The notes under the pieces are model-generated. The model had not been told where the DNA came from and did not search any database. It was given only the letters and a program-made list of their open reading frames with translations. A stretch of 64,000 nt of DNA from an uncultured Bacteroidales bacterium (lineage in GTDB: Bacteria > Bacteroidota > Bacteroidia > Bacteroidales > Bacteroidaceae). Positions 1-64,000 of the stretch are shown here, piece after piece. Numbering within the stretch: position 1 is the stretch's first letter; each line of letters opens with the position of its first letter. The translations under genes were made by a program, and so were the position numbers. Location of the stretch: positions 62,001 through 126,000 of the forward strand of contig CACZCZ010000003.1 of the NCBI GenBank assembly GCA_902779845.1, in the 5' to 3' direction.

Positions 1-1581
1 AAGGCCGTAGAAGCCCTCTCGGAGTTCTGCTGTGCGCTGGAAATCAATGTCCCGACAGGTAAGGACAGTCTCTCCATGACCCAGAAATATCCCGATGGCA
101 CGAAGGTCATCGCGCCGGGCACCGTCATCGTCACTTCCGGCGGTGAGGTCAGCGACATCCGCAAGGTTGTGAGCCCCGTGCTGGCTGATGAACCTAAGAG
201 CGCCCTCTACCATATCGACTTCTCATTCGATGAGCTGCGTCTCGGTGGCAGCGCCTATGCCCAGAGCAAAGGCAAGGTGGGCAGCGATGTGCCGACGTGC
301 ACGAACCCCGAATACTTCCGTGATGCCTTCGATGCCGTGCAGGACTGCGTGAAGAAGGGACTGCTGCTGGCTGGTCATGACATCAGTGCCGGCGGTCTTA
401 TCACCACGCTCCTGGAGATGTGCTTCGCCAACACGAAGGGCGGCCTGAAGGTCAACCTCAACAACTTCGCCTGCGAAGACCTCACGAAAATCCTCTTCGC
501 CGAGAATCCCGGTGTCGTGGTGCAGGTCAGCACCAAGCACGAGGAGGAGTTCAAGAAGCTGATGGACGAAGCCGGCGTGGGCTATATATATATAGGTGTA
601 CCTGCCAAGGAGCGTTCGCTGCGCATCCGCAAGGGCGACTTCGAGGAGACGCTCGACATCGACCAGCTGCGCGATGTCTGGTATCGCCCGTCCTACCTGC
701 TCGACACGAAGCAGAGCATGAACGGCTGTGCCGCAGAGCGCTTCAAGAACTATAAGAACCAGCCTTTGGAATGGCGCTTTGCGCACACCATAAACCATAA
801 ACCCTCATCCCTCAACCGCCGCCCCAAGGCCGCTATCATCCGCGAGAAAGGTACGAACGGTGAGCGTGAGATGGCCTACAGCCTCTACCTCGCCGGCTTC
901 GACGTGAAGGATGTCATGATGACCGACCTCATCACGGGCCGCGAGACGCTGGACGACATTCAGATGATTGTCTTCTGCGGCGGCTTCTCGAACTCCGACG
1001 TCCTCGGCTCTGCCAAGGGCTGGGCCGGTGCCTTCCTCTACAATCCTAAGGCCAAGTCAGCCCTCGACCGCTTCTATGCCCGTCCCGACACCCTCTCGCT
1101 GGGCATCTGCAACGGATGCCAGCTGATGGTGGAGTTGGGACTGCTGGGCTACAAGAGCGGCGAAAAGATGCTCCACAATACCTCGCACAAGTTCGAGTCC
1201 GCCTTCCTCGGCCTCACCATCCCCCAGAACAACAGCGTGATGCTCGGCTCGCTGGCCGGCTCGAAGCTGGGCATCTGGGTGGCTCACGGCGAGGGTAAGT
1301 TCCATCTGCCGCAGCCCGAGAGCGACTATCATGTGGTGGCCAAGTACAGCTACGACCAGTACCCCGGCAACCCCAATGGCTCCGACTATAGCGTCGCCGG
1401 CCTCTGCTCTGCCGACGGCCGTCATCTGGCCATGATGCCTCACCTCGAGCGCGCCATCTTCCCCTGGCAGTGCGCCTACTATCCCGCAGACCGCCGCAAG
1501 GACGAGGTGACACCGTGGCTCGAGGCGTTCGTGAATGCAAGGAAGTGGTGCGAGCGCGCCAAAGGCGCGGTTGAGGGTTGA
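1..1581 (+). CDS. purL: Phosphoribosylformylglycinamidine synthase, C-terminal part (5' end outside window)
   Basis: Large-form FGAM synthase, which converts FGAR, glutamine and ATP to FGAM in purine synthesis. Only the last 526 residues are present; the frame is open from base 1 (VPTGKDSLSM at residues 18-27). Residues 1 to about 260 are the C-terminal synthetase (AIRS-like) domain. From about residue 275 comes the class I glutaminase domain: nucleophile Cys370 in GICNGC, His429 in AHGEGKF, and His481/Glu483 in PHLER. An odd insertion, NHKPSSLNRRP, sits at the linker between the two domains (about residues 264-274) and is encoded by an in-frame short tandem repeat. The last residues (VEG) and the stop codon also lie in a repeat array, which continues past the gene. 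The full protein in this group is about 1230 residues. The identification is secure. Confidence 0.97.
   Translation, partial: KAVEALSEFCCALEINVPTGKDSLSMTQKYPDGTKVIAPGTVIVTSGGEVSDIRKVVSPVLADEPKSALYHIDFSFDELRLGGSAYAQSKGKVGSDVPTCTNPEYFRDAFDAVQDCVKKGLLLAGHDISAGGLITTLLEMCFANTKGGLKVNLNNFACEDLTKILFAENPGVVVQVSTKHEEEFKKLMDEAGVGYIYIGVPAKERSLRIRKGDFEETLDIDQLRDVWYRPSYLLDTKQSMNGCAAERFKNYKNQPLEWRFAHTINHKPSSLNRRPKAAIIREKGTNGEREMAYSLYLAGFDVKDVMMTDLITGRETLDDIQMIVFCGGFSNSDVLGSAKGWAGAFLYNPKAKSALDRFYARPDTLSLGICNGCQLMVELGLLGYKSGEKMLHNTSHKFESAFLGLTIPQNNSVMLGSLAGSKLGIWVAHGEGKFHLPQPESDYHVVAKYSYDQYPGNPNGSDYSVAGLCSADGRHLAMMPHLERAIFPWQCAYYPADRRKDEVTPWLEAFVNARKWCERAKGAVEG
788..817 (+). repeat. In-frame short tandem repeat inside purL
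   Basis: Units of the type CCATAAA and CCCTCAA lie inside the purL reading frame and encode KPSSLNR-like residues at the interdomain linker. The same units occur at 1975-2032 and 2553-2586. Confidence 0.8.
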
Positions 1582-1603
1582 AGGTTGAGGGTTGAGAGTT
1601 TAG
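1569..1603 (+). repeat. GGGTTGA heptamer array, left flank of S23 gene
   Basis: About five copies of a GGGTTGA/AGGTTGA heptamer. The array contains the purL stop codon (1579-1581) and lies just upstream of the S23 gene. It is the reverse complement of the unit in the array at 1975-2032, so the two arrays form inverted flanks around that gene. Confidence 0.85.
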
Positions 1604-1624
1604 ATAAAACATCTATGAAATCAA

Positions 1625-2017
1625 ATGGAAAGACTTTTTAATTTCCAGAAATTAGAAGTTTACCAATTCTCTAAGGAGTTGGTTAAGATGGTCTATCAGT
1701 TTCTCAAACGATATCCACAAGAAGAGAAATATGCGTTATGTGACCAACTCAGACGCGCCACTATGTCCATCCCGTCCAACATAGCAGAAGGGATGTCACA
1801 TTCCTCCCCAAAAGAGAAGGCATATTTTCTTGAAACGGCATATGGTTCGTTGATGGAAGTTGTTTGCCAATTGGAAATTTCAAGTGAGCTCGGATATATT
1901 ACCCCAGAAGATTATTCAAATGCAGATACTTTAATGAGAAGAATTGCAAAAATGTTATCTCGCTTGAAGGAAGTAACCCTTACCCCTCAACCCTCAACCC
2001 TCAACCCTAAACCCTAA
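1625..2017 (+). CDS. Four-helix bundle protein (S23 / IVP family)
   Basis: 130-residue all-helical protein of the four-helix-bundle family first known from 23S rRNA intervening sequences and related to the Avd accessory protein of diversity-generating retroelements. Family features are the start FQKLEVYQFSKELV, the core LCDQLRRATMSIPSNIAEG and a tail of amphipathic helices. No catalytic residues are known for the family; relatives are basic and bind nucleic acid. The function here is unknown. The last residues (TPQPSTLNPKP) are encoded by the downstream heptamer array, so the original C-terminus was probably near KEV. The gene lies between purL and chrA, bracketed by inverted repeat arrays, which suggests it arrived as a cassette. 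No 23S rRNA or reverse transcriptase is nearby. Confidence 0.88.
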   Translation: MERLFNFQKLEVYQFSKELVKMVYQFLKRYPQEEKYALCDQLRRATMSIPSNIAEGMSHSSPKEKAYFLETAYGSLMEVVCQLEISSELGYITPEDYSNADTLMRRIAKMLSRLKEVTLTPQPSTLNPKP

Positions 2018-2032
2018 ACCCACCCCTCAACC
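1975..2032 (+). repeat. CCCTCAA/CCCTAAA heptamer array, right flank of S23 gene
   Basis: About seven heptamer units (CCCTCAA, then CCCTAAA, then CCCTCAA again) running from the end of the S23 gene up to the ATG of the first chrA. It is inverted with respect to the array at 1569-1603. Confidence 0.88.
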
Positions 2033-2569
2033 ATGCTATCTCTTTTTAAAGTATTTTGGGGTGTCGGCCTCTTCACTATTGGCGGCGGCTATGCCATGAT
2101 ACCGCTGATTGAGGCGAAGGTGGTGGATGAGAGGCAGTGGATCAGTCGCGAGGAACTCTTGGACCTGATGGCCGTGGCACAGTCCTGCCCAGGTATCTTT
2201 GCCGTGAACATCGCCATCTTCATCGGCTACAAGATTCGTGGTACGTGGGGAGCACTGATGGCCACCCTGGGCTGCATCCTGCCTTCGTTCCTCATCATTC
2301 TTGCCATCGCCCTCTTCTTCCGTCAGTTCCAGGATAATGTGTGGGTAGCACGTGCCTTCCGTGGCATCCGTCCCTGCGTCGTCGCTCTCATCGCGGCACC
2401 GACGTTCAAGATGGCTAAGAGCGCTCAGATTTCTCGCTACAATATCTGGATTCCCGTCCTTGGTGCCTTCCTCATCTGGATGTTCGGTGTCTCGCCCATC
2501 TGGGTCATCATTGCCGCCGGCTTAGGAGGCTATCTGTATGGCAAATACATTGCAACCCCTCAACCATAA
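2033..2569 (+). CDS. chrA: Chromate transporter, half-size subunit 1
   Basis: 178-residue inner-membrane protein with a single CHR domain. The N-terminal motif is VGLFTIGGGYAMIPLI, followed by WISREELLDLMAVAQSCPG and an NxAxFxGY segment, with about five or six membrane helices. Short-chain ChrA proteins usually occur as adjacent pairs that work together, as here with the gene at 2587. The family exports chromate or related oxyanions, but in anaerobic gut bacteria the true substrate is uncertain. The last four residues (TPQP) come from the repeat array that overlaps its stop codon. The ATG directly follows the previous array. Confidence 0.9.
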   Translation: MLSLFKVFWGVGLFTIGGGYAMIPLIEAKVVDERQWISREELLDLMAVAQSCPGIFAVNIAIFIGYKIRGTWGALMATLGCILPSFLIILAIALFFRQFQDNVWVARAFRGIRPCVVALIAAPTFKMAKSAQISRYNIWIPVLGAFLIWMFGVSPIWVIIAAGLGGYLYGKYIATPQP

Positions 2570-2586
2570 ACCCTCATCTCTCAACC
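2553..2586 (+). repeat. CCCTCAA/CCATAAA array between chrA genes
   Basis: Fills the whole 17-nt gap between the two chrA genes and extends into the end of the first. It uses the same unit family as 788-817 and 1975-2032. Confidence 0.85.
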
Positions 2587-3159
2587 GTGATATTCTTCCA
2601 GCTCTTCTATACCTTCTTCCTCATCGGCCTCTTCGGCTTCGGCGGTGGCTATGCGATGATCTCCATGATTCAGGGCGAGGTCGTCACCAACCACCATTGG
2701 ATGACGATGGGCGAGTTCACAGACATCGTGGCCGTATCGCAGATGACACCCGGCCCCATTGGTATCAACTCAGCAACGTATGTCGGCTACACCGCTGTCG
2801 TCAATGCCGGCGGCTCTGAGTGGATGGGCATTCTCGGCTCTGCGACCGCAACTTTCGCCGTCGTGCTTCCCTCGTTCATCCTGATGCTGATGATTTCCAA
2901 GTTCCTGATGCAGTACAAGCATCACCCCTCCGTGGAACACGTCTTCACGGGCCTTCGCCCTGCTGTCGTAGGTCTCTTGGCCGCTGCCTGCCTGTTGCTG
3001 ATGACGCCTGAGAACTTCTCCACGCCGTCCGACTCACCCTGGCAGTTCTGGATCAGCATTGCCATCTTCGTCGGCACACTCATTGCCTGCCAGGTGTATA
3101 AGCTCAGTCCCATCCGCACGCTCCTCTTCTGTGCCCTCGTCGGAATACTGCTTTTTTAA
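2587..3159 (+). CDS. chrA: Chromate transporter, half-size subunit 2
   Basis: 190-residue single-domain CHR membrane protein, partner of the preceding gene. The conserved stretch FGFGGGYAMISMIQGEVV is followed by VAVSQMTPGPIGINSATYVGY, the CHR proline/glycine signature. It has about six hydrophobic segments. The start is GTG at 2587; no ATG fits, because the sequence just upstream is the heptamer array and a GTG directly after it gives the expected N-terminus (IFFQLFYTFFLIGLFGFGGGY). The array may have replaced the original start region. It is probably cotranscribed with subunit 1. Confidence 0.9.
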   Translation: MIFFQLFYTFFLIGLFGFGGGYAMISMIQGEVVTNHHWMTMGEFTDIVAVSQMTPGPIGINSATYVGYTAVVNAGGSEWMGILGSATATFAVVLPSFILMLMISKFLMQYKHHPSVEHVFTGLRPAVVGLLAAACLLLMTPENFSTPSDSPWQFWISIAIFVGTLIACQVYKLSPIRTLLFCALVGILLF

Positions 3160-3178
3160 TTGATAATGTATAAATGAC

Positions 3179-3200
3179 GTTCAATGTTCAATGTTCATTT
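3179..3200 (+). repeat. GTTCAAT heptamer array
   Basis: Three near-perfect GTTCAAT units downstream of the second chrA gene, just before the MITE-like element. Confidence 0.6.
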
Positions 3201-3210
3201 GTCAATTCTC

Positions 3211-3580
3211 TTTTTTTAACAACGAATTAAGCGAATTAGACGAATTTTTTTAACAACTTGTTATCATTCAATTTTAATCGAATTTCACGGATTCCAGAGC
3301 GAAGCGCTTCGCGGGCTTCGAAAGCCACACACTGAGTATGTCCTTATTCGAACGCCACACATTGCTCAGTTCGATGCTTAAGTAACTTCTGTTTTCACTC
3401 GGCACCTGCGTAGCGTGCCGCCCCAATTTGTGAAATTCGTTATTCATTGTTTGTGTGCGCCAGCCCAAAAATTAACTTTGTTGGTTTTTGTCACGACTCG
3501 GCCATCCGAAAGCAAGCTTTCATGGCGCTCGCTGCTCCAAAAATTCGTTAAATTCGTGTAATTCGTTGTTCGAAAAAATC
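3211..3580. mobile_element. MITE-like element with inverted CGAATT-type repeat arms
   Basis: Fills most of the gene-free stretch 3160-3729. The left arm (3218-3251) is three 9-nt units of the type AACGAATTA; the right arm (3538-3572) is the same units in inverted orientation with about 85% match. The 286-nt interior has a small hairpin (GCGAAGCGCTTCGC at about 3299-3312) and a 64-codon minus-strand ORF (3274-3468, MGWRTQTMNNEFHKLGRHAT...) with no recognisable domain. It shares the inverted-array architecture of the S23 cassettes but carries no recognisable gene. Confidence 0.6.
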
Positions 3581-3650
3581 AGGAGCCTGTGCGCTGTCGC
3601 ACGGTTATGGGTTCATGGTTAAGGGGTTAAGGGTTTAATGTATAATTGGT

Positions 3651-3671
3651 ACGCCGGCACGGCGTTTTTTT
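3651..3671 (+). terminator. Rho-independent terminator
   Basis: Short hairpin ACGCCG-gca-CGGCGT followed by seven T residues. It would end rightward transcription, for example from chrA. Confidence 0.65.
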
Positions 3672-3696
3672 ATGGTAGTTCTTTCTTTGCGCAGCT

Positions 3697-3742
3697 AATT
3701 ATACATTATACATTATACATTATCAATTATCAATTATACATT
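3697..3742 (+). repeat. ATTATAC heptamer array overlapping the comEC 3' end
   Basis: Six units of ATTATAC/ATTATCA. The array contains the comEC stop codon (3730-3732) and encodes its last residues MYN. A single inverted unit (AATGTATAATT) lies at 3637-3647 on the other side of the terminator. Confidence 0.8.
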
Positions 3743-5487
3743 AAAAAGCGCAGTGCCCCCTTCTCTGCCACATCATAGACAGCCCATCCCAGCTGCGTGG
3801 CCTCTGCTGCGAGGCTGAGGCGTTGCCATTGAGGCAGGCTGGCGTCGAGCACCAGCAGGCGAGGGCGATAGGCCTCGGCGAGTGTGCCCAGCCTGCCGCC
3901 ACGGAACCCTCTTACCACCCACAGCACATCCACCTCCGCTGTGGTTCTGTACGCGGCAGTATCCCCGTCTCCGCTGTCCACCATCACAGCCTTCAGTCCC
4001 TCTTTCAACACTACCGCTTTCCTTCCCCTCAGCACCTGCGGCTCTGCCGTCAGTCGGCGTCTCCAGAAGTCGCGGCGGATGTACTTCATCCCCGTTTCCA
4101 GCGAATCCGGTTCCGGCGTCAGCAGCCAGCTCTGTTCGGGCGAGGCGATGACGTGCAGTGCCGGGCAGCGACGGTTGTGATAGACCACCACCTGCGGCTC
4201 TGCCTTGCGGCTCCAGAAGTCGTGGATGATGGCTCCCGGCCAGTGTGCTGCCTGCGCCATCAGCCACAGCTGTGCCCCTACGATCCATGACAGGCCTGTG
4301 CCTAACCACCCTGCAGCCATCGGCCACAGCCATGACAGCAGGATGAGCAGCAATGCGAGATAGAGCAAGAGCGTGGTCAGCGGTATCAGCACGATGCTCA
4401 GCAGCGGGCCATAGAGCGGTATCTGGTGGAAGTAAAGGGCCACCAAAGGCAGCGTCAGCACCTGAGCACAGAGCGACACCGCTACCAGCTTGAAAGGCCA
4501 TAGCAGCCAGTAGCGTTCCAGACGGAAGACCAGATAGCGCCAGCGGTTGAAGATCCATACATACAAAGGATGATAGAAGAGCAGGATGCCCGCCACAGCC
4601 AGGAAGGACAGTTGGGCACCGACATCGAACAGATACATGGGCTGCCACAGAAGCATCACGATGCCCGTGAGCAAGAGATGTTGCAGCGGCGAGCCATAGC
4701 GCTGCAGCAGACTCGCCACCACGAAGATGGAGGTCATCAGCGCGGCCCGCACGAGCGATGCCGGCATCCCTGCCAGGAAGGTGTAGCCCCCGATGAAGAG
4801 GAGGATCATCACGCCCACAACCTTTCGCCACCGCGACAGCAACAGCCTGCTGTTCATCCATGTCAGCAGCAGCCCCACGATGATGCCCAGATGCAGTCCG
4901 GACAGCGCCAGCAGATGACTGGCGCCGGCTTGTGCGTAGAGGTCGCGTGTGTCTTGTTTCAGCAGCGAGCGGTCGCCCATTGTCATCGCGCTCACGATGG
5001 CGAGCGTCTGTTCCTCTATCCCCAGCGTCTTCACCCGTGACAGCATCTTCTCGCGCCACGCGATGCCCTTGCTCATCGGTCCTGCGTCATCACCCTTTTT
5101 CCTGCCCGTGGCGCCGCTCACCCATTGCCATCGTGCCACGTCGAACTCGTCGGGATTTCCTCGGCTCACGGGTCGCCCCTTCACCGCCCATTCCCGATGC
5201 TGCCGCTCTGCCACCGCGGCATAGCGTGCGAAGCCTACCGACAGGAAGAACAGGAATGTCAGCACAGAGAAGACGGGGTAGCGATGCACCAGCGGGTGCC
5301 GCAGCACCTGACGATAGCGGAGCAGTGCCAGCAAGGCGAGGACAAGGCAAAAGCCCCATGGGGCCAATTGCACCCACAGGGCTTTTGTCAAGTCTGTTGC
5401 CATCCATGTGGCATCGTACAGAAGGATGTCGCCCGCTGCAACTCCCGCCACCAAGGCGAAGAATGCGATGACGACCGGGCGGCTCAT
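3730..5487 (-). CDS. comEC: ComEC/Rec2 family competence DNA-channel protein
   Basis: 585-residue polytopic inner-membrane protein of the ComEC/Rec2 family, which forms the channel for DNA import in naturally competent bacteria. The N-terminal soluble region (about residues 60-130) precedes the competence domain with LYAQAGASHLLALSGLHLGI, the signature HLLALSG(L/M)H. A run of membrane helices extends to about residue 430. The C-terminal region (about 440-585) is a shortened hydrolase-like segment without a full metallo-beta-lactamase HxHxDH motif, which is common in Bacteroidales. The start overlaps the rpe stop by 4 nt (ATGA), indicating translational coupling. The last three residues come from a repeat array. 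A role in competence is inferred from the family. Confidence 0.9.
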   Translation of the reverse strand: MSRPVVIAFFALVAGVAAGDILLYDATWMATDLTKALWVQLAPWGFCLVLALLALLRYRQVLRHPLVHRYPVFSVLTFLFFLSVGFARYAAVAERQHREWAVKGRPVSRGNPDEFDVARWQWVSGATGRKKGDDAGPMSKGIAWREKMLSRVKTLGIEEQTLAIVSAMTMGDRSLLKQDTRDLYAQAGASHLLALSGLHLGIIVGLLLTWMNSRLLLSRWRKVVGVMILLFIGGYTFLAGMPASLVRAALMTSIFVVASLLQRYGSPLQHLLLTGIVMLLWQPMYLFDVGAQLSFLAVAGILLFYHPLYVWIFNRWRYLVFRLERYWLLWPFKLVAVSLCAQVLTLPLVALYFHQIPLYGPLLSIVLIPLTTLLLYLALLLILLSWLWPMAAGWLGTGLSWIVGAQLWLMAQAAHWPGAIIHDFWSRKAEPQVVVYHNRRCPALHVIASPEQSWLLTPEPDSLETGMKYIRRDFWRRRLTAEPQVLRGRKAVVLKEGLKAVMVDSGDGDTAAYRTTAEVDVLWVVRGFRGGRLGTLAEAYRPRLLVLDASLPQWQRLSLAAEATQLGWAVYDVAEKGALRFLMYN

Positions 5488-6137
5488 GAAGTCAGTTGCT
5501 TCAGCACCTTGACTTCTTCAATGGGGTCAGGAGCACCAAAGACGGCGCTGCCCGTGACATAGACATCCACGCCGGCGGCAGCCAGGTTCGGCGCCGTCTT
5601 GCGGTTCACGCCGCCATCCACTTCGATGAGGGCCTGCGAGCCGGAGGCTGTGATGAGCTGTCTCAGGCGGCGAACCTTGTCCAGACTGTGCTCGATGAAT
5701 TTCTGTGCACCGAAGCCGGGGTTGACGGTCATCAGCATCACCACGTCCACGTCGCAGATGATCTCTTCGAGGGTGGCGACGGGCGTTGCCGGATTCAGCG
5801 TCACGGCAGCTTTCATCCCGGCCTCGTGAATCTGCTGAATAGTGCGGTGGAGATGCACGCAGGCCTCCTGATGCACGTTCATGATGGCGGCACCGAGGTC
5901 GCGCACCTGCGAGATGAACTTCTCGGGCTGCACAATCATCAGGTGAACGTCGAGGGGCTTGGTGGTCAGGCGCGCCACATGCTCCAGAACGGGGAAGCCG
6001 AAGGAGATGTTGGGCACGAAGACACCATCCATCACATCCAAGTGCAACCAGTCGGCTTCCGACTGGTTGAACCATTCCATTTCGCGCTCCAGATTGGCGA
6101 AGTTAGCTGCCAACAGCGAGGGTGCAATCAAATTCAT
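5484..6137 (-). CDS. rpe: Ribulose-phosphate 3-epimerase
   Basis: 217-residue TIM-barrel enzyme that interconverts ribulose 5-phosphate and xylulose 5-phosphate in the pentose phosphate pathway. Motifs seen: IAPSLLAANFANLEREM at the start, LHLDVMDGVFVPNISFG with metal-binding His/Asp, VHLMIVQPEKFI, MLMTVNPGFGAQKFI and EVDGGVNRKTAP. The start at 6137 (MNLIAPSLLA) fits family length; a longer frame upstream reads into a different small ORF and is not used. It overlaps the upstream 48-aa ORF by 4 nt and comEC downstream by 4 nt, so all three are probably one transcript. Confidence 0.97.
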   Translation of the reverse strand: MNLIAPSLLAANFANLEREMEWFNQSEADWLHLDVMDGVFVPNISFGFPVLEHVARLTTKPLDVHLMIVQPEKFISQVRDLGAAIMNVHQEACVHLHRTIQQIHEAGMKAAVTLNPATPVATLEEIICDVDVVMLMTVNPGFGAQKFIEHSLDKVRRLRQLITASGSQALIEVDGGVNRKTAPNLAAAGVDVYVTGSAVFGAPDPIEEVKVLKQLTS

Positions 6138-6280
6138 GCGGGGCGGTACATTCTTGCGAACTTGCGAAGATGTTGCAGGGTGGATGTTCGCGGTTCCAAC
6201 CCCGGGGTTCCATACTGGTTGATGTCTGTTGCGAAGTCGATAATCTTCAACTCCACGGGGATGAGTAGAGGTTGCTCCAT
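6134..6280 (-). CDS. Small ORF coupled to rpe, unknown
   Basis: 48-codon ORF starting MEQPLLIPVELKIIDF and ending in a basic helix-like stretch (TLQHLRKFARMYRPA). An in-frame ATG two codons upstream (6286) could also start it. Its TGA overlaps the rpe ATG by 4 nt, the same arrangement as rpe/comEC; this is the main reason for calling it. I do not recognise the family. There are no membrane segments or signal peptide. It could be a small structural or regulatory peptide, or a leader ORF. Confidence 0.5.
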   Translation of the reverse strand: MEQPLLIPVELKIIDFATDINQYGTPGLEPRTSTLQHLRKFARMYRPA

Positions 6281-6394
6281 AGGCATAACATGGATGATGT
6301 TCTATACCTATAACGTGCACATTTCTTCATTTATTGTGCAGTCCCCTCTTTTTTGTTGAAAAATTTCAACCAGCCGCTCGTGGCGGCGCGCACG

Positions 6395-8197
6395 TTAGCG
6401 CGCTACCTTACGAACGGTGTTGCCTTGCTTGACGACGAGCACGCCGCGGGCGGGCACCTTCCAGAGGTTGAAGGTGGCTGTGGGAGCGGTGTGTACGAGG
6501 CGGCCCTGCATGTCATAGACGCGGGTGAGGCCGTCGTCCACAGGTTCTTGCTTGATTGTCTTCACGCCCGTGAGCAGGAACTCTTCCATGATCTCCGGAC
6601 CTGTGATGATGCCGTTGCCGCTGCTGTCGATGGTGAGGGTGAAGCAGATGGGACCCGTCTGTTCGCCATAGATGCGTACGGGCTGGTAGCCTTCCTCGTT
6701 CACTGCGCGTGATGCGACATAGATGCGATAGCTGTGTTCGGGCTCAAAGCTTACTGATTCGGGGAAGCCCGCGTATTGTGGGTAGCCGACGCCATAGTTT
6801 AGCTTCACGTTTGTTTCCTGACGATAGATATCTAAGTAGGTGGGTTCGCCGCCTGCCAGATCCTGGATGACCATATAGAAGCGACCGGTGAAGGGTTGGT
6901 AGGAATAGGAGCGGAACTCATCCAGCGTCACCTTGATGACAGGGTCTGAATTGGGAGTGTAGATGAACTGGCAGTTCGTGGTTGTCATGAAGGAGTGGTA
7001 GGCATCCATGGGCTGCGGCTCCACAGTGATGCCCGTCAGCATAAGCGCATCATCGTTGAAGTTGCCCATTGGGCAATCGAATGCGTCCAGCGCATAGGCG
7101 CCATCATACCAGCCGTTCCATCCCCAATTGATATTGATCAGCCCGTCGGCATCGATGCCATGAAGGATAAAAGCATGGGATGAACGAAATTCATAGATAT
7201 CATGTGTTTCAGGGTCTTCTTCATATTCGATAGAGACGGCACCATAGATAATCGGGCGCTTAGCCTGCAATTCACTGTAGATGAAGGAAAGCCATTCGTC
7301 CGTCGTATAATACGTCCTATTGCGGAGTTGAATTGCTGAAGACGAGTAATTGAAGTATTGGGGAAGTGCTACTGCTGCATCGTTCAGCGTGCTTGCTCCG
7401 CCGGCCTCTGAATATTGCATTCCTACGGCGGCACCGCAGTCGCGCATCAGCGTAGCAATGGCCGTGGCAGCATTCTCATCGTACTCTTCAACGATGCCAT
7501 CATCATAAGTGGGAGGGTCGTTGTAGTCATCCGGGAGATACCAACCGTAGCCCGTTTGATAAGGCCATGAATACTGACTATTCACCTCAACGCTGAAGGG
7601 CGTAGGAAACTCGTTGACATAATAGGAACCGCTGAACGCGGCAGAGGCTGGCCACTGCCAGTAGTTCATGACTTGTCCCATTGACGTGGCTACACAACCT
7701 GTCACTGCGTGGCCTCGGCCTTCGCCCTCGCCCACCATTGGCAACAGATCATTGTAGGGCTCATCCTGCGTCCACTTCGTTGTGATCAGAGGGCTTACAG
7801 GCGTGAAGTCCACATCTGACTTGAGGGGGGCAGCATCCTTGATGCCTGCCGCGTCCATCTTCTGCAGCGTGCGGTTGATGCCGCTGAGCCATGCTTTCAT
7901 GCCGCAGGGAATCTTGTTGATGTCGAACGCTCCCTTGGCATAGCCCAGCACCGGGCGCAGGCGGTCGTCGCGACCCACGATGACAAAGCGCCCTTCATTC
8001 TCGGGGGAGAACACGGCTATCGACTTGTCTGTAAACACGCGCTTCAGGCTGGTTGAGGCAGCGCCGTTCAGACCTTTCACCTGGGCGCCAAAGAGTTTCT
8101 GCGAGGCAATGGCTGCCATTTCGCTATCGCTACGGTTCTCGGCCATCGTCGGCATTGCGAGGGCTATGAGTAGCAGGGTAAAAAACATTTTCTTCAT
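6395..8197 (-). CDS. Secreted C10 (streptopain-like) cysteine peptidase
   Basis: About 600-residue secreted protease of the SpeB/interpain family C10. A signal peptide (MKKMFFTLLLIALAMPTMA) is followed by a SpeB-type inhibitory propeptide (about residues 25-110), then the catalytic domain: nucleophile Cys near residue 168 in TGCVATSMGQVMNYW, catalytic His in RSSHAFILHGID, then NINWGWNGWYDGAY. A beta-rich region leads to a C-terminal tail (VYDMQGRLVHTAP ... ARGVLVVKQG ... KVAR) of the kind used for type IX-like secretion in Bacteroidales. ATG at 8197 is chosen because the signal peptide starts cleanly there; 8203 is an alternative two codons upstream. It lies downstream of and parallel to a second C10 gene. 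Confidence 0.92.
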   Translation of the reverse strand: MKKMFFTLLLIALAMPTMAENRSDSEMAAIASQKLFGAQVKGLNGAASTSLKRVFTDKSIAVFSPENEGRFVIVGRDDRLRPVLGYAKGAFDINKIPCGMKAWLSGINRTLQKMDAAGIKDAAPLKSDVDFTPVSPLITTKWTQDEPYNDLLPMVGEGEGRGHAVTGCVATSMGQVMNYWQWPASAAFSGSYYVNEFPTPFSVEVNSQYSWPYQTGYGWYLPDDYNDPPTYDDGIVEEYDENAATAIATLMRDCGAAVGMQYSEAGGASTLNDAAVALPQYFNYSSSAIQLRNRTYYTTDEWLSFIYSELQAKRPIIYGAVSIEYEEDPETHDIYEFRSSHAFILHGIDADGLININWGWNGWYDGAYALDAFDCPMGNFNDDALMLTGITVEPQPMDAYHSFMTTTNCQFIYTPNSDPVIKVTLDEFRSYSYQPFTGRFYMVIQDLAGGEPTYLDIYRQETNVKLNYGVGYPQYAGFPESVSFEPEHSYRIYVASRAVNEEGYQPVRIYGEQTGPICFTLTIDSSGNGIITGPEIMEEFLLTGVKTIKQEPVDDGLTRVYDMQGRLVHTAPTATFNLWKVPARGVLVVKQGNTVRKVAR

Positions 8198-8303
8198 AGT
8201 CACTTCTTGTTAGTTTTATACATTGATGCCGCAAAGGTCGCAATAATCGTTTAGATAACCAAGAAAATCACAGAAAAAACATTCACACCATGCTCTTTTC
8301 GTC

Positions 8304-8498
8304 GTAAGACCTTGATCTTACGCGCTGAAGACCTTGCTCCTCAGCCCCGAAGACCATGCTCCTCTGGCCGGAAGACCATGGTCTTCTTGTTTTTCTCACA
8401 TGTGAGAAAAGCCAACACACTATAGTCCATAAGCTTTTCTCACATGTGAGAAAAACGATTGCACCTTGCTCTTCACGCGAGTTCCACTGGTGGAACTC
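8304..8498. repeat. Array of short palindromes
   Basis: Left to right: GTAAGA-n6-TCTTAC (8304-8321); perfect GAAGACCATGGTCTTC (8371-8386); perfect 20-mer TTTTCTCACATGTGAGAAAA twice (8391-8410 and 8435-8454); GAGTTCCAC-n2-GTGGAACTC (8479-8498). The 20-mer and the GAGTTCCA palindrome recur in variant form at 43955-44149. The spacing does not look like one operator. The role is unknown. Confidence 0.85.
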
Positions 8499-8607
8499 CG
8501 CAATGCGTCATGCAGCGCAAGGCTCATGGACATTGGGCAATGATTTTGACATACCTTCATCATTTATGTTCTATCCTGCTGTAATACAATGCGTTCCATC
8601 GAATTAT

Positions 8608-8694
8608 ACCTACATCAAACCTACACTAAACCTACATACTCCTTGCTGGATGAATGTAGGTTTAGTGTAGGTTTAGTGTAGGTTTGATGTAGGT
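8608..8694. repeat. Inverted arrays of a 10-nt unit forming a long hairpin
   Basis: Three units of AACCTACACT/AACCTACATC (8608-8637) face four inverted units (8654-8694) across a 16-nt loop. The ~30-bp stem could act as a terminator-like structure, but there is no T-run. Confidence 0.85.
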
Positions 8695-8771
8695 TTGTTT
8701 TGCTGCAATTGGCAGCTAATCAGCCTCTTAGGTGCAAAATGATGAAGGTGTGTCAAACACCATGATATTTG

Positions 8772-10550
8772 TTACCTCGCCACTTTGCGTGCCTTGTCAC
8801 CCTCTTTGATGACGAGGATGCCGCGGGCGGGCACTTCCCAGAGGTTGAAGGATGCCGTGGGGGCCGTGTAGAGCAGGCGGCCTTGCAGGTCATAGACGCG
8901 TGTGAGGCCGTCGTTGACCAGCGTGTTGGCTGTGGGAGCTGCGATGGCATCAGGTACGGGCACGGGTTGGCGTGTCGGGTTGACGGTGCTGGTGGCGATG
9001 TCCCCTGTGTAAGTGACATCATAGGCCACGCCGCCATCCTGGCAAAGAATCGAGCGCCAGACACCATCGCGCGGATCGTAGCCGCCGAAACTCATGCGAT
9101 AGGTGTGCCCGGGCTTCAGGCCGTTCTCACCATCGATAAAGTAATAGAAGTAATAAGTTTTCCAGTCTTCACTTTCGCCGAAGTAGCCAGCGCATGGAGG
9201 CAACTCTGTCTTGTCTTGCAACTCAGGTGCGATGACCCATGTGCTGCCGTCTGTCATATCCAGTGCAAATAATCCTAACACGCCTTTGAAGTCCGTTGCG
9301 TTGTAATTGATGAAACCGTAGGGAATGTCAACATACAACGTCGGATGCTCAACGTCTGTAGAATCTTTCTCTGTACCCCACTGGAAGGTGTAAGGTGCAC
9401 CGGAGTAGCCTTGAATACGTGTCTCAATGTGGTCTGTAGGCAGAGGGGTTTTGCGAATGCCATAGGTCATTGAATGATAATTTTTGAAGTTGTAGCCCGT
9501 ACTTCTCGGCTTGAGACTGGTGATTGCATAGTATCCATTTCCCGAGCCGCTCCAGCCCCAGTTGACATATACCAGCCCGTCCTTATCTACGCCGCTGAAA
9601 ACGAACGCGTGTCCGCCCTGATCTTGATCAGAACCTCCATAGATAATGGGGCTTTTAGCAGCTAACTCATCGTATATGATTTGCGCCCAAGCATCATGGC
9701 TTTCGCAGTAGCTATAGTCCATGTATTTTATACATTCTTGGGGATATTGAAATGCTTGTATGAGAGCCATGCCTGCATCTATGTTCATGGTGCCACTTCC
9801 ATAGACACTGTAATCCATGTGGCTGGCATAACCACAGTCCCGCAACAGAATGTCTATATTGTCACTAACCTTTCCAGAGCTTTTGTAAGTGTCGGCATAA
9901 GGCCATGTGTATGTGGAATTGACTGTTGCCGTTAACTCCTCCGTCGTCTCTTTTTCTCCGGATGTTTTTGTAACATAATAGGTGGCTTCGAAGGATGCGG
10001 AGTTAGGCCATTGACAATAGTTCATGCATTGAGCCATTGCAGTGGCGACACAACCTGAGGGGTAGGAGTTAGGTGTGGATTTGCTATACGGATAGCCTTG
10101 GTCCCATTTTGTCTTCACGAAGTTGCTCACGGGCGTGTAGGTAGCTGTCGTCAGAAGCTGCCCACGAGGTGCTTCCGCTTTTTCGGCATCAGCAATCTCT
10201 GTGCTCATCTCCTTGAGGAACCAGCGCAGGCCATCGGGCATATCGGTGGCAGGGAAAGGTTCCGTGGAATAGCCCCATATAGGTTCTACCTTGTCGCTCT
10301 TGGCAACAATCACAAAGCCTTCTCCGTCTGTGGGGGCGAAGACGCTGTAGGCGCGCTCTTCTGAGACACACAGTACGGCGCTCGTTTGGGAGGCGGGGGC
10401 GCGCCGTCCCTTCACATTCATTTGTGTGTAAAGCTTTTCTGCGGCAATTGCCTGCATTTCCTGCAGGGAACGGTCATCTGCGACGGCAGGCAGCACTGCC
10501 GTCATGATGAGCAGTGCAATGAAGGATCTCTTAATAGATGTATTTTCCAT
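8772..10550 (-). CDS. Secreted C10 (streptopain-like) cysteine peptidase
   Basis: 592-residue paralogue of the gene at 6395. Signal peptide about residues 1-24 (IKRSFIALLIMTAVLPAVA), propeptide with SpeB-type pattern to about residue 115, catalytic Cys167 in SGCVATAMAQCMNYCQWP, catalytic His in QGGHAFVFSGVD, then YVNWGWSGSGNGYYAI. The C-terminal tail VYDLQGRLLYTAPTASFNLW ... KVAR is almost the same as in the other copy, implying recent duplication or shared secretion. The start at 10550 is supported by the signal peptide and by a -7 box TACTTTTG at 10579-10586, 29 nt upstream; the longer frame runs through the promoter. Probably degrades host or dietary protein outside the cell. Confidence 0.92.
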   Translation of the reverse strand: MENTSIKRSFIALLIMTAVLPAVADDRSLQEMQAIAAEKLYTQMNVKGRRAPASQTSAVLCVSEERAYSVFAPTDGEGFVIVAKSDKVEPIWGYSTEPFPATDMPDGLRWFLKEMSTEIADAEKAEAPRGQLLTTATYTPVSNFVKTKWDQGYPYSKSTPNSYPSGCVATAMAQCMNYCQWPNSASFEATYYVTKTSGEKETTEELTATVNSTYTWPYADTYKSSGKVSDNIDILLRDCGYASHMDYSVYGSGTMNIDAGMALIQAFQYPQECIKYMDYSYCESHDAWAQIIYDELAAKSPIIYGGSDQDQGGHAFVFSGVDKDGLVYVNWGWSGSGNGYYAITSLKPRSTGYNFKNYHSMTYGIRKTPLPTDHIETRIQGYSGAPYTFQWGTEKDSTDVEHPTLYVDIPYGFINYNATDFKGVLGLFALDMTDGSTWVIAPELQDKTELPPCAGYFGESEDWKTYYFYYFIDGENGLKPGHTYRMSFGGYDPRDGVWRSILCQDGGVAYDVTYTGDIATSTVNPTRQPVPVPDAIAAPTANTLVNDGLTRVYDLQGRLLYTAPTASFNLWEVPARGILVIKEGDKARKVAR

Positions 10551-10578
10551 TTGAGAATAGGCTCTGATTAATTCGCTG

Positions 10579-10586
10579 CAAAAGTA
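10579..10586 (-). promoter_or_regulatory. Bacteroidetes -7 promoter box for C10 peptidase
   Basis: TACTTTTG on the minus strand matches TAnnTTTG, 29 nt upstream of the ATG at 10550. Confidence 0.7.
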
Positions 10587-10658
10587 CGCTAAATAGTTAG
10601 AATGGCAAAATATTTGTAAGATTTTATTCCTCATTCAGTCACTCGCTTGATGTAAGAC

Positions 10659-10689
10659 GAAAAAAAGTTGCGCCGGAGACCGGCGCAAC
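10659..10689 (-). terminator. Terminator of the SusCD operon
   Basis: Perfect 10-bp stem GTTGCGCCGG / CCGGCGCAAC with a 3-nt loop, followed on the minus strand by an eight-nucleotide tract of mostly T. It lies 27 nt past the stop of the lipoprotein gene at 10716. Confidence 0.9.
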
Positions 10690-10715
10690 CTTTATCATGA
10701 TTTGTGTGAACAACA

Positions 10716-11564
10716 TCAATCTGGAATGAAGAAGTTGTAGCCATAGGTTAAGTGTCTAGCACTGCTAAAGTACTCAACGTAGAAGAAACAGCTGTAGTCT
10801 TCATACATTCCACTCTCGTAACCATACTCGGTCACAAAAGCGGCATCACCTTGCCAATAACCGAGATCTTGAAGACCGATGGTGCCTTCATCTCCAAATA
10901 CAACAGGCGTAGCCGTCTCAGGAACGCGGAAGAACTGGTAGTCGCCGTCATCGTCAGCACCAAAGATGTCCAGCATATCCAACTTCATGCTATAGCCTTC
11001 TCCGAAGACATCTTTCAGGCGATACAAATGATCATTGGTTGTACAAACTTGCAAAGTCGTAGGAAGCGCGCCGGTTCCAAAGACTGCTTGCATATTATTT
11101 TGAATATAGTATGTACCCGTGCAGATATCTTCCCAGTCAAGGCCGAACACTTCAGCCTGAGCCAAAGTCTTCTCGCCACCACCGACGGATACGACAGAAA
11201 TGGTGTAAGCACCAAAGAGATCTGTGACAACGAAGTCTTTATACTTGCCTCCGCTGAAGGAATCGACATCTAGCTCCAGCTGCTTTCCCTTATCCTGTAC
11301 GCGCTGAATCAATTCAGCTTCAGAAATATCGGCTACGTCCGAAGAGGGATCTACAGAGTAGAAAATCTGCTCAACTTTGTTGTTGGCTGTGACACGTACT
11401 CTAAAGTCATTGTCAGGATTGTTGGGGAGGGGAGCTTCGTAGGTGTAAACGGTGGAGAGGGGCTTCCCATCGTTACCGGGCTCGTTACCATTTTCTTCCG
11501 TGCAGGCGGCAAAGGCCATGATGCCGGCAGCCAACAATAAGAAACTTTTAAAATATGTTTTCAT
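10716..11564 (-). CDS. Surface lipoprotein downstream of SusCD
   Basis: 282-residue predicted lipoprotein: signal sequence MKTYFKSFLLLAAGIMAFAAC with the lipobox FAAC (lipidated Cys at about residue 21), then a TEENGNEPGNDG linker typical of surface-exposed Bacteroidales lipoproteins. The rest is beta-rich with many aromatic residues. I recognise no named family. By position, third gene of the operon 42 nt after SusD, it may be a SusE/SusF-like substrate-binding protein, but sequence similarity to those is not evident by eye. It is followed by a strong terminator. Confidence 0.8.
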   Translation of the reverse strand: MKTYFKSFLLLAAGIMAFAACTEENGNEPGNDGKPLSTVYTYEAPLPNNPDNDFRVRVTANNKVEQIFYSVDPSSDVADISEAELIQRVQDKGKQLELDVDSFSGGKYKDFVVTDLFGAYTISVVSVGGGEKTLAQAEVFGLDWEDICTGTYYIQNNMQAVFGTGALPTTLQVCTTNDHLYRLKDVFGEGYSMKLDMLDIFGADDDGDYQFFRVPETATPVVFGDEGTIGLQDLGYWQGDAAFVTEYGYESGMYEDYSCFFYVEYFSSARHLTYGYNFFIPD

Positions 11565-11606
11565 TGTGTAATTTTTTAGTTTGTTTTTATTGGAAGCTCC
11601 AATCTC

Positions 11607-13271
11607 TTACCAAGTGAACTCGGGTGAGTCGCCTTCAGGCTGAACGGGATTGGGATTCTGGACAAGACCCTTGTTGTAGTCGGGCTCTGTTCCACCGAAG
11701 CACCAGATCATCCAGTTGGGCACGCCGTCGGGGGTGTTCCAGCGGAAGCCCTCGATATGGTTGGAGTTGGGGTAGCTACGGATGATACCCTTGTCCAGAC
11801 GACGGATGTCGAAAGTGGCGAAACCTTCACCCCAAAGCTCTACGCGACGCTGCCACCATACCTCGTTCTGGAACTTGGGGGTGCTCATGTTGTAGTAGGC
11901 CTCGTTGTGTGTGCCATAGACGTAGTTGGGGTCACGTGTCAGGGCGAACTGGGTCAACAGCTGGATGCCCTCATTCTCCTTACCGGGTTGCATGCCGACA
12001 GCTTCGGCTTCAATCAGATACATCTCTTCCACGCGCATCAAGGGAACTGCGACAACCCAAGCATCATACTTCACATCAGCCTTACCAGAGGCATTGCGGA
12101 ACTTCAGGGATAAGCCGCCAGGGCCGTATTGTGCAGCATCTACAGTGGCGAGCAGTCTCTCAGGATAGTAGGAGTAAGCTTCCAGGGCGGTGATCATGTC
12201 TTCTTCCTCCATATCATCAATGGCGAAGTCAACAAAGCACTTCTTACGGAAGTCTGTAGCGGGGATGGTCTCATACAGGTGACGGTCAATGACATTGGGA
12301 CCGCCATAGTTGGCAGCATAGCCGCATTCAAAGCCATTCTCAAGTATCATCACAGAACCCCAGCTGGAGTCACCGTCATTCTCAAGAATGTTGGGGTCGG
12401 TGGGACGGAAGGTGAGACCGAACATCCAAGATTTGTTGGGGCTGTTGAAGCCTGTGTCGCGGCTGGTGTAGGCAGCCTCGTCCATGATTGTATAACCCGC
12501 CTGAGCCTTCTTTGCATATTCTGCGGCTTTGGGGTAGTCCTGCTTCTCCAGATAGGCACGGGCCTTCAGACCATATACGACGGACACGTCGGGCGTATAG
12601 ACATCAGCACGAACATAGCCATCCAGATACTTCTCGGCCTCATCCAAGTCGGAGATGATGAAGTCAAGCATCTCGTCGAAAGGAACGCGGGGGTTGTTGG
12701 CAGCCTGCTCAAATGTTGTGGCTTCAGTTATTTTAGGAACTGTCAGCGCCTGTGGGTTCGAGTTATATGATTCTGCGGCATACATTCGGGCAATATCCAA
12801 GTACATCATTGCACGGATAGCGTATGCAATACCCACACCGGCCTTCTCGGTATCCTTGGGATTGCCGTTGACCATTGCAATCACGGAATTGCAGCTTTTG
12901 ATCCACATGAAGTAGTAAGTCCAGGGGAGCTGTGGATAAGCCCAGCCGGGAGCCAGATAGGAAACATCATTGTACCAAGTCTGATACCAGTTGTTCGTGC
13001 CAACGGGAACCACGTCCTGACCTTCCACATCGCGGGTCAGGAAGAACGAAGGATAGCCATAATCCCATACGCTATGATTACTTCCGTTGTAGGTGAACTG
13101 ACCATTGAGTGTGCTGGTGAGCGATGTGACAAATTTGTCAAAAGCGCCAGGTGCACTCGTACCCTGTTCAGCTGTAATATAGCTGGTCTGAGGGTTAACC
13201 TCCTCAACGCAGCTCGTGAGCATGGGAGCACCGAGCAGGGCGAAGAGCAGTGTTGAATATATCTTTTTCAT
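11607..13271 (-). CDS. SusD/RagB family nutrient-uptake lipoprotein
   Basis: 554-residue outer-membrane lipoprotein that forms the lid over the SusC barrel and captures substrate. Signal peptide with lipobox PMLTSC (Cys at about residue 20), SusD-like N-terminal helices (NWYQTWYNDVSYLAPG, YAIRAMMYLDIARMYA) and the conserved tail region NEVWWQRRVELWGEGFATFDI ... DIRRLDKG, typical of RagB/SusD. The start at 13271 is chosen for the signal peptide; the longer frame overlaps SusC. It begins 22 nt after the SusC stop, and the two are surely cotranscribed. The substrate cannot be read from the sequence; nearby secreted proteases would fit peptides. Confidence 0.95.
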   Translation of the reverse strand: MKKIYSTLLFALLGAPMLTSCVEEVNPQTSYITAEQGTSAPGAFDKFVTSLTSTLNGQFTYNGSNHSVWDYGYPSFFLTRDVEGQDVVPVGTNNWYQTWYNDVSYLAPGWAYPQLPWTYYFMWIKSCNSVIAMVNGNPKDTEKAGVGIAYAIRAMMYLDIARMYAAESYNSNPQALTVPKITEATTFEQAANNPRVPFDEMLDFIISDLDEAEKYLDGYVRADVYTPDVSVVYGLKARAYLEKQDYPKAAEYAKKAQAGYTIMDEAAYTSRDTGFNSPNKSWMFGLTFRPTDPNILENDGDSSWGSVMILENGFECGYAANYGGPNVIDRHLYETIPATDFRKKCFVDFAIDDMEEEDMITALEAYSYYPERLLATVDAAQYGPGGLSLKFRNASGKADVKYDAWVVAVPLMRVEEMYLIEAEAVGMQPGKENEGIQLLTQFALTRDPNYVYGTHNEAYYNMSTPKFQNEVWWQRRVELWGEGFATFDIRRLDKGIIRSYPNSNHIEGFRWNTPDGVPNWMIWCFGGTEPDYNKGLVQNPNPVQPEGDSPEFTW

Positions 13272-13293
13272 AGTGTAATCTGTTGAATTTAGT

Positions 13294-16200
13294 TTAGAAT
13301 GAAACCTGAACGCCACCCATGATCGTGCGGACGGGAGAATAGACATTCACGCTAGCCATTGTGTCGAAGCTGTAGCGGGGATCCAGGCCCTTGCGAGCAC
13401 TCCAGAAGCAGAGGTTCTGACCCTGAGCGTAAACGCGAATCTTGCTCAGCTTGATCTTCTCAACCCAACGCTTGGGGAAGGTGTAACCAACGGTGAAGCT
13501 CTGGAAGTTCAGATAGCTGGCCTTGGTGAGGAAACGGGTGCTGGTGCTGTTGGTATATTGATCCTGATATTGGAAGCGAGGAATGTCGGAAGTGACATTG
13601 TTGGGCGTCCAGGAATTCAGGATGTCCTTGTGCAGGTTTGCACCAGTTGCCTGGCTGGAAACCGGAGACATGAGGGATGCATACTGGGTGTCATAAACCT
13701 TACCGCCGAGCTGGTAGTCAAAGCTGAGGCTGAGGTCAACACCATAGACCTCGAGAGAGGTGTTGAAACCGCCGATAACCTTCGGAAGGATGGAGCCCTG
13801 CTCGTAGTAGCTGGCGTTGTTGTAGTCTGTAGTCGTGGTGGCATGAGCTTTGGCGGGCTTGTCCTGATCGGGAACCAAAGTGCCATCGGCGCTTACCTTC
13901 ATGTCGTTCTCATCGCCTACCCAGTAAAGAGCCTGACCCTGTTCGTTCACACCTGCATACTCAGGCAGGAATGCATTGTAGAGGGACTTGCCTTCTTCAT
14001 ACCACATCTGGAAGACGCGGGCGCCAGTGCTCTGGCTAAAGCCGCCATTGACTTCCTTCTTGCTTTCGGGCAATGTGATGATGTTCGTAACGTTGTGAGC
14101 CAGGTTCAGTGATACGTTCCACTTCACGTTCTTCGTGCGGATGATGTCGCCGCTCAAGTTGAGCTCAACACCGCGGTTGCGCATATCGCCAAGGTTCGTG
14201 TAGTATCCGCGTGAGCCCATGCTCTCAGGAACGTTCAGCCAGAAGAGCAGGCCGCTGATGCGCTTGTTGTAGAAGTCAAAGCTACCGGTGAGGCGACCAT
14301 TCCAAAGGCTCCATTCCAGACCCAAGTTGATGTTGGTCGTGGTTTCCCAGCTGATGTCGCGGTTACCGATTTGGGCGAAGGTGGGAGCCATTGTGGTTCC
14401 GCTCTTCTGGAGAGCGTAGAGGTCGGTGTAGTTCCATGCACCAATACCATCATTACCCTGCTGACCGACGGAGAACTTCAACTTGATCTGGTCAACCCAG
14501 TTGGCGTTCAGCTTCTTGAAGAAGCTCTCTTTGTTGAGAAGCCATGCAACACCGCCGCTCCAGAAGTTACCCCAGCGATTGTCGGGATGGAAGTTGCTGG
14601 AAGCATCACGACGATAGGATGCGCTGACGAAGTATCTCTCATCGAAGTTGTAAAGTGCATTGGCGAACCAACCTTCAACATTGTAAGTAGAAGTGTAGGA
14701 GTGGGAATCGTCGCGGATTGCAAATGCGTTAATCTCAGGAATATCGGGTGAGAAGCCGCCTTTTGCTGATGCATCGATATACTTGGTGCGGGTCTTGTAC
14801 CACTCATGACCGGCCAGAACCTGAACGTCATGCTGGCCAAAAAGCTTGTGGAAGGTAAGTGTCTGGATGTAGTTCTGACGCAGCGTGTTGCTCTGTGACT
14901 TGGCAATCGTACCGTCTTCACCTGCAGAGGGACCATAGAACGGGTTGCCATAGCTGCTGGCGTTGGATAAACCAAGGTTGAGGTTGTTGGTGGAGTTGAA
15001 ACGCAACCAATCTGTGAAGTCAATATCCAAGGTGAAGGTACCGCTCAACTGATGATACTCGCTCTCAGCCTTGTTGTACATGTTGGCACCGATGGGGTTA
15101 CCAGTGGCACTGAAACGGCGGGTCAAACCGGGATAGTTGGTAGCGGCTACACCATAGTCGTACTGCTGGTTGCCGTATTCGTCAGTTCTGATAATGGGAT
15201 TGCCATTAGCATCCTTAACGCGTACATAGAGAGGATAAACAGGAGCAATCCTTGATGTGAAGTACATCATGTTGGTGGCGCCCAGACTGGTGTCAAGGTT
15301 GGGGTTGCTCTTCGTGTTGCTGTGAACATAACCGATGTTGGTGCCCAACTTCAACCATTTGCGAGCCTGAAAGTCTGCCTTCACGCGAGCGGTGAAACGT
15401 TCGTAACCGGAATGGTCGATGACACCATCCTCGTTCAAGTAACCTATGCTGGCATAGTAACCACCGCGTGAACCACCACCATTGATGTTCACATTGTACT
15501 CCTGACGGAAACCGTTGCGATAGGCAGCATCAGTCCAGTTGTCGGGAATCAGATAATAATCCTCGCCGTTAGCGGTGTAGGTGCGGCCTAAGGTTGCATT
15601 GGGGTTCAACTTGCCGTTGGTGCCAATCAGCTGTTCGCCATCGGGCACAGTGTAAACATTGTAACCTAAACCGGTATTACCATTGATGATGGCATTGTTG
15701 GCCCAAGCATTGGCAGCCTGGGGGGTCAAACCGTTCTTGTAGAAAGCATAGTTGTAGAACTGCTTGTAGTAGGTCTCGTAGAACTCGCCAGCGTCAGTGA
15801 AGGTGTCATAGTCCTGAATGGCGCGTGAGTTGGCACCCCACTTCATATCTACGTTGATCTGAGCCTTTTCGCTCTTTCCCTGCTTTGTGGTGATGAGGAT
15901 AACACCGGCAGCACCACGAGCACCATACAGAGCTGCAGAGGCTGCGTCCTTAAGGACGGTTACGCTTTCTATATCCTCCTGAGGAATGTTGGAAAGACTT
16001 GCGCTATAGGGAGCACCGTCAACAACAATCAGAGGATCGGTTTCTGCAAACATTGAAGCAATACCACGGATGTTGATGGAACCTTGGCCGGCGCCGGGGG
16101 CACCGCTACCGCCACGAATCTGTAAACCTGCAACGCTACCCGTAAGAGCGTCTGCAATGTTTGTCGTGATCTTCTTGTTCAGATCATCAGAGTTAAGAAC

Positions 16201-16563
16201 AACGGCAGAACCGGTGAATGAGGACTTCGTCTGCTGACCGAATGCCACGACCATCACCTCGTCCAGCATCGTGTTGTCTGTGTCGAGGGCAATCTGCATA
16301 CCGTTGCGGGCCTTGACAACACGACGAAGCATGCCGATGTGTGTCAGCTCCAGACGACTGTCTGCATTGGGAACAGTAATGGTGAACTGACCATTGAGGT
16401 CCGTCACCGTTCCGGTCTTCTCACCTACCACTTTCACTGAAGCGCCAGGCAGGGGCTCGCCGTCATCAGAGCTGATGATGGTTCCCTTCACTTGAATCTG
16501 GGCAAAGGCTCCTCCCATTACGAAGAAGAGGCATGCCAGAATCGCTGTTAACCTTTTTTCCAT
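13294..16563 (-). CDS. SusC/RagA family TonB-linked outer-membrane transporter
   Basis: 1089-residue TonB-dependent transporter. Signal peptide (residues 1-21), then a carboxypeptidase-D regulatory-like beta-sandwich (about 22-105, VKGTIISSDDGEPLPGASVK), a plug domain with NIRGIASMFAETDPLIVVDG and the SusC signature SVTVLKDAASAALYGARGA, then a large 22-strand-type barrel ending in a C-terminal aromatic residue (GGVQVSF). There is no STN domain at the N-terminus, so signalling to the adjacent ECF sigma factor would not use the usual FecR/STN route. A -7 box lies at 16614-16621. First gene of the operon with SusD and a lipoprotein. Confidence 0.97.
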   Translation of the reverse strand: MEKRLTAILACLFFVMGGAFAQIQVKGTIISSDDGEPLPGASVKVVGEKTGTVTDLNGQFTITVPNADSRLELTHIGMLRRVVKARNGMQIALDTDNTMLDEVMVVAFGQQTKSSFTGSAVVLNSDDLNKKITTNIADALTGSVAGLQIRGGSGAPGAGQGSINIRGIASMFAETDPLIVVDGAPYSASLSNIPQEDIESVTVLKDAASAALYGARGAAGVILITTKQGKSEKAQINVDMKWGANSRAIQDYDTFTDAGEFYETYYKQFYNYAFYKNGLTPQAANAWANNAIINGNTGLGYNVYTVPDGEQLIGTNGKLNPNATLGRTYTANGEDYYLIPDNWTDAAYRNGFRQEYNVNINGGGSRGGYYASIGYLNEDGVIDHSGYERFTARVKADFQARKWLKLGTNIGYVHSNTKSNPNLDTSLGATNMMYFTSRIAPVYPLYVRVKDANGNPIIRTDEYGNQQYDYGVAATNYPGLTRRFSATGNPIGANMYNKAESEYHQLSGTFTLDIDFTDWLRFNSTNNLNLGLSNASSYGNPFYGPSAGEDGTIAKSQSNTLRQNYIQTLTFHKLFGQHDVQVLAGHEWYKTRTKYIDASAKGGFSPDIPEINAFAIRDDSHSYTSTYNVEGWFANALYNFDERYFVSASYRRDASSNFHPDNRWGNFWSGGVAWLLNKESFFKKLNANWVDQIKLKFSVGQQGNDGIGAWNYTDLYALQKSGTTMAPTFAQIGNRDISWETTTNINLGLEWSLWNGRLTGSFDFYNKRISGLLFWLNVPESMGSRGYYTNLGDMRNRGVELNLSGDIIRTKNVKWNVSLNLAHNVTNIITLPESKKEVNGGFSQSTGARVFQMWYEEGKSLYNAFLPEYAGVNEQGQALYWVGDENDMKVSADGTLVPDQDKPAKAHATTTTDYNNASYYEQGSILPKVIGGFNTSLEVYGVDLSLSFDYQLGGKVYDTQYASLMSPVSSQATGANLHKDILNSWTPNNVTSDIPRFQYQDQYTNSTSTRFLTKASYLNFQSFTVGYTFPKRWVEKIKLSKIRVYAQGQNLCFWSARKGLDPRYSFDTMASVNVYSPVRTIMGGVQVSF

Positions 16564-16613
16564 AAATGTACTTTAAAATTAAATGAATTTGGTGATTTTG
16601 CAATATTCGGCGG

Positions 16614-16621
16614 CAAAAGTA
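16614..16621 (-). promoter_or_regulatory. Bacteroidetes -7 promoter box for SusC operon
   Basis: TACTTTTG on the minus strand, about 50 nt upstream of the SusC ATG at 16563. Confidence 0.7.
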
Positions 16622-16679
16622 ATGAAATATTCACAAACAGCCATAAAAAATGCAAAGAAATGTTCATTTATATGCAAAA

Positions 16680-16719
16680 TTATGCCAAAATACACATAAG
16701 AGAGTGCATTTTGGCATAA
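16680..16719 (-). terminator. Hairpin after the ECF sigma gene
   Basis: Perfect 12-bp inverted repeat TTATGCCAAAAT / ATTTTGGCATAA with a 16-nt loop between the sigma gene and the SusC promoter. The T-tract is short, so termination may be partial. Confidence 0.6.
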
Positions 16720-16794
16720 AAAATGGGTTGCTTGCTACAAAATGATTGTGGCAGGAGTGCTTTTTCGGCTTGAAACGGCGTAGCTGAAACAGGG

Positions 16795-17391
16795 CTATTC
16801 GCAACCTACGAGGGTCAGATCCTGGTGGGCTGACATCTTGCGCAGGTTGATGATGGCGTAGCGCATGCGGCCTAATGCGGTGTTGATGCTGCAGTTGGTT
16901 TTCTCGGCAATCTCCTTGAAGGAGAGCTGCTCATACATTCGCATACGCACAACTTCCTGCTGGGCTTCGGGCAGGCGATCCACCATGGCGTTCAGCGTGG
17001 AGTAGGTCTGCTCGTTGTGAAATTCCATCTCCTTGTTTCCCTCCAGCAGTGTGTGGCCGTCCAGAACCTTGGATTTCTCGCTGTCGTCGAGAATGTCCAC
17101 GATGGGGCGGCGCTGGCGTGCACCGTCGATGATGAGGTTGTGGGCAATGCGCATCACCCAGGACGAGAACTTGCCATTCTCGGTGTAGTGATGGTTGCGA
17201 ATCTGCATGATGACGCGCATGAAAGTGTCCTGAAACACGTCATTGGCCAAGTCGCTGTCGCGCACGACAGAATAGATGTAGGCGTAAACGGGAGATTGGT
17301 AGCGATCCAACAAAATGTCGAATGCCTCATCATTACCTTCTTCATAGAGCTTGACGAGCATGGCGTCAGTCTCTTGTCTCAAGTGTTGCAT
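16795..17391 (-). CDS. ECF-type RNA polymerase sigma-70 factor
   Basis: 198-residue extracytoplasmic-function sigma factor. Region 2 spans about residues 20-90 (RYQSPVYAYIYSVVRDSDLA, DVFQDTFMRVI, WVMRIAHNLIID); region 4 spans about 130-190 (LPEAQQEVVRMRMYEQLSFK, EIAEKTNCSINTALGRMRYA). It reads toward the SusC operon 231 nt away and may control it. No FecR-like anti-sigma gene is adjacent, unlike many Bacteroidetes sigma/SusCD loci. An alternative is a housekeeping ECF factor only by chance next to SusCD. Confidence 0.95.
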   Translation of the reverse strand: MQHLRQETDAMLVKLYEEGNDEAFDILLDRYQSPVYAYIYSVVRDSDLANDVFQDTFMRVIMQIRNHHYTENGKFSSWVMRIAHNLIIDGARQRRPIVDILDDSEKSKVLDGHTLLEGNKEMEFHNEQTYSTLNAMVDRLPEAQQEVVRMRMYEQLSFKEIAEKTNCSINTALGRMRYAIINLRKMSAHQDLTLVGCE

Positions 17392-17507
17392 TACTTTCCG
17401 AATAGGATGGTTAGGAGTAATGTTTCAGTCGATAGGCAATGATGTTTTTAGTGAATAATGGATAAATGAATAATGGATAATTGGCCTTTTTTGCCGCATA
17501 CCGGCCG

Positions 17508-17515
17508 CAAAGGTG
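17508..17515 (-). promoter_or_regulatory. Possible -7 box for ECF sigma gene
   Basis: CACCTTTG on the minus strand, one mismatch from TAnnTTTG, in the gap between fmt and the sigma gene. Weak. Confidence 0.35.
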
Positions 17516-17571
17516 AGGCTTTTTCCCGAAACCACCAAACTTTTTTGTGAAAAAATGCAATAAAATGCTAT

Positions 17572-18606
17572 TTATTCTGTTGTCCGGATGGGAATGGGCG
17601 TCTCAGCATCGCTCTCTACGAGGACGGCGCCTTCCAGATGTGCGCCACGCAGGAAATCTGCCACGGGCATCCGCTTTTTGCCTGCTAATTGGATGTCTGT
17701 CAGGTACAGGATGCCATCCCGGAGGGGCACGCTGAGGGATGAGGGTTTAAGGTTGAGGGTTGAGGGTTTAAGGTTCTTCAAGCGTGAAGCGTCGCATGGC
17801 GCCGAGCGGAGGGCTGAGGGCTCTTTTTCCGCAAAATAAACCTTCAACATAGTCTCCTTGCCGTCGGTTGTGCGGAGGGTGGTCCAGGCTGCTGGGTAGG
17901 GGGAGAGGCCGCGGATGAAGTCATAGGCGGACTTCACTGTGTGCTGGCTCCAGCGGATCTCGCAGTTCTCCTTGAAGAGCTTGGGGGCCGGTTTTAACTC
18001 AGCGACTGAGTCGCTGAGCACAGTGCTTTGCTCCACAGGGGCTATGCGGTTGTTCTCGATGTCATCGACGGTTTTCAGCACGAGGTCGGCACCGAGGTAC
18101 ATGAGGCGGTCATAGACATCGCCCACGGTGTCACGGTCGCCGATGGGGGCGGGCACGCGATGGATAATCCGGCCGGTGTCGATGTCGTGATCGAGGAAGA
18201 AGGTGGTGACACCTGTCTCGGTCTCGCCGTTGATGACGGCCCAGTTGATGGGAGCCGCTCCGCGATATTGGGGAAGGAGGGCTGCGTGGAGGTTGAAAGT
18301 GCCCATGGGCGGCATAGCCCATACCACCTCAGGGAGCATACGGAATGCCACGACAATCTGCAAGTCGGCCTGGTAGCTGCGCAGCTCCGCCAGGAAGGCT
18401 TCGTCCTTGAGTTTCTCGGGCTGCAACACGGGAATCCCCTGTTCCACAGCATATTGCTTGACGGGTGATGCCTGCAGGGTGTCGTGATGACGGCCTACAG
18501 GCTTATCGGGCATTGTGACAACTGCCACAACGTTATACTTGTTCTCAACCAACTTTTTGAGGGACTCCACGGCGAACTCGGGAGTGCCCATGAATACGAT
18601 TCGCAT
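17572..18606 (-). CDS. fmt: Methionyl-tRNA formyltransferase with repeat-derived insertion
   Basis: 344-residue enzyme that formylates initiator Met-tRNA using 10-formyl-THF. The N-terminal formyltransferase fold (residues 1-190) carries RIVFMGTPEFAVESLKKL, the folate-site motif HAALLPQYRGAAPINWAVI and TGVTTFFLDHDIDTG. The C-terminal OB-like domain follows. At about residues 268-293 the tRNA-binding domain is interrupted by an insertion (SALRSAPCDASRLKNLKPST and LNLKPSS) encoded in part by an in-frame heptamer array at 17734-17773. Typical family length is about 315-325, so the excess matches the insertion. It is presumably still functional, as the gene is essential or near-essential and the frame is intact. 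Confidence 0.95.
   Translation of the reverse strand: MRIVFMGTPEFAVESLKKLVENKYNVVAVVTMPDKPVGRHHDTLQASPVKQYAVEQGIPVLQPEKLKDEAFLAELRSYQADLQIVVAFRMLPEVVWAMPPMGTFNLHAALLPQYRGAAPINWAVINGETETGVTTFFLDHDIDTGRIIHRVPAPIGDRDTVGDVYDRLMYLGADLVLKTVDDIENNRIAPVEQSTVLSDSVAELKPAPKLFKENCEIRWSQHTVKSAYDFIRGLSPYPAAWTTLRTTDGKETMLKVYFAEKEPSALRSAPCDASRLKNLKPSTLNLKPSSLSVPLRDGILYLTDIQLAGKKRMPVADFLRGAHLEGAVLVESDAETPIPIRTTE
17734..17773 (-). repeat. In-frame heptamer array inside fmt
   Basis: GAGGGTTTAAGGTTGAGGGT-type units, the same GGGTTGA family as at 1569-1603. It encodes NLKPSTLNLKPSSL in Fmt. Confidence 0.8.
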
Positions 18607-18618
18607 ATATGTTGCTCA

Positions 18619-18654
18619 ATATAAAATATGAAATATAAAATATAAAATATAAAA
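18619..18654 (-). repeat. TTTTATA heptamer array, downstream flank of S23 gene 2
   Basis: Five TTTTATA units (one variant TTTCATA) on the minus strand between the S23 stop and the fmt start. Confidence 0.85.
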
Positions 18655-19011
18655 CTAAACTTCGTCGCGGGAGGACTTGATGGTCGCTGCTAATAAGCGT
18701 AGTAGTTCGTCGCAGTCTTCCTTCATGGATTGATAAGTGGCTTCTGTAATATAGCTTGCATGATATAAAAGATGGATCCAATATTCTGTTTCGCCAGCTT
18801 CTTTTTGGGCGACTTGTAGTTTGTTGATAAAGTCTGCCTTGCTTTGTGCATAAATACCTTCATGAATATTGGCGCCGATACTTGTCCCAGAACGATATAT
18901 CTGGTCTGACATCATATATTCATGTTTTTTGGTTGTTAAATATTTCCTACAATTAACAATACGAACGCCAAAAGCCTTCGACTTCTCTGCTAAGATGTTA
19001 TTGTTAATCAT
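18655..19011 (-). CDS. Four-helix bundle protein (S23 / IVP family)
   Basis: 118-residue helical protein of the same family as the gene at 1625 but a different subfamily. It has the signature SDQIYRSGTSIGANIHEG followed by AQSKADFINKLQVAQKEAGE and TEYWIHLLYHASYI. The function is unknown; relatives sit in 23S rRNA intervening sequences or act as nucleic-acid-binding partners of retroelement reverse transcriptases. It separates the ClC gene from fmt and is flanked on both sides by inverted AT-rich heptamer arrays (18619-18654 and 19012-19051), as though a cassette had entered an existing operon. The gene's AT content is higher than its neighbours'. Confidence 0.9.
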   Translation of the reverse strand: MINNNILAEKSKAFGVRIVNCRKYLTTKKHEYMMSDQIYRSGTSIGANIHEGIYAQSKADFINKLQVAQKEAGETEYWIHLLYHASYITEATYQSMKEDCDELLRLLAATIKSSRDEV

Positions 19012-19051
19012 CTTTATATTTTATATTTTATCTTTTATATTTTATATTTTT
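19012..19051 (-). repeat. TATAAAA heptamer array, upstream flank of S23 gene 2
   Basis: Five TATAAAA units (one TATAAAAG variant) on the minus strand, ending at the S23 ATG. Inverted relative to 18619-18654. Confidence 0.85.
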
Positions 19052-19061
19052 GGGGGAGAGT

Positions 19062-20843
19062 TTACTCTTCCGAAAGGTCATGTAGCATGGTGCGATAGGC
19101 TGCATAGACGTGGCTGCGACGGATGAAGCCTACGAAGAGGCCGTCGTTATCCACGACGGGGAGTGCCCAGGCTTGCGTGCGGTCAAAAGTCTGCATGACC
19201 AGTTCCATGGGGTCGTTCGTGGTCAGGCGCGCAGCACACTGCGACATCAGATCGCGGACAAAGACACGGTGGTAGAGCTCGGTGCGGAACATGACATGGC
19301 GCACGCGGTCGAGGACAAGGACGGCAAGGAGCTTGCCGGCATCATCTACGACCGGGAAGACATCGCGGTTGGAGGCTGACAGCTGGCGCACGATTTCGCC
19401 GAGGTCGTCGTCGAGATGCAGGTGCTCCTCGTAACGCTCGATGACGGAGTCCATAGACATCAGGGTGAGGATGGCGTGGTCCTTGTTATGTGTCACCAGC
19501 TCACCCTTGCGGGCCAAGCGCATCGTGTAGATGCTGTGAGGCTCGAAGAGGATGATGGTCAGGTAGGAGGCCACCGCCACAATCATCAGCGGGAGGAACA
19601 GGCCATAGCCGCCCGTCAGCTCGGCAATGAGGAAGATGCCGGTCAGGGGGGCGTGCATCACGCCGCTCATCACGCCCGCCATTCCCAAGAGCGAGAAGTT
19701 GTTCTCGGGAACGAGGATGCTGTTGCCGGGGAGCATGTTCCACAGCGATGCAAACAGGAAGCCCGAGACACAGCCCATGAACAGACTGGGGGCGAAGGTT
19801 CCGCCACATCCGCCGCCGCTGTTGGTGGCTGTGGTGGCGAAGACCTTGAAGACGATGATGCCTGCGAGGTACAGCAGTAACAAGTGGGGTGTGTGGTAGA
19901 AGAACGAACCCTCGAGCACTTGGTTCCAGTCGGCTTGCCCCTGACCGTTGAGCAGCAGGCGGATCATGCCGTAACCTTCGCCGTAGAGCGAGGGGAAGAG
20001 GAAGATGAGGATGCTGAGGATGGGACCTGCTATCAGCAGACGCTGCCATGGCTTGCGAATTCGGCGGAACTGATCTTCAAGCCAGTTCATGACGCGGGTG
20101 AAGTACAAAGAAATCAGTCCGCAGAATACACCTAATAATATATACGCGGGCACGCGCGCGATGGAGAAGGCATTGACGAGGTGGAACTCAAAGAGGTTGT
20201 CGGTGCCGGAGATGGCAAAGGTGACGGCAGCGGCGGTCACGCAGGACACCAGCAGGGGAAGGAGGCTGCCCAACGTGAAGTCTATCATCAGCACCTCCAG
20301 CGTGAAGACCAAACCGGCGATGGGCGCCTTGAAGATTCCGGAGACGGCACCGGCAGCACCGCAGCCCACAAGGAGCATCATCTTCTTGCTGTCCAAGTGA
20401 AACAGGCGGCCAAGATTGGAGCCGATGGCAGAACCCGTCAGCACAATAGGAGCCTCGGCACCGACGCTGCCGCCGAAACCGATGGTGATGCCTGACGCTA
20501 CGATGCTCGACCATGTGTTGTGGGCCTTGATGAAACTCTTCTTGCGCGCAATGGCGTAGAGAATCTTGGTGATGCCGTGGCCGATGTCGTCACGGACGAT
20601 ATAGCGCACGAAGAGTCCTGTCAGGAAGATGCCCACAACGGGATACACCAGATAGGGCCAGTTAGCGCCTGTGATGGAGAAATGGTTGGTCAGCAGATGC
20701 TCCACCTGCTGGATGAACCACTTCAGGAGCAGGCCGGCTAAGGCTGTCAGCACGCCGATGAGGAATGCCAGCAGCAACATCAATTGCTTCGAACCTGCGG
20801 TTGTCGTGAATCGAGTCCTTATCCTTTCAATTACAGCTGACAT
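19062..20843 (-). CDS. ClC-type chloride channel/transporter with two CBS domains
   Basis: 593-residue membrane protein of the voltage-gated chloride channel family. The ClC pore domain spans about residues 20-435 with the selectivity motifs GFGGSVGAEAPIVLTGSAIG (GxxGxExP type) and GGTFAPSLFMGCVSGFLF. Two cytoplasmic CBS domains (about 450-510 and 525-590) probably bind nucleotides and gate transport. It likely moves Cl- (or F-) across the inner membrane. It is transcribed in the same direction as sua5 and prfC upstream; a CGTTAT-type repeat lies just upstream at 20892-20926. The family is clear; ion specificity and channel versus antiporter status are not. Confidence 0.94.
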   Translation of the reverse strand: MSAVIERIRTRFTTTAGSKQLMLLLAFLIGVLTALAGLLLKWFIQQVEHLLTNHFSITGANWPYLVYPVVGIFLTGLFVRYIVRDDIGHGITKILYAIARKKSFIKAHNTWSSIVASGITIGFGGSVGAEAPIVLTGSAIGSNLGRLFHLDSKKMMLLVGCGAAGAVSGIFKAPIAGLVFTLEVLMIDFTLGSLLPLLVSCVTAAAVTFAISGTDNLFEFHLVNAFSIARVPAYILLGVFCGLISLYFTRVMNWLEDQFRRIRKPWQRLLIAGPILSILIFLFPSLYGEGYGMIRLLLNGQGQADWNQVLEGSFFYHTPHLLLLYLAGIIVFKVFATTATNSGGGCGGTFAPSLFMGCVSGFLFASLWNMLPGNSILVPENNFSLLGMAGVMSGVMHAPLTGIFLIAELTGGYGLFLPLMIVAVASYLTIILFEPHSIYTMRLARKGELVTHNKDHAILTLMSMDSVIERYEEHLHLDDDLGEIVRQLSASNRDVFPVVDDAGKLLAVLVLDRVRHVMFRTELYHRVFVRDLMSQCAARLTTNDPMELVMQTFDRTQAWALPVVDNDGLFVGFIRRSHVYAAYRTMLHDLSEE

Positions 20844-20891
20844 CTTTTTGTTATTGTTGCCGTTTTTTGTTGTTTCTTTGTTTATCCTTTG

Positions 20892-20926
20892 TCGTTATGA
20901 CGTTATCTCGTTATAACGTTATCACG
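20892..20926. repeat. CGTTATNA tandem array
   Basis: Four to five CGTTAT(G/C/A)A units between the Sua5/YrdC-type gene and the ClC gene. The same unit family appears at 24088-24137 and 55681-55746. Confidence 0.7.
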
Positions 20927-20938
20927 AGAATCTTATTC

Positions 20939-21514
20939 TCACTTCCTGATAACCGATACTTCACCCGTCGGCCCGAGCTTGATGATGGAACTGGGCTCGT
21001 GGTGGGAAGTGTCGCGCTGACGTGAGAGACAGACGTAATCGACGGCGGCGATGATGGCGGGGTCGATGTCGGCAAAGGTCTGGGGTGAGGGCTGGCCGCT
21101 GATGTTGGCCGAGGTGGAGACGATGGCCTTCTGGAAACGGTAGCAGAGCGTATGGGAGAACACTTCGTTGGTGACGCGCAGGCCCACGCTGCCGTCTTCT
21201 GCCAAGAGGTTGGGAGCGAGGTTGACGGCGCCGCTCAGTATGACAGTTGTGGGTTTGGTGGCCAAATCGATGATGTCCCAAGCCACATCGGGGACGTTGC
21301 GGACATAGCGCTGCAGGCGCCCCGGGCTGTCAACCAAGCAGATAAGGGCCTTGGAGTCCTCGCGCTGCTTGATCTCAAAGACCTTTCTGACAGCTTCGGG
21401 GTTGGTGGCATCGCAGCCAATGCCCCAAATGGTGTCGGTGGGGTAGAGGATGGTGCCGCCCTGGCGGAGGACGTCCAACGCTGCCTGGATATCTAAGTCT
21501 CTTTCTTTACTCAT
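20939..21514 (-). CDS. Threonylcarbamoyl-AMP synthase (Sua5/YrdC family)
   Basis: 191-residue YrdC-domain protein. The family makes L-threonylcarbamoyladenylate from threonine, bicarbonate and ATP, the first step of t6A37 modification in tRNAs. Motifs seen: GGTILYPTDTIWGIGCDATN, VFEIKQREDSKALICLV and PSPQTFADID near the C-terminus. It is a stand-alone YrdC domain without the Sua5 C-terminal domain. Its ATG overlaps the prfC stop by 1 nt (TAATG), so translation is probably coupled. I cannot tell whether this is the organism's only YrdC protein. Confidence 0.93.
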   Translation of the reverse strand: MSKERDLDIQAALDVLRQGGTILYPTDTIWGIGCDATNPEAVRKVFEIKQREDSKALICLVDSPGRLQRYVRNVPDVAWDIIDLATKPTTVILSGAVNLAPNLLAEDGSVGLRVTNEVFSHTLCYRFQKAIVSTSANISGQPSPQTFADIDPAIIAAVDYVCLSRQRDTSHHEPSSIIKLGPTGEVSVIRK

Positions 21515-23082
21515 TAGAATTCGCTGGTGAAGTGGAACTTGATGTGCTCGAAGTCCTGCTGTGCCATCGTGAGGACATAGCCGGAATCGGCAAGGAAGAC
21601 ATCGCGTCCTTCGCGGTCGCGAGCCATGTACTGGTACTTACGTTTCTTGAAGGCTTCCAGCTGAGCGGCATCGTCGCTCTCTATCCAACAGGCTTTATAG
21701 AGCGAAGCCGGTTCCCAGCGGCACTTGGCGCCATACTCGTTCTCGAGGCGGTACTGAATGACCTCGAACTGCAGTTGACCAACCGTGCCGATGAGCTTGC
21801 GGCCGTTGAACTGGTTGATGAAGAGTTGGGCGACACCCTCGTCCATGAGTTGTGCGATGCCTTTCTCCAACTGCTTGGTCTTCATGGGATCGGCGTTCTC
21901 GATGTACTTGAACATCTCGGGCGAGAAGGAGGGGAGACCGCGGAAGTGAAGAGGCTCGCCCTCAGTGAGCGTGTCGCCAATCTTGAAGATGCCGTTGTCG
22001 GGCAGACCCACAATGTCGCCCGGCCACGCTTCGTCTATGGTGCTCTTGCGCTGTGCCATGAACTGTGTGGGCGAGGAGAAGCGTACCGTCTTGCCCTGGC
22101 GCACATGCAGATAGGGCGCATTGCGGACGAACTTGCCGGAGCAGACCTTGCAGAACGCGATACAGGAGCGGTGGTTGGGGTCGATGTTGGCGGTGATTTT
22201 GAAGATGAAGCCTGTGAACTTGGGCTCTTCGGGTTGTACCTCACGCTCTTCGGCCTTCGTGGGTCGGGGTGAGGGGGCAATCTCTACGAAGCAGTCCAGC
22301 AGCTCTTTCACGCCGAAGTTGTTCAAGGCTGAGCCGAAGAAGACAGGGGCAACCTCGGCGTTGAGGTAGGTCTGGCGTTCGAACTCGGGATAGACGCCCT
22401 CGATGATCTCCAGGTCTTCACGTAGCTTGACGGCATCTTCGGTGCCGACCATTTTATCCAGCTCGGCGGAATCGAGCTGCACGCTGACTTTCTCGGTGAC
22501 GCGTTGCTTGTCGGGGGTGAAGAGGTTGAGGTTGTGCTCGTAGATGTTATAAACACCTTTGAAACGGGCGCCTTGGTTGATGGGCCATGATAGTGGGCGC
22601 ACATGAATCTGCAATTCTTCTTCCAGCTCATCGAGGAGGTCGAAGGGGTCCTTGCCCTCGCGGTCCATCTTGTTGATGAACACGATGACGGGTGTCTTGC
22701 GCATTCGGCAGACTTCCATGAGTTTGCGCGTCTGCGCCTCAACGCCCTTGGCGCCATCGACCACGATGATGCAGGAATCGACGGCTGTCAGTGTGCGGAA
22801 GGTGTCCTCGGCAAAGTCCTGGTGACCAGGGGTGTCGAGGATGTTGACCTTATAGTCGTTGTAGTCGAACTCCATGACGGATGTGGTCACGGAGATACCG
22901 CGCTGCTTCTCGATTTCCATCCAGTCGCTCGTCGCGGTTTTCTTGATTTTGTTGCTTTTGACGGCTCCCGCCACCTGAATCTGTCCGCCGAAGAGCAGGA
23001 ACTTCTCGGTGAGGGTAGTCTTACCGGCGTCAGGGTGAGAGATGATGGCGAAAGTTCGCCTGCGTTCGATTTCTTCTATCAT
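21514..23082 (-). CDS. prfC: Peptide chain release factor 3
   Basis: 522-residue translational GTPase that recycles class I release factors from the ribosome. G1 is [21 protein letters not shown]3 [17 protein letters not shown]4 [15 protein letters not shown]. The EF-Tu-like domain II and the RF3-specific C-terminal domain ([20 protein letters not shown]) are present, and the length matches the family. It overlaps the next gene by one base. Confidence 0.97.
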
Positions 23083-23115
23083 GAGTCTTGTGTGGCTAAT
23101 AGGGCTAATGGGGTC

Positions 23116-23997
23116 TTATGAGAGCTCTTTGATGCACGCCTCAAGCGAGTCGAGCCAGTATGGGACCTCTATGCTGTATGTCTGTTTGATCTTTGTTTTG
23201 TCGAGTACGCTGTAATGCGGACGGGCCGCAGGGGTGGGGTATTCTGCGGTGTGAAGGGGACGAACCTTGCAGGTGGTGATGCCGGCGAGGCGGTGGATGG
23301 CTTTTGTGAAGTCATACCATGAGATGACGCCCTCATTGCTGAAGTGGTAGATGCCAGGGACGATGCCGCTGTCGATGGCTTTCATGATGACTGCGGCGAG
23401 GTCGCGGGCATACGTGGGTGTGCCGATTTGGTCGAAGATGACGCCCAGCTCGCTCTTCTCGCGACCGAGGCGGAGCATGGTCTTCACGAAATTATTGCCA
23501 AAGCGGCTGTAGAGCCAGGCCGTGCGGATAATCATCGCTGAGGCGTTGGCGCTCATGACGGCCTCCTCGCCGGCAAGCTTGGTCCGGCCATAGACAGAGG
23601 CCGGGCAGGTGGAAGACTCTTCAGTGTAGGGGGTGTGGGCAGTGCCGTCGAAGACGTAGTCGGTGGAGATCTGGATGAGCTGCCCACCACGCTGCTCGAT
23701 GGCTGCTGCGAGATAGCCGGGAGCGGTGGCGTTCAGCAGAAGGGCGCGCTCGGGTTCGCTTTCAGCACGGTCAACAGCTGTGAAGGCAGCGCAGTTGACG
23801 ATGATGTCAATGGCGTTGTCGGCGACGAAGGCCTCGATGGCATCGCGGTCGGTGATGTCGAGGGATGTGACGGCGGGAATGCCGCTGTCCACGCTCACGA
23901 CATCGGTGAAGAACCACTGATGCCCGGGGTGCTGCTGAGCCTGCAACTGCATCTCATTACCTAATTGCCCGCAGGCTCCTGTGACAAGGATGTTCAT
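23116..23997 (-). CDS. rfbD: dTDP-4-dehydrorhamnose reductase
   Basis: 293-residue short-chain reductase, the last step of dTDP-L-rhamnose synthesis for surface polysaccharides. NAD(P)-binding GACGQLGNEM at the N-terminus, NCAAFTAVDRAE, STDYVFDGTAHTPYTEES with the catalytic Ser/Thr region, and YGRTKLAGEEAV containing the Tyr-x3-Lys pair; the family tail SVLDKTKIKQTY is also present. No other rhamnose-pathway genes are in view. It lies upstream of prfC with a 33-nt gap. Confidence 0.95.
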   Translation of the reverse strand: MNILVTGACGQLGNEMQLQAQQHPGHQWFFTDVVSVDSGIPAVTSLDITDRDAIEAFVADNAIDIIVNCAAFTAVDRAESEPERALLLNATAPGYLAAAIEQRGGQLIQISTDYVFDGTAHTPYTEESSTCPASVYGRTKLAGEEAVMSANASAMIIRTAWLYSRFGNNFVKTMLRLGREKSELGVIFDQIGTPTYARDLAAVIMKAIDSGIVPGIYHFSNEGVISWYDFTKAIHRLAGITTCKVRPLHTAEYPTPAARPHYSVLDKTKIKQTYSIEVPYWLDSLEACIKELS

Positions 23998-24002
23998 TAT
24001 TT

Positions 24003-24072
24003 AATTTCACGATTTCACGATTTCACGATTTCACGATTTTACGATTTCACGATTTCACGATTTTACGATTTT
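24003..24072. repeat. ATTTCACG octamer array
   Basis: Eight to nine direct units of ATTTCACG with ATTTTACG variants, between DUF4924 and rfbD. Uninterrupted tandem, so not CRISPR. Similar ATTTTACG units lie at 52860-52894 upstream of clpB. Confidence 0.9.
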
Positions 24073-24087
24073 TGACTTGATGATTTC

Positions 24088-24137
24088 GTTTTATCGTTAT
24101 TACGTTATATCGTTATCACGTTATTGCGTTGTTTCGA
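24088..24137. repeat. CGTTATNA tandem array
   Basis: Units such as CGTTATTA, CGTTATAT and CGTTATCA, six in a row. Same family as 20892-20926 and 55681-55746. Confidence 0.75.
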
Positions 24138-24153
24138 CATCTTCATGTCCTCG

Positions 24154-24696
24154 CTAAAGCTCCAACTCTCCGGCTTTCTCCTGATTCCATGCATCAGCGA
24201 GGAGTGCTATGAGGTGTGTGATGTGGCTGAGAGCCTCTTGGGTCTCCTTGGAAATCTCCTTGTGCTGCAGGCGCAGGAGCATCACACCATATAACGCTTC
24301 AAAGCATGTTTCCAACTCGGGCGCATCCTTATGACCGCTTCGGGCTCTAAGCTCCACGATAAAGGGGAGTGCTTTGTAGTAGGCAGCAGAGTAGAAGGGT
24401 TGTTTAGGGCTCTGCAACAGTTCGAGATGCAGGTCGGTGAGCAGCGAGAGTGTCCCTTTGTTCATCTGGAGATGTCCACTTTGGGTGACACCCTCTTCTT
24501 TCATCATCGTGCAGAGGTTCTCCAACCATAAAGCCTCGCGGTCGCGCTCGTCATCATCATCACTGAAACGGCTTACATATTCTTCGCGAACACGGTCGGC
24601 ATCGCAGCCATAGGCACGAAGGGTGTCCTCCAACTGCCACATATACAGCAGGTACTCGGCAATGTTCGTGTCTCTCAGTTCTCTTGCTATCTTCAC
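24154..24696 (-). CDS. DUF4924 family protein
   Basis: 180-residue cytosolic helical protein matching the Bacteroidales-specific DUF4924 pattern: MKIARELRDTNIAEYLLYMW at the start, LWLENLCTMMKEEGV, HLQMNKGTLSLLTDLHLELL. The function is unknown. It has no signal peptide or membrane segments. It lies between a LysE-type exporter and rfbD, all on the minus strand; repeat arrays separate it from rfbD. Confidence 0.85.
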   Translation of the reverse strand: MKIARELRDTNIAEYLLYMWQLEDTLRAYGCDADRVREEYVSRFSDDDDERDREALWLENLCTMMKEEGVTQSGHLQMNKGTLSLLTDLHLELLQSPKQPFYSAAYYKALPFIVELRARSGHKDAPELETCFEALYGVMLLRLQHKEISKETQEALSHITHLIALLADAWNQEKAGELEL

Positions 24697-24752
24697 GTTA
24701 TTCTTGATACAATGATATAATCTTTAAAGTTCTCAGTCACTCACTTTCTCGA

Positions 24753-25406
24753 TCAATACAGCGTCAATCCCAATAGCGTGGACAGCAATCCCAAAATGGA
24801 CATAATCATCACGATAGAACCGATGATGCGATTGATCAAGCTTATGCGGTTGAGGTCGAACGTGGCGCGAAGGATGTCAACGACATACGTCAGACCGCAC
24901 CACCACATCATCGCGCCCAAGAAGATGGAGATATATCCCAGAATCTGCTGTCCCACATGCTCTGGCACCACGAAGGTGAAACGTGCAAAAAGGGCGATGA
25001 ACAGGAATACGATGAGGGGGTTGCTGAATGTCACCAGGAAGCCTGTAAGACAGTTTTGTGCCAGCGTGCCTCGTTTGTTGGACGGCTGGCGCAACTGGGG
25101 CTTCGTGTGGAAGGTGTACCATCCGAAAGCGAACAACAGCACGCTGCCCACCAACTGCAGCACATACATCGTACGCGGGTTCTCGATGAACTCAATGACA
25201 AAGCTCATGCCTACACCTGTGATGATGGCATAGACAATGTCGCTCAGGGCTGCGCCCAAGCCGGTGATGAGGCCAAACCAACGGCCTTTGTTCAGCGTAC
25301 GTTGAATGGTCAGGATGCCTACGGGCCCCATAGGTGCACTGGCCACGATGCCTATCAGCAGGCCCTTGACCGTCAAGTCGAGTAATGTAATATGTTCAAA
25401 CCACAT
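24753..25406 (-). CDS. LysE/RhtB family amino-acid exporter
   Basis: 217-residue inner-membrane protein with about six hydrophobic segments. LysE motif GIVASAPMGPVGILTIQRTL at residues 18-37, then GLGAALSDIVYAIITGVG and FLVTFSNPLIVFLFIALFA (LysE FxNPK-like NPL). It likely exports an amino acid or similar metabolite; the substrate is unknown. First gene of the leftward run. Confidence 0.92.
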   Translation of the reverse strand: MWFEHITLLDLTVKGLLIGIVASAPMGPVGILTIQRTLNKGRWFGLITGLGAALSDIVYAIITGVGMSFVIEFIENPRTMYVLQLVGSVLLFAFGWYTFHTKPQLRQPSNKRGTLAQNCLTGFLVTFSNPLIVFLFIALFARFTFVVPEHVGQQILGYISIFLGAMMWWCGLTYVVDILRATFDLNRISLINRIIGSIVMIMSILGLLSTLLGLTLY

Positions 25407-25529
25407 AATATGGGTGCAAAGTTCGCTTTTTTTCGCGAAATAACGAAGGAAAACGTGAAGAAAAGTATATTATGGTGGCTAAAAGCCCACTTTTTCCCTA
25501 CTTTTCTTCGCGCGAAGACAAACTTTACT

Positions 25530-25537
25530 TATCTTTG
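25530..25537 (+). promoter_or_regulatory. Bacteroidetes -7 promoter box for ROK kinase
   Basis: TATCTTTG, 79 nt upstream of the ATG at 25616. Confidence 0.75.
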
Positions 25538-25615
25538 ACGCTTGAAATGAAAGATTCTGTTAAACCGTAGCATATATTACTTGACTAAATAAACCGATTA
25601 ATACTACATTATTTC

Positions 25616-26575
25616 ATGGCACAGAAACCTTATGTCATCGGCCTCGACCTGGGAGGCACCAATTCTGAGTTCGGCATTGTGGATCAGAATGCAAACATTG
25701 TTGCCTCAACGCGCGTCAAGACCGCTGGTCACGGCGACATCAATCAATATGTCGATGATTGTGTGGAAGCCCTCAAACCCATCATTGAGCAGGTGGGCGG
25801 CATTGAGAAGATCCATGCAATGGGCATCGGCGCTCCCAACGGCAACTACTACACAGGCTGTATTGAGTTTGCGCCCAACCTGCCGTGGAAGGGCAATATT
25901 CCTTTGGCGCAGTTGTTCTCGGACCGCTTGGGTGTCCCCGTCAGGCTGACCAATGATGCCAACGCGGCGGCGATGGGCGAAATGCAGTATGGCGTGGCCA
26001 AAGGCATGCAGAACTTCATCATGATTACGCTCGGAACGGGCGTAGGCAGTGGTATCGTGTGCAATGGTCAGATGGTGCTGGGCTGCGATGGCATGGCCGG
26101 TGAACTGGGACATGTCATCGTGGAGAGAAATGGCCGCCAGTGTGGCTGCGGCCGCAGAGGCTGTCTGGAGTGCTATTGTTCAGCCACCGGTATTGCCCGT
26201 ACGGCTCGTGAGATTATTGAGAAAACAGACAAACCCACGTCTCTGCGCAATATTCCGCTTGACCAGATTGATGGCCTCGCCATCACCCTCGCAGCCCGAG
26301 ACGGTGATCCCGTTGCTCTTGAAATCTTCGAATACACGGGCCGCATCCTTGGCGAAGCCTGTGCCAACTTCGCAGCGTTCTCGTCTCCCGAAGCATTCGT
26401 GTTCTTTGGCGGTCTCAGTAAGGCAGGCGATTTGATTATGAATCCCATCAAGCGCGCCTACGAAGAAAACGTGCTTACCGTGTTTAAAGGCAAGGCCAAG
26501 CTGCTGGTCAGCGAGCTTGACGGCGCTGGCGCTGCCGTCCTTGGTGCCAGCGCCTTGGGCTGGGAGGTGAAGTAG
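25616..26575 (+). CDS. ROK family glucokinase-like sugar kinase
   Basis: 319-residue ROK kinase that phosphorylates glucose or a related sugar with ATP. Phosphate-binding IGLDLGGTNSEFGIVD at the N-terminus, sugar-binding NDANAAAMGEMQYG, LGTGVGSGIV, and the ROK zinc motif GHVIVERNGRQCGCGRRGCL followed by E. The length is normal. Glucokinase is the likeliest role in Bacteroidales, but N-acetylhexosamine kinases share all these motifs. It has its own promoter and is followed by a repeat-filled gap before pepT. Confidence 0.94.
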   Translation: MAQKPYVIGLDLGGTNSEFGIVDQNANIVASTRVKTAGHGDINQYVDDCVEALKPIIEQVGGIEKIHAMGIGAPNGNYYTGCIEFAPNLPWKGNIPLAQLFSDRLGVPVRLTNDANAAAMGEMQYGVAKGMQNFIMITLGTGVGSGIVCNGQMVLGCDGMAGELGHVIVERNGRQCGCGRRGCLECYCSATGIARTAREIIEKTDKPTSLRNIPLDQIDGLAITLAARDGDPVALEIFEYTGRILGEACANFAAFSSPEAFVFFGGLSKAGDLIMNPIKRAYEENVLTVFKGKAKLLVSELDGAGAAVLGASALGWEVK

Positions 26576-26686
26576 TTTAAAGTTTATAGTTTAAAAGTTT
26601 AAAGTTTAAAGTTAAGCTCCGGGTTTAAAGAATAAAATTTAAAGCCGAGTGTTTAAAGTTTAAAGATTAGATTAAAGTTTAAAACT
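26576..26686 (+). repeat. AGTTTAA heptamer array between ROK kinase and pepT
   Basis: About nine AGTTTAA/AGTTTAT units, interrupted by short unrelated stretches, fill the gap and end two bases before the pepT ATG. All are direct; no inverted arm is seen. Confidence 0.85.
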
Positions 26687-26688
26687 GA

Positions 26689-27912
26689 ATGGAAAGACTG
26701 ATAGAACGCTTCCTCGATTACGTCAGCTATGACACGCAATCCTCAGAAGAGAATGAAGGGTGTCCGAGTACACCGAAACAGCTTATTTTTGCACGCCATC
26801 TGGCCGACTCGTTAGAAGAGATGGGACTGGAGGACGTGACAATGGATGAGCAGGGATATATCTATGCTACGTTGCCGTCCAATGTGCCTGCCGAGGTGCC
26901 TACGATTGGCTTTATCTCACATTACGACACCAGTCCCGACTGTTCGGGCGCTGACATCCATCCTCGCGTGATAGAGAACTATGATGGCGGCGACATCGTC
27001 TTGGATGCTGATGAGGGCATTGTCACATCCCCCAAAATGTTTCCCGAGATGTTGGCGCACGTAGGTGAGGATCTCATCGTGACGGATGGCCACACACTCC
27101 TTGGAGCGGATGACAAAGCGGGCATCGCCGAGATCGTAGAGGCGATGGCCTACTTAATGGAGCATCCGGAGATTCCACATGGACGTATCCGTGTTGGCTT
27201 TAATCCCGATGAGGAAATCGGTGCCGGTGCACATCTCTTTGATGTTGAGAAGTTCGGCGCTGAGTGGGCTTACACGATGGACGGCTCAGAGGTGGGCGAA
27301 CTGGAGTATGAGAACTTCAACGCTGCCAGTGCTACCATTCATATCAAGGGCCTTAATGTTCACCCGGGTTATGCCAAGAACAAAATGCGCAATGCCTGCC
27401 TCATCGCTGCGGAGTTTGCGCGTGAGATGCCTGCTGCCGAGGTGCCTGAGCGCACCGAGGGCTATGAGGGGTTCTACCATCTCACCGGCATCAAGGCTAC
27501 TGTGGAGGAGGCTACGCTCAGCTATATCATTCGTGACCACGACCGTCAGCGCTTTGAGGAAAGGAAAGACTTCGTCGCTGACTTGGTGGCTGTATTTGAG
27601 GAACGCTATGGAAAGGGTATTGTCGAGGCCGACATCCGAGACCAATATTATAATATGAAGCAGCAGCTGGAAGGTAAGGAGCACATCATCGACATCGCCC
27701 GGCGTGCCATCGAGGAAGCCGGGATGGAGTGTGTGGTCAAGGCCATCCGTGGAGGCACAGACGGTGCGCAGCTGAGCTTTAAAGGCCTGCCGTGTCCCAA
27801 TATCTTCGCAGGCGGCCTGAACTTCCATGGCCGCCACGAATTTGTGCCTATCCAGTCTATGCAGAAGGCAATGATGACGGTTGTCAACATCTGCCGCATT
27901 GTGGCTGAATAG
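26689..27912 (+). CDS. pepT: Peptidase T (tripeptide aminopeptidase)
   Basis: 407-residue zinc aminopeptidase of family M20B that removes N-terminal residues from tripeptides in the cytoplasm. Metal and catalytic motifs: [14 protein letters not shown] (His/Asp), [16 protein letters not shown] (bridging Asp), [16 protein letters not shown] (catalytic Glu), [16 protein letters not shown] and the C-terminal [18 protein letters not shown] with the last metal His. The length and motifs match PepT. The start directly follows a heptamer array, so its promoter region may be altered or shared with the ROK gene. Confidence 0.96.
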
Positions 27913-27940
27913 GTACAGCTAAGAAATCTGAATTACGAGC

Positions 27941-28282
27941 TTAGAACTCCAGTCCTTCGATCTGGATGTCGTTGCGTTCTTCTTCGGGGCGTTGGTCAAC
28001 AGGACCGTTCGCCTCGTAGATGAACTTGATGGCATCTGCTAATCCCGATGTGAACTTCTCAAAGTCTTCGGGATAGATGAAGATCTTGTGCTTCTCAAAG
28101 TTGAACTGGGGCATCTCGGGGTCGCCGCTGACAATCTTCTTGCTCTCCGTCAGTGAGAGATACATGTCACCGCGGCTGTTCTGCTTGACGTCCACGTAAT
28201 AAATGCGTTTTCCGGCTTTGATGGAACGGGAGAAGAGAATTTCCTTCTCGCCGTGGCCAAACGTGTTTTGCTGTTCTTTCAT
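27941..28282 (-). CDS. PUR-alpha-like nucleic-acid-binding protein (DUF3276)
   Basis: 113-residue protein of the DUF3276 family, whose structure is a PUR repeat related to eukaryotic PUR-alpha and the Borrelia regulator BpuR. Seen: EILFSRSIKAGKRIYYVDVK, DMYLSLTESKKI and HKIFIYPEDFEKFTSGLADA. Likely binds single-stranded DNA or RNA in the cytosol. Monocistronic, with a -7 box at 28349-28356. Confidence 0.9.
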   Translation of the reverse strand: MKEQQNTFGHGEKEILFSRSIKAGKRIYYVDVKQNSRGDMYLSLTESKKIVSGDPEMPQFNFEKHKIFIYPEDFEKFTSGLADAIKFIYEANGPVDQRPEEERNDIQIEGLEF

Positions 28283-28348
28283 CTTGTAGAATTACTTTTT
28301 CTGTCTTAAAAGCGCCCGTTTTTGTCGTTCCTTGGCGTTTTCGAGTGC

Positions 28349-28356
28349 CAAAAGTA
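28349..28356 (-). promoter_or_regulatory. -7 promoter box for DUF3276 gene
   Basis: TACTTTTG on the minus strand, about 67 nt upstream of the ATG at 28282; divergent from the nusB promoter. Confidence 0.65.
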
Positions 28357-28430
28357 GGGATAAATTGCCAAACAACACAAAAAATGATGAAAAAAGTGGC
28401 TCTGAGGGCTGTTTTTTGGCCGAGAATGTG

Positions 28431-28438
28431 TACTTTTG
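28431..28438 (+). promoter_or_regulatory. -7 promoter box for the nusB operon
   Basis: TACTTTTG, 31 nt upstream of the nusB ATG (28470). Confidence 0.75.
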
Positions 28439-28469
28439 CACTCTAAAACAATGATAGAACCTCATAATT

Positions 28470-29420
28470 ATGATCAATAGAGAACTGATTCGACTGAAAG
28501 TGGTGCAACTCTCATACGCCTACTACCAGAATGGCAGTCACCAACTGGCCACTGCGGAAAATGATTTGTTCACCAGCTTATCCAAGGCTTACGACCTCTA
28601 CCTCTATATGCTGGAGCTGATGGTGGAGATTACGCGCATCGCAGAGCGTGCCTACCTGACTGCTATCCAAAGAGCCGAGCGTTTGGGCGAGGCACAACGC
28701 CCGAACCCGCGCTTCGTCAACAACCAGTTTGTTGCCCAGTTGCGCGTGAACCACCAGTTGCAGGATTTCAGAGAAAACCAGAAGAAGACATGGGCCAACG
28801 ATGAGGACTTCGTGCGCCGTCTGTATAAGAGCGTCACAGAGTCGCAAGAATATCAGGAGTGGATGGCGCAGACGGATTCGCCCACCTATGCTGAGGACCG
28901 CGATTTCTGGCGCCGCCTCTACAAAGCTGTCATCGTGGATAACGAGGACTTGGATCAATTGTTGGAAGAGAAGAGCATCTTCTGGAATGACGACCGCTTC
29001 ATCGTGGATACGTTTGTGCTGAAGACCATCAAGCACTTTGAGAAGAAGAACGGTGCCAACCAGGAACTGCTGCCGGAGTACCGCGATGAAGAAGATCGTG
29101 AGTTCGCACGTCGCCTCTTCCGTGCTTCCATGCTCGGCGCTGACAACTATCGTATGATGATCAGCCAGTCCTTGCGTAATTGGGATTTGGAACGTCTGGC
29201 ACTGATGGACCTGATTGTCATGCAGACCGCTATTGCCGAGATGCTGACATTCCCCAATATCCCTCTCACGGTGACGATCAACGAGTATGTAGATATTTCC
29301 AAGTTCTATTCTACGCCACGCAGCGGTGGCTATATCAACGGAATGTTGGATGCCATCGCCCGCCGGCTCATCGAAGAAGGCAAACTGAAGAAGGACTTGC
29401 CCGAAGCCAAGAATTCATAA
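28470..29420 (+). CDS. nusB: Transcription antitermination factor NusB (long Bacteroidetes form)
   Basis: 316-residue NusB. The first ~185 residues are an N-terminal extension usual in Bacteroidetes; the NusB fold itself lies at about residues 190-310, with REFARRLFRASMLGADNYRM, WDLERLALMDLIVMQTAIAE and NEYVDISKFYSTPRSGGYIN, the typical all-helical NusB core ending in the GYINGMLD motif. It binds boxA RNA with S10 in antitermination complexes for rRNA. First gene of an operon with yajC, a YbbR-like gene, coaE and a DUF5606 gene. Confidence 0.95.
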   Translation: MINRELIRLKVVQLSYAYYQNGSHQLATAENDLFTSLSKAYDLYLYMLELMVEITRIAERAYLTAIQRAERLGEAQRPNPRFVNNQFVAQLRVNHQLQDFRENQKKTWANDEDFVRRLYKSVTESQEYQEWMAQTDSPTYAEDRDFWRRLYKAVIVDNEDLDQLLEEKSIFWNDDRFIVDTFVLKTIKHFEKKNGANQELLPEYRDEEDREFARRLFRASMLGADNYRMMISQSLRNWDLERLALMDLIVMQTAIAEMLTFPNIPLTVTINEYVDISKFYSTPRSGGYINGMLDAIARRLIEEGKLKKDLPEAKNS

Positions 29421-29445
29421 ATCATTCATTAAATAGAAAAAAACT

Positions 29446-29769
29446 ATGCAAACACTCACAATTCTTTTACAAGCGTCGCAGGGCGACGGAGGCATGGGGA
29501 TGATTCTCATGCTCGTGGCCATGTTCGCCATCATGTATTTCTTCATGATCCGTCCGCAGCAAAAGAAGCAGAAGGAGATTCAGAATTTCCGCAAGGGAAT
29601 AGAGAAGGGTCAGGAAATCGTGACAGCCGGCGGCATCTACGGTGTCGTGCGTGAAATAGATGATGTGAACAACATCCTTGTCGTGGAGGTCGCTAATGGT
29701 GTCCGTCTGCGTGTCGATCGCAACTCCGTCTTCGCTTCTGCCACAGGCGCCGAGAACTACTCGAAGTAA
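29446..29769 (+). CDS. yajC: Preprotein translocase accessory subunit YajC
   Basis: 107-residue inner-membrane protein that associates with SecDF-YidC. One transmembrane segment at about residues 20-40 (MILMLVAMFAIMYFFMIRP), followed by the YajC signature QQKKQKEIQNFRKGIEKGQE and IVTAGGIYGVVREID. It lies 25 nt after nusB in the same operon. Confidence 0.96.
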   Translation: MQTLTILLQASQGDGGMGMILMLVAMFAIMYFFMIRPQQKKQKEIQNFRKGIEKGQEIVTAGGIYGVVREIDDVNNILVVEVANGVRLRVDRNSVFASATGAENYSK

Positions 29770-29778
29770 AACTGGAGG

Positions 29779-30777
29779 ATGGACCGCGAGCGCCTTCAAC
29801 TCTTTGGTGACAACCTGAAAGCTTTCCTGAACAGCAAGCTGAGTCGGGAAATATTGGTGTTTGCCTTCTTTTTTATTGTCTCGGCAGGCTTCTGGCTTCT
29901 GCAGACGCTGCACGAGGACTACGAGATGGAGGTGCAAATCCCGATGAGTTTGGAGGGCGTTCCCATGGGTACGGTCATCACTCAGGAACTCCCGTCGGAG
30001 ATTACGGTGAAGGTGAAGGACCGTGGGTCCACATTGCTCCGCTATTACCAGTGGCGGCAGCTGCCGGGCATAGAGATTGACTTCAATGGCCATGAACACC
30101 GCGCATCCTTCGGCCATGTGGTGCTGACACACGCCGAGATACAGAAAGCCGTGTCACAGCGTCTGCAGCTTTCGACTCGTATTGTCAGCGTTCACCCCGA
30201 TACGTTGGACTATTACTACACACGAGGTATGCAAAAACGTCTGCCAGTGGTCTTCCGAGGTCATGTGGGTACTTCCTCCCTTCATTATCTGGAGAGCTTG
30301 ACAGTCACCCCAGACTCTGTAACCGTCTGGGGAAGCAATGAACTGCTGGATTCCATGACGTCAGTTCCTACTGAGGTCACAACCATCTCCAGTCTTGCAG
30401 AAAATATGGAGCAGAAGGTGGCGCTTGCCCCTATTCGCGGTGCCAAGGTGGAACCTGCTGAGGTGCTGCTGAAAGCCGAAGTTGACATCTATACCGAGAA
30501 GGAAGTGCGTGTGCCTATCGTGGGCACAAACTTCCCTGGAGGTTACTCCCTGCGGACTTTCCCCTCATCGGCGTTGGTATCTTTCCGCGTTGGTACAAAG
30601 AAGTACTCACAGATTACCAGTGACAACTTTGTGCTGACGGCCACCTTTGAAGAACTGATGGCGTTGCCGGATTCGATGCTGACGTTGCAGCTGCGCTCCA
30701 TTCCTGAGGGGGCTTCCCAGGTTAAGATTTCTCCAGAACGTGTGCAGTTCCTCATTGAACAAACCGATACGGAATGA
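29779..30777 (+). CDS. YbbR-like domain protein
   Basis: 332-residue protein with one N-terminal membrane anchor (about residues 20-38, EILVFAFFFIVSAGFWLL) and YbbR-like extracytoplasmic repeats (for example TITPDSVTVWG-type: LTVTPDSVTVWGSNELLD). YbbR-domain proteins in Firmicutes activate the c-di-AMP cyclase CdaA; here no such partner is adjacent. It starts 9 nt after yajC, and its stop overlaps the coaE ATG by 4 nt. Confidence 0.85.
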   Translation: MDRERLQLFGDNLKAFLNSKLSREILVFAFFFIVSAGFWLLQTLHEDYEMEVQIPMSLEGVPMGTVITQELPSEITVKVKDRGSTLLRYYQWRQLPGIEIDFNGHEHRASFGHVVLTHAEIQKAVSQRLQLSTRIVSVHPDTLDYYYTRGMQKRLPVVFRGHVGTSSLHYLESLTVTPDSVTVWGSNELLDSMTSVPTEVTTISSLAENMEQKVALAPIRGAKVEPAEVLLKAEVDIYTEKEVRVPIVGTNFPGGYSLRTFPSSALVSFRVGTKKYSQITSDNFVLTATFEELMALPDSMLTLQLRSIPEGASQVKISPERVQFLIEQTDTE

Positions 30778-31358
30778 GAATAGGTGTGACAGGGGGAATA
30801 GGCAGTGGCAAGTCGTATGTCTGCCGCTTGTTGGCGCAACGATGGCAGTTGCCCGTCTATGACTGCGACAGTGCTGCCAAGATGCTCATGGTCTCCTCTC
30901 CACATATCCGTCAGCAGTTGCAGGAACTGGTCGGCGATGACGTCTATGATGCTGGTGGGCAGCTGAACAAGGGCGTGATGAGCCGCTATCTCTTTGCTGA
31001 TGCTGCACACGTGAAGGCGGTAAACGCCATCGTGCATCCGGCCGTGAAGGATAATTTTGAGCTGTGGGCCTCGCAACAGACGGGCGACGTCGTAATGGAG
31101 AGCGCCATCCTCGTGGAGGCAGGTTTTGCAAAAGCCGTTGACTGCCTCGTCGTAGTCGAGGCACCTCTGGCATTGCGCATTCAGCGGGCAATGGCTCGCG
31201 ACGGTGCCACTGAGGAGCAGGTCCGAGCTCGTGTCCGTCATCAGATGACCGCCGAGCAATTGCGAGCTTATGCTGACATTGTCGTCGTCAACGATGGTCG
31301 TGACCTCCTCTCTCAATTATCACCAATTGTCAATTATACATCACCAATAATACATTAG
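30774..31358 (+). CDS. coaE: Dephospho-CoA kinase with repeat-derived tail
   Basis: 194-residue P-loop kinase for the last step of CoA synthesis. Walker A GVTGGIGSGKSYVCRLL at residues 4-20, YDCDSAAK, HPAVKDNFELWA and VVVEAPLALRIQRAMARDGA. The final residues (SQLSPIVNYTSPIIH) are encoded by an ATTATAC/CACCAAT repeat at 31311-31358 that includes the stop codon, so the natural C-terminus has been replaced or extended. Confidence 0.95.
   Translation: MRIGVTGGIGSGKSYVCRLLAQRWQLPVYDCDSAAKMLMVSSPHIRQQLQELVGDDVYDAGGQLNKGVMSRYLFADAAHVKAVNAIVHPAVKDNFELWASQQTGDVVMESAILVEAGFAKAVDCLVVVEAPLALRIQRAMARDGATEEQVRARVRHQMTAEQLRAYADIVVVNDGRDLLSQLSPIVNYTSPIIH
31311..31358 (+). repeat. ATTATAC/CACCAAT repeat at the coaE 3' end
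   Basis: Units CAATTATCACCAATTGTC and ATTATACATCACCAATA related to the 3697-3742 array. It encodes the last ~15 codons of coaE. Confidence 0.75.
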
Positions 31359-31364
31359 AATCGT

Positions 31365-31799
31365 ATGTTAGAAACAATCTTAGCCATAGCTGGCAAGCCC
31401 GGACTCTACAAGCTGGTGTCACGTGGCAATCGCAACCTCATTGTCGAGAGCATCGACGACAAACATCAACGTATGCCGGCCTTCCAGACCGACCGTGTTA
31501 TCTCCCTGGCAGATATTGCCATGTTCACGGAGGACGAGGAAGTGCCTCTGGCTGATGTCCTGACAAGCCTGCAGAAAAAGGAGAATGGCGGGCAGTGCAG
31601 CCTTGATTATAAAAAGGCATCACGTGATCAGCTCTTCGAGTACTTCGCTGATGTGCTGCCGAACTTCGACCGCGATCGCGTGCATCCTTCTGATGTGAAG
31701 AAGCTCCTCCAATGGTACAACATTCTCATTGGTGCTGGTCTCGACGATTTCTCGAAGATGGCACCCACTGAAGGTGACAACATTGATGATCGCAAATAA
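31365..31799 (+). CDS. DUF5606 family protein
   Basis: 144-residue cytosolic protein of the Bacteroidetes DUF5606 family. N-terminal MLETILAIAGKPGLYKLVSR and ESIDDKHQRMPAFQTDRVIS suggest a small beta-rich domain (about 1-75), followed by a helical part with FEYFADVLPNFDRDRVHPSD. The function is unknown; it is often found in this coaE neighbourhood. Last gene of the operon, followed by a strong bidirectional terminator. Confidence 0.75.
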   Translation: MLETILAIAGKPGLYKLVSRGNRNLIVESIDDKHQRMPAFQTDRVISLADIAMFTEDEEVPLADVLTSLQKKENGGQCSLDYKKASRDQLFEYFADVLPNFDRDRVHPSDVKKLLQWYNILIGAGLDDFSKMAPTEGDNIDDRK

Positions 31800-31833
31800 T
31801 AGAGAAGCCCGGCACTGCCGGGCTTCTCTATTA
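31797..31833. terminator. Bidirectional terminator
   Basis: 16-bp stem AATAGAGAAGCCCGGC / GCCGGGCTTCTCTATT with a 3-nt loop, shared by the DUF5606 (+) and sialidase (-) genes, which converge here. Confidence 0.92.
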
Positions 31834-31834
31834 T

Positions 31835-33079
31835 TTATTTGTACTGGCCTCCTGTGATCTCGCTGATGGTGAGCGGGATGTAGGCCATGTTGTAGCCGTT
31901 ATCGGTAGATTGCTCTTCCCAGAAGAAACCGATGCGGCCATCCTTCTGTAGCGTCATTGTGGAATAGGCCGATGTCGTCTTGGAAACCTGAAGGCCTTTT
32001 GTCCAGTTGTGGGCAAAAGCACGAGGCGAGTAGATGCCATTGGGGAGGATTTCCTTGTACCAGAATCCTACATCTACGCGTCCTTCACCGCAGGGCAGCG
32101 ATTGCAGCATCAGCTTCACCGGACGTTTGGTGGCAGTCTCCACAGCATCTACCAACATGATTTCGCCATTGCAGGAGTTGGCACCGACCTTTATGCCGCC
32201 TGGCACATCGTGTGAGGCAACACAAGTGCCCCATGTGCCTTCTTCCTGATTCGTGTGAATATCCTTGAAGCGGAAGACGTTGAAGAAACGGCCATACCAC
32301 TTGCGTGAGGAGAGGATGACATCGCCATTGGGAAGCTCCTCGGCCTTGGGCTCGTCGCCGTCGATGCAGGGGCTGTCGTTGCCGTCGAGTGTCGAGGCGC
32401 CGAGAACCGCCCAGTTCTCGCCGAAGTCATCGCTGTAGATGACGTAGTTGCAGGCAACGTCCTTGTCGCCCATCTGCGTGCGAGTCAGTACGGAACAGTA
32501 GAGCCTGTAGTATTTGTCTTTCTTCACGATGCGACTTTGCATGATTCGTCCTGAACCAATGAACATCGTGCGTGTGTTGGGGAGCATTGCGTAGAAGGCG
32601 TCAGTGACATCCTCGGCCTTTGTCCAGGACTTGCCGCCATCGGGACTGTACCACCGTGCGATGCGATTCGGGTTCGCGCGCGTACCTTTTATATATATAA
32701 CGTTACCTGTGACGGACATGCACAGGATGCGGTTGGAGCAACGGTCGGCTACCATAGCGATGTCGCCATAGCCGCAGTCGTGTGCTCCTTCAACACCCGA
32801 TCCGCGTTGGATGACCGTGTCCGGCGACCATGTGCGGCCATTGTCCTTGCTGGTACGCGCCACCAGGTCAATCTTGCCGAAGCCGATGTCCAGCTGACAG
32901 TAGCGGCGGTCTGCCACTGCCACCACATGCCCTTTCTTGGTTGTCACGATGGCGGGGATGCGATAGGGAACATGATAGGCGTCATAGGTCTGGAACAGCA
33001 CTTGGGGTTTAGCTGCCGGCTCTTGGGCGTAGCAGGTGCTGGCACCTAGGAGAAGTAAAGCTGTAAGTAGGGTTTTCAT
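31835..33079 (-). CDS. Secreted exo-alpha-sialidase (GH33)
   Basis: 414-residue neuraminidase that releases terminal sialic acid from glycans. Signal peptide about residues 1-18 (KTLLTALLLLGASTCYA). Six-bladed propeller with catalytic-triad Arg40 in YRIP, Asp near residue 57 (VAVADRRY), and Asp-boxes SKDNGRTW, SPDGGKSW and SDDFGENW. Compact, without carbohydrate-binding modules, and probably periplasmic. It has its own -7 box at 33137-33144. No sialic-acid catabolism genes are in the window. Confidence 0.94.
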   Translation of the reverse strand: MKTLLTALLLLGASTCYAQEPAAKPQVLFQTYDAYHVPYRIPAIVTTKKGHVVAVADRRYCQLDIGFGKIDLVARTSKDNGRTWSPDTVIQRGSGVEGAHDCGYGDIAMVADRCSNRILCMSVTGNVIYIKGTRANPNRIARWYSPDGGKSWTKAEDVTDAFYAMLPNTRTMFIGSGRIMQSRIVKKDKYYRLYCSVLTRTQMGDKDVACNYVIYSDDFGENWAVLGASTLDGNDSPCIDGDEPKAEELPNGDVILSSRKWYGRFFNVFRFKDIHTNQEEGTWGTCVASHDVPGGIKVGANSCNGEIMLVDAVETATKRPVKLMLQSLPCGEGRVDVGFWYKEILPNGIYSPRAFAHNWTKGLQVSKTTSAYSTMTLQKDGRIGFFWEEQSTDNGYNMAYIPLTISEITGGQYK

Positions 33080-33136
33080 GTCGGTTAGTGGATGTTAGAG
33101 TGAGTTTTTATTGATGTTTCTGTTCGTCTGCACGGG

Positions 33137-33144
33137 CAAAGATA
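33137..33144 (-). promoter_or_regulatory. -7 promoter box for sialidase
   Basis: TATCTTTG on the minus strand, 58 nt upstream of the ATG at 33079. Confidence 0.7.
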
Positions 33145-33310
33145 CGACATAATTCTGAATCACCAAAAGATTTCTTCCTTCCTTCATGATATTCCGATGA
33201 TTTTGTAGGTTCATGATGATGAAGATATCCTCAAGGATTCATATATGCATTTATTAAGTGGGTGTTTCTGTTAACGATGTTAAAATCTACGGGAATACAT
33301 GTGCTCGTTA

Positions 33311-33342
33311 TTTGGCCGGATGAATACCTTGCACTACTTTTG
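33311..33342 (+). promoter_or_regulatory. Promoter of the two-component operon (-33 and -7)
   Basis: TTTG at 33311-33314 and TACTTTTG at 33335-33342 with a 20-nt spacer, a full match to the Bacteroidetes consensus. 27 nt before the chosen kinase start (33370), which argues against the upstream in-frame ATG at 33262. Confidence 0.85.
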
Positions 33343-33369
33343 CAGCGAGAAAAGAATCAAAGCATATTT

Positions 33370-34896
33370 ATGAAACGCACCACCATCACCATCATCAGCC
33401 TGATTATAGGCGCATCCTTTTTCGGTTTGCTCTTCTTGCAAGGCCGAATTGTGGATGCGATGGTGAAGATGCGTAAAGCTGAGTTTGACGAGGTCGTCTT
33501 CCGAGCATTGGACCAGACCAGTCGCGATATGGAGCGCAACGAGACGTTCCGTTACCTGGAGACGGTGGCTGCCAACTCCGACTACGAAGTGGAGCACCTC
33601 TCGGAGCAAATGCAACGCCAGCGCGTGCAGGAGACATTGAACCTTGGCGACACAACTCAGCAATCTCCCTTTACACTTCAAGTGCAGACGCACAAGCCGT
33701 CCCAGACTCCTAAGGCACTGTCCTTGCGGCCTGCATCATCCTTGGATGCCGCCAGCTTGCGCTTCCAGGAGTTTGTGAAGAATGCCTACCTCTACCAGAA
33801 GGGCGTGTTGGATGAGGTCATCTACACCGTACTTTATAATGCCAGCGAGAAAGATTTCCGCGAGCGCATCGATTTCCGCCTGTTGGACACCAACCTGCGT
33901 ACGGAACTGGAGGCTGCAGGCATCCATCTGCCCTACCACTTCAGCGTCTTCGATTCCAATGGCGAAGAGGTGTTCCGTTGTGCAGACTATTCCGAAGAAG
34001 GGTCTGACTACTCCTACACACAGACGCTCTTCCGCAACGATCCGTCACAGAAGATGGGCGTTCTGCGCGTGCACTTCCCTGATATGGACAGCTACATCAT
34101 GGGTGTGGCACGCATGATGATTCCGGCGCTGGTCTTCACCATCATCCTCTTTGTGACCTTCAGCTTCACCGTGTGGCTCATCGTCCGTCAGAAACGCGAC
34201 ACCGAGATGAAGAATGACTTCATCAATAACATGACCCACGAGTTCAAGACCCCCATCTCCAGTATCTCGCTGGCGGCTCAGATGCTCGGTGATAAAAGCA
34301 TCAAAAAGACGGAACCGATGGTCGAGAACCTTTCGCGCGTCATCGTCAATGAGACCAAACGCCTGCGCTATCAGGTGGAAAAGGTGCTGCAGATGTCACT
34401 CTATGAGCGTAATAACATCCGTTTCAATGAGAAGGAGATAGATGCCAATGTGGTCATCGACGATGTGGTGAAAACCTTCCAGCTGAAGGTGCAGCAGAGT
34501 GGGGGAGAACTTACGTCGCAGCTGGATGCCGAGGATGCAGCCATCTACGTGGATGAGATGCACTTCACGAATGTCATCTTCAACTTGATGGACAATGCTG
34601 TCAAGTACCGTCGCGAGGATGTACCCTTGCAGTTGCGGGTTAGCACTGCCAATCATAACAATCAGTTGGTAATCATTGTTGAGGACAATGGCATCGGCAT
34701 CCGCCACGATGACCTGCGCCGCATTTTCGACCGCTTCTATCGCGTGCATACGGGTAACAAACACGATGTGAAAGGTTTTGGTCTTGGCTTAGCCTATGTC
34801 CGTGGAATGGTGGAACTGATGCAGGGCACGATCAAGGCCGAGAGCGAGCTGGGACGTGGCACCAAGTTCATCATCACCTTACCGCTGATAGATTAA
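33370..34896 (+). CDS. Sensor histidine kinase
   Basis: 508-residue inner-membrane kinase. TM1 at residues 5-25 (TIISLIIGASFFGLLFLQG), a ~240-residue periplasmic sensor region with no recognised domain, and TM2 near residue 255 (IPALVFTIILFVTFSFTVWL). No HAMP. HisKA has the phospho-acceptor in MTHEFKTPISSISLAAQML; the HATPase domain has NLMDNAVKYR (N box), VEDNGIGI (G1) and GFGLGLAYVRGMVELMQG (G2). The start at 33370 is set by the promoter. It pairs with the response regulator 87 nt downstream. The signal is unknown; such pairs in Bacteroidales are often envelope or oxidative stress sensors. Confidence 0.95.
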   Translation: MKRTTITIISLIIGASFFGLLFLQGRIVDAMVKMRKAEFDEVVFRALDQTSRDMERNETFRYLETVAANSDYEVEHLSEQMQRQRVQETLNLGDTTQQSPFTLQVQTHKPSQTPKALSLRPASSLDAASLRFQEFVKNAYLYQKGVLDEVIYTVLYNASEKDFRERIDFRLLDTNLRTELEAAGIHLPYHFSVFDSNGEEVFRCADYSEEGSDYSYTQTLFRNDPSQKMGVLRVHFPDMDSYIMGVARMMIPALVFTIILFVTFSFTVWLIVRQKRDTEMKNDFINNMTHEFKTPISSISLAAQMLGDKSIKKTEPMVENLSRVIVNETKRLRYQVEKVLQMSLYERNNIRFNEKEIDANVVIDDVVKTFQLKVQQSGGELTSQLDAEDAAIYVDEMHFTNVIFNLMDNAVKYRREDVPLQLRVSTANHNNQLVIIVEDNGIGIRHDDLRRIFDRFYRVHTGNKHDVKGFGLGLAYVRGMVELMQGTIKAESELGRGTKFIITLPLID

Positions 34897-34983
34897 TCCC
34901 ATGGGCCTCATAAGCCCAATAAATCCAAAAGGTTCAATAAGTTCAATATGCCCATTAATCATTCATTAAACTCGATAACAACT

Positions 34984-35694
34984 ATGACACAAGAAGAATC
35001 AAAACTGAGAATCCTGCTTTGCGAGGATGACGAGAGCCTCGGCATGCTGTTGCGTGAATACCTCCAGGCCAAAGGCTATGAGGCAGACCTCTGCCCCGAT
35101 GGCGAGGCTGGTTACAAGGCCTTCCTGAAGAGCGCCTATGACATGTGTGTGCTGGATGTGATGATGCCCAAGATGGACGGCTTCACCCTGGCACAGGAAA
35201 TCCGGCAGGTCAACCAGGAAGTGCCTATTATCTTCCTTACCGCCAAGAACTTGAAGGAGGACATCTTTGAGGGCTTCAAGATAGGTGCTGATGACTATAT
35301 CACCAAGCCCTTCTCGATGGAGGAACTCGTGCTGCGCATGGAAGCCATCCTGCGTCGTGTCCATGGCAAGCAGCAGAAGAATGTGGCCGTCTATCACATT
35401 GGCAAGTTCACTTTCGACACGAAGCGCCAGATTCTGAGCTTCGAAGGCCGCCAGACCAAGCTGACCACAAAGGAGAGCGAGCTGCTGATCTTGCTCTGCT
35501 CCCATGCCAACGAAGTCTTGCAGCGTGAGCTGGCCTTGAAGACCATTTGGATTGATGACAACTACTTCAATGCCCGCTCCATGGATGTCTATATCACCAA
35601 GCTGCGCAAGCATCTGAAGGACGATCCCGACATCGAGATCAACAACGTCCATGGTAAAGGTTACCGCCTTATTGCTCAGTTGGAGGAAGAATAA
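34984..35694 (+). CDS. OmpR-family response regulator
   Basis: 236-residue regulator. Receiver domain residues 8-125: acidic pocket LLCEDDESLG, phospho-acceptor Asp in VLDVMMPKMDGF, switch Thr in FLTAKN and Lys in ITKPFSMEEL. The C-terminal winged-helix DNA-binding domain (about 140-235) has LTTKESELLILLCSHANEVL and VYITKLRKHLKDDPDIEINN. The start at 34984 is preferred over the in-frame ATG at 34948, which lies in a small AATAAGTTC-type repeat. Activated by the adjacent kinase. Ends in a very strong terminator. Confidence 0.95.
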   Translation: MTQEESKLRILLCEDDESLGMLLREYLQAKGYEADLCPDGEAGYKAFLKSAYDMCVLDVMMPKMDGFTLAQEIRQVNQEVPIIFLTAKNLKEDIFEGFKIGADDYITKPFSMEELVLRMEAILRRVHGKQQKNVAVYHIGKFTFDTKRQILSFEGRQTKLTTKESELLILLCSHANEVLQRELALKTIWIDDNYFNARSMDVYITKLRKHLKDDPDIEINNVHGKGYRLIAQLEEE

Positions 35695-35738
35695 GAAAAG
35701 ACCGAGGGCCGCGCATCGCGCGGCCCTCGGTCTTTTCT
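35693..35738. terminator. Strong bidirectional terminator
   Basis: GAAAAGACCGAGGGCCGCG paired with CGCGGCCCTCGGTCTTTTC, a 19-bp perfect stem with a 5-nt loop, between the response regulator (+) and the 58-aa membrane protein gene (-). Confidence 0.95.
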
Positions 35739-35742
35739 TCAT

Positions 35743-35919
35743 TTACTCATCGTACTTGGGTTTCTTGTAGTTGAAATAGATGTGCAGTCCGATGCCGACG
35801 ATAATCAGCAGGATGCCGAAGCCCTGAACGAAATTGTAGTCAACCCACCCTGCGAAATAGCTTAAGATGAGCAGAAGCGCACCGACGATAGCGGTGATGA
35901 TGCCATAGTAGATTTTCAT
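35743..35919 (-). CDS. Small two-helix membrane protein (58 aa)
   Basis: 58-codon ORF: MKIYYGIITAIVGALLLILS forms the first hydrophobic helix, a short polar turn YFAGWVDYN, then FVQGFGILLIIVGIGLHIYF as the second helix and a basic/acidic tail NYKKPKYDE. Two-TM hairpin proteins of this kind are common in Bacteroidales genomes; I recognise no functional assignment. It converges on the two-component operon and shares its terminator. Coding is supported by composition, clean termini and the terminator right after the stop. Confidence 0.8.
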   Translation of the reverse strand: MKIYYGIITAIVGALLLILSYFAGWVDYNFVQGFGILLIIVGIGLHIYFNYKKPKYDE

Positions 35920-36127
35920 GTTCTTGAGTATTGTTTTGATTCGTAGATACGGGAATATGGGGCATTTTCATGCTTTGACAGCACAAAATAAGCAAAAAAA
36001 AATGAACGGGCGAAACGTTTTATCGAAAAAGTGACATGGAACGGTGATTTTTATTTTGTCGGAAGCTTTTTTACGTTCAAGATGAAGAAAAAGAGGCGAA
36101 AAGCCTTGCCATGTGGAAAAAATGTAC

Positions 36128-36135
36128 TACCTTTG
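36128..36135 (+). promoter_or_regulatory. -7 promoter box for rpsF operon
   Basis: TACCTTTG, 46 nt upstream of the rpsF ATG. Confidence 0.75.
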
Positions 36136-36181
36136 CCGAGCATTTTTGCAAAAATAACCCTTATTAATCATTTAACGTATT

Positions 36182-36523
36182 ATGAATCAGTACGAAACCG
36201 TTTTCATTTTAACTCCCGTTTTGTCTGACGAACAGATGAAGGAAGCGGTCGAAAAGTTCAAGAAGCTGCTTGCCGATGGTGGCGCAGAGATTCTGAACGA
36301 AGAACTGTGGGGCTTGAAGAAGCTCGCTTATCCCATCGAGAAGAAATCGACGGGCTTCTATGCGATGCTTGAGTTCAAGGCAGATCCCACCCTCATTAGC
36401 AAACTCGAGGTTAACTATCGCCGCGATGAGAGAGTGCTCCGCTACCTGACCGTCAAGAACGAGAAGTATGCAGCAGAGTATGCTGAAAAGAGAAGAAACA
36501 AACAAGTAAAAAAGGAGGACTAA
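36182..36523 (+). CDS. rpsF: 30S ribosomal protein S6
   Basis: 113-residue S6, a central-domain 16S rRNA protein that binds as a dimer with S18. [20 protein letters not shown], the [20 protein letters not shown] core and the [19 protein letters not shown] tail match the family. First gene of the rpsF-rpsR-rplI operon; the usual single-stranded-binding-protein gene is absent, as is normal for Bacteroidetes. Confidence 0.98.
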
Positions 36524-36526
36524 GTC

Positions 36527-36790
36527 ATGGCACAATCAGAAATTCGTTATTTGACTCCGCCAACCGTTGATGTCAAGAAGAAGAAGTATTGCCGTTTCAA
36601 GAAGAGCGGTATTAAGTATATCGACTACAAGGATCCTGAGTTCCTCAAGAAGTTCCTCAACGAGCAGGGTAAGATTCTGCCTCGTCGCATCACGGGTACT
36701 TCCTTGAAGTTCCAGCGTCGTGTGGCTCAGGCTGTGAAGCGTGCTCGTCACCTCGCCCTGCTGCCCTTCGTAACCGATATGATGAAATAA
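36527..36790 (+). CDS. rpsR: 30S ribosomal protein S18
   Basis: 87-residue S18, partner of S6 in the platform of the small subunit. [20 protein letters not shown] and [20 protein letters not shown] followed by [15 protein letters not shown], the conserved RNA-binding C-terminus. Separated from rpsF by 3 nt after the stop (AGTC before the ATG), so cotranslated. Confidence 0.98.
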
Positions 36791-36810
36791 CTTAAAGAGG
36801 AATAAGCACT

Positions 36811-37350
36811 ATGGAAATTATTCTGAAAGAAGATGTTATCGGCTTGGGCTACAAGCACGACATCGTAAATGTGAAGTCCGGCTACGGCCGCAACTATCTT
36901 ATTCCCCAGGGTAAGGGCGTCATCGCTTCCGAGAGCGCCAAGAAGGCGCTCGCTGAAGAGCTGAAGCAGAAGGCTAAGAAGCTTGAGAAGATCAAGAACG
37001 ATGCTCAGGCTGTTGCCGACAAGCTCGCTGGCGTGGCACTGACCATCACTGCCAAGGTGAGTGCTCAGGGCACCATCTATGGTAGCGTGAACAACGTTCA
37101 GATTGCCGAGGAGCTCAGCAAGCTCGGTTTCGACATCGACCGCAAGCTCATCACCATCAAGGATGTGAAGACACTTGGCGAACACGAAGCTACTGTGCGT
37201 CTGCACAAGGAAGTGGCTGTTCAGATTCCTGTCACAGTTATCTCCGAGACTCCCATCGAGAAGCCCGCTCCCGTTGCTGAGCCCGCTCCCGTTGCTGAGG
37301 CCGCTCCTGCAGAGGAGGATTTCGACGCCGAGGCTGAAGAAGAAGCCTAA
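36811..37350 (+). CDS. rplI: 50S ribosomal protein L9 with Pro/Ala/Glu tail
   Basis: 179-residue L9. The N-terminal rRNA-binding domain MEIILKEDVIGLGYKHDIVN VKSGYGRNYLIPQGKG, the long helix, and the C-terminal domain to about residue 148 are standard. The last ~30 residues are a low-complexity tail (repeated PAPVAE units, then EEDFDAEAEEEA) that exceeds the usual ~148-residue length; acidic tails on L9 occur in other Bacteroidales. The operon ends in a terminator. Confidence 0.97.
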   Translation: MEIILKEDVIGLGYKHDIVNVKSGYGRNYLIPQGKGVIASESAKKALAEELKQKAKKLEKIKNDAQAVADKLAGVALTITAKVSAQGTIYGSVNNVQIAEELSKLGFDIDRKLITIKDVKTLGEHEATVRLHKEVAVQIPVTVISETPIEKPAPVAEPAPVAEAAPAEEDFDAEAEEEA

Positions 37351-37369
37351 TAGCTGTTATCAAATAGCC

Positions 37370-37405
37370 GAATGGCCGTCCATTGCTGGGCGGCCATTCT
37401 TTTTG
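37370..37405 (+). terminator. Terminator of the rpsF operon
   Basis: Stem GAATGGCCGtCC / GGgCGGCCATTC with a 6-nt loop, followed by TCTTTTTG. Confidence 0.92.
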
Positions 37406-37503
37406 TATGATGTGGCACAAAACATAGTGCAAAAAAAGAGGCCTCACTCTCGTGAGACCTGTTTCCTGTTGATGTTCGTTGGTCGAACAGCGGGAAGTTC
37501 TGA

Positions 37504-37698
37504 TTACTCAGCAACAACCTCAGCAGCCTCGGCAACAACAGTGTCAGCAGCGGCGCTGTCTTCAACAACAACCTCCTCGACAACTGCTGCGCTGTCACAA
37601 GCAGTGCTATCGCACTCCTCAGAAGCCTTAGTCTGACCACCGCAAGCGGCGAAAGAAAGAGCCATAGCGGCTACGAACATAAATGCAACCTTTTTCAT
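37504..37698 (-). CDS. Small acidic lipoprotein
   Basis: 64-residue protein: signal MKKVAFMFVAAMALSFAACG with lipobox FAAC (lipidated Cys at about residue 19), then a mature part made almost wholly of Glu, Asp, Ala, Val and Ser (SEECDSTACDSAAVVEEVVV, EDSAAADTVVAEAAEVVAE). Such short acidic lipoproteins recur in Bacteroidales; the function is unknown. It has a -7 box (37753-37760). Low complexity means it could diverge rapidly, but the lipobox and promoter support a real gene. Confidence 0.8.
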   Translation of the reverse strand: MKKVAFMFVAAMALSFAACGGQTKASEECDSTACDSAAVVEEVVVEDSAAADTVVAEAAEVVAE

Positions 37699-37752
37699 TT
37701 TCTTTTTTGCTTTTTAAATCTGTAAAACAATCAATTGCTTTTTAAAACGGTG

Positions 37753-37760
37753 CAAAGGTA
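37753..37760 (-). promoter_or_regulatory. -7 promoter box for small lipoprotein
   Basis: TACCTTTG on the minus strand, 55 nt upstream of the ATG. Confidence 0.7.
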
Positions 37761-37911
37761 CGGACTTTTTGAATACGATGTACTTTTTTTCGCAACTTTT
37801 TTTCATCTTTTTTTAAACTTTTTTTTGTAACTTTCTACAAACGCCTCATAATCAAAGATGTATTGAAATGTTAAATTTCACCCTTTTCTCGGTTGTCAGA
37901 CAGAAAAGTAC

Positions 37912-37919
37912 TATCTTTG
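37912..37919 (+). promoter_or_regulatory. -7 promoter box for mtaB
   Basis: TATCTTTG, 17 nt before the ATG at 37937. It sets the start there, since the in-frame ATG at 37868 would lie upstream of the promoter. Confidence 0.8.
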
Positions 37920-37936
37920 CACTCGAAAACAAAACA

Positions 37937-39274
37937 ATGCACATGACTCCTGATTCAGCACTACAGGGCAAGACTGCGGCCTATTTCACGTTGGGCTGCA
38001 AGTTGAACTTTGCCGAGACGGCCTCTATCGAGCGCCAGTTGGCAGACGTCGGCGTGCGTAAAGTGAAGAAGGGCGAGGTGGCGGACATCTGTATCGTTAA
38101 CACGTGTAGTGTCACAGAGGTGGCCGATCATAAATGCCGTCAGGCCATTCATAAACTCGTGCGCCAGCATCCGGGCGCTACTGTTGTCGTCACCGGATGT
38201 TATGCCCAGCTCAAACCTCAGGAGGTTGCAGCCATTGAGGGTGTCACCCTTGTCCTCAGCCAAAGTGAGAAAGGAAAGATTGTGGAATGTTTGACGAAGT
38301 GCTCATCTGCGCCAGCCCCCTCAACCATAATCCCTCAACCCTCAGCCCCCTTTGTCCCCTCCTGTTCCTGCGGCGATCGTACGCGCTACTTCCTGAAGGT
38401 GCAGGATGGCTGCAACTACTTCTGCACCTATTGCACTATTCCCTTCGCGCGCGGTCGCAGCCGTAACGGTTCTATCGCATCTTTGGTGGCTCAGGCCAGG
38501 CAGGCGGCAGCGGAAGGGGGCAAGGAGATTGTCATCACAGGCGTCAATATCGGTGATTTCGGCCGCACCACCGGCGAATCGTTCCTGGATCTTCTTCGTG
38601 CCTTAGACACGGTCGAGGGCATTGAGCGCTACCGCATTTCCAGCATTGAGCCCAATCTGCTCACGGATGAAGTCCTGCAGTTCTGTGCCGAAAGCCGCGC
38701 CTTCATGCCGCATTTCCATATCCCCTTGCAGTCTGGTTCTGATGAGGTGCTGCGTCTGATGCACCGTCGCTATGACACCGCTCTATTTTATAATAAGGTA
38801 TCGCGCGCGCGCGAGTTGATGCCCGATGCTTTCATCGGCGTTGATGTCATCGTGGGCACCCGTGGCGAGACGGCCGCACTCTTTGACGAGGCTGAGCGCT
38901 TTATCGAGTCGCTGCCCATCTCGCTGCTTCATGTCTTCAGCTACAGCGAGCGCCCGGGCACTGCAGCCCTGCGCATTCCGCATGTCGTGCGTCCCGAGGA
39001 GAAGCATGAGCGCAGCCAGCGCCTGCTGGCCATCAGCGACCGCAAGCTCCACGCTTTCTATGAGCGCTTCATGGGCACCACCCGTCCTGTCCTCCTCGAA
39101 CACTCCCGCATCAAAGGCCTTTTCAACGGCTTCACCGACAATTACATCAAGGTAGAATATCGGGGAGCGGGAGTCGATAACCAAATCCTGTCGCTGAAGC
39201 TAAGTGGTTGGAATGAAGAACATACAGCGTTGAAGACTCTCCCCCCTGCCCCTCCCTATAAGGGAGGGGAGTAA
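37937..39274 (+). CDS. mtaB: tRNA t6A37 methylthiotransferase, MtaB-like, with repeat insertions
   Basis: 445-residue radical-SAM enzyme that converts t6A37 to ms2t6A in tRNA. N-terminal UPF0004 domain with three cluster Cys: FTLGCKLNFAETASIERQL, VNTCSVTEVADHKCRQ and VVTGCYAQLKPQE. Radical-SAM CxxxCxxC in VQDGCNYFCTYCTIPFARGR; ITGVNIGDFG; and a short TRAM-like end (NYIKVEYRGAGVDNQILSLK). Between the two domains an insertion (SAPAPSTIIPQPSAPFVP) is encoded by a CCCTCAA-type array (about 38311-38350). The C-terminal residues TLPPAPPYKGGE are encoded by a 35-bp inverted-repeat element. The frame is intact, so both are tolerated. Confidence 0.92.
   Translation: MHMTPDSALQGKTAAYFTLGCKLNFAETASIERQLADVGVRKVKKGEVADICIVNTCSVTEVADHKCRQAIHKLVRQHPGATVVVTGCYAQLKPQEVAAIEGVTLVLSQSEKGKIVECLTKCSSAPAPSTIIPQPSAPFVPSCSCGDRTRYFLKVQDGCNYFCTYCTIPFARGRSRNGSIASLVAQARQAAAEGGKEIVITGVNIGDFGRTTGESFLDLLRALDTVEGIERYRISSIEPNLLTDEVLQFCAESRAFMPHFHIPLQSGSDEVLRLMHRRYDTALFYNKVSRARELMPDAFIGVDVIVGTRGETAALFDEAERFIESLPISLLHVFSYSERPGTAALRIPHVVRPEEKHERSQRLLAISDRKLHAFYERFMGTTRPVLLEHSRIKGLFNGFTDNYIKVEYRGAGVDNQILSLKLSGWNEEHTALKTLPPAPPYKGGE
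38311..38350 (+). repeat. In-frame CCCTCAA array inside mtaB
   Basis: CCCCTCAACCATAATCCCTC-type units, the same family as at 788-817 and 2553-2586, encoding PSTIIPQPSAP between the MtaB domains. Confidence 0.8.
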
Positions 39275-39385
39275 TTACCTTTCAAGAACAGACAATATGG
39301 AAGAAAGTCCGAATACAGTAAATAATCAGTCAGCTCAAAAACATTCTAATCCCCTCCCTTATAGGGAGGGGCAGGGGGGAGAGTC
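39235..39385. mobile_element. 151-bp MITE-like element with perfect 35-bp inverted ends
   Basis: The left end (39235-39269) and right end (39351-39385) are exact reverse complements over 35 nt; each is itself a near-palindrome around CCCTCCCTATAAGGGAGGGG. The 81-nt interior holds the mtaB stop, a ribosome-binding stretch and the start of the GT2 gene. No ORF for a transposase is present. Confidence 0.85.
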
Positions 39386-40439
39386 TGCCATTGTCATCCT
39401 TAATTGGAACGGCTCTCACATGCTACGCCGCTTCCTCCCGTCGGTCCTGAAGAATACGCCCCGCGATCTCGCAGATGTTATTGTTGCGGATAATGCCTCT
39501 ACAGATGACTCCCTCGCTGTCCTTGCCGCCGAGTTCCCTGAGGTGCAGACCATCGTCCTCGACCGCAACTACGGCTTTGCCGAGGGTTACAACCAGGCGC
39601 TTAGGAGCCTCACCCCTAACCCCTCTCCAAAGGGCGAGGGGAATTTTAGGGAAGAGGGTTATAAGTACTTCCTTTTGCTCAACTCCGATGTGGAGACACC
39701 CGAGGGGTGGCTGCAGCCCCTGCATGACTACATGGAGAGCCATCCTGAGGTGGCAGCCTGCCAGCCCAAGTTGCGTGCCGAGCACACCCGCACCCACTTT
39801 GAGTACGCCGGGGCTGCGGGCGGTTACCTTGACAGCCTTGGCTATCCCTACTGCCGTGGCCGCGTCTTCGACACCGTGGAGGAAGACCGCGGGCAGTACG
39901 ACACGGTGGCCGATGTCTTCTGGGCTACCGGCGCGGCCTTGATGATCCGCGCCAAGACCTATTGGGAGGTGGGCGGCCTTGATGCCCGCTTCTTCGCACA
40001 TCAGGAGGAGATCGATCTCTGTTGGCGTCTGCGTGCCCGTGGACACCGCATTGTCTGTGTGCCGCAGTCCGTCGTCTATCATGTCGGTGGCGGCACCCTC
40101 CCCAAGGAGAATCCCCGCAAGACATTCCTCAATTTCCGCAACAACCTTCTGCTGTTGTACAAGAACCTGCCCGCGCGTCGCCTGCGCCGTGTCCTCTTCA
40201 TCCGCTTCTGGCTCGATGCGCTGGCTTCCCTCGTCTTCCTGCTGAAGGGCGAAGGTCGCAGCTTCCTTGCCGTGTGGCAGGGGCGTCGCGCTTTCCGCCG
40301 GATGAAGAAGGATTTTGCTGCCGACCGCCGTGCCAACCTCGCAGCCGCCACTGCCGACCCCGCATTGCAGCCAGGAAGCTTGCTCTTCAACTATTATCTG
40401 AAACGTCAGCATGTATATTCCCAAATCATTGCCTCATAA
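39297..40439 (+). CDS. Glycosyltransferase family 2
   Basis: 380-residue GT-A fold transferase, probably adding sugars to a surface polysaccharide or glycolipid. AIVILNWNGSHMLRRFLPSV opens the domain, with VIVADNASTDDSL, the metal-binding LLNSDVETPEGWLQPL, and ATGAALMIRAKTYWEVGGLD then FFAHQEEIDLCWRLRARGHR, typical of rhamnosyl- or N-acetylglucosaminyl-type GT2s. The first ~30 residues (including NPLPYREGQGGE) come from the MITE-like element, and an insertion TPNPSPKGEGNFREEG before the metal site comes from a second palindromic repeat. No sugar can be assigned. It starts 23 nt after mtaB. Confidence 0.9.
   Translation: MEESPNTVNNQSAQKHSNPLPYREGQGGESAIVILNWNGSHMLRRFLPSVLKNTPRDLADVIVADNASTDDSLAVLAAEFPEVQTIVLDRNYGFAEGYNQALRSLTPNPSPKGEGNFREEGYKYFLLLNSDVETPEGWLQPLHDYMESHPEVAACQPKLRAEHTRTHFEYAGAAGGYLDSLGYPYCRGRVFDTVEEDRGQYDTVADVFWATGAALMIRAKTYWEVGGLDARFFAHQEEIDLCWRLRARGHRIVCVPQSVVYHVGGGTLPKENPRKTFLNFRNNLLLLYKNLPARRLRRVLFIRFWLDALASLVFLLKGEGRSFLAVWQGRRAFRRMKKDFAADRRANLAAATADPALQPGSLLFNYYLKRQHVYSQIIAS
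39611..39652 (+). repeat. In-frame palindromic repeat inside GT2 gene
   Basis: CCTAACCCCTCTCC-aaag-GGcGAGGGG followed by TTTTAGGG, a nested palindrome related to the 35-bp ends at 39235-39385. It encodes TPNPSPKGEGNF. Confidence 0.75.
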
Positions 40440-40448
40440 ACTTCTAAG

Positions 40449-42467
40449 ATGAAAAAGGTCTTCTTGCTCTCCCTTGTGCTGCATTCAGCGCTCCTGACGA
40501 GTCGCTTGGCAGCACAGAATCCCGTCATCCGCGACCAGTTCACGGCCGATCCCACGGCACGCGTCTTCGATGGCCGTCTGTATCTCTACCCCTCCCACGA
40601 CATTCCTGTTCCCGAGGGAGCACGTCCCAACTGGTTCAGCATGGCTGACTACCATGTCTTCTCCTCCGAGGACCTTACGACGTGGCAGGACCACGGCGTC
40701 ATCGTCACTCAGAATGCCGTTCCCTGGGGCAAGCCCGATGCCTATTCCATGTGGGCTCCCGACTGTGTCCGCAAGAATGGTCGCTACTATTTCTACTTCC
40801 CCAACGCTCCTAAGGAGGGCCGTGGTTTTGCCATCGGCGTAGCTATCGCCGATAGCCCTACAGGTCCTTTCACCTGTGAGCCTGAGCCCATTCGTGGGGT
40901 GTCGGGCATCGACCCCTGTGTGCTTGTCGATGATGACGGCAGCGCGTACATCTATTGGAGCGGTATGGGCATCCGCGGAGGTAAGTTGAAGGACAACATG
41001 TTGGAGCTCGATGGCGAGCTGCAGGAAGTCCAGATGCCGCGTCGCGAGGGTGCGCCCGAGATGCCTCCGATGAAGGTCGGCGGTCAGCAGATGGAAGGCC
41101 TCCCCGACGGCTTCAAGGAAGGCCCCTTCGCCTTCAAGCGCGGCGATTGGTACTACCTCACTTTCCCATGGGTGCGTGGGGACACGAGCAAGGGTGACAA
41201 CCCGACAGAGACATTAGCCTACGCCATGTCCAAATCGCCCCTTGGCCCCTGGACGTTCAAGGGCATCATCATGGCCGAGCACGAGAACCGTTGCTGGACC
41301 AACCACCATAGTCTGGTGGAATACAAGGGGCAGTGGTACCTGTTCTACCATCACAATGCTTTCTCGCCAGGCGATGACAAGCGTCGCTCGGTGTGCATCG
41401 ACAAAGTTGCCTTCAATGCCGACGGCACGATTCAGGAGGTGACACCTACACGTCGCGGCGTTGGCATCTGCCCTGCCACCATGCGTCTGGAGGTGGACCG
41501 CTACGGCGCAGCCGGCAAAGGTGTGACCACGGCGCTCAACGACACTGTCAACACCTTTCTCGGTCATCATGCCACGCTGCCCCACAAAGGCAGTTGGCTC
41601 ACATTTGCCGATGTGGATTTCAGCGGCCTCAGCGATGCCTACGTCATGCTCCGTGTCAAAGCCGACGAGAACACCGAACTGGCTATCCGCGAGAAGAATG
41701 CCAAGGGCAAGGTGATTGCACGGTTCAAGGTGACAGTCAAGAGCGAGGTAACGCGGCCCGGCGCCCCGGCTCCGTTCCGCCGCGACCAGAGCGGCCAGTG
41801 GCTGACGCTGACATTGCCGCTTGACTATGCGCCCAAGGGCATCGCTGACATCGCTGTCACCTGCGAGGACAAGGCCGTCAGCGTGGATTGGATTCAGTTC
41901 CGCAATCGGCCGCTTTACTTCACCCCCGTTGCCAAGGGCGCAGCACCGTCTCAGCCCGATGAATCCGGCTATATTCGCCGCTGGCGACTGATGGAACCCA
42001 TCAAGCAGGACATCCGCTCGAATGTCATCTTCACGGACTCATGGCTGCGCAAGACCTTTGCCGACGAGCTGGCGAAGCTTCCCCAGCGCAAGGCCAAGTG
42101 GTACACGCTGGAGAGCGCAGGCTACAACATGAAACTCTTCCGCTTCGCCGAGAAATATGGCAGCCAGCTCTATGGCAACCTCTTCTGGTGTGAAACATAC
42201 ATCGACTGCGCCGAGGACATCGCCAACGTGCGTCTGGCAGCAGGTTCCAATGGCGCATCCATGTGGTGGCTCAATGGTGAGGAGGTGCTCCTGCTCGAGG
42301 GCGACCGCCGCATGGTGGCGGACGATGGCGTGTCCAGTCGTCTCACCCTCAAGAAGGGGCGCAACACCCTGCGCTGTGCCGTCATCAACGGCCCCGGTCT
42401 GAGCGACGTTTGTGCCCATTTCATCGACGAAAAAGGTCAACCCATTACGAATTTTCAAATCCAGTAA
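40449..42467 (+). CDS. Glycoside hydrolase family 43 with CBM6-like module
   Basis: 672-residue secreted hydrolase, probably a xylosidase/arabinofuranosidase. Signal peptide about residues 1-22. GH43 propeller at about 25-330: catalytic base Asp in DPTARVFDGRLYLYPSHD, pKa-modulating Asp in GIDPCVLVDDDGSAYIYW, acid Glu in KEGPFAFKRGDWYYLTFPW. A CBM6-like beta-sandwich (about 355-500) ends DWIQFRN, and a further C-terminal domain of ~170 residues (SWLRKTFADELAKLP ... RNTLRCAVINGPGL) resembles the sugar-binding domains of GH2-type enzymes but I cannot name it. It starts 9 nt after GT2 and 3 nt before the second GH43. Confidence 0.92.
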   Translation: MKKVFLLSLVLHSALLTSRLAAQNPVIRDQFTADPTARVFDGRLYLYPSHDIPVPEGARPNWFSMADYHVFSSEDLTTWQDHGVIVTQNAVPWGKPDAYSMWAPDCVRKNGRYYFYFPNAPKEGRGFAIGVAIADSPTGPFTCEPEPIRGVSGIDPCVLVDDDGSAYIYWSGMGIRGGKLKDNMLELDGELQEVQMPRREGAPEMPPMKVGGQQMEGLPDGFKEGPFAFKRGDWYYLTFPWVRGDTSKGDNPTETLAYAMSKSPLGPWTFKGIIMAEHENRCWTNHHSLVEYKGQWYLFYHHNAFSPGDDKRRSVCIDKVAFNADGTIQEVTPTRRGVGICPATMRLEVDRYGAAGKGVTTALNDTVNTFLGHHATLPHKGSWLTFADVDFSGLSDAYVMLRVKADENTELAIREKNAKGKVIARFKVTVKSEVTRPGAPAPFRRDQSGQWLTLTLPLDYAPKGIADIAVTCEDKAVSVDWIQFRNRPLYFTPVAKGAAPSQPDESGYIRRWRLMEPIKQDIRSNVIFTDSWLRKTFADELAKLPQRKAKWYTLESAGYNMKLFRFAEKYGSQLYGNLFWCETYIDCAEDIANVRLAAGSNGASMWWLNGEEVLLLEGDRRMVADDGVSSRLTLKKGRNTLRCAVINGPGLSDVCAHFIDEKGQPITNFQIQ

Positions 42468-42470
42468 GCC

Positions 42471-43934
42471 ATGAAACGATATATCCTCTCAACACTCTTT
42501 TTCCTTCCTCTTTCCTTCTTCCTGAGTCGTGCTGCGGCGCAAGTCGGCGCTCCTTATATCCATGACCCCTCGACCATCGCCGAGTGCGACGGCAAGTACT
42601 ACACTTTCGGCACAGGCGGCGGAGGCCTCATCTCCGAGGACGGCTGGAGCTGGCACAGCGGCGCTGAGCGTCCGGGTGGCGGCGCAGCGCCTGATGTCCT
42701 GAAGATTGGCGATCGCTATCTTGTCATCTATGGTGCCACGGGCGGTGGCCTTGGCGGCGGGCACAACGGTCGCATCCTGACGATGTGGAACCGTTCTCTC
42801 GACCCCAAGAGTCCAGACTTCGCCTACACCACCGCTGTTGAGGTCGCTTCGTCGGACGGCATGGAGGATTGTGATGCCATCGACCCTTGTCTGTTGCTGG
42901 ATCCCACGACCGGACGCCTTTGGACCACCTACGGCACCTATTTCGGCGCCATCCGCCTCATCGAGCTCGACCCGCAGACGGGGTTCCGCGTGGCAGGTAA
43001 TGTGGAACAGGACGTGGCCATCGACTGCGAAGCCTCAGACCTCATCTACCGCGATGGCTGGTACTATCTCCTTGGCACCCATGGCACCTGCTGCGATGGT
43101 GTCAACTCCACGTATAATATTGTTGTCGGTCGTTCGCGCTCAGTCACAGGCCCTTATCTCGACAATGTAGGCCGCGATATGCTGCAGGGCGGAGGCCGCA
43201 TGGTCATTACAGCCGGCGATCGCGTTTGCGGCCCCGGACACTTCGGCCGCACGGTCATCGACGATGGCGTGGAGGTGATGTCGTGCCATTTCGAGGCAGA
43301 CTTCGACCGCAGCGGTCGCAGCGTGCTCGGCATCCGTCCGCTGATTTGGCGTGACGGCTGGCCCGAGGCCGGCGAACGTTTCAAGGGTGGCACCTTCGAG
43401 ATAGAGTCTGCGCGCAGGGGCTATTCCCTGGAGTTGGCTGTCGATTTCGTAAGAATCCAGCAGGAGCGCGAGCGCTTCTGGGATATGGATGTGACAAAAC
43501 CCTTGAAACAGATTTCCAATCAGCAACTTAGCGATGTCGTCGCCACATGGCCGCAGGGTGAGATAGCCGTGCGCTGCAGCGATTACATGATGCGCCCCCA
43601 CCAGCACTGGACCATCACCCCCGTGCCCGAAGCCGGCGGCTTCCTCGGCGGTCCCTACTGCAAGATCACCATTGCCGGCACCGACCGTGCGCTGGCAGCC
43701 ACTGCCAACCTGGAACTCACCGCTGTTCCCGTCTTCACAGGTGCCCCTGAACAGCTCTGGCGCATCGAGCAGCTCACCGACGGCAACTTCCGTCTGCTCC
43801 CCAAGGCCATTCCTGGTCGCGAGGGCATCAACACCCGCTACGTCCTCTATTCCGCAGCCGACAGCACGCCGACTCTGGCCGAATGGGACTTTGCCACCGA
43901 CAATTCCAAGTGGCACCTCCGCACTCCCTTCTAA
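42471..43934 (+). CDS. Glycoside hydrolase family 43, arabinanase-like, with C-terminal lectin-like domain
   Basis: 487-residue secreted enzyme, possibly endo-1,5-alpha-L-arabinanase. Signal peptide about residues 1-24 (SFFLSRAAAQ). GH43 domain at about 25-320: base Asp in YIHDPSTIAECDGKYYTFGT, DAIDPCLLLDPTTGRLWTTY and general acid Glu in CEASDLIYRDGWYYLLGTHG, plus the calcium-coordinating His region GPGHFGRTVID. Residues about 330-487 form a ricin-B-like or similar binding module (HWTITPVPEAGGFLGGPYCK; LWRIEQLTDGNFRLLPKA). Cotranscribed with the preceding GH43. Confidence 0.88.
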   Translation: MKRYILSTLFFLPLSFFLSRAAAQVGAPYIHDPSTIAECDGKYYTFGTGGGGLISEDGWSWHSGAERPGGGAAPDVLKIGDRYLVIYGATGGGLGGGHNGRILTMWNRSLDPKSPDFAYTTAVEVASSDGMEDCDAIDPCLLLDPTTGRLWTTYGTYFGAIRLIELDPQTGFRVAGNVEQDVAIDCEASDLIYRDGWYYLLGTHGTCCDGVNSTYNIVVGRSRSVTGPYLDNVGRDMLQGGGRMVITAGDRVCGPGHFGRTVIDDGVEVMSCHFEADFDRSGRSVLGIRPLIWRDGWPEAGERFKGGTFEIESARRGYSLELAVDFVRIQQERERFWDMDVTKPLKQISNQQLSDVVATWPQGEIAVRCSDYMMRPHQHWTITPVPEAGGFLGGPYCKITIAGTDRALAATANLELTAVPVFTGAPEQLWRIEQLTDGNFRLLPKAIPGREGINTRYVLYSAADSTPTLAEWDFATDNSKWHLRTPF

Positions 43935-43943
43935 AAAGGATAA

Positions 43944-43985
43944 GGTCTTATGGCGAGTTCCACCGATGGAACTCACCATAAGACC
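43944..43985. terminator. Long hairpin after GH43 genes
   Basis: GGTCTTATGG-c-GAGTTCCA / TGGAACTC-a-CCATAAGACC, 18 paired bases with a 4-nt loop, 9 nt after the GH43 stop. It lacks a T-tract, so it may be an RNA-stabilising end or a palindromic repeat; it shares GAGTTCCA with the palindrome at 8479-8498. Confidence 0.6.
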
Positions 43986-44067
43986 AAGCCCTTCCTCCAT
44001 GAAGAGTATGGGCTCTCTCCATGAAGCCCAAGCCCCTTCGCCATGAAGAGCTTGGTCTTCCGGGCTT

Positions 44068-44189
44068 AAGACCATGGTCTTCTGCTTTTTCTCACTGGTG
44101 ATAAAATGTTTTCTCACCTGTGAGAAAATCGTTTCTCACAGGTGAGAAAACTCATAAGGCCATGTCCTTCCGAGTGGACCACCATGGTG
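44068..44189. repeat. Array of short palindromes
   Basis: AAGACCATGGTCTT (44068-44081), imperfect TTTTCTCAC...ATAAAA (44087-44106), TTTTCTCACCTGTGAGAAAA (44109-44128), TTTCTCACAGGTGAGAAA (44132-44149) and CACCATGGTG (44180-44189). The same classes appear at 8371-8454. Confidence 0.85.
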
Positions 44190-44377
44190 ATCCCCTCAAC
44201 ACCCTATGGCCTTTCGCCCGAAAGCCTATAGGGTTTTCGCGTTTTCCTTATAGGCTTTTTGCATGTAGCCTATAAGCTTTTTTCATTTAGTCTATAGCCT
44301 TGGCATATAGCCCGGATTCTCTCGTTGTTCTCCTCATAGCTGCATATCCCCTTCTTTCTTCAAAAAATAATTTTTGC

Positions 44378-44438
44378 GAAAAACCCTACGAACCCTCCGC
44401 AAAGATGGAGGGAGTTGCGGAGGGTTCGTAGGGTTTTC
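44378..44438. repeat. Long hairpin of CCCTACGAACCCTCCGC type
   Basis: GAAAACCCTACGAACCCTCC-GCAA pairs with its exact complement at 44415-44438 across a 12-nt loop. Position relative to the palindrome array matches the 8608-8694 hairpin. Confidence 0.85.
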
Positions 44439-44460
44439 AGTAAAACTTTTTTTCAATTTA

Positions 44461-44540
44461 GTTAGCACACATCACTAATTTGCTGCTTCGAGAAGAAACG
44501 CCACCAAGAGTTGGACATGGATTCCGTGATATGTGCTAAC
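44461..44540. repeat. Inverted repeat pair GTTAGCACACATCAC
   Basis: GTTAGCACACATCAC at 44461-44475 and its inverse with one mismatch at 44526-44540, separated by 50 nt. Flanking TTTAG extends the match. Possibly a small MITE or a structured leader upstream of the promoter. Confidence 0.7.
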
Positions 44541-44648
44541 TATTTAGAAAAAAAATTTTCATGGACATCGTTTTGCCGTTTTTTAATATACGGCAGCATG
44601 GGATTTTGTCTCATTTTGGGACTTCAAGTCAAATAATACCGCGATTTC

Positions 44649-44679
44649 TTTGTTCGTAAGGATATTATCCTTACTTTTG
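44649..44679 (+). promoter_or_regulatory. Promoter of the modular-protein genes (-33 and -7)
   Basis: TTTG at 44649-44652 and TACTTTTG at 44672-44679 with a 19-nt spacer. A palindrome AAGGATATTATCCTT lies between the boxes (44659-44673) and could be an operator. The 5' untranslated region would be about 110 nt. Confidence 0.8.
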
Positions 44680-44794
44680 CGGCTCGAAATCTCGGACACT
44701 ACATCCCTGCATGATGTGAGGAGGATGAATGACGAGGTTGGCGGACAACGGTCTGCACACAACTTATCGAACGAAATCAACTATTTAATAAACA

Positions 44795-46057
44795 ATGAAT
44801 TCTAAACGAATCTTCTCTTTCTTTGCACTCATAGGTGCTATTTCTATGAGTACAAGTGTTCTGGCCAATGGCTGGGATGAACCTGTGAAGCCGACTGCAC
44901 CCGTTCGTGCCAGCTTCAATGGTGATTGGGTAACGCCCGTTGCAGGCGAGTCCTACTACATCTATAATGTAGTTGCAGCACAGTTCATGGGTTGCGGCCG
45001 CGACTGGGGAACACGTACGATCACCACCAATGACTCCATCGTGTCTCCTGACGGCGCAAATATCACCCATAAGACAAACGTGAACTTTGCGCTTCCTTAC
45101 TCCATTTCTGCAATAGGAGAGGATGGCTACTTGCGTTTCTCTCCCCTGAAATCAGACCTGTCGGGCTTTGTCACAGGCTTGGTTGACGGCAATGCATCTT
45201 GGCAAGACGGGGCTGACGACCGTGCTGCCAACTGGCAGCTTGTTCCTGCAGAAGATGGCGCCTTCCTGCTCCATGATGCACGAAATGCAGCATACGACCC
45301 CGAGGCTTTTGTGGAAGATGACCCCGCAACCGAAGATGTTAACGAACAGAGCGAGGCTCAGAAAAAGTTCTGCTTGCTGGGTGTTGATGCCATTGAAAAT
45401 GGCTCTTATACTTGGATTGATGCATGGGCCGGTGTTGACAAGACCGGGAAGAGCTACAAGACAACTTGGAAGTTCGTTGCCGCTACGGATGACGTGGCCA
45501 AGGCCATCCGTACTTGGCGCGCTGAATCCCAGGCTGCTCTGGATGAGGCCATGGCGCTCTATAACACTGCAATGGCCATCTACAATGCTAAGGTAACCCT
45601 ACTCGCGACGCTGAATGCTGCCGAAGCTGCCGGCATCAGCGAAGCAGACATTGAGTCAGCAGCTGCAATCTATCAAAGCGAGACGGCTACAGAGACTGAA
45701 ATCCTCACAGCCAACACCAGCCTCCAGCTGGCTATCCAGCTGCAGAGCGCAGAGCTTCCCGCTGACATCACCAGCGTTCTGCAGAACCCCGACTTCGAAG
45801 TCCCCACAGCCAACGGCGTACTGCCTCCCGGATGGGACATCACCATCACAGGTCAGAACTGCGGTCAGCAGAACAGACGGTCTATGGTCTGCCTGCGGGT
45901 GTTTATCGTCTGGAGTGCGACGCTTCCATTTGTCACGACCCCGCCAGTGGTGACGGCACCGATATCGTTGGTGCAGGCCTCTTCATTGAGTCGGGTGTAC
46001 TCAGATCTGCAACGCCGATTGGCACACCACGCTTGGGTGTTTCTCACTTCGAAGTAG
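44795..46057 (+). CDS. Giant modular secreted protein, N-terminal part (frameshifted)
   Basis: First reading frame of a gene broken by a frameshift near 45874. Signal peptide about residues 1-25 (SFFALIGAISMSTSVLANG), a ~210-residue N-terminal domain of unknown type (SYYIYNVVAAQFMGCGRDWG ... NWQLVPAEDGAFLLHDA), then a helical FIVAR-like stretch (about 240-315) and the start of a galactose-binding-like domain (DITSVLQNPDFEVPTANGVL; PPGWDITITGQN). After residue ~360 the frame goes into unrelated sequence and stops at 46057; the domain continues in the frame at 45832. Residues 361-420 are therefore probably not native. Confidence 0.8.
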   Translation: MNSKRIFSFFALIGAISMSTSVLANGWDEPVKPTAPVRASFNGDWVTPVAGESYYIYNVVAAQFMGCGRDWGTRTITTNDSIVSPDGANITHKTNVNFALPYSISAIGEDGYLRFSPLKSDLSGFVTGLVDGNASWQDGADDRAANWQLVPAEDGAFLLHDARNAAYDPEAFVEDDPATEDVNEQSEAQKKFCLLGVDAIENGSYTWIDAWAGVDKTGKSYKTTWKFVAATDDVAKAIRTWRAESQAALDEAMALYNTAMAIYNAKVTLLATLNAAEAAGISEADIESAAAIYQSETATETEILTANTSLQLAIQLQSAELPADITSVLQNPDFEVPTANGVLPPGWDITITGQNCGQQNRRSMVCLRVFIVWSATLPFVTTPPVVTAPISLVQASSLSRVYSDLQRRLAHHAWVFLTSK

Positions 46058-49000
46058 AATTCGAGAACGATGGTGGCCAGGCCCTGACCTTTGGTCTGTT
46101 TGCTGAAAACACCAACGCCAACTGGCTGAGCGCCGACAACTTCAAGCTCTACTATGTGGGCCAACTGACCGAGTCTCCCCACTACAAGAACCTGAAGAAA
46201 TACCTCGAGGAAATACTGCCTGCCTATAGTGCAGAAGTGACCTACTGTAATGCAGCTGCAAAGACGGCTCTGAACTCCGCCATTAATGTGGCAAGTGGCA
46301 TCACAACCGATGCAAGCGATGCCGAGTGCGATGCTGCCTACAGCCAACTGAAAGAGGCATACGAAGTTGTAACCGCTTCCGTAAAAGTGTATCAGAGTCT
46401 TTATGAAGCTATCCAGACAGGTGGCATCTATGATTCTTATGTAGCTCAGACCTCCAATAACGGATGGAACGACCTGAGCCTAGCTATCGCCAACAGGAAG
46501 AGTGAGCTTGAGAATGGTTACTACAACGGCACCTTCGCTGATGAAGACGTAGAGGAAGCTGTCAAGGGCGTGCTGCCTATGATTCGCACATGGGTAAGCG
46601 AGAACATCGCTGCCGTCCAGCCCGGCACAGACCTGACCATACTGTTGGAGAATGCAGACTTCGAGGATGGCAAATACAATGGTGGCTGGGATGCTGCCGA
46701 TGACGAAGTGCAGCCTGGCAAGGATTATGGAAGCCTCCCCGGATGGACCATCTCAAGCGGTAACATCACCCAGATGAACCATGTCATTGAAACCTTCCAC
46801 CGTAAGTTTGACTTCAACCAGACGATTCCCAATATGCCTGCGGGTGTGTATGACATCACGGTACAAGGATTCGTACGTCACGATGGCGACGCTACCGATC
46901 AGACCATCTTCTACGCCGGCAATCTCGAGACTCAGCTCATGCTGCGCAGCGATCAATGGAACGAAACCGGCTTCTATCTGACGGAGGATCAGGGTGACCC
47001 CTGCGGCGGTGCCAACAAGGACCAGGACATCATTGTCAATGAAACAACCGTGAAAGTGCCCAACGGCATGAGTGGTTTCTACTACTGGGAGAAGGAAGAG
47101 AACACCGAAGGCGCTTCTATGGATTATCAGGGTTGGCAGGCTGGCGACAAGTACTACACCAACCACATCAGGGTCGTTCTCAACGAGGCCGGTGATCTCA
47201 CCATCGGCATGAAGAGCTTGGGCACTACCGACTGGATTATCTGGGATAATTTCCAAATCAAGTATCTTGGATTAAATATCAACGGATTGTACGTAGGAAA
47301 GAACAATCAGCCCATCGAAGCCGGCGAGTCAGCAGACATCGAGATTGGACTGAAAAATGAGCTGACGAACCTCGTTGCCTTCCAAATGGATCTGACCTTG
47401 CCTGAAGGCATCGGCATCGACAAAGCCGGCTGCTCGCTGTCTTCACGTATCACAGATGCAGAGCAGGAACTGACAATCGGTAAGTTGGAGAACGGAGCAT
47501 ATCGCCTGACTTCATCGTCATTCTCGCTCACGCCTATCAGTGGCAATCTGGGCAAACTGATTAACCTGAAACTTACGGCTGCAGACGGTTGCGTGGGCGG
47601 TAAGGCTACAATTGGCAACATCCGATTCTCAACGGCAGAATCCGAACGCGTAACACTTGACGATGCTTCGTTCGACATTACTGTTAAGTACGGCATCGTC
47701 TATAAAGTGGATAACCAGGATTACAAGACAGAGAGCATTGCTTATGGTACTGAAATCATTCCTCCTTCGGTCGCCAAAAAAGAAGGCTACACCTTCAGCG
47801 GATGGAGTGAGGTGCCCGAAACGATGCCAAATCACGATGTTGTGGTGACGGGAACCTTCAGCATCAACAGCTACACGCTGACATACCAGTTGGACGGAGA
47901 GGTGTATAAATCAACATCTGTCGTTTATGGCGCTGCTATTACCCCTGAGGATGCGCTGTCCAAAGAGGGCTACACCTTCAGCGGCTGGAGCGAGATACCT
48001 GAGACGATGCCCGCCAGAGATGTTGTGGTAACGGGTTCTTTCTCGGTGAATAGCTACAATTTGATTTATAAGGTTGATGGAGAGGAGTACAAGACTTCAT
48101 CAGTAGCCTATGGTACGAAATTGACCTCCGAGCCCGCTCCCTCCAAGGAGGGTTACACCTTCAGCGGCTGGAGCGAGATTCCAGAGACGATGCCCGCCAA
48201 GGATGTCGTGGTAACTGGCTCCTTCACAATAGGTAGCTACACATTAACATACAAAGTAGATGGCGAAGACTACAAGACCGCTATCGTTGTCTATGGGACG
48301 CCCCTGACTCCTGAAGCCGAACCAACCAAGGAAGGGTACATCTTCAGCGGATGGAGTGAGATTCCTGAGACGATGCCAGGCAAGGATGTAGTGATTAGCG
48401 GCTACTTCTATCTCTATGGCGACGTGAACGCGGATACAGAGGTGGATGTTGTGGATGTGGTGGACATCGCTCGTTATGTAGTGGCAACACCATCTGCGAA
48501 GTTCCAGGTGAAGTTGGCTGACCTGAACGCCGATAACACGGTTAACATTGCGGACGCGGTAACCTTGGTGAGCCATATCGCAGGCAACCAGAACTTCGTT
48601 AAGGCAAAGAGTCCTTCAAGACAATCCTACAACTACGACCAATGCCAGTTGCAACTGCTCAGCAGTGGAACAAATGCATTGTCACTTAGCCTCAACGGCG
48701 ATGCAGACTTTACAGCGTTCCAGTTCGAAGTGACTGTACCTGACAATATGGACATCTCAGCGATCCGCATCAATGGCATGAGAAAGGATGGTCATCAGCT
48801 ATTATTTAATAAGGTGTCTGAGAATTGCTATCGTGTAGTAGCCCTTTCGCTTTCCAATGCTACCTTCAAGGGCCGTGAGGGTGAACTGCTGCAAATCAGC
48901 GTCAATGATCAGCCCACGGATGACATCAGCCTGAACAATATCCACTTCATCACCACGAATGGCGCTGACATCACCTTCGATGCGTTATATATTAGCACAG

Positions 49001-49134
49001 ACGAGACGGGTATTGCCAATGTCAATGTGAACAAGGACAGCAACGCTATTTATGACCTGCAAGGCCGAAAGCTCCCTAAGATTCAGCACGGCGTAAACAT
49101 CGTCAATGGAAAGAAGGTCGTAGTTAAAAGATGA
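45832..49134 (+). CDS. Giant modular secreted protein, C-terminal part (frameshifted)
   Basis: Continues the preceding gene from about 45874 (QTVYGLPAGVYRLECDAS); the ATG at 45832 is only the first in-frame one. In order: rest of the first galactose-binding-like domain; FIVAR-like helices (YKNLKKYLEEILPAYSAEVT); a second such domain (DLTILLENADFEDGKYNGGW to KYLG); a cohesin-like beta-sandwich (about 47320-47690, AFQMDLTLPEGIGIDKAGCS); four 61-residue InlB/Flg_new repeats (GYTFSGWSEIPETMP); a dockerin-like pair of calcium loops (YGDVNADTEVDVVDVVDIAR and DLNADNTVNIADAVTLVSHI); a second cohesin-like domain; and a secretion tail (IYDLQGRKLPKIQHGVNIVN). Its stop overlaps the next ATG by 4 nt. A surface adhesin or scaffold is likely. 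The intact protein would be about 1445 residues. Confidence 0.82.
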   Translation: MGHHHHRSELRSAEQTVYGLPAGVYRLECDASICHDPASGDGTDIVGAGLFIESGVLRSATPIGTPRLGVSHFEVEFENDGGQALTFGLFAENTNANWLSADNFKLYYVGQLTESPHYKNLKKYLEEILPAYSAEVTYCNAAAKTALNSAINVASGITTDASDAECDAAYSQLKEAYEVVTASVKVYQSLYEAIQTGGIYDSYVAQTSNNGWNDLSLAIANRKSELENGYYNGTFADEDVEEAVKGVLPMIRTWVSENIAAVQPGTDLTILLENADFEDGKYNGGWDAADDEVQPGKDYGSLPGWTISSGNITQMNHVIETFHRKFDFNQTIPNMPAGVYDITVQGFVRHDGDATDQTIFYAGNLETQLMLRSDQWNETGFYLTEDQGDPCGGANKDQDIIVNETTVKVPNGMSGFYYWEKEENTEGASMDYQGWQAGDKYYTNHIRVVLNEAGDLTIGMKSLGTTDWIIWDNFQIKYLGLNINGLYVGKNNQPIEAGESADIEIGLKNELTNLVAFQMDLTLPEGIGIDKAGCSLSSRITDAEQELTIGKLENGAYRLTSSSFSLTPISGNLGKLINLKLTAADGCVGGKATIGNIRFSTAESERVTLDDASFDITVKYGIVYKVDNQDYKTESIAYGTEIIPPSVAKKEGYTFSGWSEVPETMPNHDVVVTGTFSINSYTLTYQLDGEVYKSTSVVYGAAITPEDALSKEGYTFSGWSEIPETMPARDVVVTGSFSVNSYNLIYKVDGEEYKTSSVAYGTKLTSEPAPSKEGYTFSGWSEIPETMPAKDVVVTGSFTIGSYTLTYKVDGEDYKTAIVVYGTPLTPEAEPTKEGYIFSGWSEIPETMPGKDVVISGYFYLYGDVNADTEVDVVDVVDIARYVVATPSAKFQVKLADLNADNTVNIADAVTLVSHIAGNQNFVKAKSPSRQSYNYDQCQLQLLSSGTNALSLSLNGDADFTAFQFEVTVPDNMDISAIRINGMRKDGHQLLFNKVSENCYRVVALSLSNATFKGREGELLQISVNDQPTDDISLNNIHFITTNGADITFDALYISTDETGIANVNVNKDSNAIYDLQGRKLPKIQHGVNIVNGKKVVVKR
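47680..48414 (+). repeat. Four tandem 183-bp InlB-type repeat units
   Basis: The TTCAGCGG landmark recurs at 47794, 47977, 48160 and 48343, exactly 183 bp apart, so each unit is 61 codons. A fifth, very similar unit lies in the next gene near 49701. Confidence 0.92.
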
Positions 49135-50093
49135 TTTTTAGATTATTGTCTTTGCTTTCTGTCGCTTTTTGTGGCGTCTTCACCGCTTTTGCAGAGCAGC
49201 TTCAAGTGCCCGACATAACGTTAGCACCTGGCGGCTCTGCGAAAGTGGAGATTTCACTTGGCAATGAGCATAGTGACCTTGTAGCCTTCCAGATGGATCT
49301 GACGTTACCCGAGGGCCTAAGCCTTGCTAAGGCTGGTTGCACGCTCTCTTCACGTATCACAGACGAGAAGCAGGAACTGGTCATCGGTAAGCTGGCATCT
49401 GGTGCTATTCGCTTGACCTCCGCATCGATGTCGCTCACGCCAGTTTCCGGTACGGAGGGACCGCTTCTTACCTTGGAGGTTAAGGCGGATGAGGCCTTCG
49501 TGCAGGGGACTGCCACCATCGGCAACATTCTCTTCGCCACTTCGGGCTCTGAGAGGGTAGCGCTGAACGATGTGTCATTTACCATCAACACATACTACAC
49601 CCTGACCTACAAAGTGGACGGCGAGGAATACAAGACCTCAACGGTCGCCTTTGGCACAAAGCTGACACCTGAGACACCCCCCTCCAAGGAAGGTTGTACC
49701 TTCAGCGGATGGAGCGAGATCCCCGAGACGATGCCAGCCAAGGATGTTGTGGTAACAGGCTCCTTCTCGGTGAACAGCTACAACGTCACATTTAAATATG
49801 GTGATGCCGTGCTAACGACTGCGATGGTTGAATATGGTGCTGTGATTCCGTTGCCCGAGTCACTGGACAGCGACCGTTATACACTCGTGGAATGGTTAGA
49901 TGTACCGGCCTCGATGCCCGCGCATGACATCATCATCCAAGCCAGCTTCACGGATGGCGTGAAGACCATTCATGAGGGGCAGCGGCAAGAAGATCACTAT
50001 CAGCTCAATGGCGTAAGGGTCAACAAGCTCCAGAAAGGCGTGAACATCATCCGCTCCGCGGATGGCACAATGCGCAAGGTGCTGGTGAAGTAA
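49131..50093 (+). CDS. Secreted cohesin-like / InlB-repeat protein
   Basis: 320-residue relative of the C-terminal half of the previous gene. Signal peptide about residues 1-21 (FRLLSLLSVAFCGVFTAFA), a cohesin-like sandwich (about 22-150, LVAFQMDLTLPEGLSLAKAG; SSRITDEKQELVIGKL) closely matching the preceding protein's, one full InlB/Flg_new repeat (CTFSGWSEIPETMPAKDVVV), a divergent second one (LVEWLDVPASMPAHDIIIQA) and the tail YQLNGVRVNKLQKGVNIIRS. No dockerin. The ATGA overlap with the preceding gene indicates coupling. It may bind the dockerin of the neighbour, though Bacteroidales cohesin-like folds often have other roles. Confidence 0.85.
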   Translation: MIFRLLSLLSVAFCGVFTAFAEQLQVPDITLAPGGSAKVEISLGNEHSDLVAFQMDLTLPEGLSLAKAGCTLSSRITDEKQELVIGKLASGAIRLTSASMSLTPVSGTEGPLLTLEVKADEAFVQGTATIGNILFATSGSERVALNDVSFTINTYYTLTYKVDGEEYKTSTVAFGTKLTPETPPSKEGCTFSGWSEIPETMPAKDVVVTGSFSVNSYNVTFKYGDAVLTTAMVEYGAVIPLPESLDSDRYTLVEWLDVPASMPAHDIIIQASFTDGVKTIHEGQRQEDHYQLNGVRVNKLQKGVNIIRSADGTMRKVLVK

Positions 50094-50135
50094 AAACTGG
50101 AGCCCAATAACTACCGATATCTGCGGTCAAGAATA

Positions 50136-50177
50136 CACGAAGCCGCCTCCGTTGATTGCTACGGAGGCGGCTTCGTG
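50136..50177. terminator. Bidirectional hairpin terminator
   Basis: CACGAAGCCGCCTCCGT / ACGGAGGCGGCTTCGTG, 17 bp with an 8-nt loop, between convergent genes at 50093 (+) and 50191 (-). Confidence 0.88.
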
Positions 50178-50190
50178 GTATGGATGATGA

Positions 50191-52857
50191 TTAGCTGAAC
50201 GTGAGGTGGTCAGCAGCGGCATCGACGCGGATGGGGTGGTCGCGGTTGACGGTGCCGGCGAGGATGGCGCGCGAGAGGTCGTTGAGGAGCAGGCGCTGGA
50301 TAGCGCGCTTCACAGGACGGGCACCAAACTCGGGATCGTAGCCCTCGCGGGTGAGCAGGTCGAGGGCGGCGTCGGTGAGCGTGAGGGTGATGCCGTTCTC
50401 GCCGAGCATCTTCTGCACGGAGGCGACTTGCAGCTGTACGACCTGGCGGATCTCAGCCTGCGTCAGCGGCTCGAACATGATGGTCTCGTCGATACGGTTC
50501 AGGAACTCAGGTCGGATGGTGCGCTTGAGATGTTCCATCACCGTGCGCTTGGTTTCCTCAATGACGGCCTCGCGGTTCTTGGCGGGAAGGGAGCCATCGG
50601 CGAATGATTCGCCGGGCACACTGCCGTTAGTGGGACTGTCAAGTTTCGAGAACTGCTCGCGGATATACTCACTTCCCAAATTCGAGGTGAGGATGATGAT
50701 GGTGTTCTTGAAGTTGACGGTGCGACCTTTGTTGTCGGTCAGACGGCCGTCGTCGAGCACCTGCAGGAGGGTGTTGAACACATCGGGGTGTGCCTTCTCA
50801 ATCTCGTCGAAGAGGACGACGCTGTAAGGTTTGCGGCGCACGGCCTCGGTGAGCTGTCCACCCTCGTCGTAGCCCACGTATCCCGGAGGGGCACCGATGA
50901 GTCGGCTGACGCTGTGCTTCTCCTGATATTCGCTCATATCGATACGCGTCATCATCGTCTCGTCGTCGAAGAGGAACTCAGCCAGGGCCTTGGCCAGCTC
51001 CGTCTTACCGACACCCGTGGTGCCGAGGAAGATGAAGGAGCCGATGGGTCGCTTGGGGTCTTGCAGACCGGCACGCGAGCGGCGCACGGCATCAGCTACG
51101 GCGCGGATGGCTTCGTCCTGTCCGATGACACGTTTGTGCAGCTCCTCTTCCAGGTGCAGCAGTTTCTCGCGCTCGCTCTGCAGCATCTTGGAAACGGGGA
51201 TACCCGTCCAGCGGCTAACCACCTCGGCGATGTCGTCAGCGGTCACCTCTTCCTTGACCATTGCCTCGGCGCCCTGAGCGGAGCGCAGCTGCTCCTGAAT
51301 CTTCTGAATCTCAGCTTCGAGAGCCTGCAGGCTGCCGTAGCGGATCTCCGCCACGCGGCCGTAGTTGCCTTCGCGCTCGGCGCGGTCGGCCTCGAACTTC
51401 AGCTGCTCGATCTGCTGCTTGTTGGCTTGTATCTTAGAGAGGAGAGCTTTTTCGCCTTCCCACTTGGCCTTCATCTGCTGTTCCTGTTCGCGGAGGTCGG
51501 AGATGTCCTTGTTCAACTGCTGTAGCTTGTCGGAAGCGGGAGAAGCGCTTCCCGCGCTGCCCTCCGCCTCGCGGCGGATGGCCTCGCGCTCGATTTCCAA
51601 CTGCTTCAGGCGGCGGGTGATCTCATCGAGCTCTTCGGGCACGCTGTCGCGCTCCATGCGGAGCTTGGCGGCGGCCTCGTCCATCAGGTCGATGGCCTTA
51701 TCGGGCAGGAAGCGGTCGGTGATGTAGCGGTTGGAGAGCTCCACGGCGGCAATGATGGCATCATCCTGAATACGCACACGGTGGTGGTTCTCGTAGCGCT
51801 CCTTCAGGCCACGCAGGATGGAGATGCTGGAGAGCGTGTCCGGCTCATCGACCATCACGCTCTGGAAGCGGCGCTCCAGGGCCTTATCCTTCTCGAAGTA
51901 CTTCTGGTATTCGTCGAGGGTGGTGGCACCGATGGCACGCAGCTCGCCACGTGCCAGTGCGGGCTTCAGGATGTTGGCAGCATCCATGGCACCCTCACTC
52001 TTGCCGGCTCCCACGAGGGTGTGGATTTCATCGATGAAGAGGATGATGCGGCCTTCGCTCTTCGTCACCTCGTTGATGACGCTCTTCAGACGCTCCTCGA
52101 ACTCGCCCTTGTATTTGGCGCCGGCGATGAGTGCGCCCATATCGAGCGAGAAGAGCTGCTTCTCGCGCAGGTTCTCGGGCACGTCGCCACGTAGGATACG
52201 ATGGGCGAGACCTTCCACGATGGCCGTCTTACCTGTTCCCGGCTCACCGATGAGGATAGGATTGTTCTTGGTGCGTCGCGAGAGTATCTGCAGCACCCGG
52301 CGTATCTCCTCGTCGCGGCCGATGACGGGGTCGAGCTTTCCAGCGCGCGCTTCCTCTATTAGATTACGCGCGTATTTGGAGAGACTCTGATAGGTGTCCT
52401 CACTGGACTGAGAGTGCACTTGCTGCCCACCGCGCAGTTCGCGGATGGCGGCAGCGAGCTCCTTCTCCGTGACGCCTGCATCCTTGAGGATCTTGGCTGC
52501 AGTACAGCGGCTGCCAACGAGGGCGAGCAGCATCAGTTCTATGCTGACGAACTCGTCGCCCTGCTTGCCCGCCAGCTCTTCGGCACGGGTGAGGATTGTA
52601 TTGGTCTCGCGACCGAGGTACGGCTCGCCGCCCTCCACGCGAGGCAGGCTCTGCATCTGGGCTTCGAGGGCCTGGCTGACAGCCTGCTCGTTGACGGATA
52701 ACTTACGGAACAGGAATTGTACGACCTGCTGACCGGTCTTCATGATGGCGGAGAGCAGATGCTCGGGCTCGATGGCCTGCTGACGGCGGGACTCGGCGAT
52801 GCGCACGGCCTCCTGTACGGCCTCTTGTGCTTTGATGGTAAATTTTTCGAAGTTCAT
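50191..52857 (-). CDS. clpB: ATP-dependent disaggregase ClpB, with two small insertions
   Basis: 888-residue Hsp100 chaperone that works with DnaK to reactivate aggregated proteins. N-domain (1-145), first AAA+ domain with [15 protein letters not shown] and [20 protein letters not shown], coiled-coil middle domain (about 400-525), second AAA+ domain with [20 protein letters not shown] and the [13 protein letters not shown] end. Two low-complexity insertions, [13 protein letters not shown] near residue 435 and [20 protein letters not shown] near residue 745, add about 25 residues over the usual ~860. The first coincides with a palindrome (51537-51556). It has an ATTTTACG array upstream. Confidence 0.97.
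51537..51556. repeat. Palindrome inside clpB
   Basis: GCGGGAGAAGCGCTTCCCGC, near-perfect, in frame within the middle-domain insertion (one unpaired base). Confidence 0.55.
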
Positions 52858-52859
52858 GA

Positions 52860-52894
52860 TTTAATTTTACGATTTAAAGATTTTACGATTTTAC
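52860..52894. repeat. ATTTTACG array upstream of clpB
   Basis: Three ATTTTACG/ATTTAAAG units just 5' of the clpB ATG. Same family as 24003-24072. Confidence 0.65.
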
Positions 52895-52929
52895 CATTGA
52901 TGCGGCAAAAGGTGTGCAAAGGAAAGAGA

Positions 52930-52968
52930 AACGGCCAAAAAGTCTGATTCACTGACTTTTTGGCCGTT
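52930..52968 (-). terminator. Hairpin after cysteine desulfidase-like gene
   Basis: AACGGCCAAAAAGTC / GACTTTTTGGCCGTT, a 15-bp stem with a 9-nt loop, 53 nt past the stop of the gene at 53021. Confidence 0.75.
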
Positions 52969-53020
52969 AGAGGGAGGGGAAGACGCGACAAAATCGCAGC
53001 CTGCACAAGGGGATGGGGGC

Positions 53021-54283
53021 TTATTGCTTGTGCGTCATGATGTCGAGCACGAAACGATCGGTTACGTCCATGCCACGAGAACCGATGCTGGTGAGGTTGT
53101 GGATACTGCGATCCACATCATCCTCGATGATGCCTTCGGCGCTGGTGACATATTTGTTCTGGATGGCCAGCATGGCACTCATGACGGCAGTGCTGACACC
53201 TGTGGTCAGCTTCAACGCACAGGAGGGCTTGGCGCCGTCGCAAATCATGCCCGTGAGGTTGGCGATCATATTCTTTACAGAGTGTGCTATCTGCTCGTAG
53301 GTGCCACCCATCAGGTAGGTGATGCCCACGCTGCTGCCCGTTGATGCCACCACACAACCACAAAGCGCTGAGAGGCGGCCCAGCGACTGCTTGATATAGA
53401 TGGCGGTGAGGTGTGAGAGCGTGAGGGCACGGATGAGTTCCTCGTCTGTATTATGGTTCTCGCGCGCGAAGACCACCACGGGCATGGTGGCACAGATGCC
53501 TTGGTTGCCGCTGCCGCTGTTGCTCATCACGGGAATCTTGGCTCCTGCCATGCGGGCATCGCAGGCACAGGAGGTCACGGAGAGGATCTTCGAGAAGATG
53601 CTGTCGCCCATGATGCCACGTCCCAACGGCGAGCACATTGTCTTGCCCAGCTGATGGCCGTAGTTCTCACGCAGGCCCTCCTCCGCTGCCGCCTCGTTGA
53701 GCTGCTTGGCTTCGAGGATGAAGGAGAGATCATCATGGGGTTGTGTAGAGGCAAACTTATAAATCTGGCGAAGGGTTAGTGACGGTGCTGTTTCATGTTC
53801 GGGTGTAGAAGTTGAAACAGCGCCATCATCTACGAAGTGCGTGTGGCCACCTTTGATAGTGGCTTCAGCGCATTTATCACCAGCCTGAACGTGAACATGG
53901 ATGAAGAGCTTGTCGGGGTCGTCTTCTTCCAATTTGATATCAATACGATCCTCTGTGATATACTTCTTGGCAAGGGACAGGTCTTTGTCCGTACAATCAC
54001 GCAGAACCTCCAGACCGAGGCACGACTTTCCGCCGATGGCTCCAAGGGCGATGGCGATAGGTAAGCCAATCATTCCACCTGTGCCGGGAATGCCCACGCC
54101 CATGGCATTCTTGAGGATGTTAGCACTCAGGTGCAACAGAATCTTGTCGGGCAGACATCCCAATGTCTCGGTAGCACGGGCTACGCACAACGCTACTGCC
54201 ATCGGTTCCGTGCAACCGATTGCCGGAACGACTTCGCGATGCAGCAGTGCCAGAATAGCCTTCTGTTCTTCTTTGTTCAACAT
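53021..54283 (-). CDS. L-cysteine desulfidase family protein (YhaM/CdsB, UPF0597)
   Basis: 420-residue cytosolic protein of the UPF0597 / serine dehydratase alpha-like family. In archaea and some bacteria members are [4Fe-4S] L-cysteine desulfidases giving pyruvate, ammonia and sulfide. Conserved Cys-containing motifs: VVPAIGCTEPMAVALCVA at residues 16-33, MSNSGSGNQGICATMPVVVF, and AGAKPSCALKLTTG-type (GAKPSCALKLTTGVSTAVMS). The length is normal. Cysteine breakdown would fit a gut anaerobe. It has a -7 box on the minus strand, divergent from the next gene. Confidence 0.88.
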   Translation of the reverse strand: MLNKEEQKAILALLHREVVPAIGCTEPMAVALCVARATETLGCLPDKILLHLSANILKNAMGVGIPGTGGMIGLPIAIALGAIGGKSCLGLEVLRDCTDKDLSLAKKYITEDRIDIKLEEDDPDKLFIHVHVQAGDKCAEATIKGGHTHFVDDGAVSTSTPEHETAPSLTLRQIYKFASTQPHDDLSFILEAKQLNEAAAEEGLRENYGHQLGKTMCSPLGRGIMGDSIFSKILSVTSCACDARMAGAKIPVMSNSGSGNQGICATMPVVVFARENHNTDEELIRALTLSHLTAIYIKQSLGRLSALCGCVVASTGSSVGITYLMGGTYEQIAHSVKNMIANLTGMICDGAKPSCALKLTTGVSTAVMSAMLAIQNKYVTSAEGIIEDDVDRSIHNLTSIGSRGMDVTDRFVLDIMTHKQ

Positions 54284-54305
54284 ACTATTTTATGTTAAGT
54301 TTGTG

Positions 54306-54313
54306 CAAAGGTA
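54306..54313 (-). promoter_or_regulatory. -7 promoter box for desulfidase-like gene
   Basis: TACCTTTG on the minus strand, 23 nt before the ATG at 54283. Confidence 0.75.
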
Positions 54314-54367
54314 GTAAAAACTTTCAATTTTGATTGCAGAACTTGGAACTTTTTCAAACTTTTACTT

Positions 54368-54375
54368 TATCTTTG
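54368..54375 (+). promoter_or_regulatory. -7 promoter box for saccharopine-dehydrogenase-type gene
   Basis: TATCTTTG, 54 nt before the ATG at 54430; it rules out the upstream in-frame ATG at 54334. Confidence 0.75.
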
Positions 54376-54429
54376 CACCGCATAATGATGCGAACACTAA
54401 AAAAGAAACGTTATAAACTTTATCATACA

Positions 54430-55668
54430 ATGGGAAAAGTATTGATGATTGGTGCCGGTGGCGTGGCCACCGTGTGTGCGCATAAGATGGCGCAGAACCC
54501 CGATGTCTTCACGGAAATCATGATTGCCTCACGCACGAAGGCAAAATGCGATAAGCTGGCGGCCGACGTGGAGAAGGCCACAGGCTACAAGGGCATTCAG
54601 ACAGCACAGGTGGATGCCGACAATGTGCCGGAGCTGGTGGCACTCTTCAATGCCTATAAGCCAGACATTGTGGTGAACTTGGCCCTGCCCTATCAGGACC
54701 TCTCCATCATGGAGGCGTGCCTGCAGACGGGCTGCAACTACCTCGACACAGCTAACTACGAGCCCAAGGACGAGGCACACTTCGAATACTCATGGCAGTG
54801 GGCCTACCGCGACCGCTTCGAGAAGGCCGGGCTCACGGCCATCTTGGGCTGCGGCTTCGACCCGGGTGTGACGAGCATCTACACCGCATACGCTGCCAAG
54901 CACCATTTCAAGGAGATACAGTACCTGGACATCGTGGACTGCAACGCCGGCGACCACCACAAGGCTTTTGCCACCAACTTCAACCCCGAGATCAACATCC
55001 GCGAGATTACGCAGAAGGGACTCTACTGGGAAAATGGCAAATGGGTGGAAACGGAGCCGTTAGAGATTCATAAGGACCTGACCTATCCAGAGATAGGGCC
55101 GCGCGACAGCTATCTGCTGCACCATGAAGAGATAGAGTCGCTCGTCATCAACTACCCGACCATCAAGCGTGCCCGCTTCTGGATGACCTTCGGACAGCAG
55201 TATCTGAAGCATCTGGAGGTAATCCAGAATATCGGCATGAGCCGCATCGACGAGATTGAGTATGAGGCTCCACTGGCCGACGGCACCGGCACCGCCAAAG
55301 TGAAGATTGTGCCGCTGCAGTTCCTCAAAGCCGTGCTGCCCAACCCGCAGGATTTGGGCGAGAACTACGAGGGCCAGACATCCATCGGCTGCCGCATCCG
55401 CGGTATCGGCAACGACGGCAAGGAGCACACCTATTATGTATATAACAACTGCTCGCATCGCGCCGCCTACGAGGAGACGGGTATGCAGGGCGTCTCGTAC
55501 ACCACCGGCGTGCCGGCCATGATAGGCGCTATGATGTTCCTGACGGGGCAGTGGGTGAAGCCCGGCGTACACAATGTCGAGGAATTCGACCCTGATCCCT
55601 TCATGGAGCAACTCAACCAGAAGGGACTCCCCTGGCACGAGATTCACGATGGAGATTTGGAGCTGTAA
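54430..55668 (+). CDS. Saccharopine dehydrogenase family, carboxynorspermidine dehydrogenase-like
   Basis: 412-residue NADPH-dependent enzyme. KVLMIGAGGVATVCAHKMAQ is the dinucleotide-binding motif, with IASRTKAKCDKLAADVEKAT, NLALPYQDLSIMEACLQTGC (family LPY(Q)D) and ILGCGFDPGVTSIYTAYAAK. These match Bacteroidales carboxyspermidine/carboxynorspermidine dehydrogenase, which makes polyamine precursors from aspartate semialdehyde and a diamine. The partner decarboxylase nspC is not in view. Upstream of recA with a repeat-filled gap. Confidence 0.9.
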   Translation: MGKVLMIGAGGVATVCAHKMAQNPDVFTEIMIASRTKAKCDKLAADVEKATGYKGIQTAQVDADNVPELVALFNAYKPDIVVNLALPYQDLSIMEACLQTGCNYLDTANYEPKDEAHFEYSWQWAYRDRFEKAGLTAILGCGFDPGVTSIYTAYAAKHHFKEIQYLDIVDCNAGDHHKAFATNFNPEINIREITQKGLYWENGKWVETEPLEIHKDLTYPEIGPRDSYLLHHEEIESLVINYPTIKRARFWMTFGQQYLKHLEVIQNIGMSRIDEIEYEAPLADGTGTAKVKIVPLQFLKAVLPNPQDLGENYEGQTSIGCRIRGIGNDGKEHTYYVYNNCSHRAAYEETGMQGVSYTTGVPAMIGAMMFLTGQWVKPGVHNVEEFDPDPFMEQLNQKGLPWHEIHDGDLEL

Positions 55669-55680
55669 GGCTCATGAAAC

Positions 55681-55746
55681 ATCGTAATAACGTTATAACG
55701 TAATATCGTAATAACGAAGATTAAACGACAATAACGACAATAACAA
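55681..55746. repeat. CGTAATAA/CGTTATAA array upstream of recA
   Basis: Units such as CGTAATAA, CGTTATAA, CGTAATAT, CGACAATAA. Same family as 20892-20926 and 24088-24137. It fills the gap up to the recA leader. Confidence 0.8.
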
Positions 55747-55753
55747 AAAACCA

Positions 55754-56782
55754 ATGGCAAAAAAAGAAGAACAAAAACCATTAGATCCACGCGAAGCGCG
55801 GTTGCAGGCCTTGCAGACAGCAATGGCCAAGATAGAGAAGGACTTCGGCAAAGGTGCCATCATGCGCATGGGCGGAGAGGCAGCAGAGAAGGTGGAGGTT
55901 ATCCCCACGGGTAGCATCGGCCTCAACCACGCCCTCGGCGTAGGCGGCTACCCCCGCGGCCGTATCATTGAGATCTTCGGCCCCGAGTCGTCCGGTAAGA
56001 CCACCCTCACCATCCACGCCATCGCCGAGGCACAGAAGGCCGGCGGCATCGCGGCCTTCATCGATGCGGAGCACGCCTTCGACCCCACCTATGCTCAGAA
56101 GCTGGGCGTGAATCTCGACGAGCTCTACATCTCACAGCCTGACAACGGCGAGCAGGCCCTCGCCATCGCCGACCAGCTCATCAGCTCAGCTGCCGTGGAT
56201 CTTGTCGTCATCGACTCCGTAGCCGCTCTGACACCCAAAGCTGAGATAGAGGGCGACATGGGCGACAACAAGGTGGGCCTGCAGGCTCGCCTCATGAGTC
56301 AGGCCCTGCGCAAGCTCACCGCTACCATCTCCAAGACGAAGACCACCTGCATCTTCATCAACCAGTTGCGTGAGAAGATTGGGGTGATGTTCGGCAACCC
56401 CGAAACCACCACTGGAGGTAATGCCCTGAAGTTCTACTCCAGCGTGCGTCTGGATATTCGTCGCATCAGCAGCATCAAGGATGGTGAAGAGATTATCGGC
56501 AACCAGGTACGTGTGAAAGTGGTTAAGAATAAGGTCGCTCCTCCCTTCCGCAAGGCCGAGTTTGAGATCAGTTTCGGCGAGGGCATCAGTCATGCTGGTG
56601 AAATCGTGGACCTAGGCGTAGAACTCGAGATTATCAAGAAGTCGGGCTCATGGTTCAGCTACAACGAGTCAAAGATTGGACAGGGCCGCGATGCAGTCAA
56701 GAAGATCATTCAGGACAACCCCGAGCTGGCAGAGGAAATCGAAGCCAAGATTATCGAGAAACTGAACGAGAAGAAGGATTAG
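55754..56782 (+). CDS. recA: Recombinase RecA
   Basis: 342-residue DNA strand-exchange ATPase and SOS coprotease. Walker [39 protein letters not shown], Walker [14 protein letters not shown], the L2 loop [20 protein letters not shown] and [19 protein letters not shown]. The start follows a tandem array. Ends in a terminator. Confidence 0.98.
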
Positions 56783-56804
56783 TGCATTGTCATCTGTATC
56801 TATA

Positions 56805-56834
56805 GAAAAAGCGGGCCGTAAGGCTCGCTTTTTT
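56805..56834 (+). terminator. Terminator of recA
   Basis: AAAAAGCGGGCC-gtaa-GGCTCGCTTTTTT, 11 paired bases with a T-tract. Confidence 0.85.
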
Positions 56835-56850
56835 GTTGATGCTACAAAAG

Positions 56851-56886
56851 GAAAAAATAGTGCACAGCCGCATGGCTGTGCACTAT
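56851..56886 (-). terminator. Terminator of dnaK
   Basis: ATAGTGCACAGCC-gcat-GGCTGTGCACTAT, a 13-bp perfect stem followed on the minus strand by TTTTTT. Confidence 0.9.
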
Positions 56887-56927
56887 CATTATAATTAGGG
56901 GACTCCTTTTTGTTGAATGGGAGCAGT

Positions 56928-58868
56928 TTACTTGACCTCCTCGAAGTCGGCATCCTGGATGTTGTCGCCCTGCTGGCCACCTTGCTGCTGGCCGCCCTGA
57001 GCACCGCCGTTGAAGCCGGCACCGCCTTGAGCGCCATTGAAGGGGTTGCCCTGTGCGCCGGCACCTGCACCTGCCTGCTGCGCGGCAGCGTACATCTTCT
57101 GAGCAGCATTGTTGAGCTCGTTGGTGGCAGCGTCGATGGCAGCGATATCCTGAGCCTTGTGGGCATCGCGGAGCTTCTGCAGGGCTGCTTCTACCTCGGC
57201 CTTCACGTCGGCAGGCAGCTTGTCGCCACTCTCCTTGAGCATGTTCTCGGTCTGGAAGATCATGCTGTCGGCCTGGTTGAGCTTGTCGATCTTCTCGCGC
57301 TCCTTCTTATCGGCGTCGGCGTTAGCTTCGGCCTCTGCCTTCATGCGCTCAATCTCCTCCTTGGAGAGACCGCTGGAAGCTTCGATGCGGATGGCCTGCT
57401 CCTTGCCAGTGGCCTTATCCTTGGCGCTGACCTTCAGGATGCCGTTGGCATCGATGTCGAAGCTGACCTCAATCTGAGGTACGCCGCGGCGTGCGGGAGC
57501 GATGCCGGTGAGGTTGAACTGACCGATGCTCTTGTTCTGAGCGGCCATAGGACGCTCGCCCTGGAGCACGTGGATGGTCACCTCAGTCTGGTTGTCGGCA
57601 GCGGTGGAGAACACCTCGCTCTTGTGCACAGGAATTGTGGTGTTGGCTTCGATGAGCTTGGTCATCACGCCGCCGAGTGTCTCGATACCCATGGACAGCG
57701 GGGTGACGTCGAGGAGCACGATGTCTTGACCTGCCTCGTTGTTGAGGATAGCGCCCTGGATGCTGGCGCCTACGGCCACCACCTCGTCGGGGTTCACGCC
57801 CTTGCTGGGAGCCTTGCCGAAGAAGTTCTCCACGAGCTGCTGGATGGCGGGGATACGGCTGGAGCCGCCCACGAGGATGACCTCGTCGATGTCGCTGTTG
57901 CTGAGTCCGGCATCCTGCATGGCCTTCTGGCAAGGAATCTTACAAGCCTGGATGAGGCTGTCGGCGAGCTGCTCGAACTTTGCGCGAGTGAGGGTCATCA
58001 CCAGGTGCTTAGGTACACCGTTGACAGCGGTGATGTACGGCAGGTTGATTTCGGTGGTGCTGGAGCTAGAGAGCTCAATCTTAGCCTTCTCGGCAGCTTC
58101 CTTCAGGCGTTGGAGAGCCATGGGATCCTGCTTCAGATCAACTCCTTCCTGAGAGCGGAACTCATTGGCCATCCAGTCGATGATGACCTGATCGAAGTCA
58201 TCGCCGCCGAGGTGAGTGTCGCCGTTGGTGCTGAGCACCTCGAACACACCGCCACCGAACTCCAGGATGGAGATATCGAAGGTACCGCCACCGAGGTCGA
58301 AGACGGCAATCTTCATGTCCTTGTTGGCCTTATCAACGCCATAGGCAAGAGCGGCTGCCGTAGGCTCGTTGACGATACGCTTCACCTCAAGACCGGCAAT
58401 CTGACCAGCTTCCTTGGTGGCCTGACGCTGAGAGTCGCTGAAGTATGCAGGCACGGTGATGACGGCTTCCGTCACTTCCTGACCCAGATAGTCTTCTGCG
58501 GTCTTCTTCATCTTCTGCAGCACCATGGCGCTGATTTCCTGCGGGGTGTACTTGCGGCCATCGATATCTACACGGGGGTAGCCATTCTCGTTGGCAACGG
58601 TGTAAGGCACACGGCCGATTTCCTTCTGCACCTGCTCATAGGTCTCACCCATGAAACGCTTGATGCTGAAGATGGTGTTCTTAGGGTTGGTGATAGCCTG
58701 ACGCTTGGCGGGGTCGCCGACCTTGCGCTCGCCGTCCTTCATGAAGGCGACGATAGAAGGTGTGGTGCGCTTGCCCTCGCTGTTGGCAATCACAACGGGC
58801 TCATTGCCCTCGAAAACGGATACACAGCTGTTTGTGGTACCCAGGTCAATTCCAATAATCTTTCCCAT
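56928..58868 (-). CDS. dnaK: Molecular chaperone DnaK (Hsp70)
   Basis: 646-residue Hsp70. Nucleotide-binding domain: [37 protein letters not shown] and [15 protein letters not shown]; substrate-binding domain from about residue 390 ([20 protein letters not shown]) with the lid helices; the C-terminus is Gly/Gln/Ala-rich and ends [12 protein letters not shown], a normal DnaK EEVK end. Monocistronic; dnaJ and grpE are not adjacent. Works with ClpB, also in this window. Confidence 0.98.
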
Positions 58869-59067
58869 AGTTGTATTGTTTTAGAGTTTATACTTTCAAG
58901 TTTTACTTCGTTGATTGTTGACAGACTTGCATGAAGTGTCAACTTTTGCAGTGCAAACTGCGTGCCAAAACGAGGGTCTCACGCGCGCGTGTACCTTCAT
59001 TATATATAGTTTTCATTGAAAACTTGTTTTTTCATTTATTACTTTTCCATTTTTCATTTATAATTGC

Positions 59068-59075
59068 TACCTTTG
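59068..59075 (+). promoter_or_regulatory. -7 promoter box very close to a start codon
   Basis: TACCTTTG only 4 nt before ATG 59080. Transcription would begin at about that ATG, implying a leaderless mRNA or a later start (59095 or 59107). Confidence 0.65.
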
Positions 59076-59079
59076 TGCC

Positions 59080-59475
59080 ATGAAATCTGCCAAAATGACA
59101 TTATTCATGGTTTTTGTCACATTTGTGGCACTGATCATGACAGCCTCTTGCTCCACTGATCGCGAACGTTTGCATCGTGCAGCAGAGAAGGCTTACGAGT
59201 ATTTGCAAAAAGGGAAGTATGATAAGTTCGTAGGCGAGATAGCGTATGCCGATTCGATGTCGGAGGACTATCGCGCTCAGATGGTGGACCTTGTTCATGA
59301 ATACACTGAGACGCTCAAGCGTCAGCATGGCGACATGATCAGCGTGACAACTGTCGGCGACACCATCATTGGCGAACAGGCTCACGTCTATCTACAAATC
59401 ACCTTCACCGACAGCACGTCTGAAGAGGTCGGCGTGCCGATGGTGAAGGTGGGTAAGAAGTGGATGATGCAATAA
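59080..59475 (+). CDS. Small lipoprotein, DUF4878-like
   Basis: 131-residue predicted lipoprotein. Hydrophobic signal TLFMVFVTFVALIMTASC with lipidated Cys at about residue 24, then an NTF2-like small domain (HRAAEKAYEYLQKGKYDKFV ... VGVPMVKVGKKWMMQ) like DUF4878/DUF3887 lipoproteins. Function unknown. If the promoter is real, translation may start at the sixth or tenth codon (59095, 59107), which leaves the signal peptide intact. Confidence 0.8.
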   Translation: MKSAKMTLFMVFVTFVALIMTASCSTDRERLHRAAEKAYEYLQKGKYDKFVGEIAYADSMSEDYRAQMVDLVHEYTETLKRQHGDMISVTTVGDTIIGEQAHVYLQITFTDSTSEEVGVPMVKVGKKWMMQ

Positions 59476-59483
59476 GAGCGCAG

Positions 59484-60206
59484 TCAGTCCTTCAGATAAT
59501 AGACCACTGTAGTGACGACGCGGACATTCTTTATCCACGGCGTGTTTTGGTCGCGGCTCTCGATGCTGAACTGACCTTGATCTGCGGTGCGAATCTTGCC
59601 CAGCTTGCTGTCAGAGTCCTCTGCAAAACGTTCAGCGGTCTTGCGGGCGTTCTTTGTGGCTTCGGCAATCATCTCGGGCTTGATATTGTTGAGGCCAGTG
59701 AACTCATAGTTTACAATGGAACCTTCATCGTACTCATTACCCACGATGGTGACATCCTGGCGCATGAGTTCGGTCTGCCTGCTGACTAGTTTCCGTACAA
59801 GATCTACGTTTTTCGACACAACGGTCACCACGCAATTGGCTTTATAGCGGAACCGTACGGTCTCGCTGGAATAACTCATGTTGGCTTGCTGGTCGACCAA
59901 TGTAGGGGGCGCAAGTGTAATCTCTTCGTCGCTGAGGCCGTTGGCTTTCAGGAATTTGACGATTGTTTGGGTGTTGCGCTCAATGCGTTCATAGAGTTCG
60001 GAGGGGTCGTTGCCCAATTCCTTGAACTTAAGCGGCCAAGTAGCCTTATCGGCTTTCACCTCTTTCTCGGAAAGGCCCTTGGCTGTGACGGTGCGGTCCA
60101 TCTCCTTGAACTGTACCATGCCTTGCTTAATGGCTCTTCCGCCGAGGAAGAGTCCAATGGCGAGAATGATAGCTTCGCCAACAAACTTAAACTGAATCGA
60201 TTTCAT
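59484..60206 (-). CDS. SIMPL (DUF541) domain protein
   Basis: 240-residue protein with an N-terminal membrane anchor (about residues 8-24, VGEAIILAIGLFLGG) and a SIMPL/DUF541 domain: RTVTAKGLSEKEVKADKATW, then YVTV-like NCVVTVVSKNVDLVRKL and KNARKTAERFAEDSDSKLGK followed by IRTADQGQFSIESRD. SIMPL proteins are periplasmic or membrane-anchored and oligomeric; the role in bacteria is unclear. The start at 60206 fits family length; the longer frame overlaps der. It is the last gene of the era-der run, 5 nt after der. Confidence 0.85.
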   Translation of the reverse strand: MKSIQFKFVGEAIILAIGLFLGGRAIKQGMVQFKEMDRTVTAKGLSEKEVKADKATWPLKFKELGNDPSELYERIERNTQTIVKFLKANGLSDEEITLAPPTLVDQQANMSYSSETVRFRYKANCVVTVVSKNVDLVRKLVSRQTELMRQDVTIVGNEYDEGSIVNYEFTGLNNIKPEMIAEATKNARKTAERFAEDSDSKLGKIRTADQGQFSIESRDQNTPWIKNVRVVTTVVYYLKD

Positions 60207-60211
60207 CTTAG

Positions 60212-61519
60212 TTATTTTTGTCGGATAAAAATGTTGATGGGAGTGCCACTGAAGTTCCAACGTTCGCGGATTTTATTCTCGAGGAAGCGCTTATAAGGTT
60301 CCTTAATATATTGTGGTAGGTTGGCATAGAACACGAAGCTGGGGATGCGAGTGTCGGGAAGCTGTGAGCAGTACTTGATTTTGATGTACTTGCCTTTCAT
60401 GGAGGGTGGGGGATAGGCTTCTATGAGGGGTAGCATTTCTTGGTTGAGCTTCGTGGTGCCTACGCGTGCTCGGCGGTGTTTGTCCACAGCTGCAGCTGTT
60501 TCCAAGACTTTGAAGATGCGCTGCTTGGTCATTGCCGATGCAAAGATGATGTCGAAGTCGGTGAAGGGTGCCATGCGCTCGCGGATCGTGTCCTCGAAGT
60601 ACTTGATGGCAACGGTGCTCTTGTCCTCTACGAGGTCCCATTTGTTGACGACCACGACGATGCCTTTGTTGTTGCGCTGGATGAGCTGAAAGATGTTCAG
60701 GTCCTGCGCCTCGATGCCGCGCGTGGCATCGAGCATGAGGATGCAGACATCGCTGTTCTCAATGGCGCGGATGCTGCGCATGACGCTATAAAACTCCAAG
60801 TCCTCATTGACTTTGCTCTTGCGGCGTATGCCGGCGGTATCGACGAGGAGGAAGTCGAAGCCGAACTTTGTGTAGCGGGTGTAGATGCTGTCACGAGTGG
60901 TGCCGGCGATGTCTGTGACGATGTGCCGGTCCTCACCGATGAAGGCGTTGGTGAGGCTGCTTTTGCCCACGTTGGGACGGCCCACGACGGCGATGCGGGG
61001 CAGGTCGAGTTCCTCAATGCTGTCGGCTTCCTTGGGCAACTTCTCCAGTACCAGATCTAGGAGGTCGCCCGTGCCGCTGCCCGTGGCAGAACTGATGCAG
61101 AAGGGATCGCCGAGCCCCAGACGGTAGAAGTCTGCAGCCTGCCACTGTTGGTCGCTATTGTCAGTTTTGTTAGCAACAAGAATGACGGGCTTCTCCGTGC
61201 GACGCAGGATGGCAGCCACGGCCTCGTCAAGGTCAGTGACACCGGTGTTGATATCCACGAGAAACAGGATTACGTCGGCCTCTTCGGTGGCGATGGTCAC
61301 TTGTTTGCGAATCTCTTCTTCGAAGATGTCATCGCTGTTGACAACCCAGCCGCCGGTATCGACGACGGAGAACTCGTGGCCCACCCACTCGCACTTGCCA
61401 TATTGGCGGTCGCGCGTGGTACCGGCTTCATCGGAGACGATGGCGTGACGGGTTTTGGTTAGGCGGTTGAAGAGTGTGGACTTACCTACATTGGGGCGTC
61501 CTACGATGGCTACTAGCAT
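60212..61519 (-). CDS. der: Ribosome biogenesis GTPase Der (EngA)
   Basis: 435-residue tandem GTPase for 50S assembly. GTPase 1: [36 protein letters not shown]. GTPase 2: [51 protein letters not shown]-terminal KH-like domain with [17 protein letters not shown]. Length and order are normal. Confidence 0.98.
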
Positions 61520-61561
61520 TATTATTAAGTGAAAAGTTAAGGAATGGACAGTGAAATTTCG

Positions 61562-62482
61562 TTAATCAAGGTCGTAGCCGAATTGTTTCATGGCTTTCTC
61601 GCTGCTGCGCCAGTCTTTATCGACTTTGACGAAGCACTGGAGGTAGATCTTCTTGCCGAAGAAGCGTTCGAGCTCTTTGCGTGCCTCGGAACTCACGCGC
61701 TTGAGGGCTACGCCCTGATGTCCGATGATGATTCCTTTTTGGGACTCGCGTTCCACGTAGATGACGGCCTCGATGCGTATGAGGTCCTTTTCCTCCTTGA
61801 AACTCTCCACGACGGCCTCTACAGAGTAGGGGATTTCCTTGTCGTAGTAGAGGAGAATCTTTTCGCGGATGATTTCAGTGACGAAGAAGCGGGCGGGTTT
61901 GTCAGTCCAAGCGTCTTTCTCGAAGTAGGCAGGTGACTCGGGCAGTAATTCCTTGATGCGGTTGAGCACCTGATCGACGCCGAATTTATGCAGGGCGGAG
62001 ATGGGATAAATCTCGGCTTTTGGCAGAATGGCGTGCCATTCATCGACCTTCTGTGCGAGGACGGCTGTGGCCTCTCCCTTGATGCTGTCAATCTTATTAA
62101 TCAGCACGAGGATAGGCACTTTCAGTTGCTGCACCTTCTCGAGGAATTCTGCATTCTTGTCAGGTGTCTCTACCATGTCGGTCACGTAGAGCAACACGTC
62201 GGCATCCTGCAGGGCGCTCTCCGAGAACTGGAGCATCTGTTCCTGCAGCTTGTAGTTTGGCTTAAGGACACCGGGTGTGTCGGAGAAGCAGATTTGCATC
62301 TCGGGCGTATTGAGGATGCCCATGATGCGGTGGCGCGTGGTCTGTGCCTTAAAGGTGGCAATGGAGATTCGCTCGCCCACGAGGAGATTCATGAGCGTGC
62401 TCTTACCCACATTGGGGTTGCCTACGATATTGACGAAACCGGACTTAAACATAAAGTGAGAAGTCACTTTTTCATTGTTCAT
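61562..62482 (-). CDS. era: GTPase Era
   Basis: 306-residue Ras-like GTPase for 16S rRNA/30S maturation. G1 [20 protein letters not shown], switch [15 protein letters not shown]3 [12 protein letters not shown]4 LINKID, and the KH domain with [20 protein letters not shown] then [20 protein letters not shown]. The ATG at 62482 overlaps the fabH stop by 4 nt; an in-frame ATG at 62452 ([11 protein letters not shown]) gives the more usual N-terminus. The first ten residues are optional. Confidence 0.97.
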
Positions 62483-63477
62483 TTAGGATCATATCCCCAC
62501 TTCATGTAAGCCGCGCCCCATGTGAAGCCGGCTCCGAAGGTGGTGAAGATGAGGTTGTCTCCTTTATGGAGCTGTTTCTCGTAGTCCCAGAGAGCCAGAG
62601 GCAGTGTGCCGGCCGATGTGTTGCCGTACTTCTGGATGTTGACCATCACCTTCTCCATGGGCATCTCCAGACGCTTGGCGACGGCTTCAATAATTCGCAC
62701 GTTGGCCTGATGAGGCACAATCCATGCGATGTTGTCTTTGTTGAGGCCGTTACGCTCGGCGATGAGAGCGGTGGAGTCGGACATATTGGTGACGGCGAAC
62801 TTAAACACGGTGCGGCCCTCCTGATGCACATAGTGCAAGCGGTGCTCGAGCGTGAAGTAGGATGGCGGAGCCACGGATCCACCGGCTTTCATGACCAGGA
62901 AGGGAAGGCCCTGGCCGTCGGTGCGCAGGTAGCTGTCCTGCCAACCGAGGTCCTCGGTGGTAGGCTCCACGAGCACTGCGGCAGCGCCGTCGCCGAAGAT
63001 TGGACAAGTCTGGCGGTCGGTGTAATCAATCATACTAGACATCTTGTCAGCACCGATGACGACGATTTTCTTGTAGCGTCCACTCTCAATCATGCAGGCA
63101 GCCTGTTCCATCGCATAAAGCCAGCCGGAGCAAGCGGCAGAGAGCTCAAAGGCATGAGCGTTTGTCATCCCCAGCTTCCCCAGCACGATGCTGGCCGTGG
63201 AGGGGAAGCGGTGGTCGGGCGTTGATGTGGCACAGATGACAGCATCTATCTCCAGTGGGTCGGTGTCGGTTTTCTGCAACAACTGTCGCACTGCTTTGCG
63301 TGCCATGTAGCTGGTGCCGAGTCCCTCTTGGTTCAGGATGCGGCGCTCCTTGACGCCGATGCGCGTCATAATCCACTCGTCAGTGGTATCTACCATCCGG
63401 CTGAGTTCCTCGTTGGTGAGGATATAATCGGGGACGTAACCACCTACGCCCGTGATGATAGCGTGAAGTTTTTCCAT
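62479..63477 (-). CDS. fabH: Beta-ketoacyl-ACP synthase III
   Basis: 332-residue thiolase-fold enzyme that starts fatty-acid synthesis by condensing acetyl-CoA with malonyl-ACP. Catalytic Cys in [20 protein letters not shown], His in [14 protein letters not shown] and Asn in [15 protein letters not shown], the complete Cys-His-Asn triad. The start at 63477 ([20 protein letters not shown]) fits the family; the longer frame runs into the repeat array. Followed by era with a 4-nt overlap. Confidence 0.97.
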
Positions 63478-63486
63478 AATAAAAAA

Positions 63487-63603
63487 GAATTCACAATTCA
63501 CAATTCACAATTCACAATTAGGCCCTTGCTTGGACTTCCCTGCGAAGATGTTCGACAGGTCTTGTGAATTTTGAATTATGAATTGTGAACTGTTAATTGT
63601 CAA
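63487..63603. repeat. Inverted AATTCAC arrays between rpmF and fabH
   Basis: Five AATTCAC units (63487-63520) face inverted GTGAATT/GTTAATT-type units (63561-63603) across about 40 nt. Same architecture as the S23 flanks but with no gene between. Confidence 0.8.
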
Positions 63604-63612
63604 TGAAATGGT

Positions 63613-63795
63613 TTACGCCTCTTCTTTCTCGATAGCGACCTTGCCGCGATAGTATCCGCAGGCGGGGCATACGGTGTGGTAGATGTGGAACTCACCGCAG
63701 TTGGGGCAAACAGCCAGAGCGGGTGCTACGGCCTTGTCATGAGTTCTGCGCTTGAGAGTGCGAGTCTTTGATTGTCTTCTTTTAGGATGTGCCAT
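63613..63795 (-). CDS. rpmF: 50S ribosomal protein L32
   Basis: 60-residue L32. HPKRRQSKTRTLKRRTHDKA at the start, then a zinc-ribbon: CPNCGEFHIYHTVCPACGYY with four Cys, so the zinc-binding form. Cotranscribed with the DUF177 gene upstream and probably with fabH downstream, the usual order. Confidence 0.97.
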   Translation of the reverse strand: MAHPKRRQSKTRTLKRRTHDKAVAPALAVCPNCGEFHIYHTVCPACGYYRGKVAIEKEEA

Positions 63796-63834
63796 TTTAT
63801 TTGGATTTTAAAGTTTATAGTTTCGTTTCTAAAG

Positions 63835-64000
63835 TTAAGACTTGTCAAGTAGTGCTTTGAGGGCATCCCACCGTGCATCGGTAGATGGCTCTATGCTGTT
63901 GTCGCCTTCGCTGTTGTCGCAAGCGGGTTCGTCGTCCGCGACAAGATATTGGTGAACCACCTCATCGCACTCTCCATCGGGATGTGCGTGGAAGAGGGGT
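63835..64000 (-). CDS. DUF177 (YceD-like) protein, C-terminal part (5' end outside window)
   Basis: Last 54 codons of a minus-strand ORF that runs off the window: ...HAHPDGECDEVVHQYLVADD ... STDARWDALKALLDKS. The DxRWDALKxL ending and the place directly upstream of rpmF identify it as the DUF177/YceD protein linked to rRNA accumulation. The conserved Cys residues are partly visible. There is a 39-nt gap to rpmF. Confidence 0.9.
   Translation of the reverse strand, partial: PLFHAHPDGECDEVVHQYLVADDEPACDNSEGDNSIEPSTDARWDALKALLDKS

What the first reader, a model, noticed from the sequence alone, without database searches (positions are those of the whole stretch)
1569..2032. S23 four-helix-bundle gene bracketed by inverted heptamer arrays (cassette 1)
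A GGGTTGA array lies upstream and the inverted CCCTCAA array downstream of the S23 gene, and the arrays invade the stop codons of purL and of the S23 gene itself. The protein family relates to rRNA intervening-sequence proteins and to the Avd partner of diversity-generating retroelements. Together with cassette 2 this suggests a small mobile unit whose ends are simple repeats rather than classical terminal repeats.
Basis: partly seen in the sequence, partly recalled or inferred. Interest (0 to 1): 0.78.

Follow-up and report, generated by a model that had tools for sequence, protein, structure and literature searches.

The report
Tiny gene between mirrored DNA repeats
A very small bacterial gene (S23, a four-helix-bundle protein) sits between two mirror-image arrays of 7-letter repeats, and comparison with other genomes suggests that gene and arrays form one small mobile unit, seen in several bacterial groups, that may explain where scattered 7-letter repeats come from.

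Summary
An S23 gene (1625-2017) lies between a GGGTTGA array (1569-1600) and its inverted counterpart (1975-2032), between purL and chrA. Of 110 analysable S23 loci from the genus, 94 have locus-specific inverted complementarity between their flanks, against 6 of 363 control genes and 0 of 30 ParE loci. The unit differs between loci; left and right arms match. In other taxa, 44 of 76 loci show it (2.4% expected).

Gene plus arms behave as one unit. The site is empty in the nearest relative searched. At shared sites the cassette can be far more or far less diverged than its flanks. In Xanthomonas one operon junction holds an S23 cassette in 31 of 35 genomes and gene-less inverted arrays of another unit in 4. 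Across 198 genomes of the order, one heptamer-array pattern occurs in 84 of 147 with S23 and 4 of 51 without.

GxxExxY and DUF559 genes are bracketed too. Best reading: a small mobile element with the anatomy of 23S rRNA intervening sequences. Movement itself and the enzyme behind it are not shown; a test for selection on a sense-RNA stem came out against it.

The parts
1..1581 (+). purL 3' part; its last codons and stop are written by the first array
   Evidence: ORF list; Pfam GATase_5 etc.
1569..1600 (+). left (upstream) arm: GGGTTGA-type heptamer array
   Evidence: TRF; alignment with the reverse complement of the right arm, score 25
1625..2017 (+). S23 / four-helix-bundle gene (PF05635, TIGR02436), 130 aa
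   Evidence: the one PDB sequence match at E <= 0.001 is 2gsc (XCC0516), E 9e-20
1975..2032 (+). right (downstream) arm: inverted CCCTCAA array; writes the S23 C-terminus and stop, ends at the chrA start codon
   Evidence: TRF; sequence
2033..2569 (+). chrA (chromate transporter), the gene after the cassette
   Evidence: Pfam PF02417
19013..19050 (-). cassette 2, arm upstream of its gene (TTTATAT array)
   Evidence: TRF
18655..19011 (-). cassette 2, S23 gene (118 aa)
   Evidence: PF05635 98.9 bits
18618..18654 (-). cassette 2, arm downstream of its gene (AATATAA array)
   Evidence: TRF; own-locus score 32

Best explanation
The S23 gene and its two inverted short-tandem arrays are one compact unit of about 450-520 bp, a mobile element (or the autonomous member of a mobile repeat family) that settles at operon junctions in the direction of transcription, where its arrays can supply the stop of the gene before it. 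Shown: the inverted, locus-specific bracket; its presence in several phyla; empty sites; cassette-sized units with a history different from the flanks; sense orientation; gene-less paired arrays at the same junctions; co-occurrence of dispersed heptamer arrays with S23. Inferred: the S23 protein (a binding protein without known catalytic centre, kin of rRNA-intervening-sequence proteins) recognises the array or the hairpin it can form, host enzymes do the cutting and copying, and solitary or paired gene-less arrays are non-autonomous products or remains. The catalytic step is unknown.
For: Genus: own-locus inverted score median 28 against off-diagonal mean 13.5; 94 of 110 above the off-diagonal 95% point; direct orientation 17 of 110. 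Controls 6 of 363, ParE 0 of 30. Phyla: 44 of 76 above 21 against 2.4%; nine named isolates: 19 of 30 fetched loci (of 33 places) at 18 or more against 6.9%. Empty sites: purL-chrA; clcB-fmt with 1-2 bp gaps in two species. Discordant histories: L013/L028 flanks 92-93%, S23 70%, other arms; L082/L102 flanks 81-83%, S23 94%; identity changes at the cassette edges. 67 related pairs at different sites, similarity within -111 to +158 bp of the S23 domain; their arms are more alike than those of unrelated pairs (0.40 against 0.21). Purifying selection on S23: dN/dS median 0.046 in the 16 of 68 same-site pairs with usable dS. Co-directional in 136 of 141 tandem contexts against 105 of 138 small control genes. 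Xanthomonas accB-accC: S23 cassette 31 of 35, gene-less inverted arrays 4 of 35, and an S23 cassette with that same unit at carA-carB. Array pattern in 84 of 147 S23+ and 4 of 51 S23- genomes.
Against: No transposase or nuclease is encoded; no target-site duplication evident at two junctions. Solitary arrays of a genome do not match its own S23 arms significantly better than arms from other genomes (p 0.14, 0.07, 0.13). Arrays also occur in a few S23-free genomes (4 of 51; 9 of 51 with the mirror pattern), and 63 of 147 S23+ genomes lack the tested pattern. S23-free congeners also lack GxxExxY, so the association is not S23's alone. Copies look old: the closest different-site pair is 80% identical. 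16 of 110 genus loci and 32 of 76 others are not above threshold; only 8 of 30 in the named isolates are. G.U-type mismatches argue against selection for a sense-RNA stem (89 against 143 antisense-type).
Confidence: 0.62

Rival explanations
1. Arrays first: heptamer arrays are an independent repeat that spreads by another machinery; S23 (and GxxExxY) genes are passengers that settle between two array copies or pick them up from the site.
For: Solo arrays without S23 are frequent (57 arrays of all kinds in 464 kb of this genome) and sit at the same junctions in other species. Solo arrays are not tied to the genome's own S23 arms.
Against: A gene landing in one array would give direct, not inverted flanks; direct similarity exceeds background in only 17 of 110 loci. 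Related cassettes at different sites carry related arms. S23-free genomes have few or no arrays. Inverted array pairs within 2.5 kb are rare in 464 kb: 3 found, one of them cassette 2.
Confidence: 0.18
2. RNA-level intervening sequence: the bracket is kept because the transcript must fold into a stem that RNase III cuts out, as for 23S rRNA intervening sequences; mobility is incidental.
For: Same anatomy as the 428-nt Coxiella IVS with a 28-bp terminal stem and an S23 ORF (PMC4990558, passages). RNA of 1565-2040 folds with the arms paired and the ORF in the loop, z -5.1. Strong sense orientation.
Against: Mismatches in the arms do not favour sense-strand G.U pairs (89 against 143). No processing data. 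Host genes here are protein-coding, so excision has no evident use.
Confidence: 0.12
3. Resident operon gene with repeat decoration: slippage-prone arrays accumulate beside S23 and the two sides are homogenised by template switching; no mobility beyond ordinary recombination.
For: Many insertions are shared by several species at one site (68 same-site pairs). In 10 of 36 same-site pairs the two arms of a locus match each other better than they match the other species' arms; in the other 26 they do not.
Against: Empty sites, cassette-sized discordance in both directions, different-site relatives, gene-less replacements. Does not explain why S23, GxxExxY and DUF559 have the bracket and ParE and other control genes do not.
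Confidence: 0.08

Closest known systems
Intervening sequences (IVS) of 23S rRNA genes with an S23 ORF
   Same: S23 family gene inside a terminal inverted repeat; about 430-500 bp; sporadic (PMC4990558, passages); sense orientation in rRNA is recalled
   Different: Not in rRNA but between protein genes; arms are short tandem arrays that differ by locus; multi-copy; RNA excision not tested
RAYT transposases with REPs / REPINs (recalled; two papers seen as listing and abstract start only)
   Same: Small gene bracketed by inverted copies of a dispersed repeat; gene-less inverted pairs elsewhere
   Different: S23 is a four-helix bundle, not an HUH transposase; repeats are tandem arrays rather than REP palindromes. 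DUF559 cassettes here come nearer to REPs at their ends
Dispersed heptameric repeats: STRR of cyanobacteria (recalled), GGGAATC of Xanthomonas (PMC4692102), TAACTGA of Beggiatoaceae (PMC4679880)
   Same: Same kind of mainly intergenic 7-bp arrays; PMC4692102 reports 70 and 75 convergent GGGAATC pairs in two genomes
   Different: The term S23 has 0 occurrences in the main text of either paper; the abstract of PMC4679880 says no mechanism of transfer is evident
Diversity-generating retroelements (Avd protein)
   Same: Avd is a remote relative of S23
   Different: Avd models are below cut-off; no reverse transcriptase among the neighbours examined

Membership tests
S23 / 23S rRNA-intervening sequence protein family (PF05635, TIGR02436) | Profile match above curated cut-off | tested here: met
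   115.5 bits against 33.8; 107.6 against 24
23S rRNA intervening sequence | Located inside a 23S rRNA gene | tested here: not met
   Lies between purL and chrA
23S rRNA intervening sequence | Terminal inverted repeats able to form a stem around the S23 ORF | tested here: met
23S rRNA intervening sequence | Excised from the transcript by RNase III | not testable with these tools
   No RNA data
RAYT/REPIN | HUH (Y1) transposase | tested here: not met
   Only PF05635 and sub-cut-off bAvd match
RAYT/REPIN | Gene bracketed by inverted dispersed repeats, with gene-less pairs elsewhere | tested here: met
   Bracket; arms matching many dispersed places and gene-less pairs in Xanthomonas
Insertion sequence | Transposase gene | tested here: not met
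Insertion sequence | Target-site duplication | tested here: inconclusive
   None evident by eye at purL-chrA and clcB-fmt, but the compared species are diverged
Diversity-generating retroelement | Avd equivalog match | tested here: not met
   NF033474 36.7 bits against 80
Diversity-generating retroelement | Reverse transcriptase and template/variable repeat nearby | tested here: inconclusive
   None of the scanned neighbours (purL, two chrA, competence protein, epimerase, peptidase C10, fmt, chloride channel) is one; repeats of that type and the rest of the genome not searched

The most novel reading that the evidence does not exclude
A class of mobile elements not described so far: one small gene (four-helix S23, PD-(D/E)XK-like GxxExxY, or DUF559) between inverted short repeats, present across bacterial phyla, with S23 as the agent that creates and spreads the heptamer arrays known for decades in cyanobacteria, Xanthomonas and others, and 23S rRNA intervening sequences as the members that landed in rRNA.
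Probability: 0.45. Interest if true: 0.93.

Novelty: new variant of a known kind. Interest (0 to 1): 0.84.

Why it matters
Dispersed heptamer repeats and the common 'four helix bundle protein' genes have both lacked an explanation. If they are two parts of one element, the origin of these repeats, the function of S23 and the origin of rRNA intervening sequences become one testable question, and three families of small genes of unclear function could be reannotated as mobile.

Tried and rejected
Decayed cassette at 63488-63600 (inverted AATTCAC arrays around a short spacer resembling the start of cassette 2): best score 18, null 17.2 +- 7.5, and the null included the window's own S23 loci; not claimed.

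Solo arrays as direct offspring of the genome's own cassettes: not significant in three genomes.

Sense-RNA stem under selection: mismatch types point the other way.

S23 loci inside 23S rRNA: 16 of the 80 genome-contig loci were scanned; Rfam found only two riboswitches. The other 64 were not scanned.

Concerted change of both arms as a general rule: only 10 of 36 same-site pairs show it.

Rows dropped: L009 and L010 (below the Pfam cut-off) as probably not S23. In one search, 9 of 119 loci were left out for hits under 200 nt or flanks under 300 bp (L008-L010, L018-L020, L022, L032, L069); L008 shows arrays by eye (score 20). In one search, 4 of 80 for short flanks. In some searches same-site pairs were looked at, of the 68 counted.

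Structure prediction was not run: the phmmer match to 2gsc answered the fold question.

Full report
What is in the window. purL (end 1581), a heptamer array GGGTTGA (1569-1600), an S23 gene (1625-2017), the inverted array CCCTCAA (1975-2032) and chrA (2033) follow each other with little spare sequence. The arrays write the last codons and stops of purL and of S23. A second S23 gene (18655-19011, minus strand) lies between AATATAA/TTTATAT arrays and between a chloride-channel gene and fmt. The genome appears to be a rumen-type Bacteroidales MAG: the contig length of one congener, G051:C3 (156331), equals that of record CADCIP010000003.1, an uncultured Bacteroidales bacterium; this is an inference.

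Same genome. PF05635 finds ten places, eight over the cut-off. By eye all eight have short arrays nearby and seven have inverted ones, with a different unit at each: AAGTTTA, GGGTTGA, AATATAA, AATTTCA, GAGGGAA, TTTACAA, ACGATTT; L005 has arrays mainly in direct orientation, and L006 has both.

Genus. Of 61 genomes, 55 have a match, 50 over the cut-off. The match column sums to 260; I held 119 of them, mostly the best-scoring. For 110 of the 119 I aligned each upstream flank of 300 bp with the reverse complement of every downstream flank. Own-locus median 28; other loci mean 13.5, 95% point 21, 99% point 29. 94 of 110 own-locus scores exceed 21, 47 exceed 29; in direct orientation 17 exceed their 95% point of 18. 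The best-fitting arm period is 7 in 62 loci, and 14 or 21 in 15; 8 to 13 in many others. Controls at the same threshold of 21: 6 of 363 other ORFs, 0 of 30 ParE loci (30 of the 47 places listed).

Other taxa. Those above 21 include Bacteroidota, Verrucomicrobiota, Bacillota, Xanthomonas, Chloroflexota, Cyanobacteriota, Patescibacteria, Hydrogenedentota, Spirochaetota. In nine named isolates, 30 of 33 S23 places were fetched: 8 of 30 exceed 21, 19 reach 18 (off-diagonal 1.8% and 6.9%); these isolates were chosen because each already had a locus, so the two sets overlap. The signal is weaker there.

Arms have a polarity: upstream arms hold 25% G and 8% C (120 loci), and the G-rich strand points inward in 111 of 141 loci, outward in 28. 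Paired arrays in Xanthomonas were reported as convergent (PMC4692102, passages).

A unit. (a) Of 117 genus S23 loci, 52 take part in 67 pairs of related cassettes at different sites. Their similarity lies within -111 to +158 bp of the S23 domain; pairs aligned beyond about 300 bp had been classed as same-site, so the range is partly by definition. Their arms score 0.40 against 0.21 for unrelated pairs (4.2% of unrelated pairs reach 0.40). Three of the pairs lie in one genome. (b) Empty sites: of 30 purL loci fetched, only this genome has S23 directly after purL (G055 has one further down, next to chrA); 16 have chrA within 35 bp of the purL stop; the nearest relative by PurL identity, G041, has the purL stop overlapping the chrA start; several others have a solo array there. 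At clcB-fmt (20 loci; in 5 clcB was not found), two species have gaps of 1-2 bp; G000, G003, G042 and G048 have S23 cassettes (G048 with different arms); G016, G010 and G043 have a DUF559 gene; G040 has inverted arrays without an ORF of 60 aa. (c) Discordance: at one site with 92-93% identical flanks the S23 genes are 70% identical and the arms differ (L013/L028); at another with 81-83% flanks the S23 genes are 94% identical (L082/L102). Identity changes at or near the cassette edges in those two pairs. In most of the 35 same-site pairs S23 and flanks diverge about equally, as for shared descent. (d) Selection: dN/dS median 0.046, range 0.010-0.340, over the 16 of 68 same-site pairs with usable dS.

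Xanthomonas. At accB-accC (gene names read from the sequence), 31 of 35 genomes match the cassette-bearing query over its whole length; the 30 of these that were fetched all contain S23. In the other four the flanks are separated by 136-143 bp holding inverted GGGACCC arrays, too short for S23. X. dyei carries another S23 between GGGACC arrays; its flanks look like carA and carB (read from sequence). So one junction has received two array types, one with and one without the gene.

Orientation. Between two genes of one strand, S23 is co-directional in 83 of 85 cases in the genus and 53 of 56 elsewhere; small genes in control stretches 105 of 138, all genes 450 of 560; DUF559 18 of 18, GxxExxY 12 of 16, ParE 15 of 17.

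Arrays follow S23. Arrays per 100 kb: 12.3, 10, 5 and 3 in four S23-rich genomes, 3 in one with a single weak hit (G041), and 0, 0.5, 0 and 0 in four S23-free ones, from 46-464 kb each; shuffled sequence of the first five sets gave none. One array pattern over 61 congeners: S23-free 0,0,0,0,4,0; S23-bearing median 33 with 7 of 55 at zero; Spearman 0.46. The tool's control, the pattern read backwards, also matches in many of these genomes; it is itself a 7-bp array pattern. Over 198 genomes of the order from 120 families: 84 of 147 against 4 of 51, Fisher p 1e-10; with the mirror pattern 111 of 147 against 9 of 51; in 17 families with both states 9 favour S23+, 1 does not, 7 tie (31 of the 51 S23-free genomes are inferred by subtraction from the listing). 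Genome size was not corrected for.

Other genes in such brackets. GxxExxY (PF13366): 25 of 30 loci analysed exceed 21, direct 8 of 30, off-diagonal 7.4%. DUF559 (PF04480): 22 of 30 exceed 21, direct 1 of 30; by eye all 30 show GC-rich inverted hairpins, but these resemble each other between loci (off-diagonal 16.8%). All six S23-free congeners also lack GxxExxY, and have no DUF559 hit except one weak one, so the array association cannot be assigned to S23 alone.

Against. No evidence for a sense-RNA stem under selection; solo arrays not tied to own arms; no target duplication seen; only old-looking copies. The RNA of the cassette does fold with its arms paired (z -5.1), but inverted arms make that expected.

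Literature (open PMC library only). No paper held all of '23S rRNA-intervening sequence protein', 'inverted repeats' and 'tandem repeats'; of the 22 papers, 20 were listed, and the only listed one with both an S23-type term ('four helix bundle protein') and a heptamer term is on designed proteins. Further listings. Seen as passages: PMC4990558, PMC4692102, PMC4679880. The cyanobacterial STRR and REP/RAYT facts are recalled.

Noticed in passing
window 786-816: A heptamer array (CATAAACCCTCATCCCTCAACC) lies in frame inside purL, where PurL alignments of some other species break off (query positions about 28-40), so arrays seem tolerated in a protein linker.
   Followed up: partly
window 3155-3743: Gene-less region between the second chrA and the competence gene with nested inverted arrays (outer ATTATAC, inner ACGAATTA).
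   Followed up: no
window 63488-63600: Inverted AATTCAC arrays with a short spacer, upstream of a gene start; possible gene-less cassette, similarity to S23 not significant.
   Followed up: partly
window 19046-19062 and L376, L386: Beside cassette 2 lies a short C-rich piece (ACTCTCCCCC) like the end of DUF559 cassettes found at the same junction in other species; S23 may have entered or replaced such an element.
   Followed up: partly
L374, L379, L400-L429: DUF559 genes bracketed by inverted GC-rich hairpins with a non-palindromic tip, resembling REP/RAYT organisation.
   Followed up: partly
L170-L199: GxxExxY genes bracketed by inverted arrays of 8-9 bp units such as CACAGATTA and ACGGATTAA.
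   Followed up: partly
L016, L023, L028, L041: One S23 clade keeps an inner inverted box like GACGATAG next to the gene while the outer tandem unit varies.
   Followed up: no
L109 / L153 (G055): In another species an S23 gene lies downstream of the first chrA, one gene further along the same operon.
   Followed up: no
window 47959-48393: 183-bp tandem repeat, 2.4 copies.
   Followed up: no
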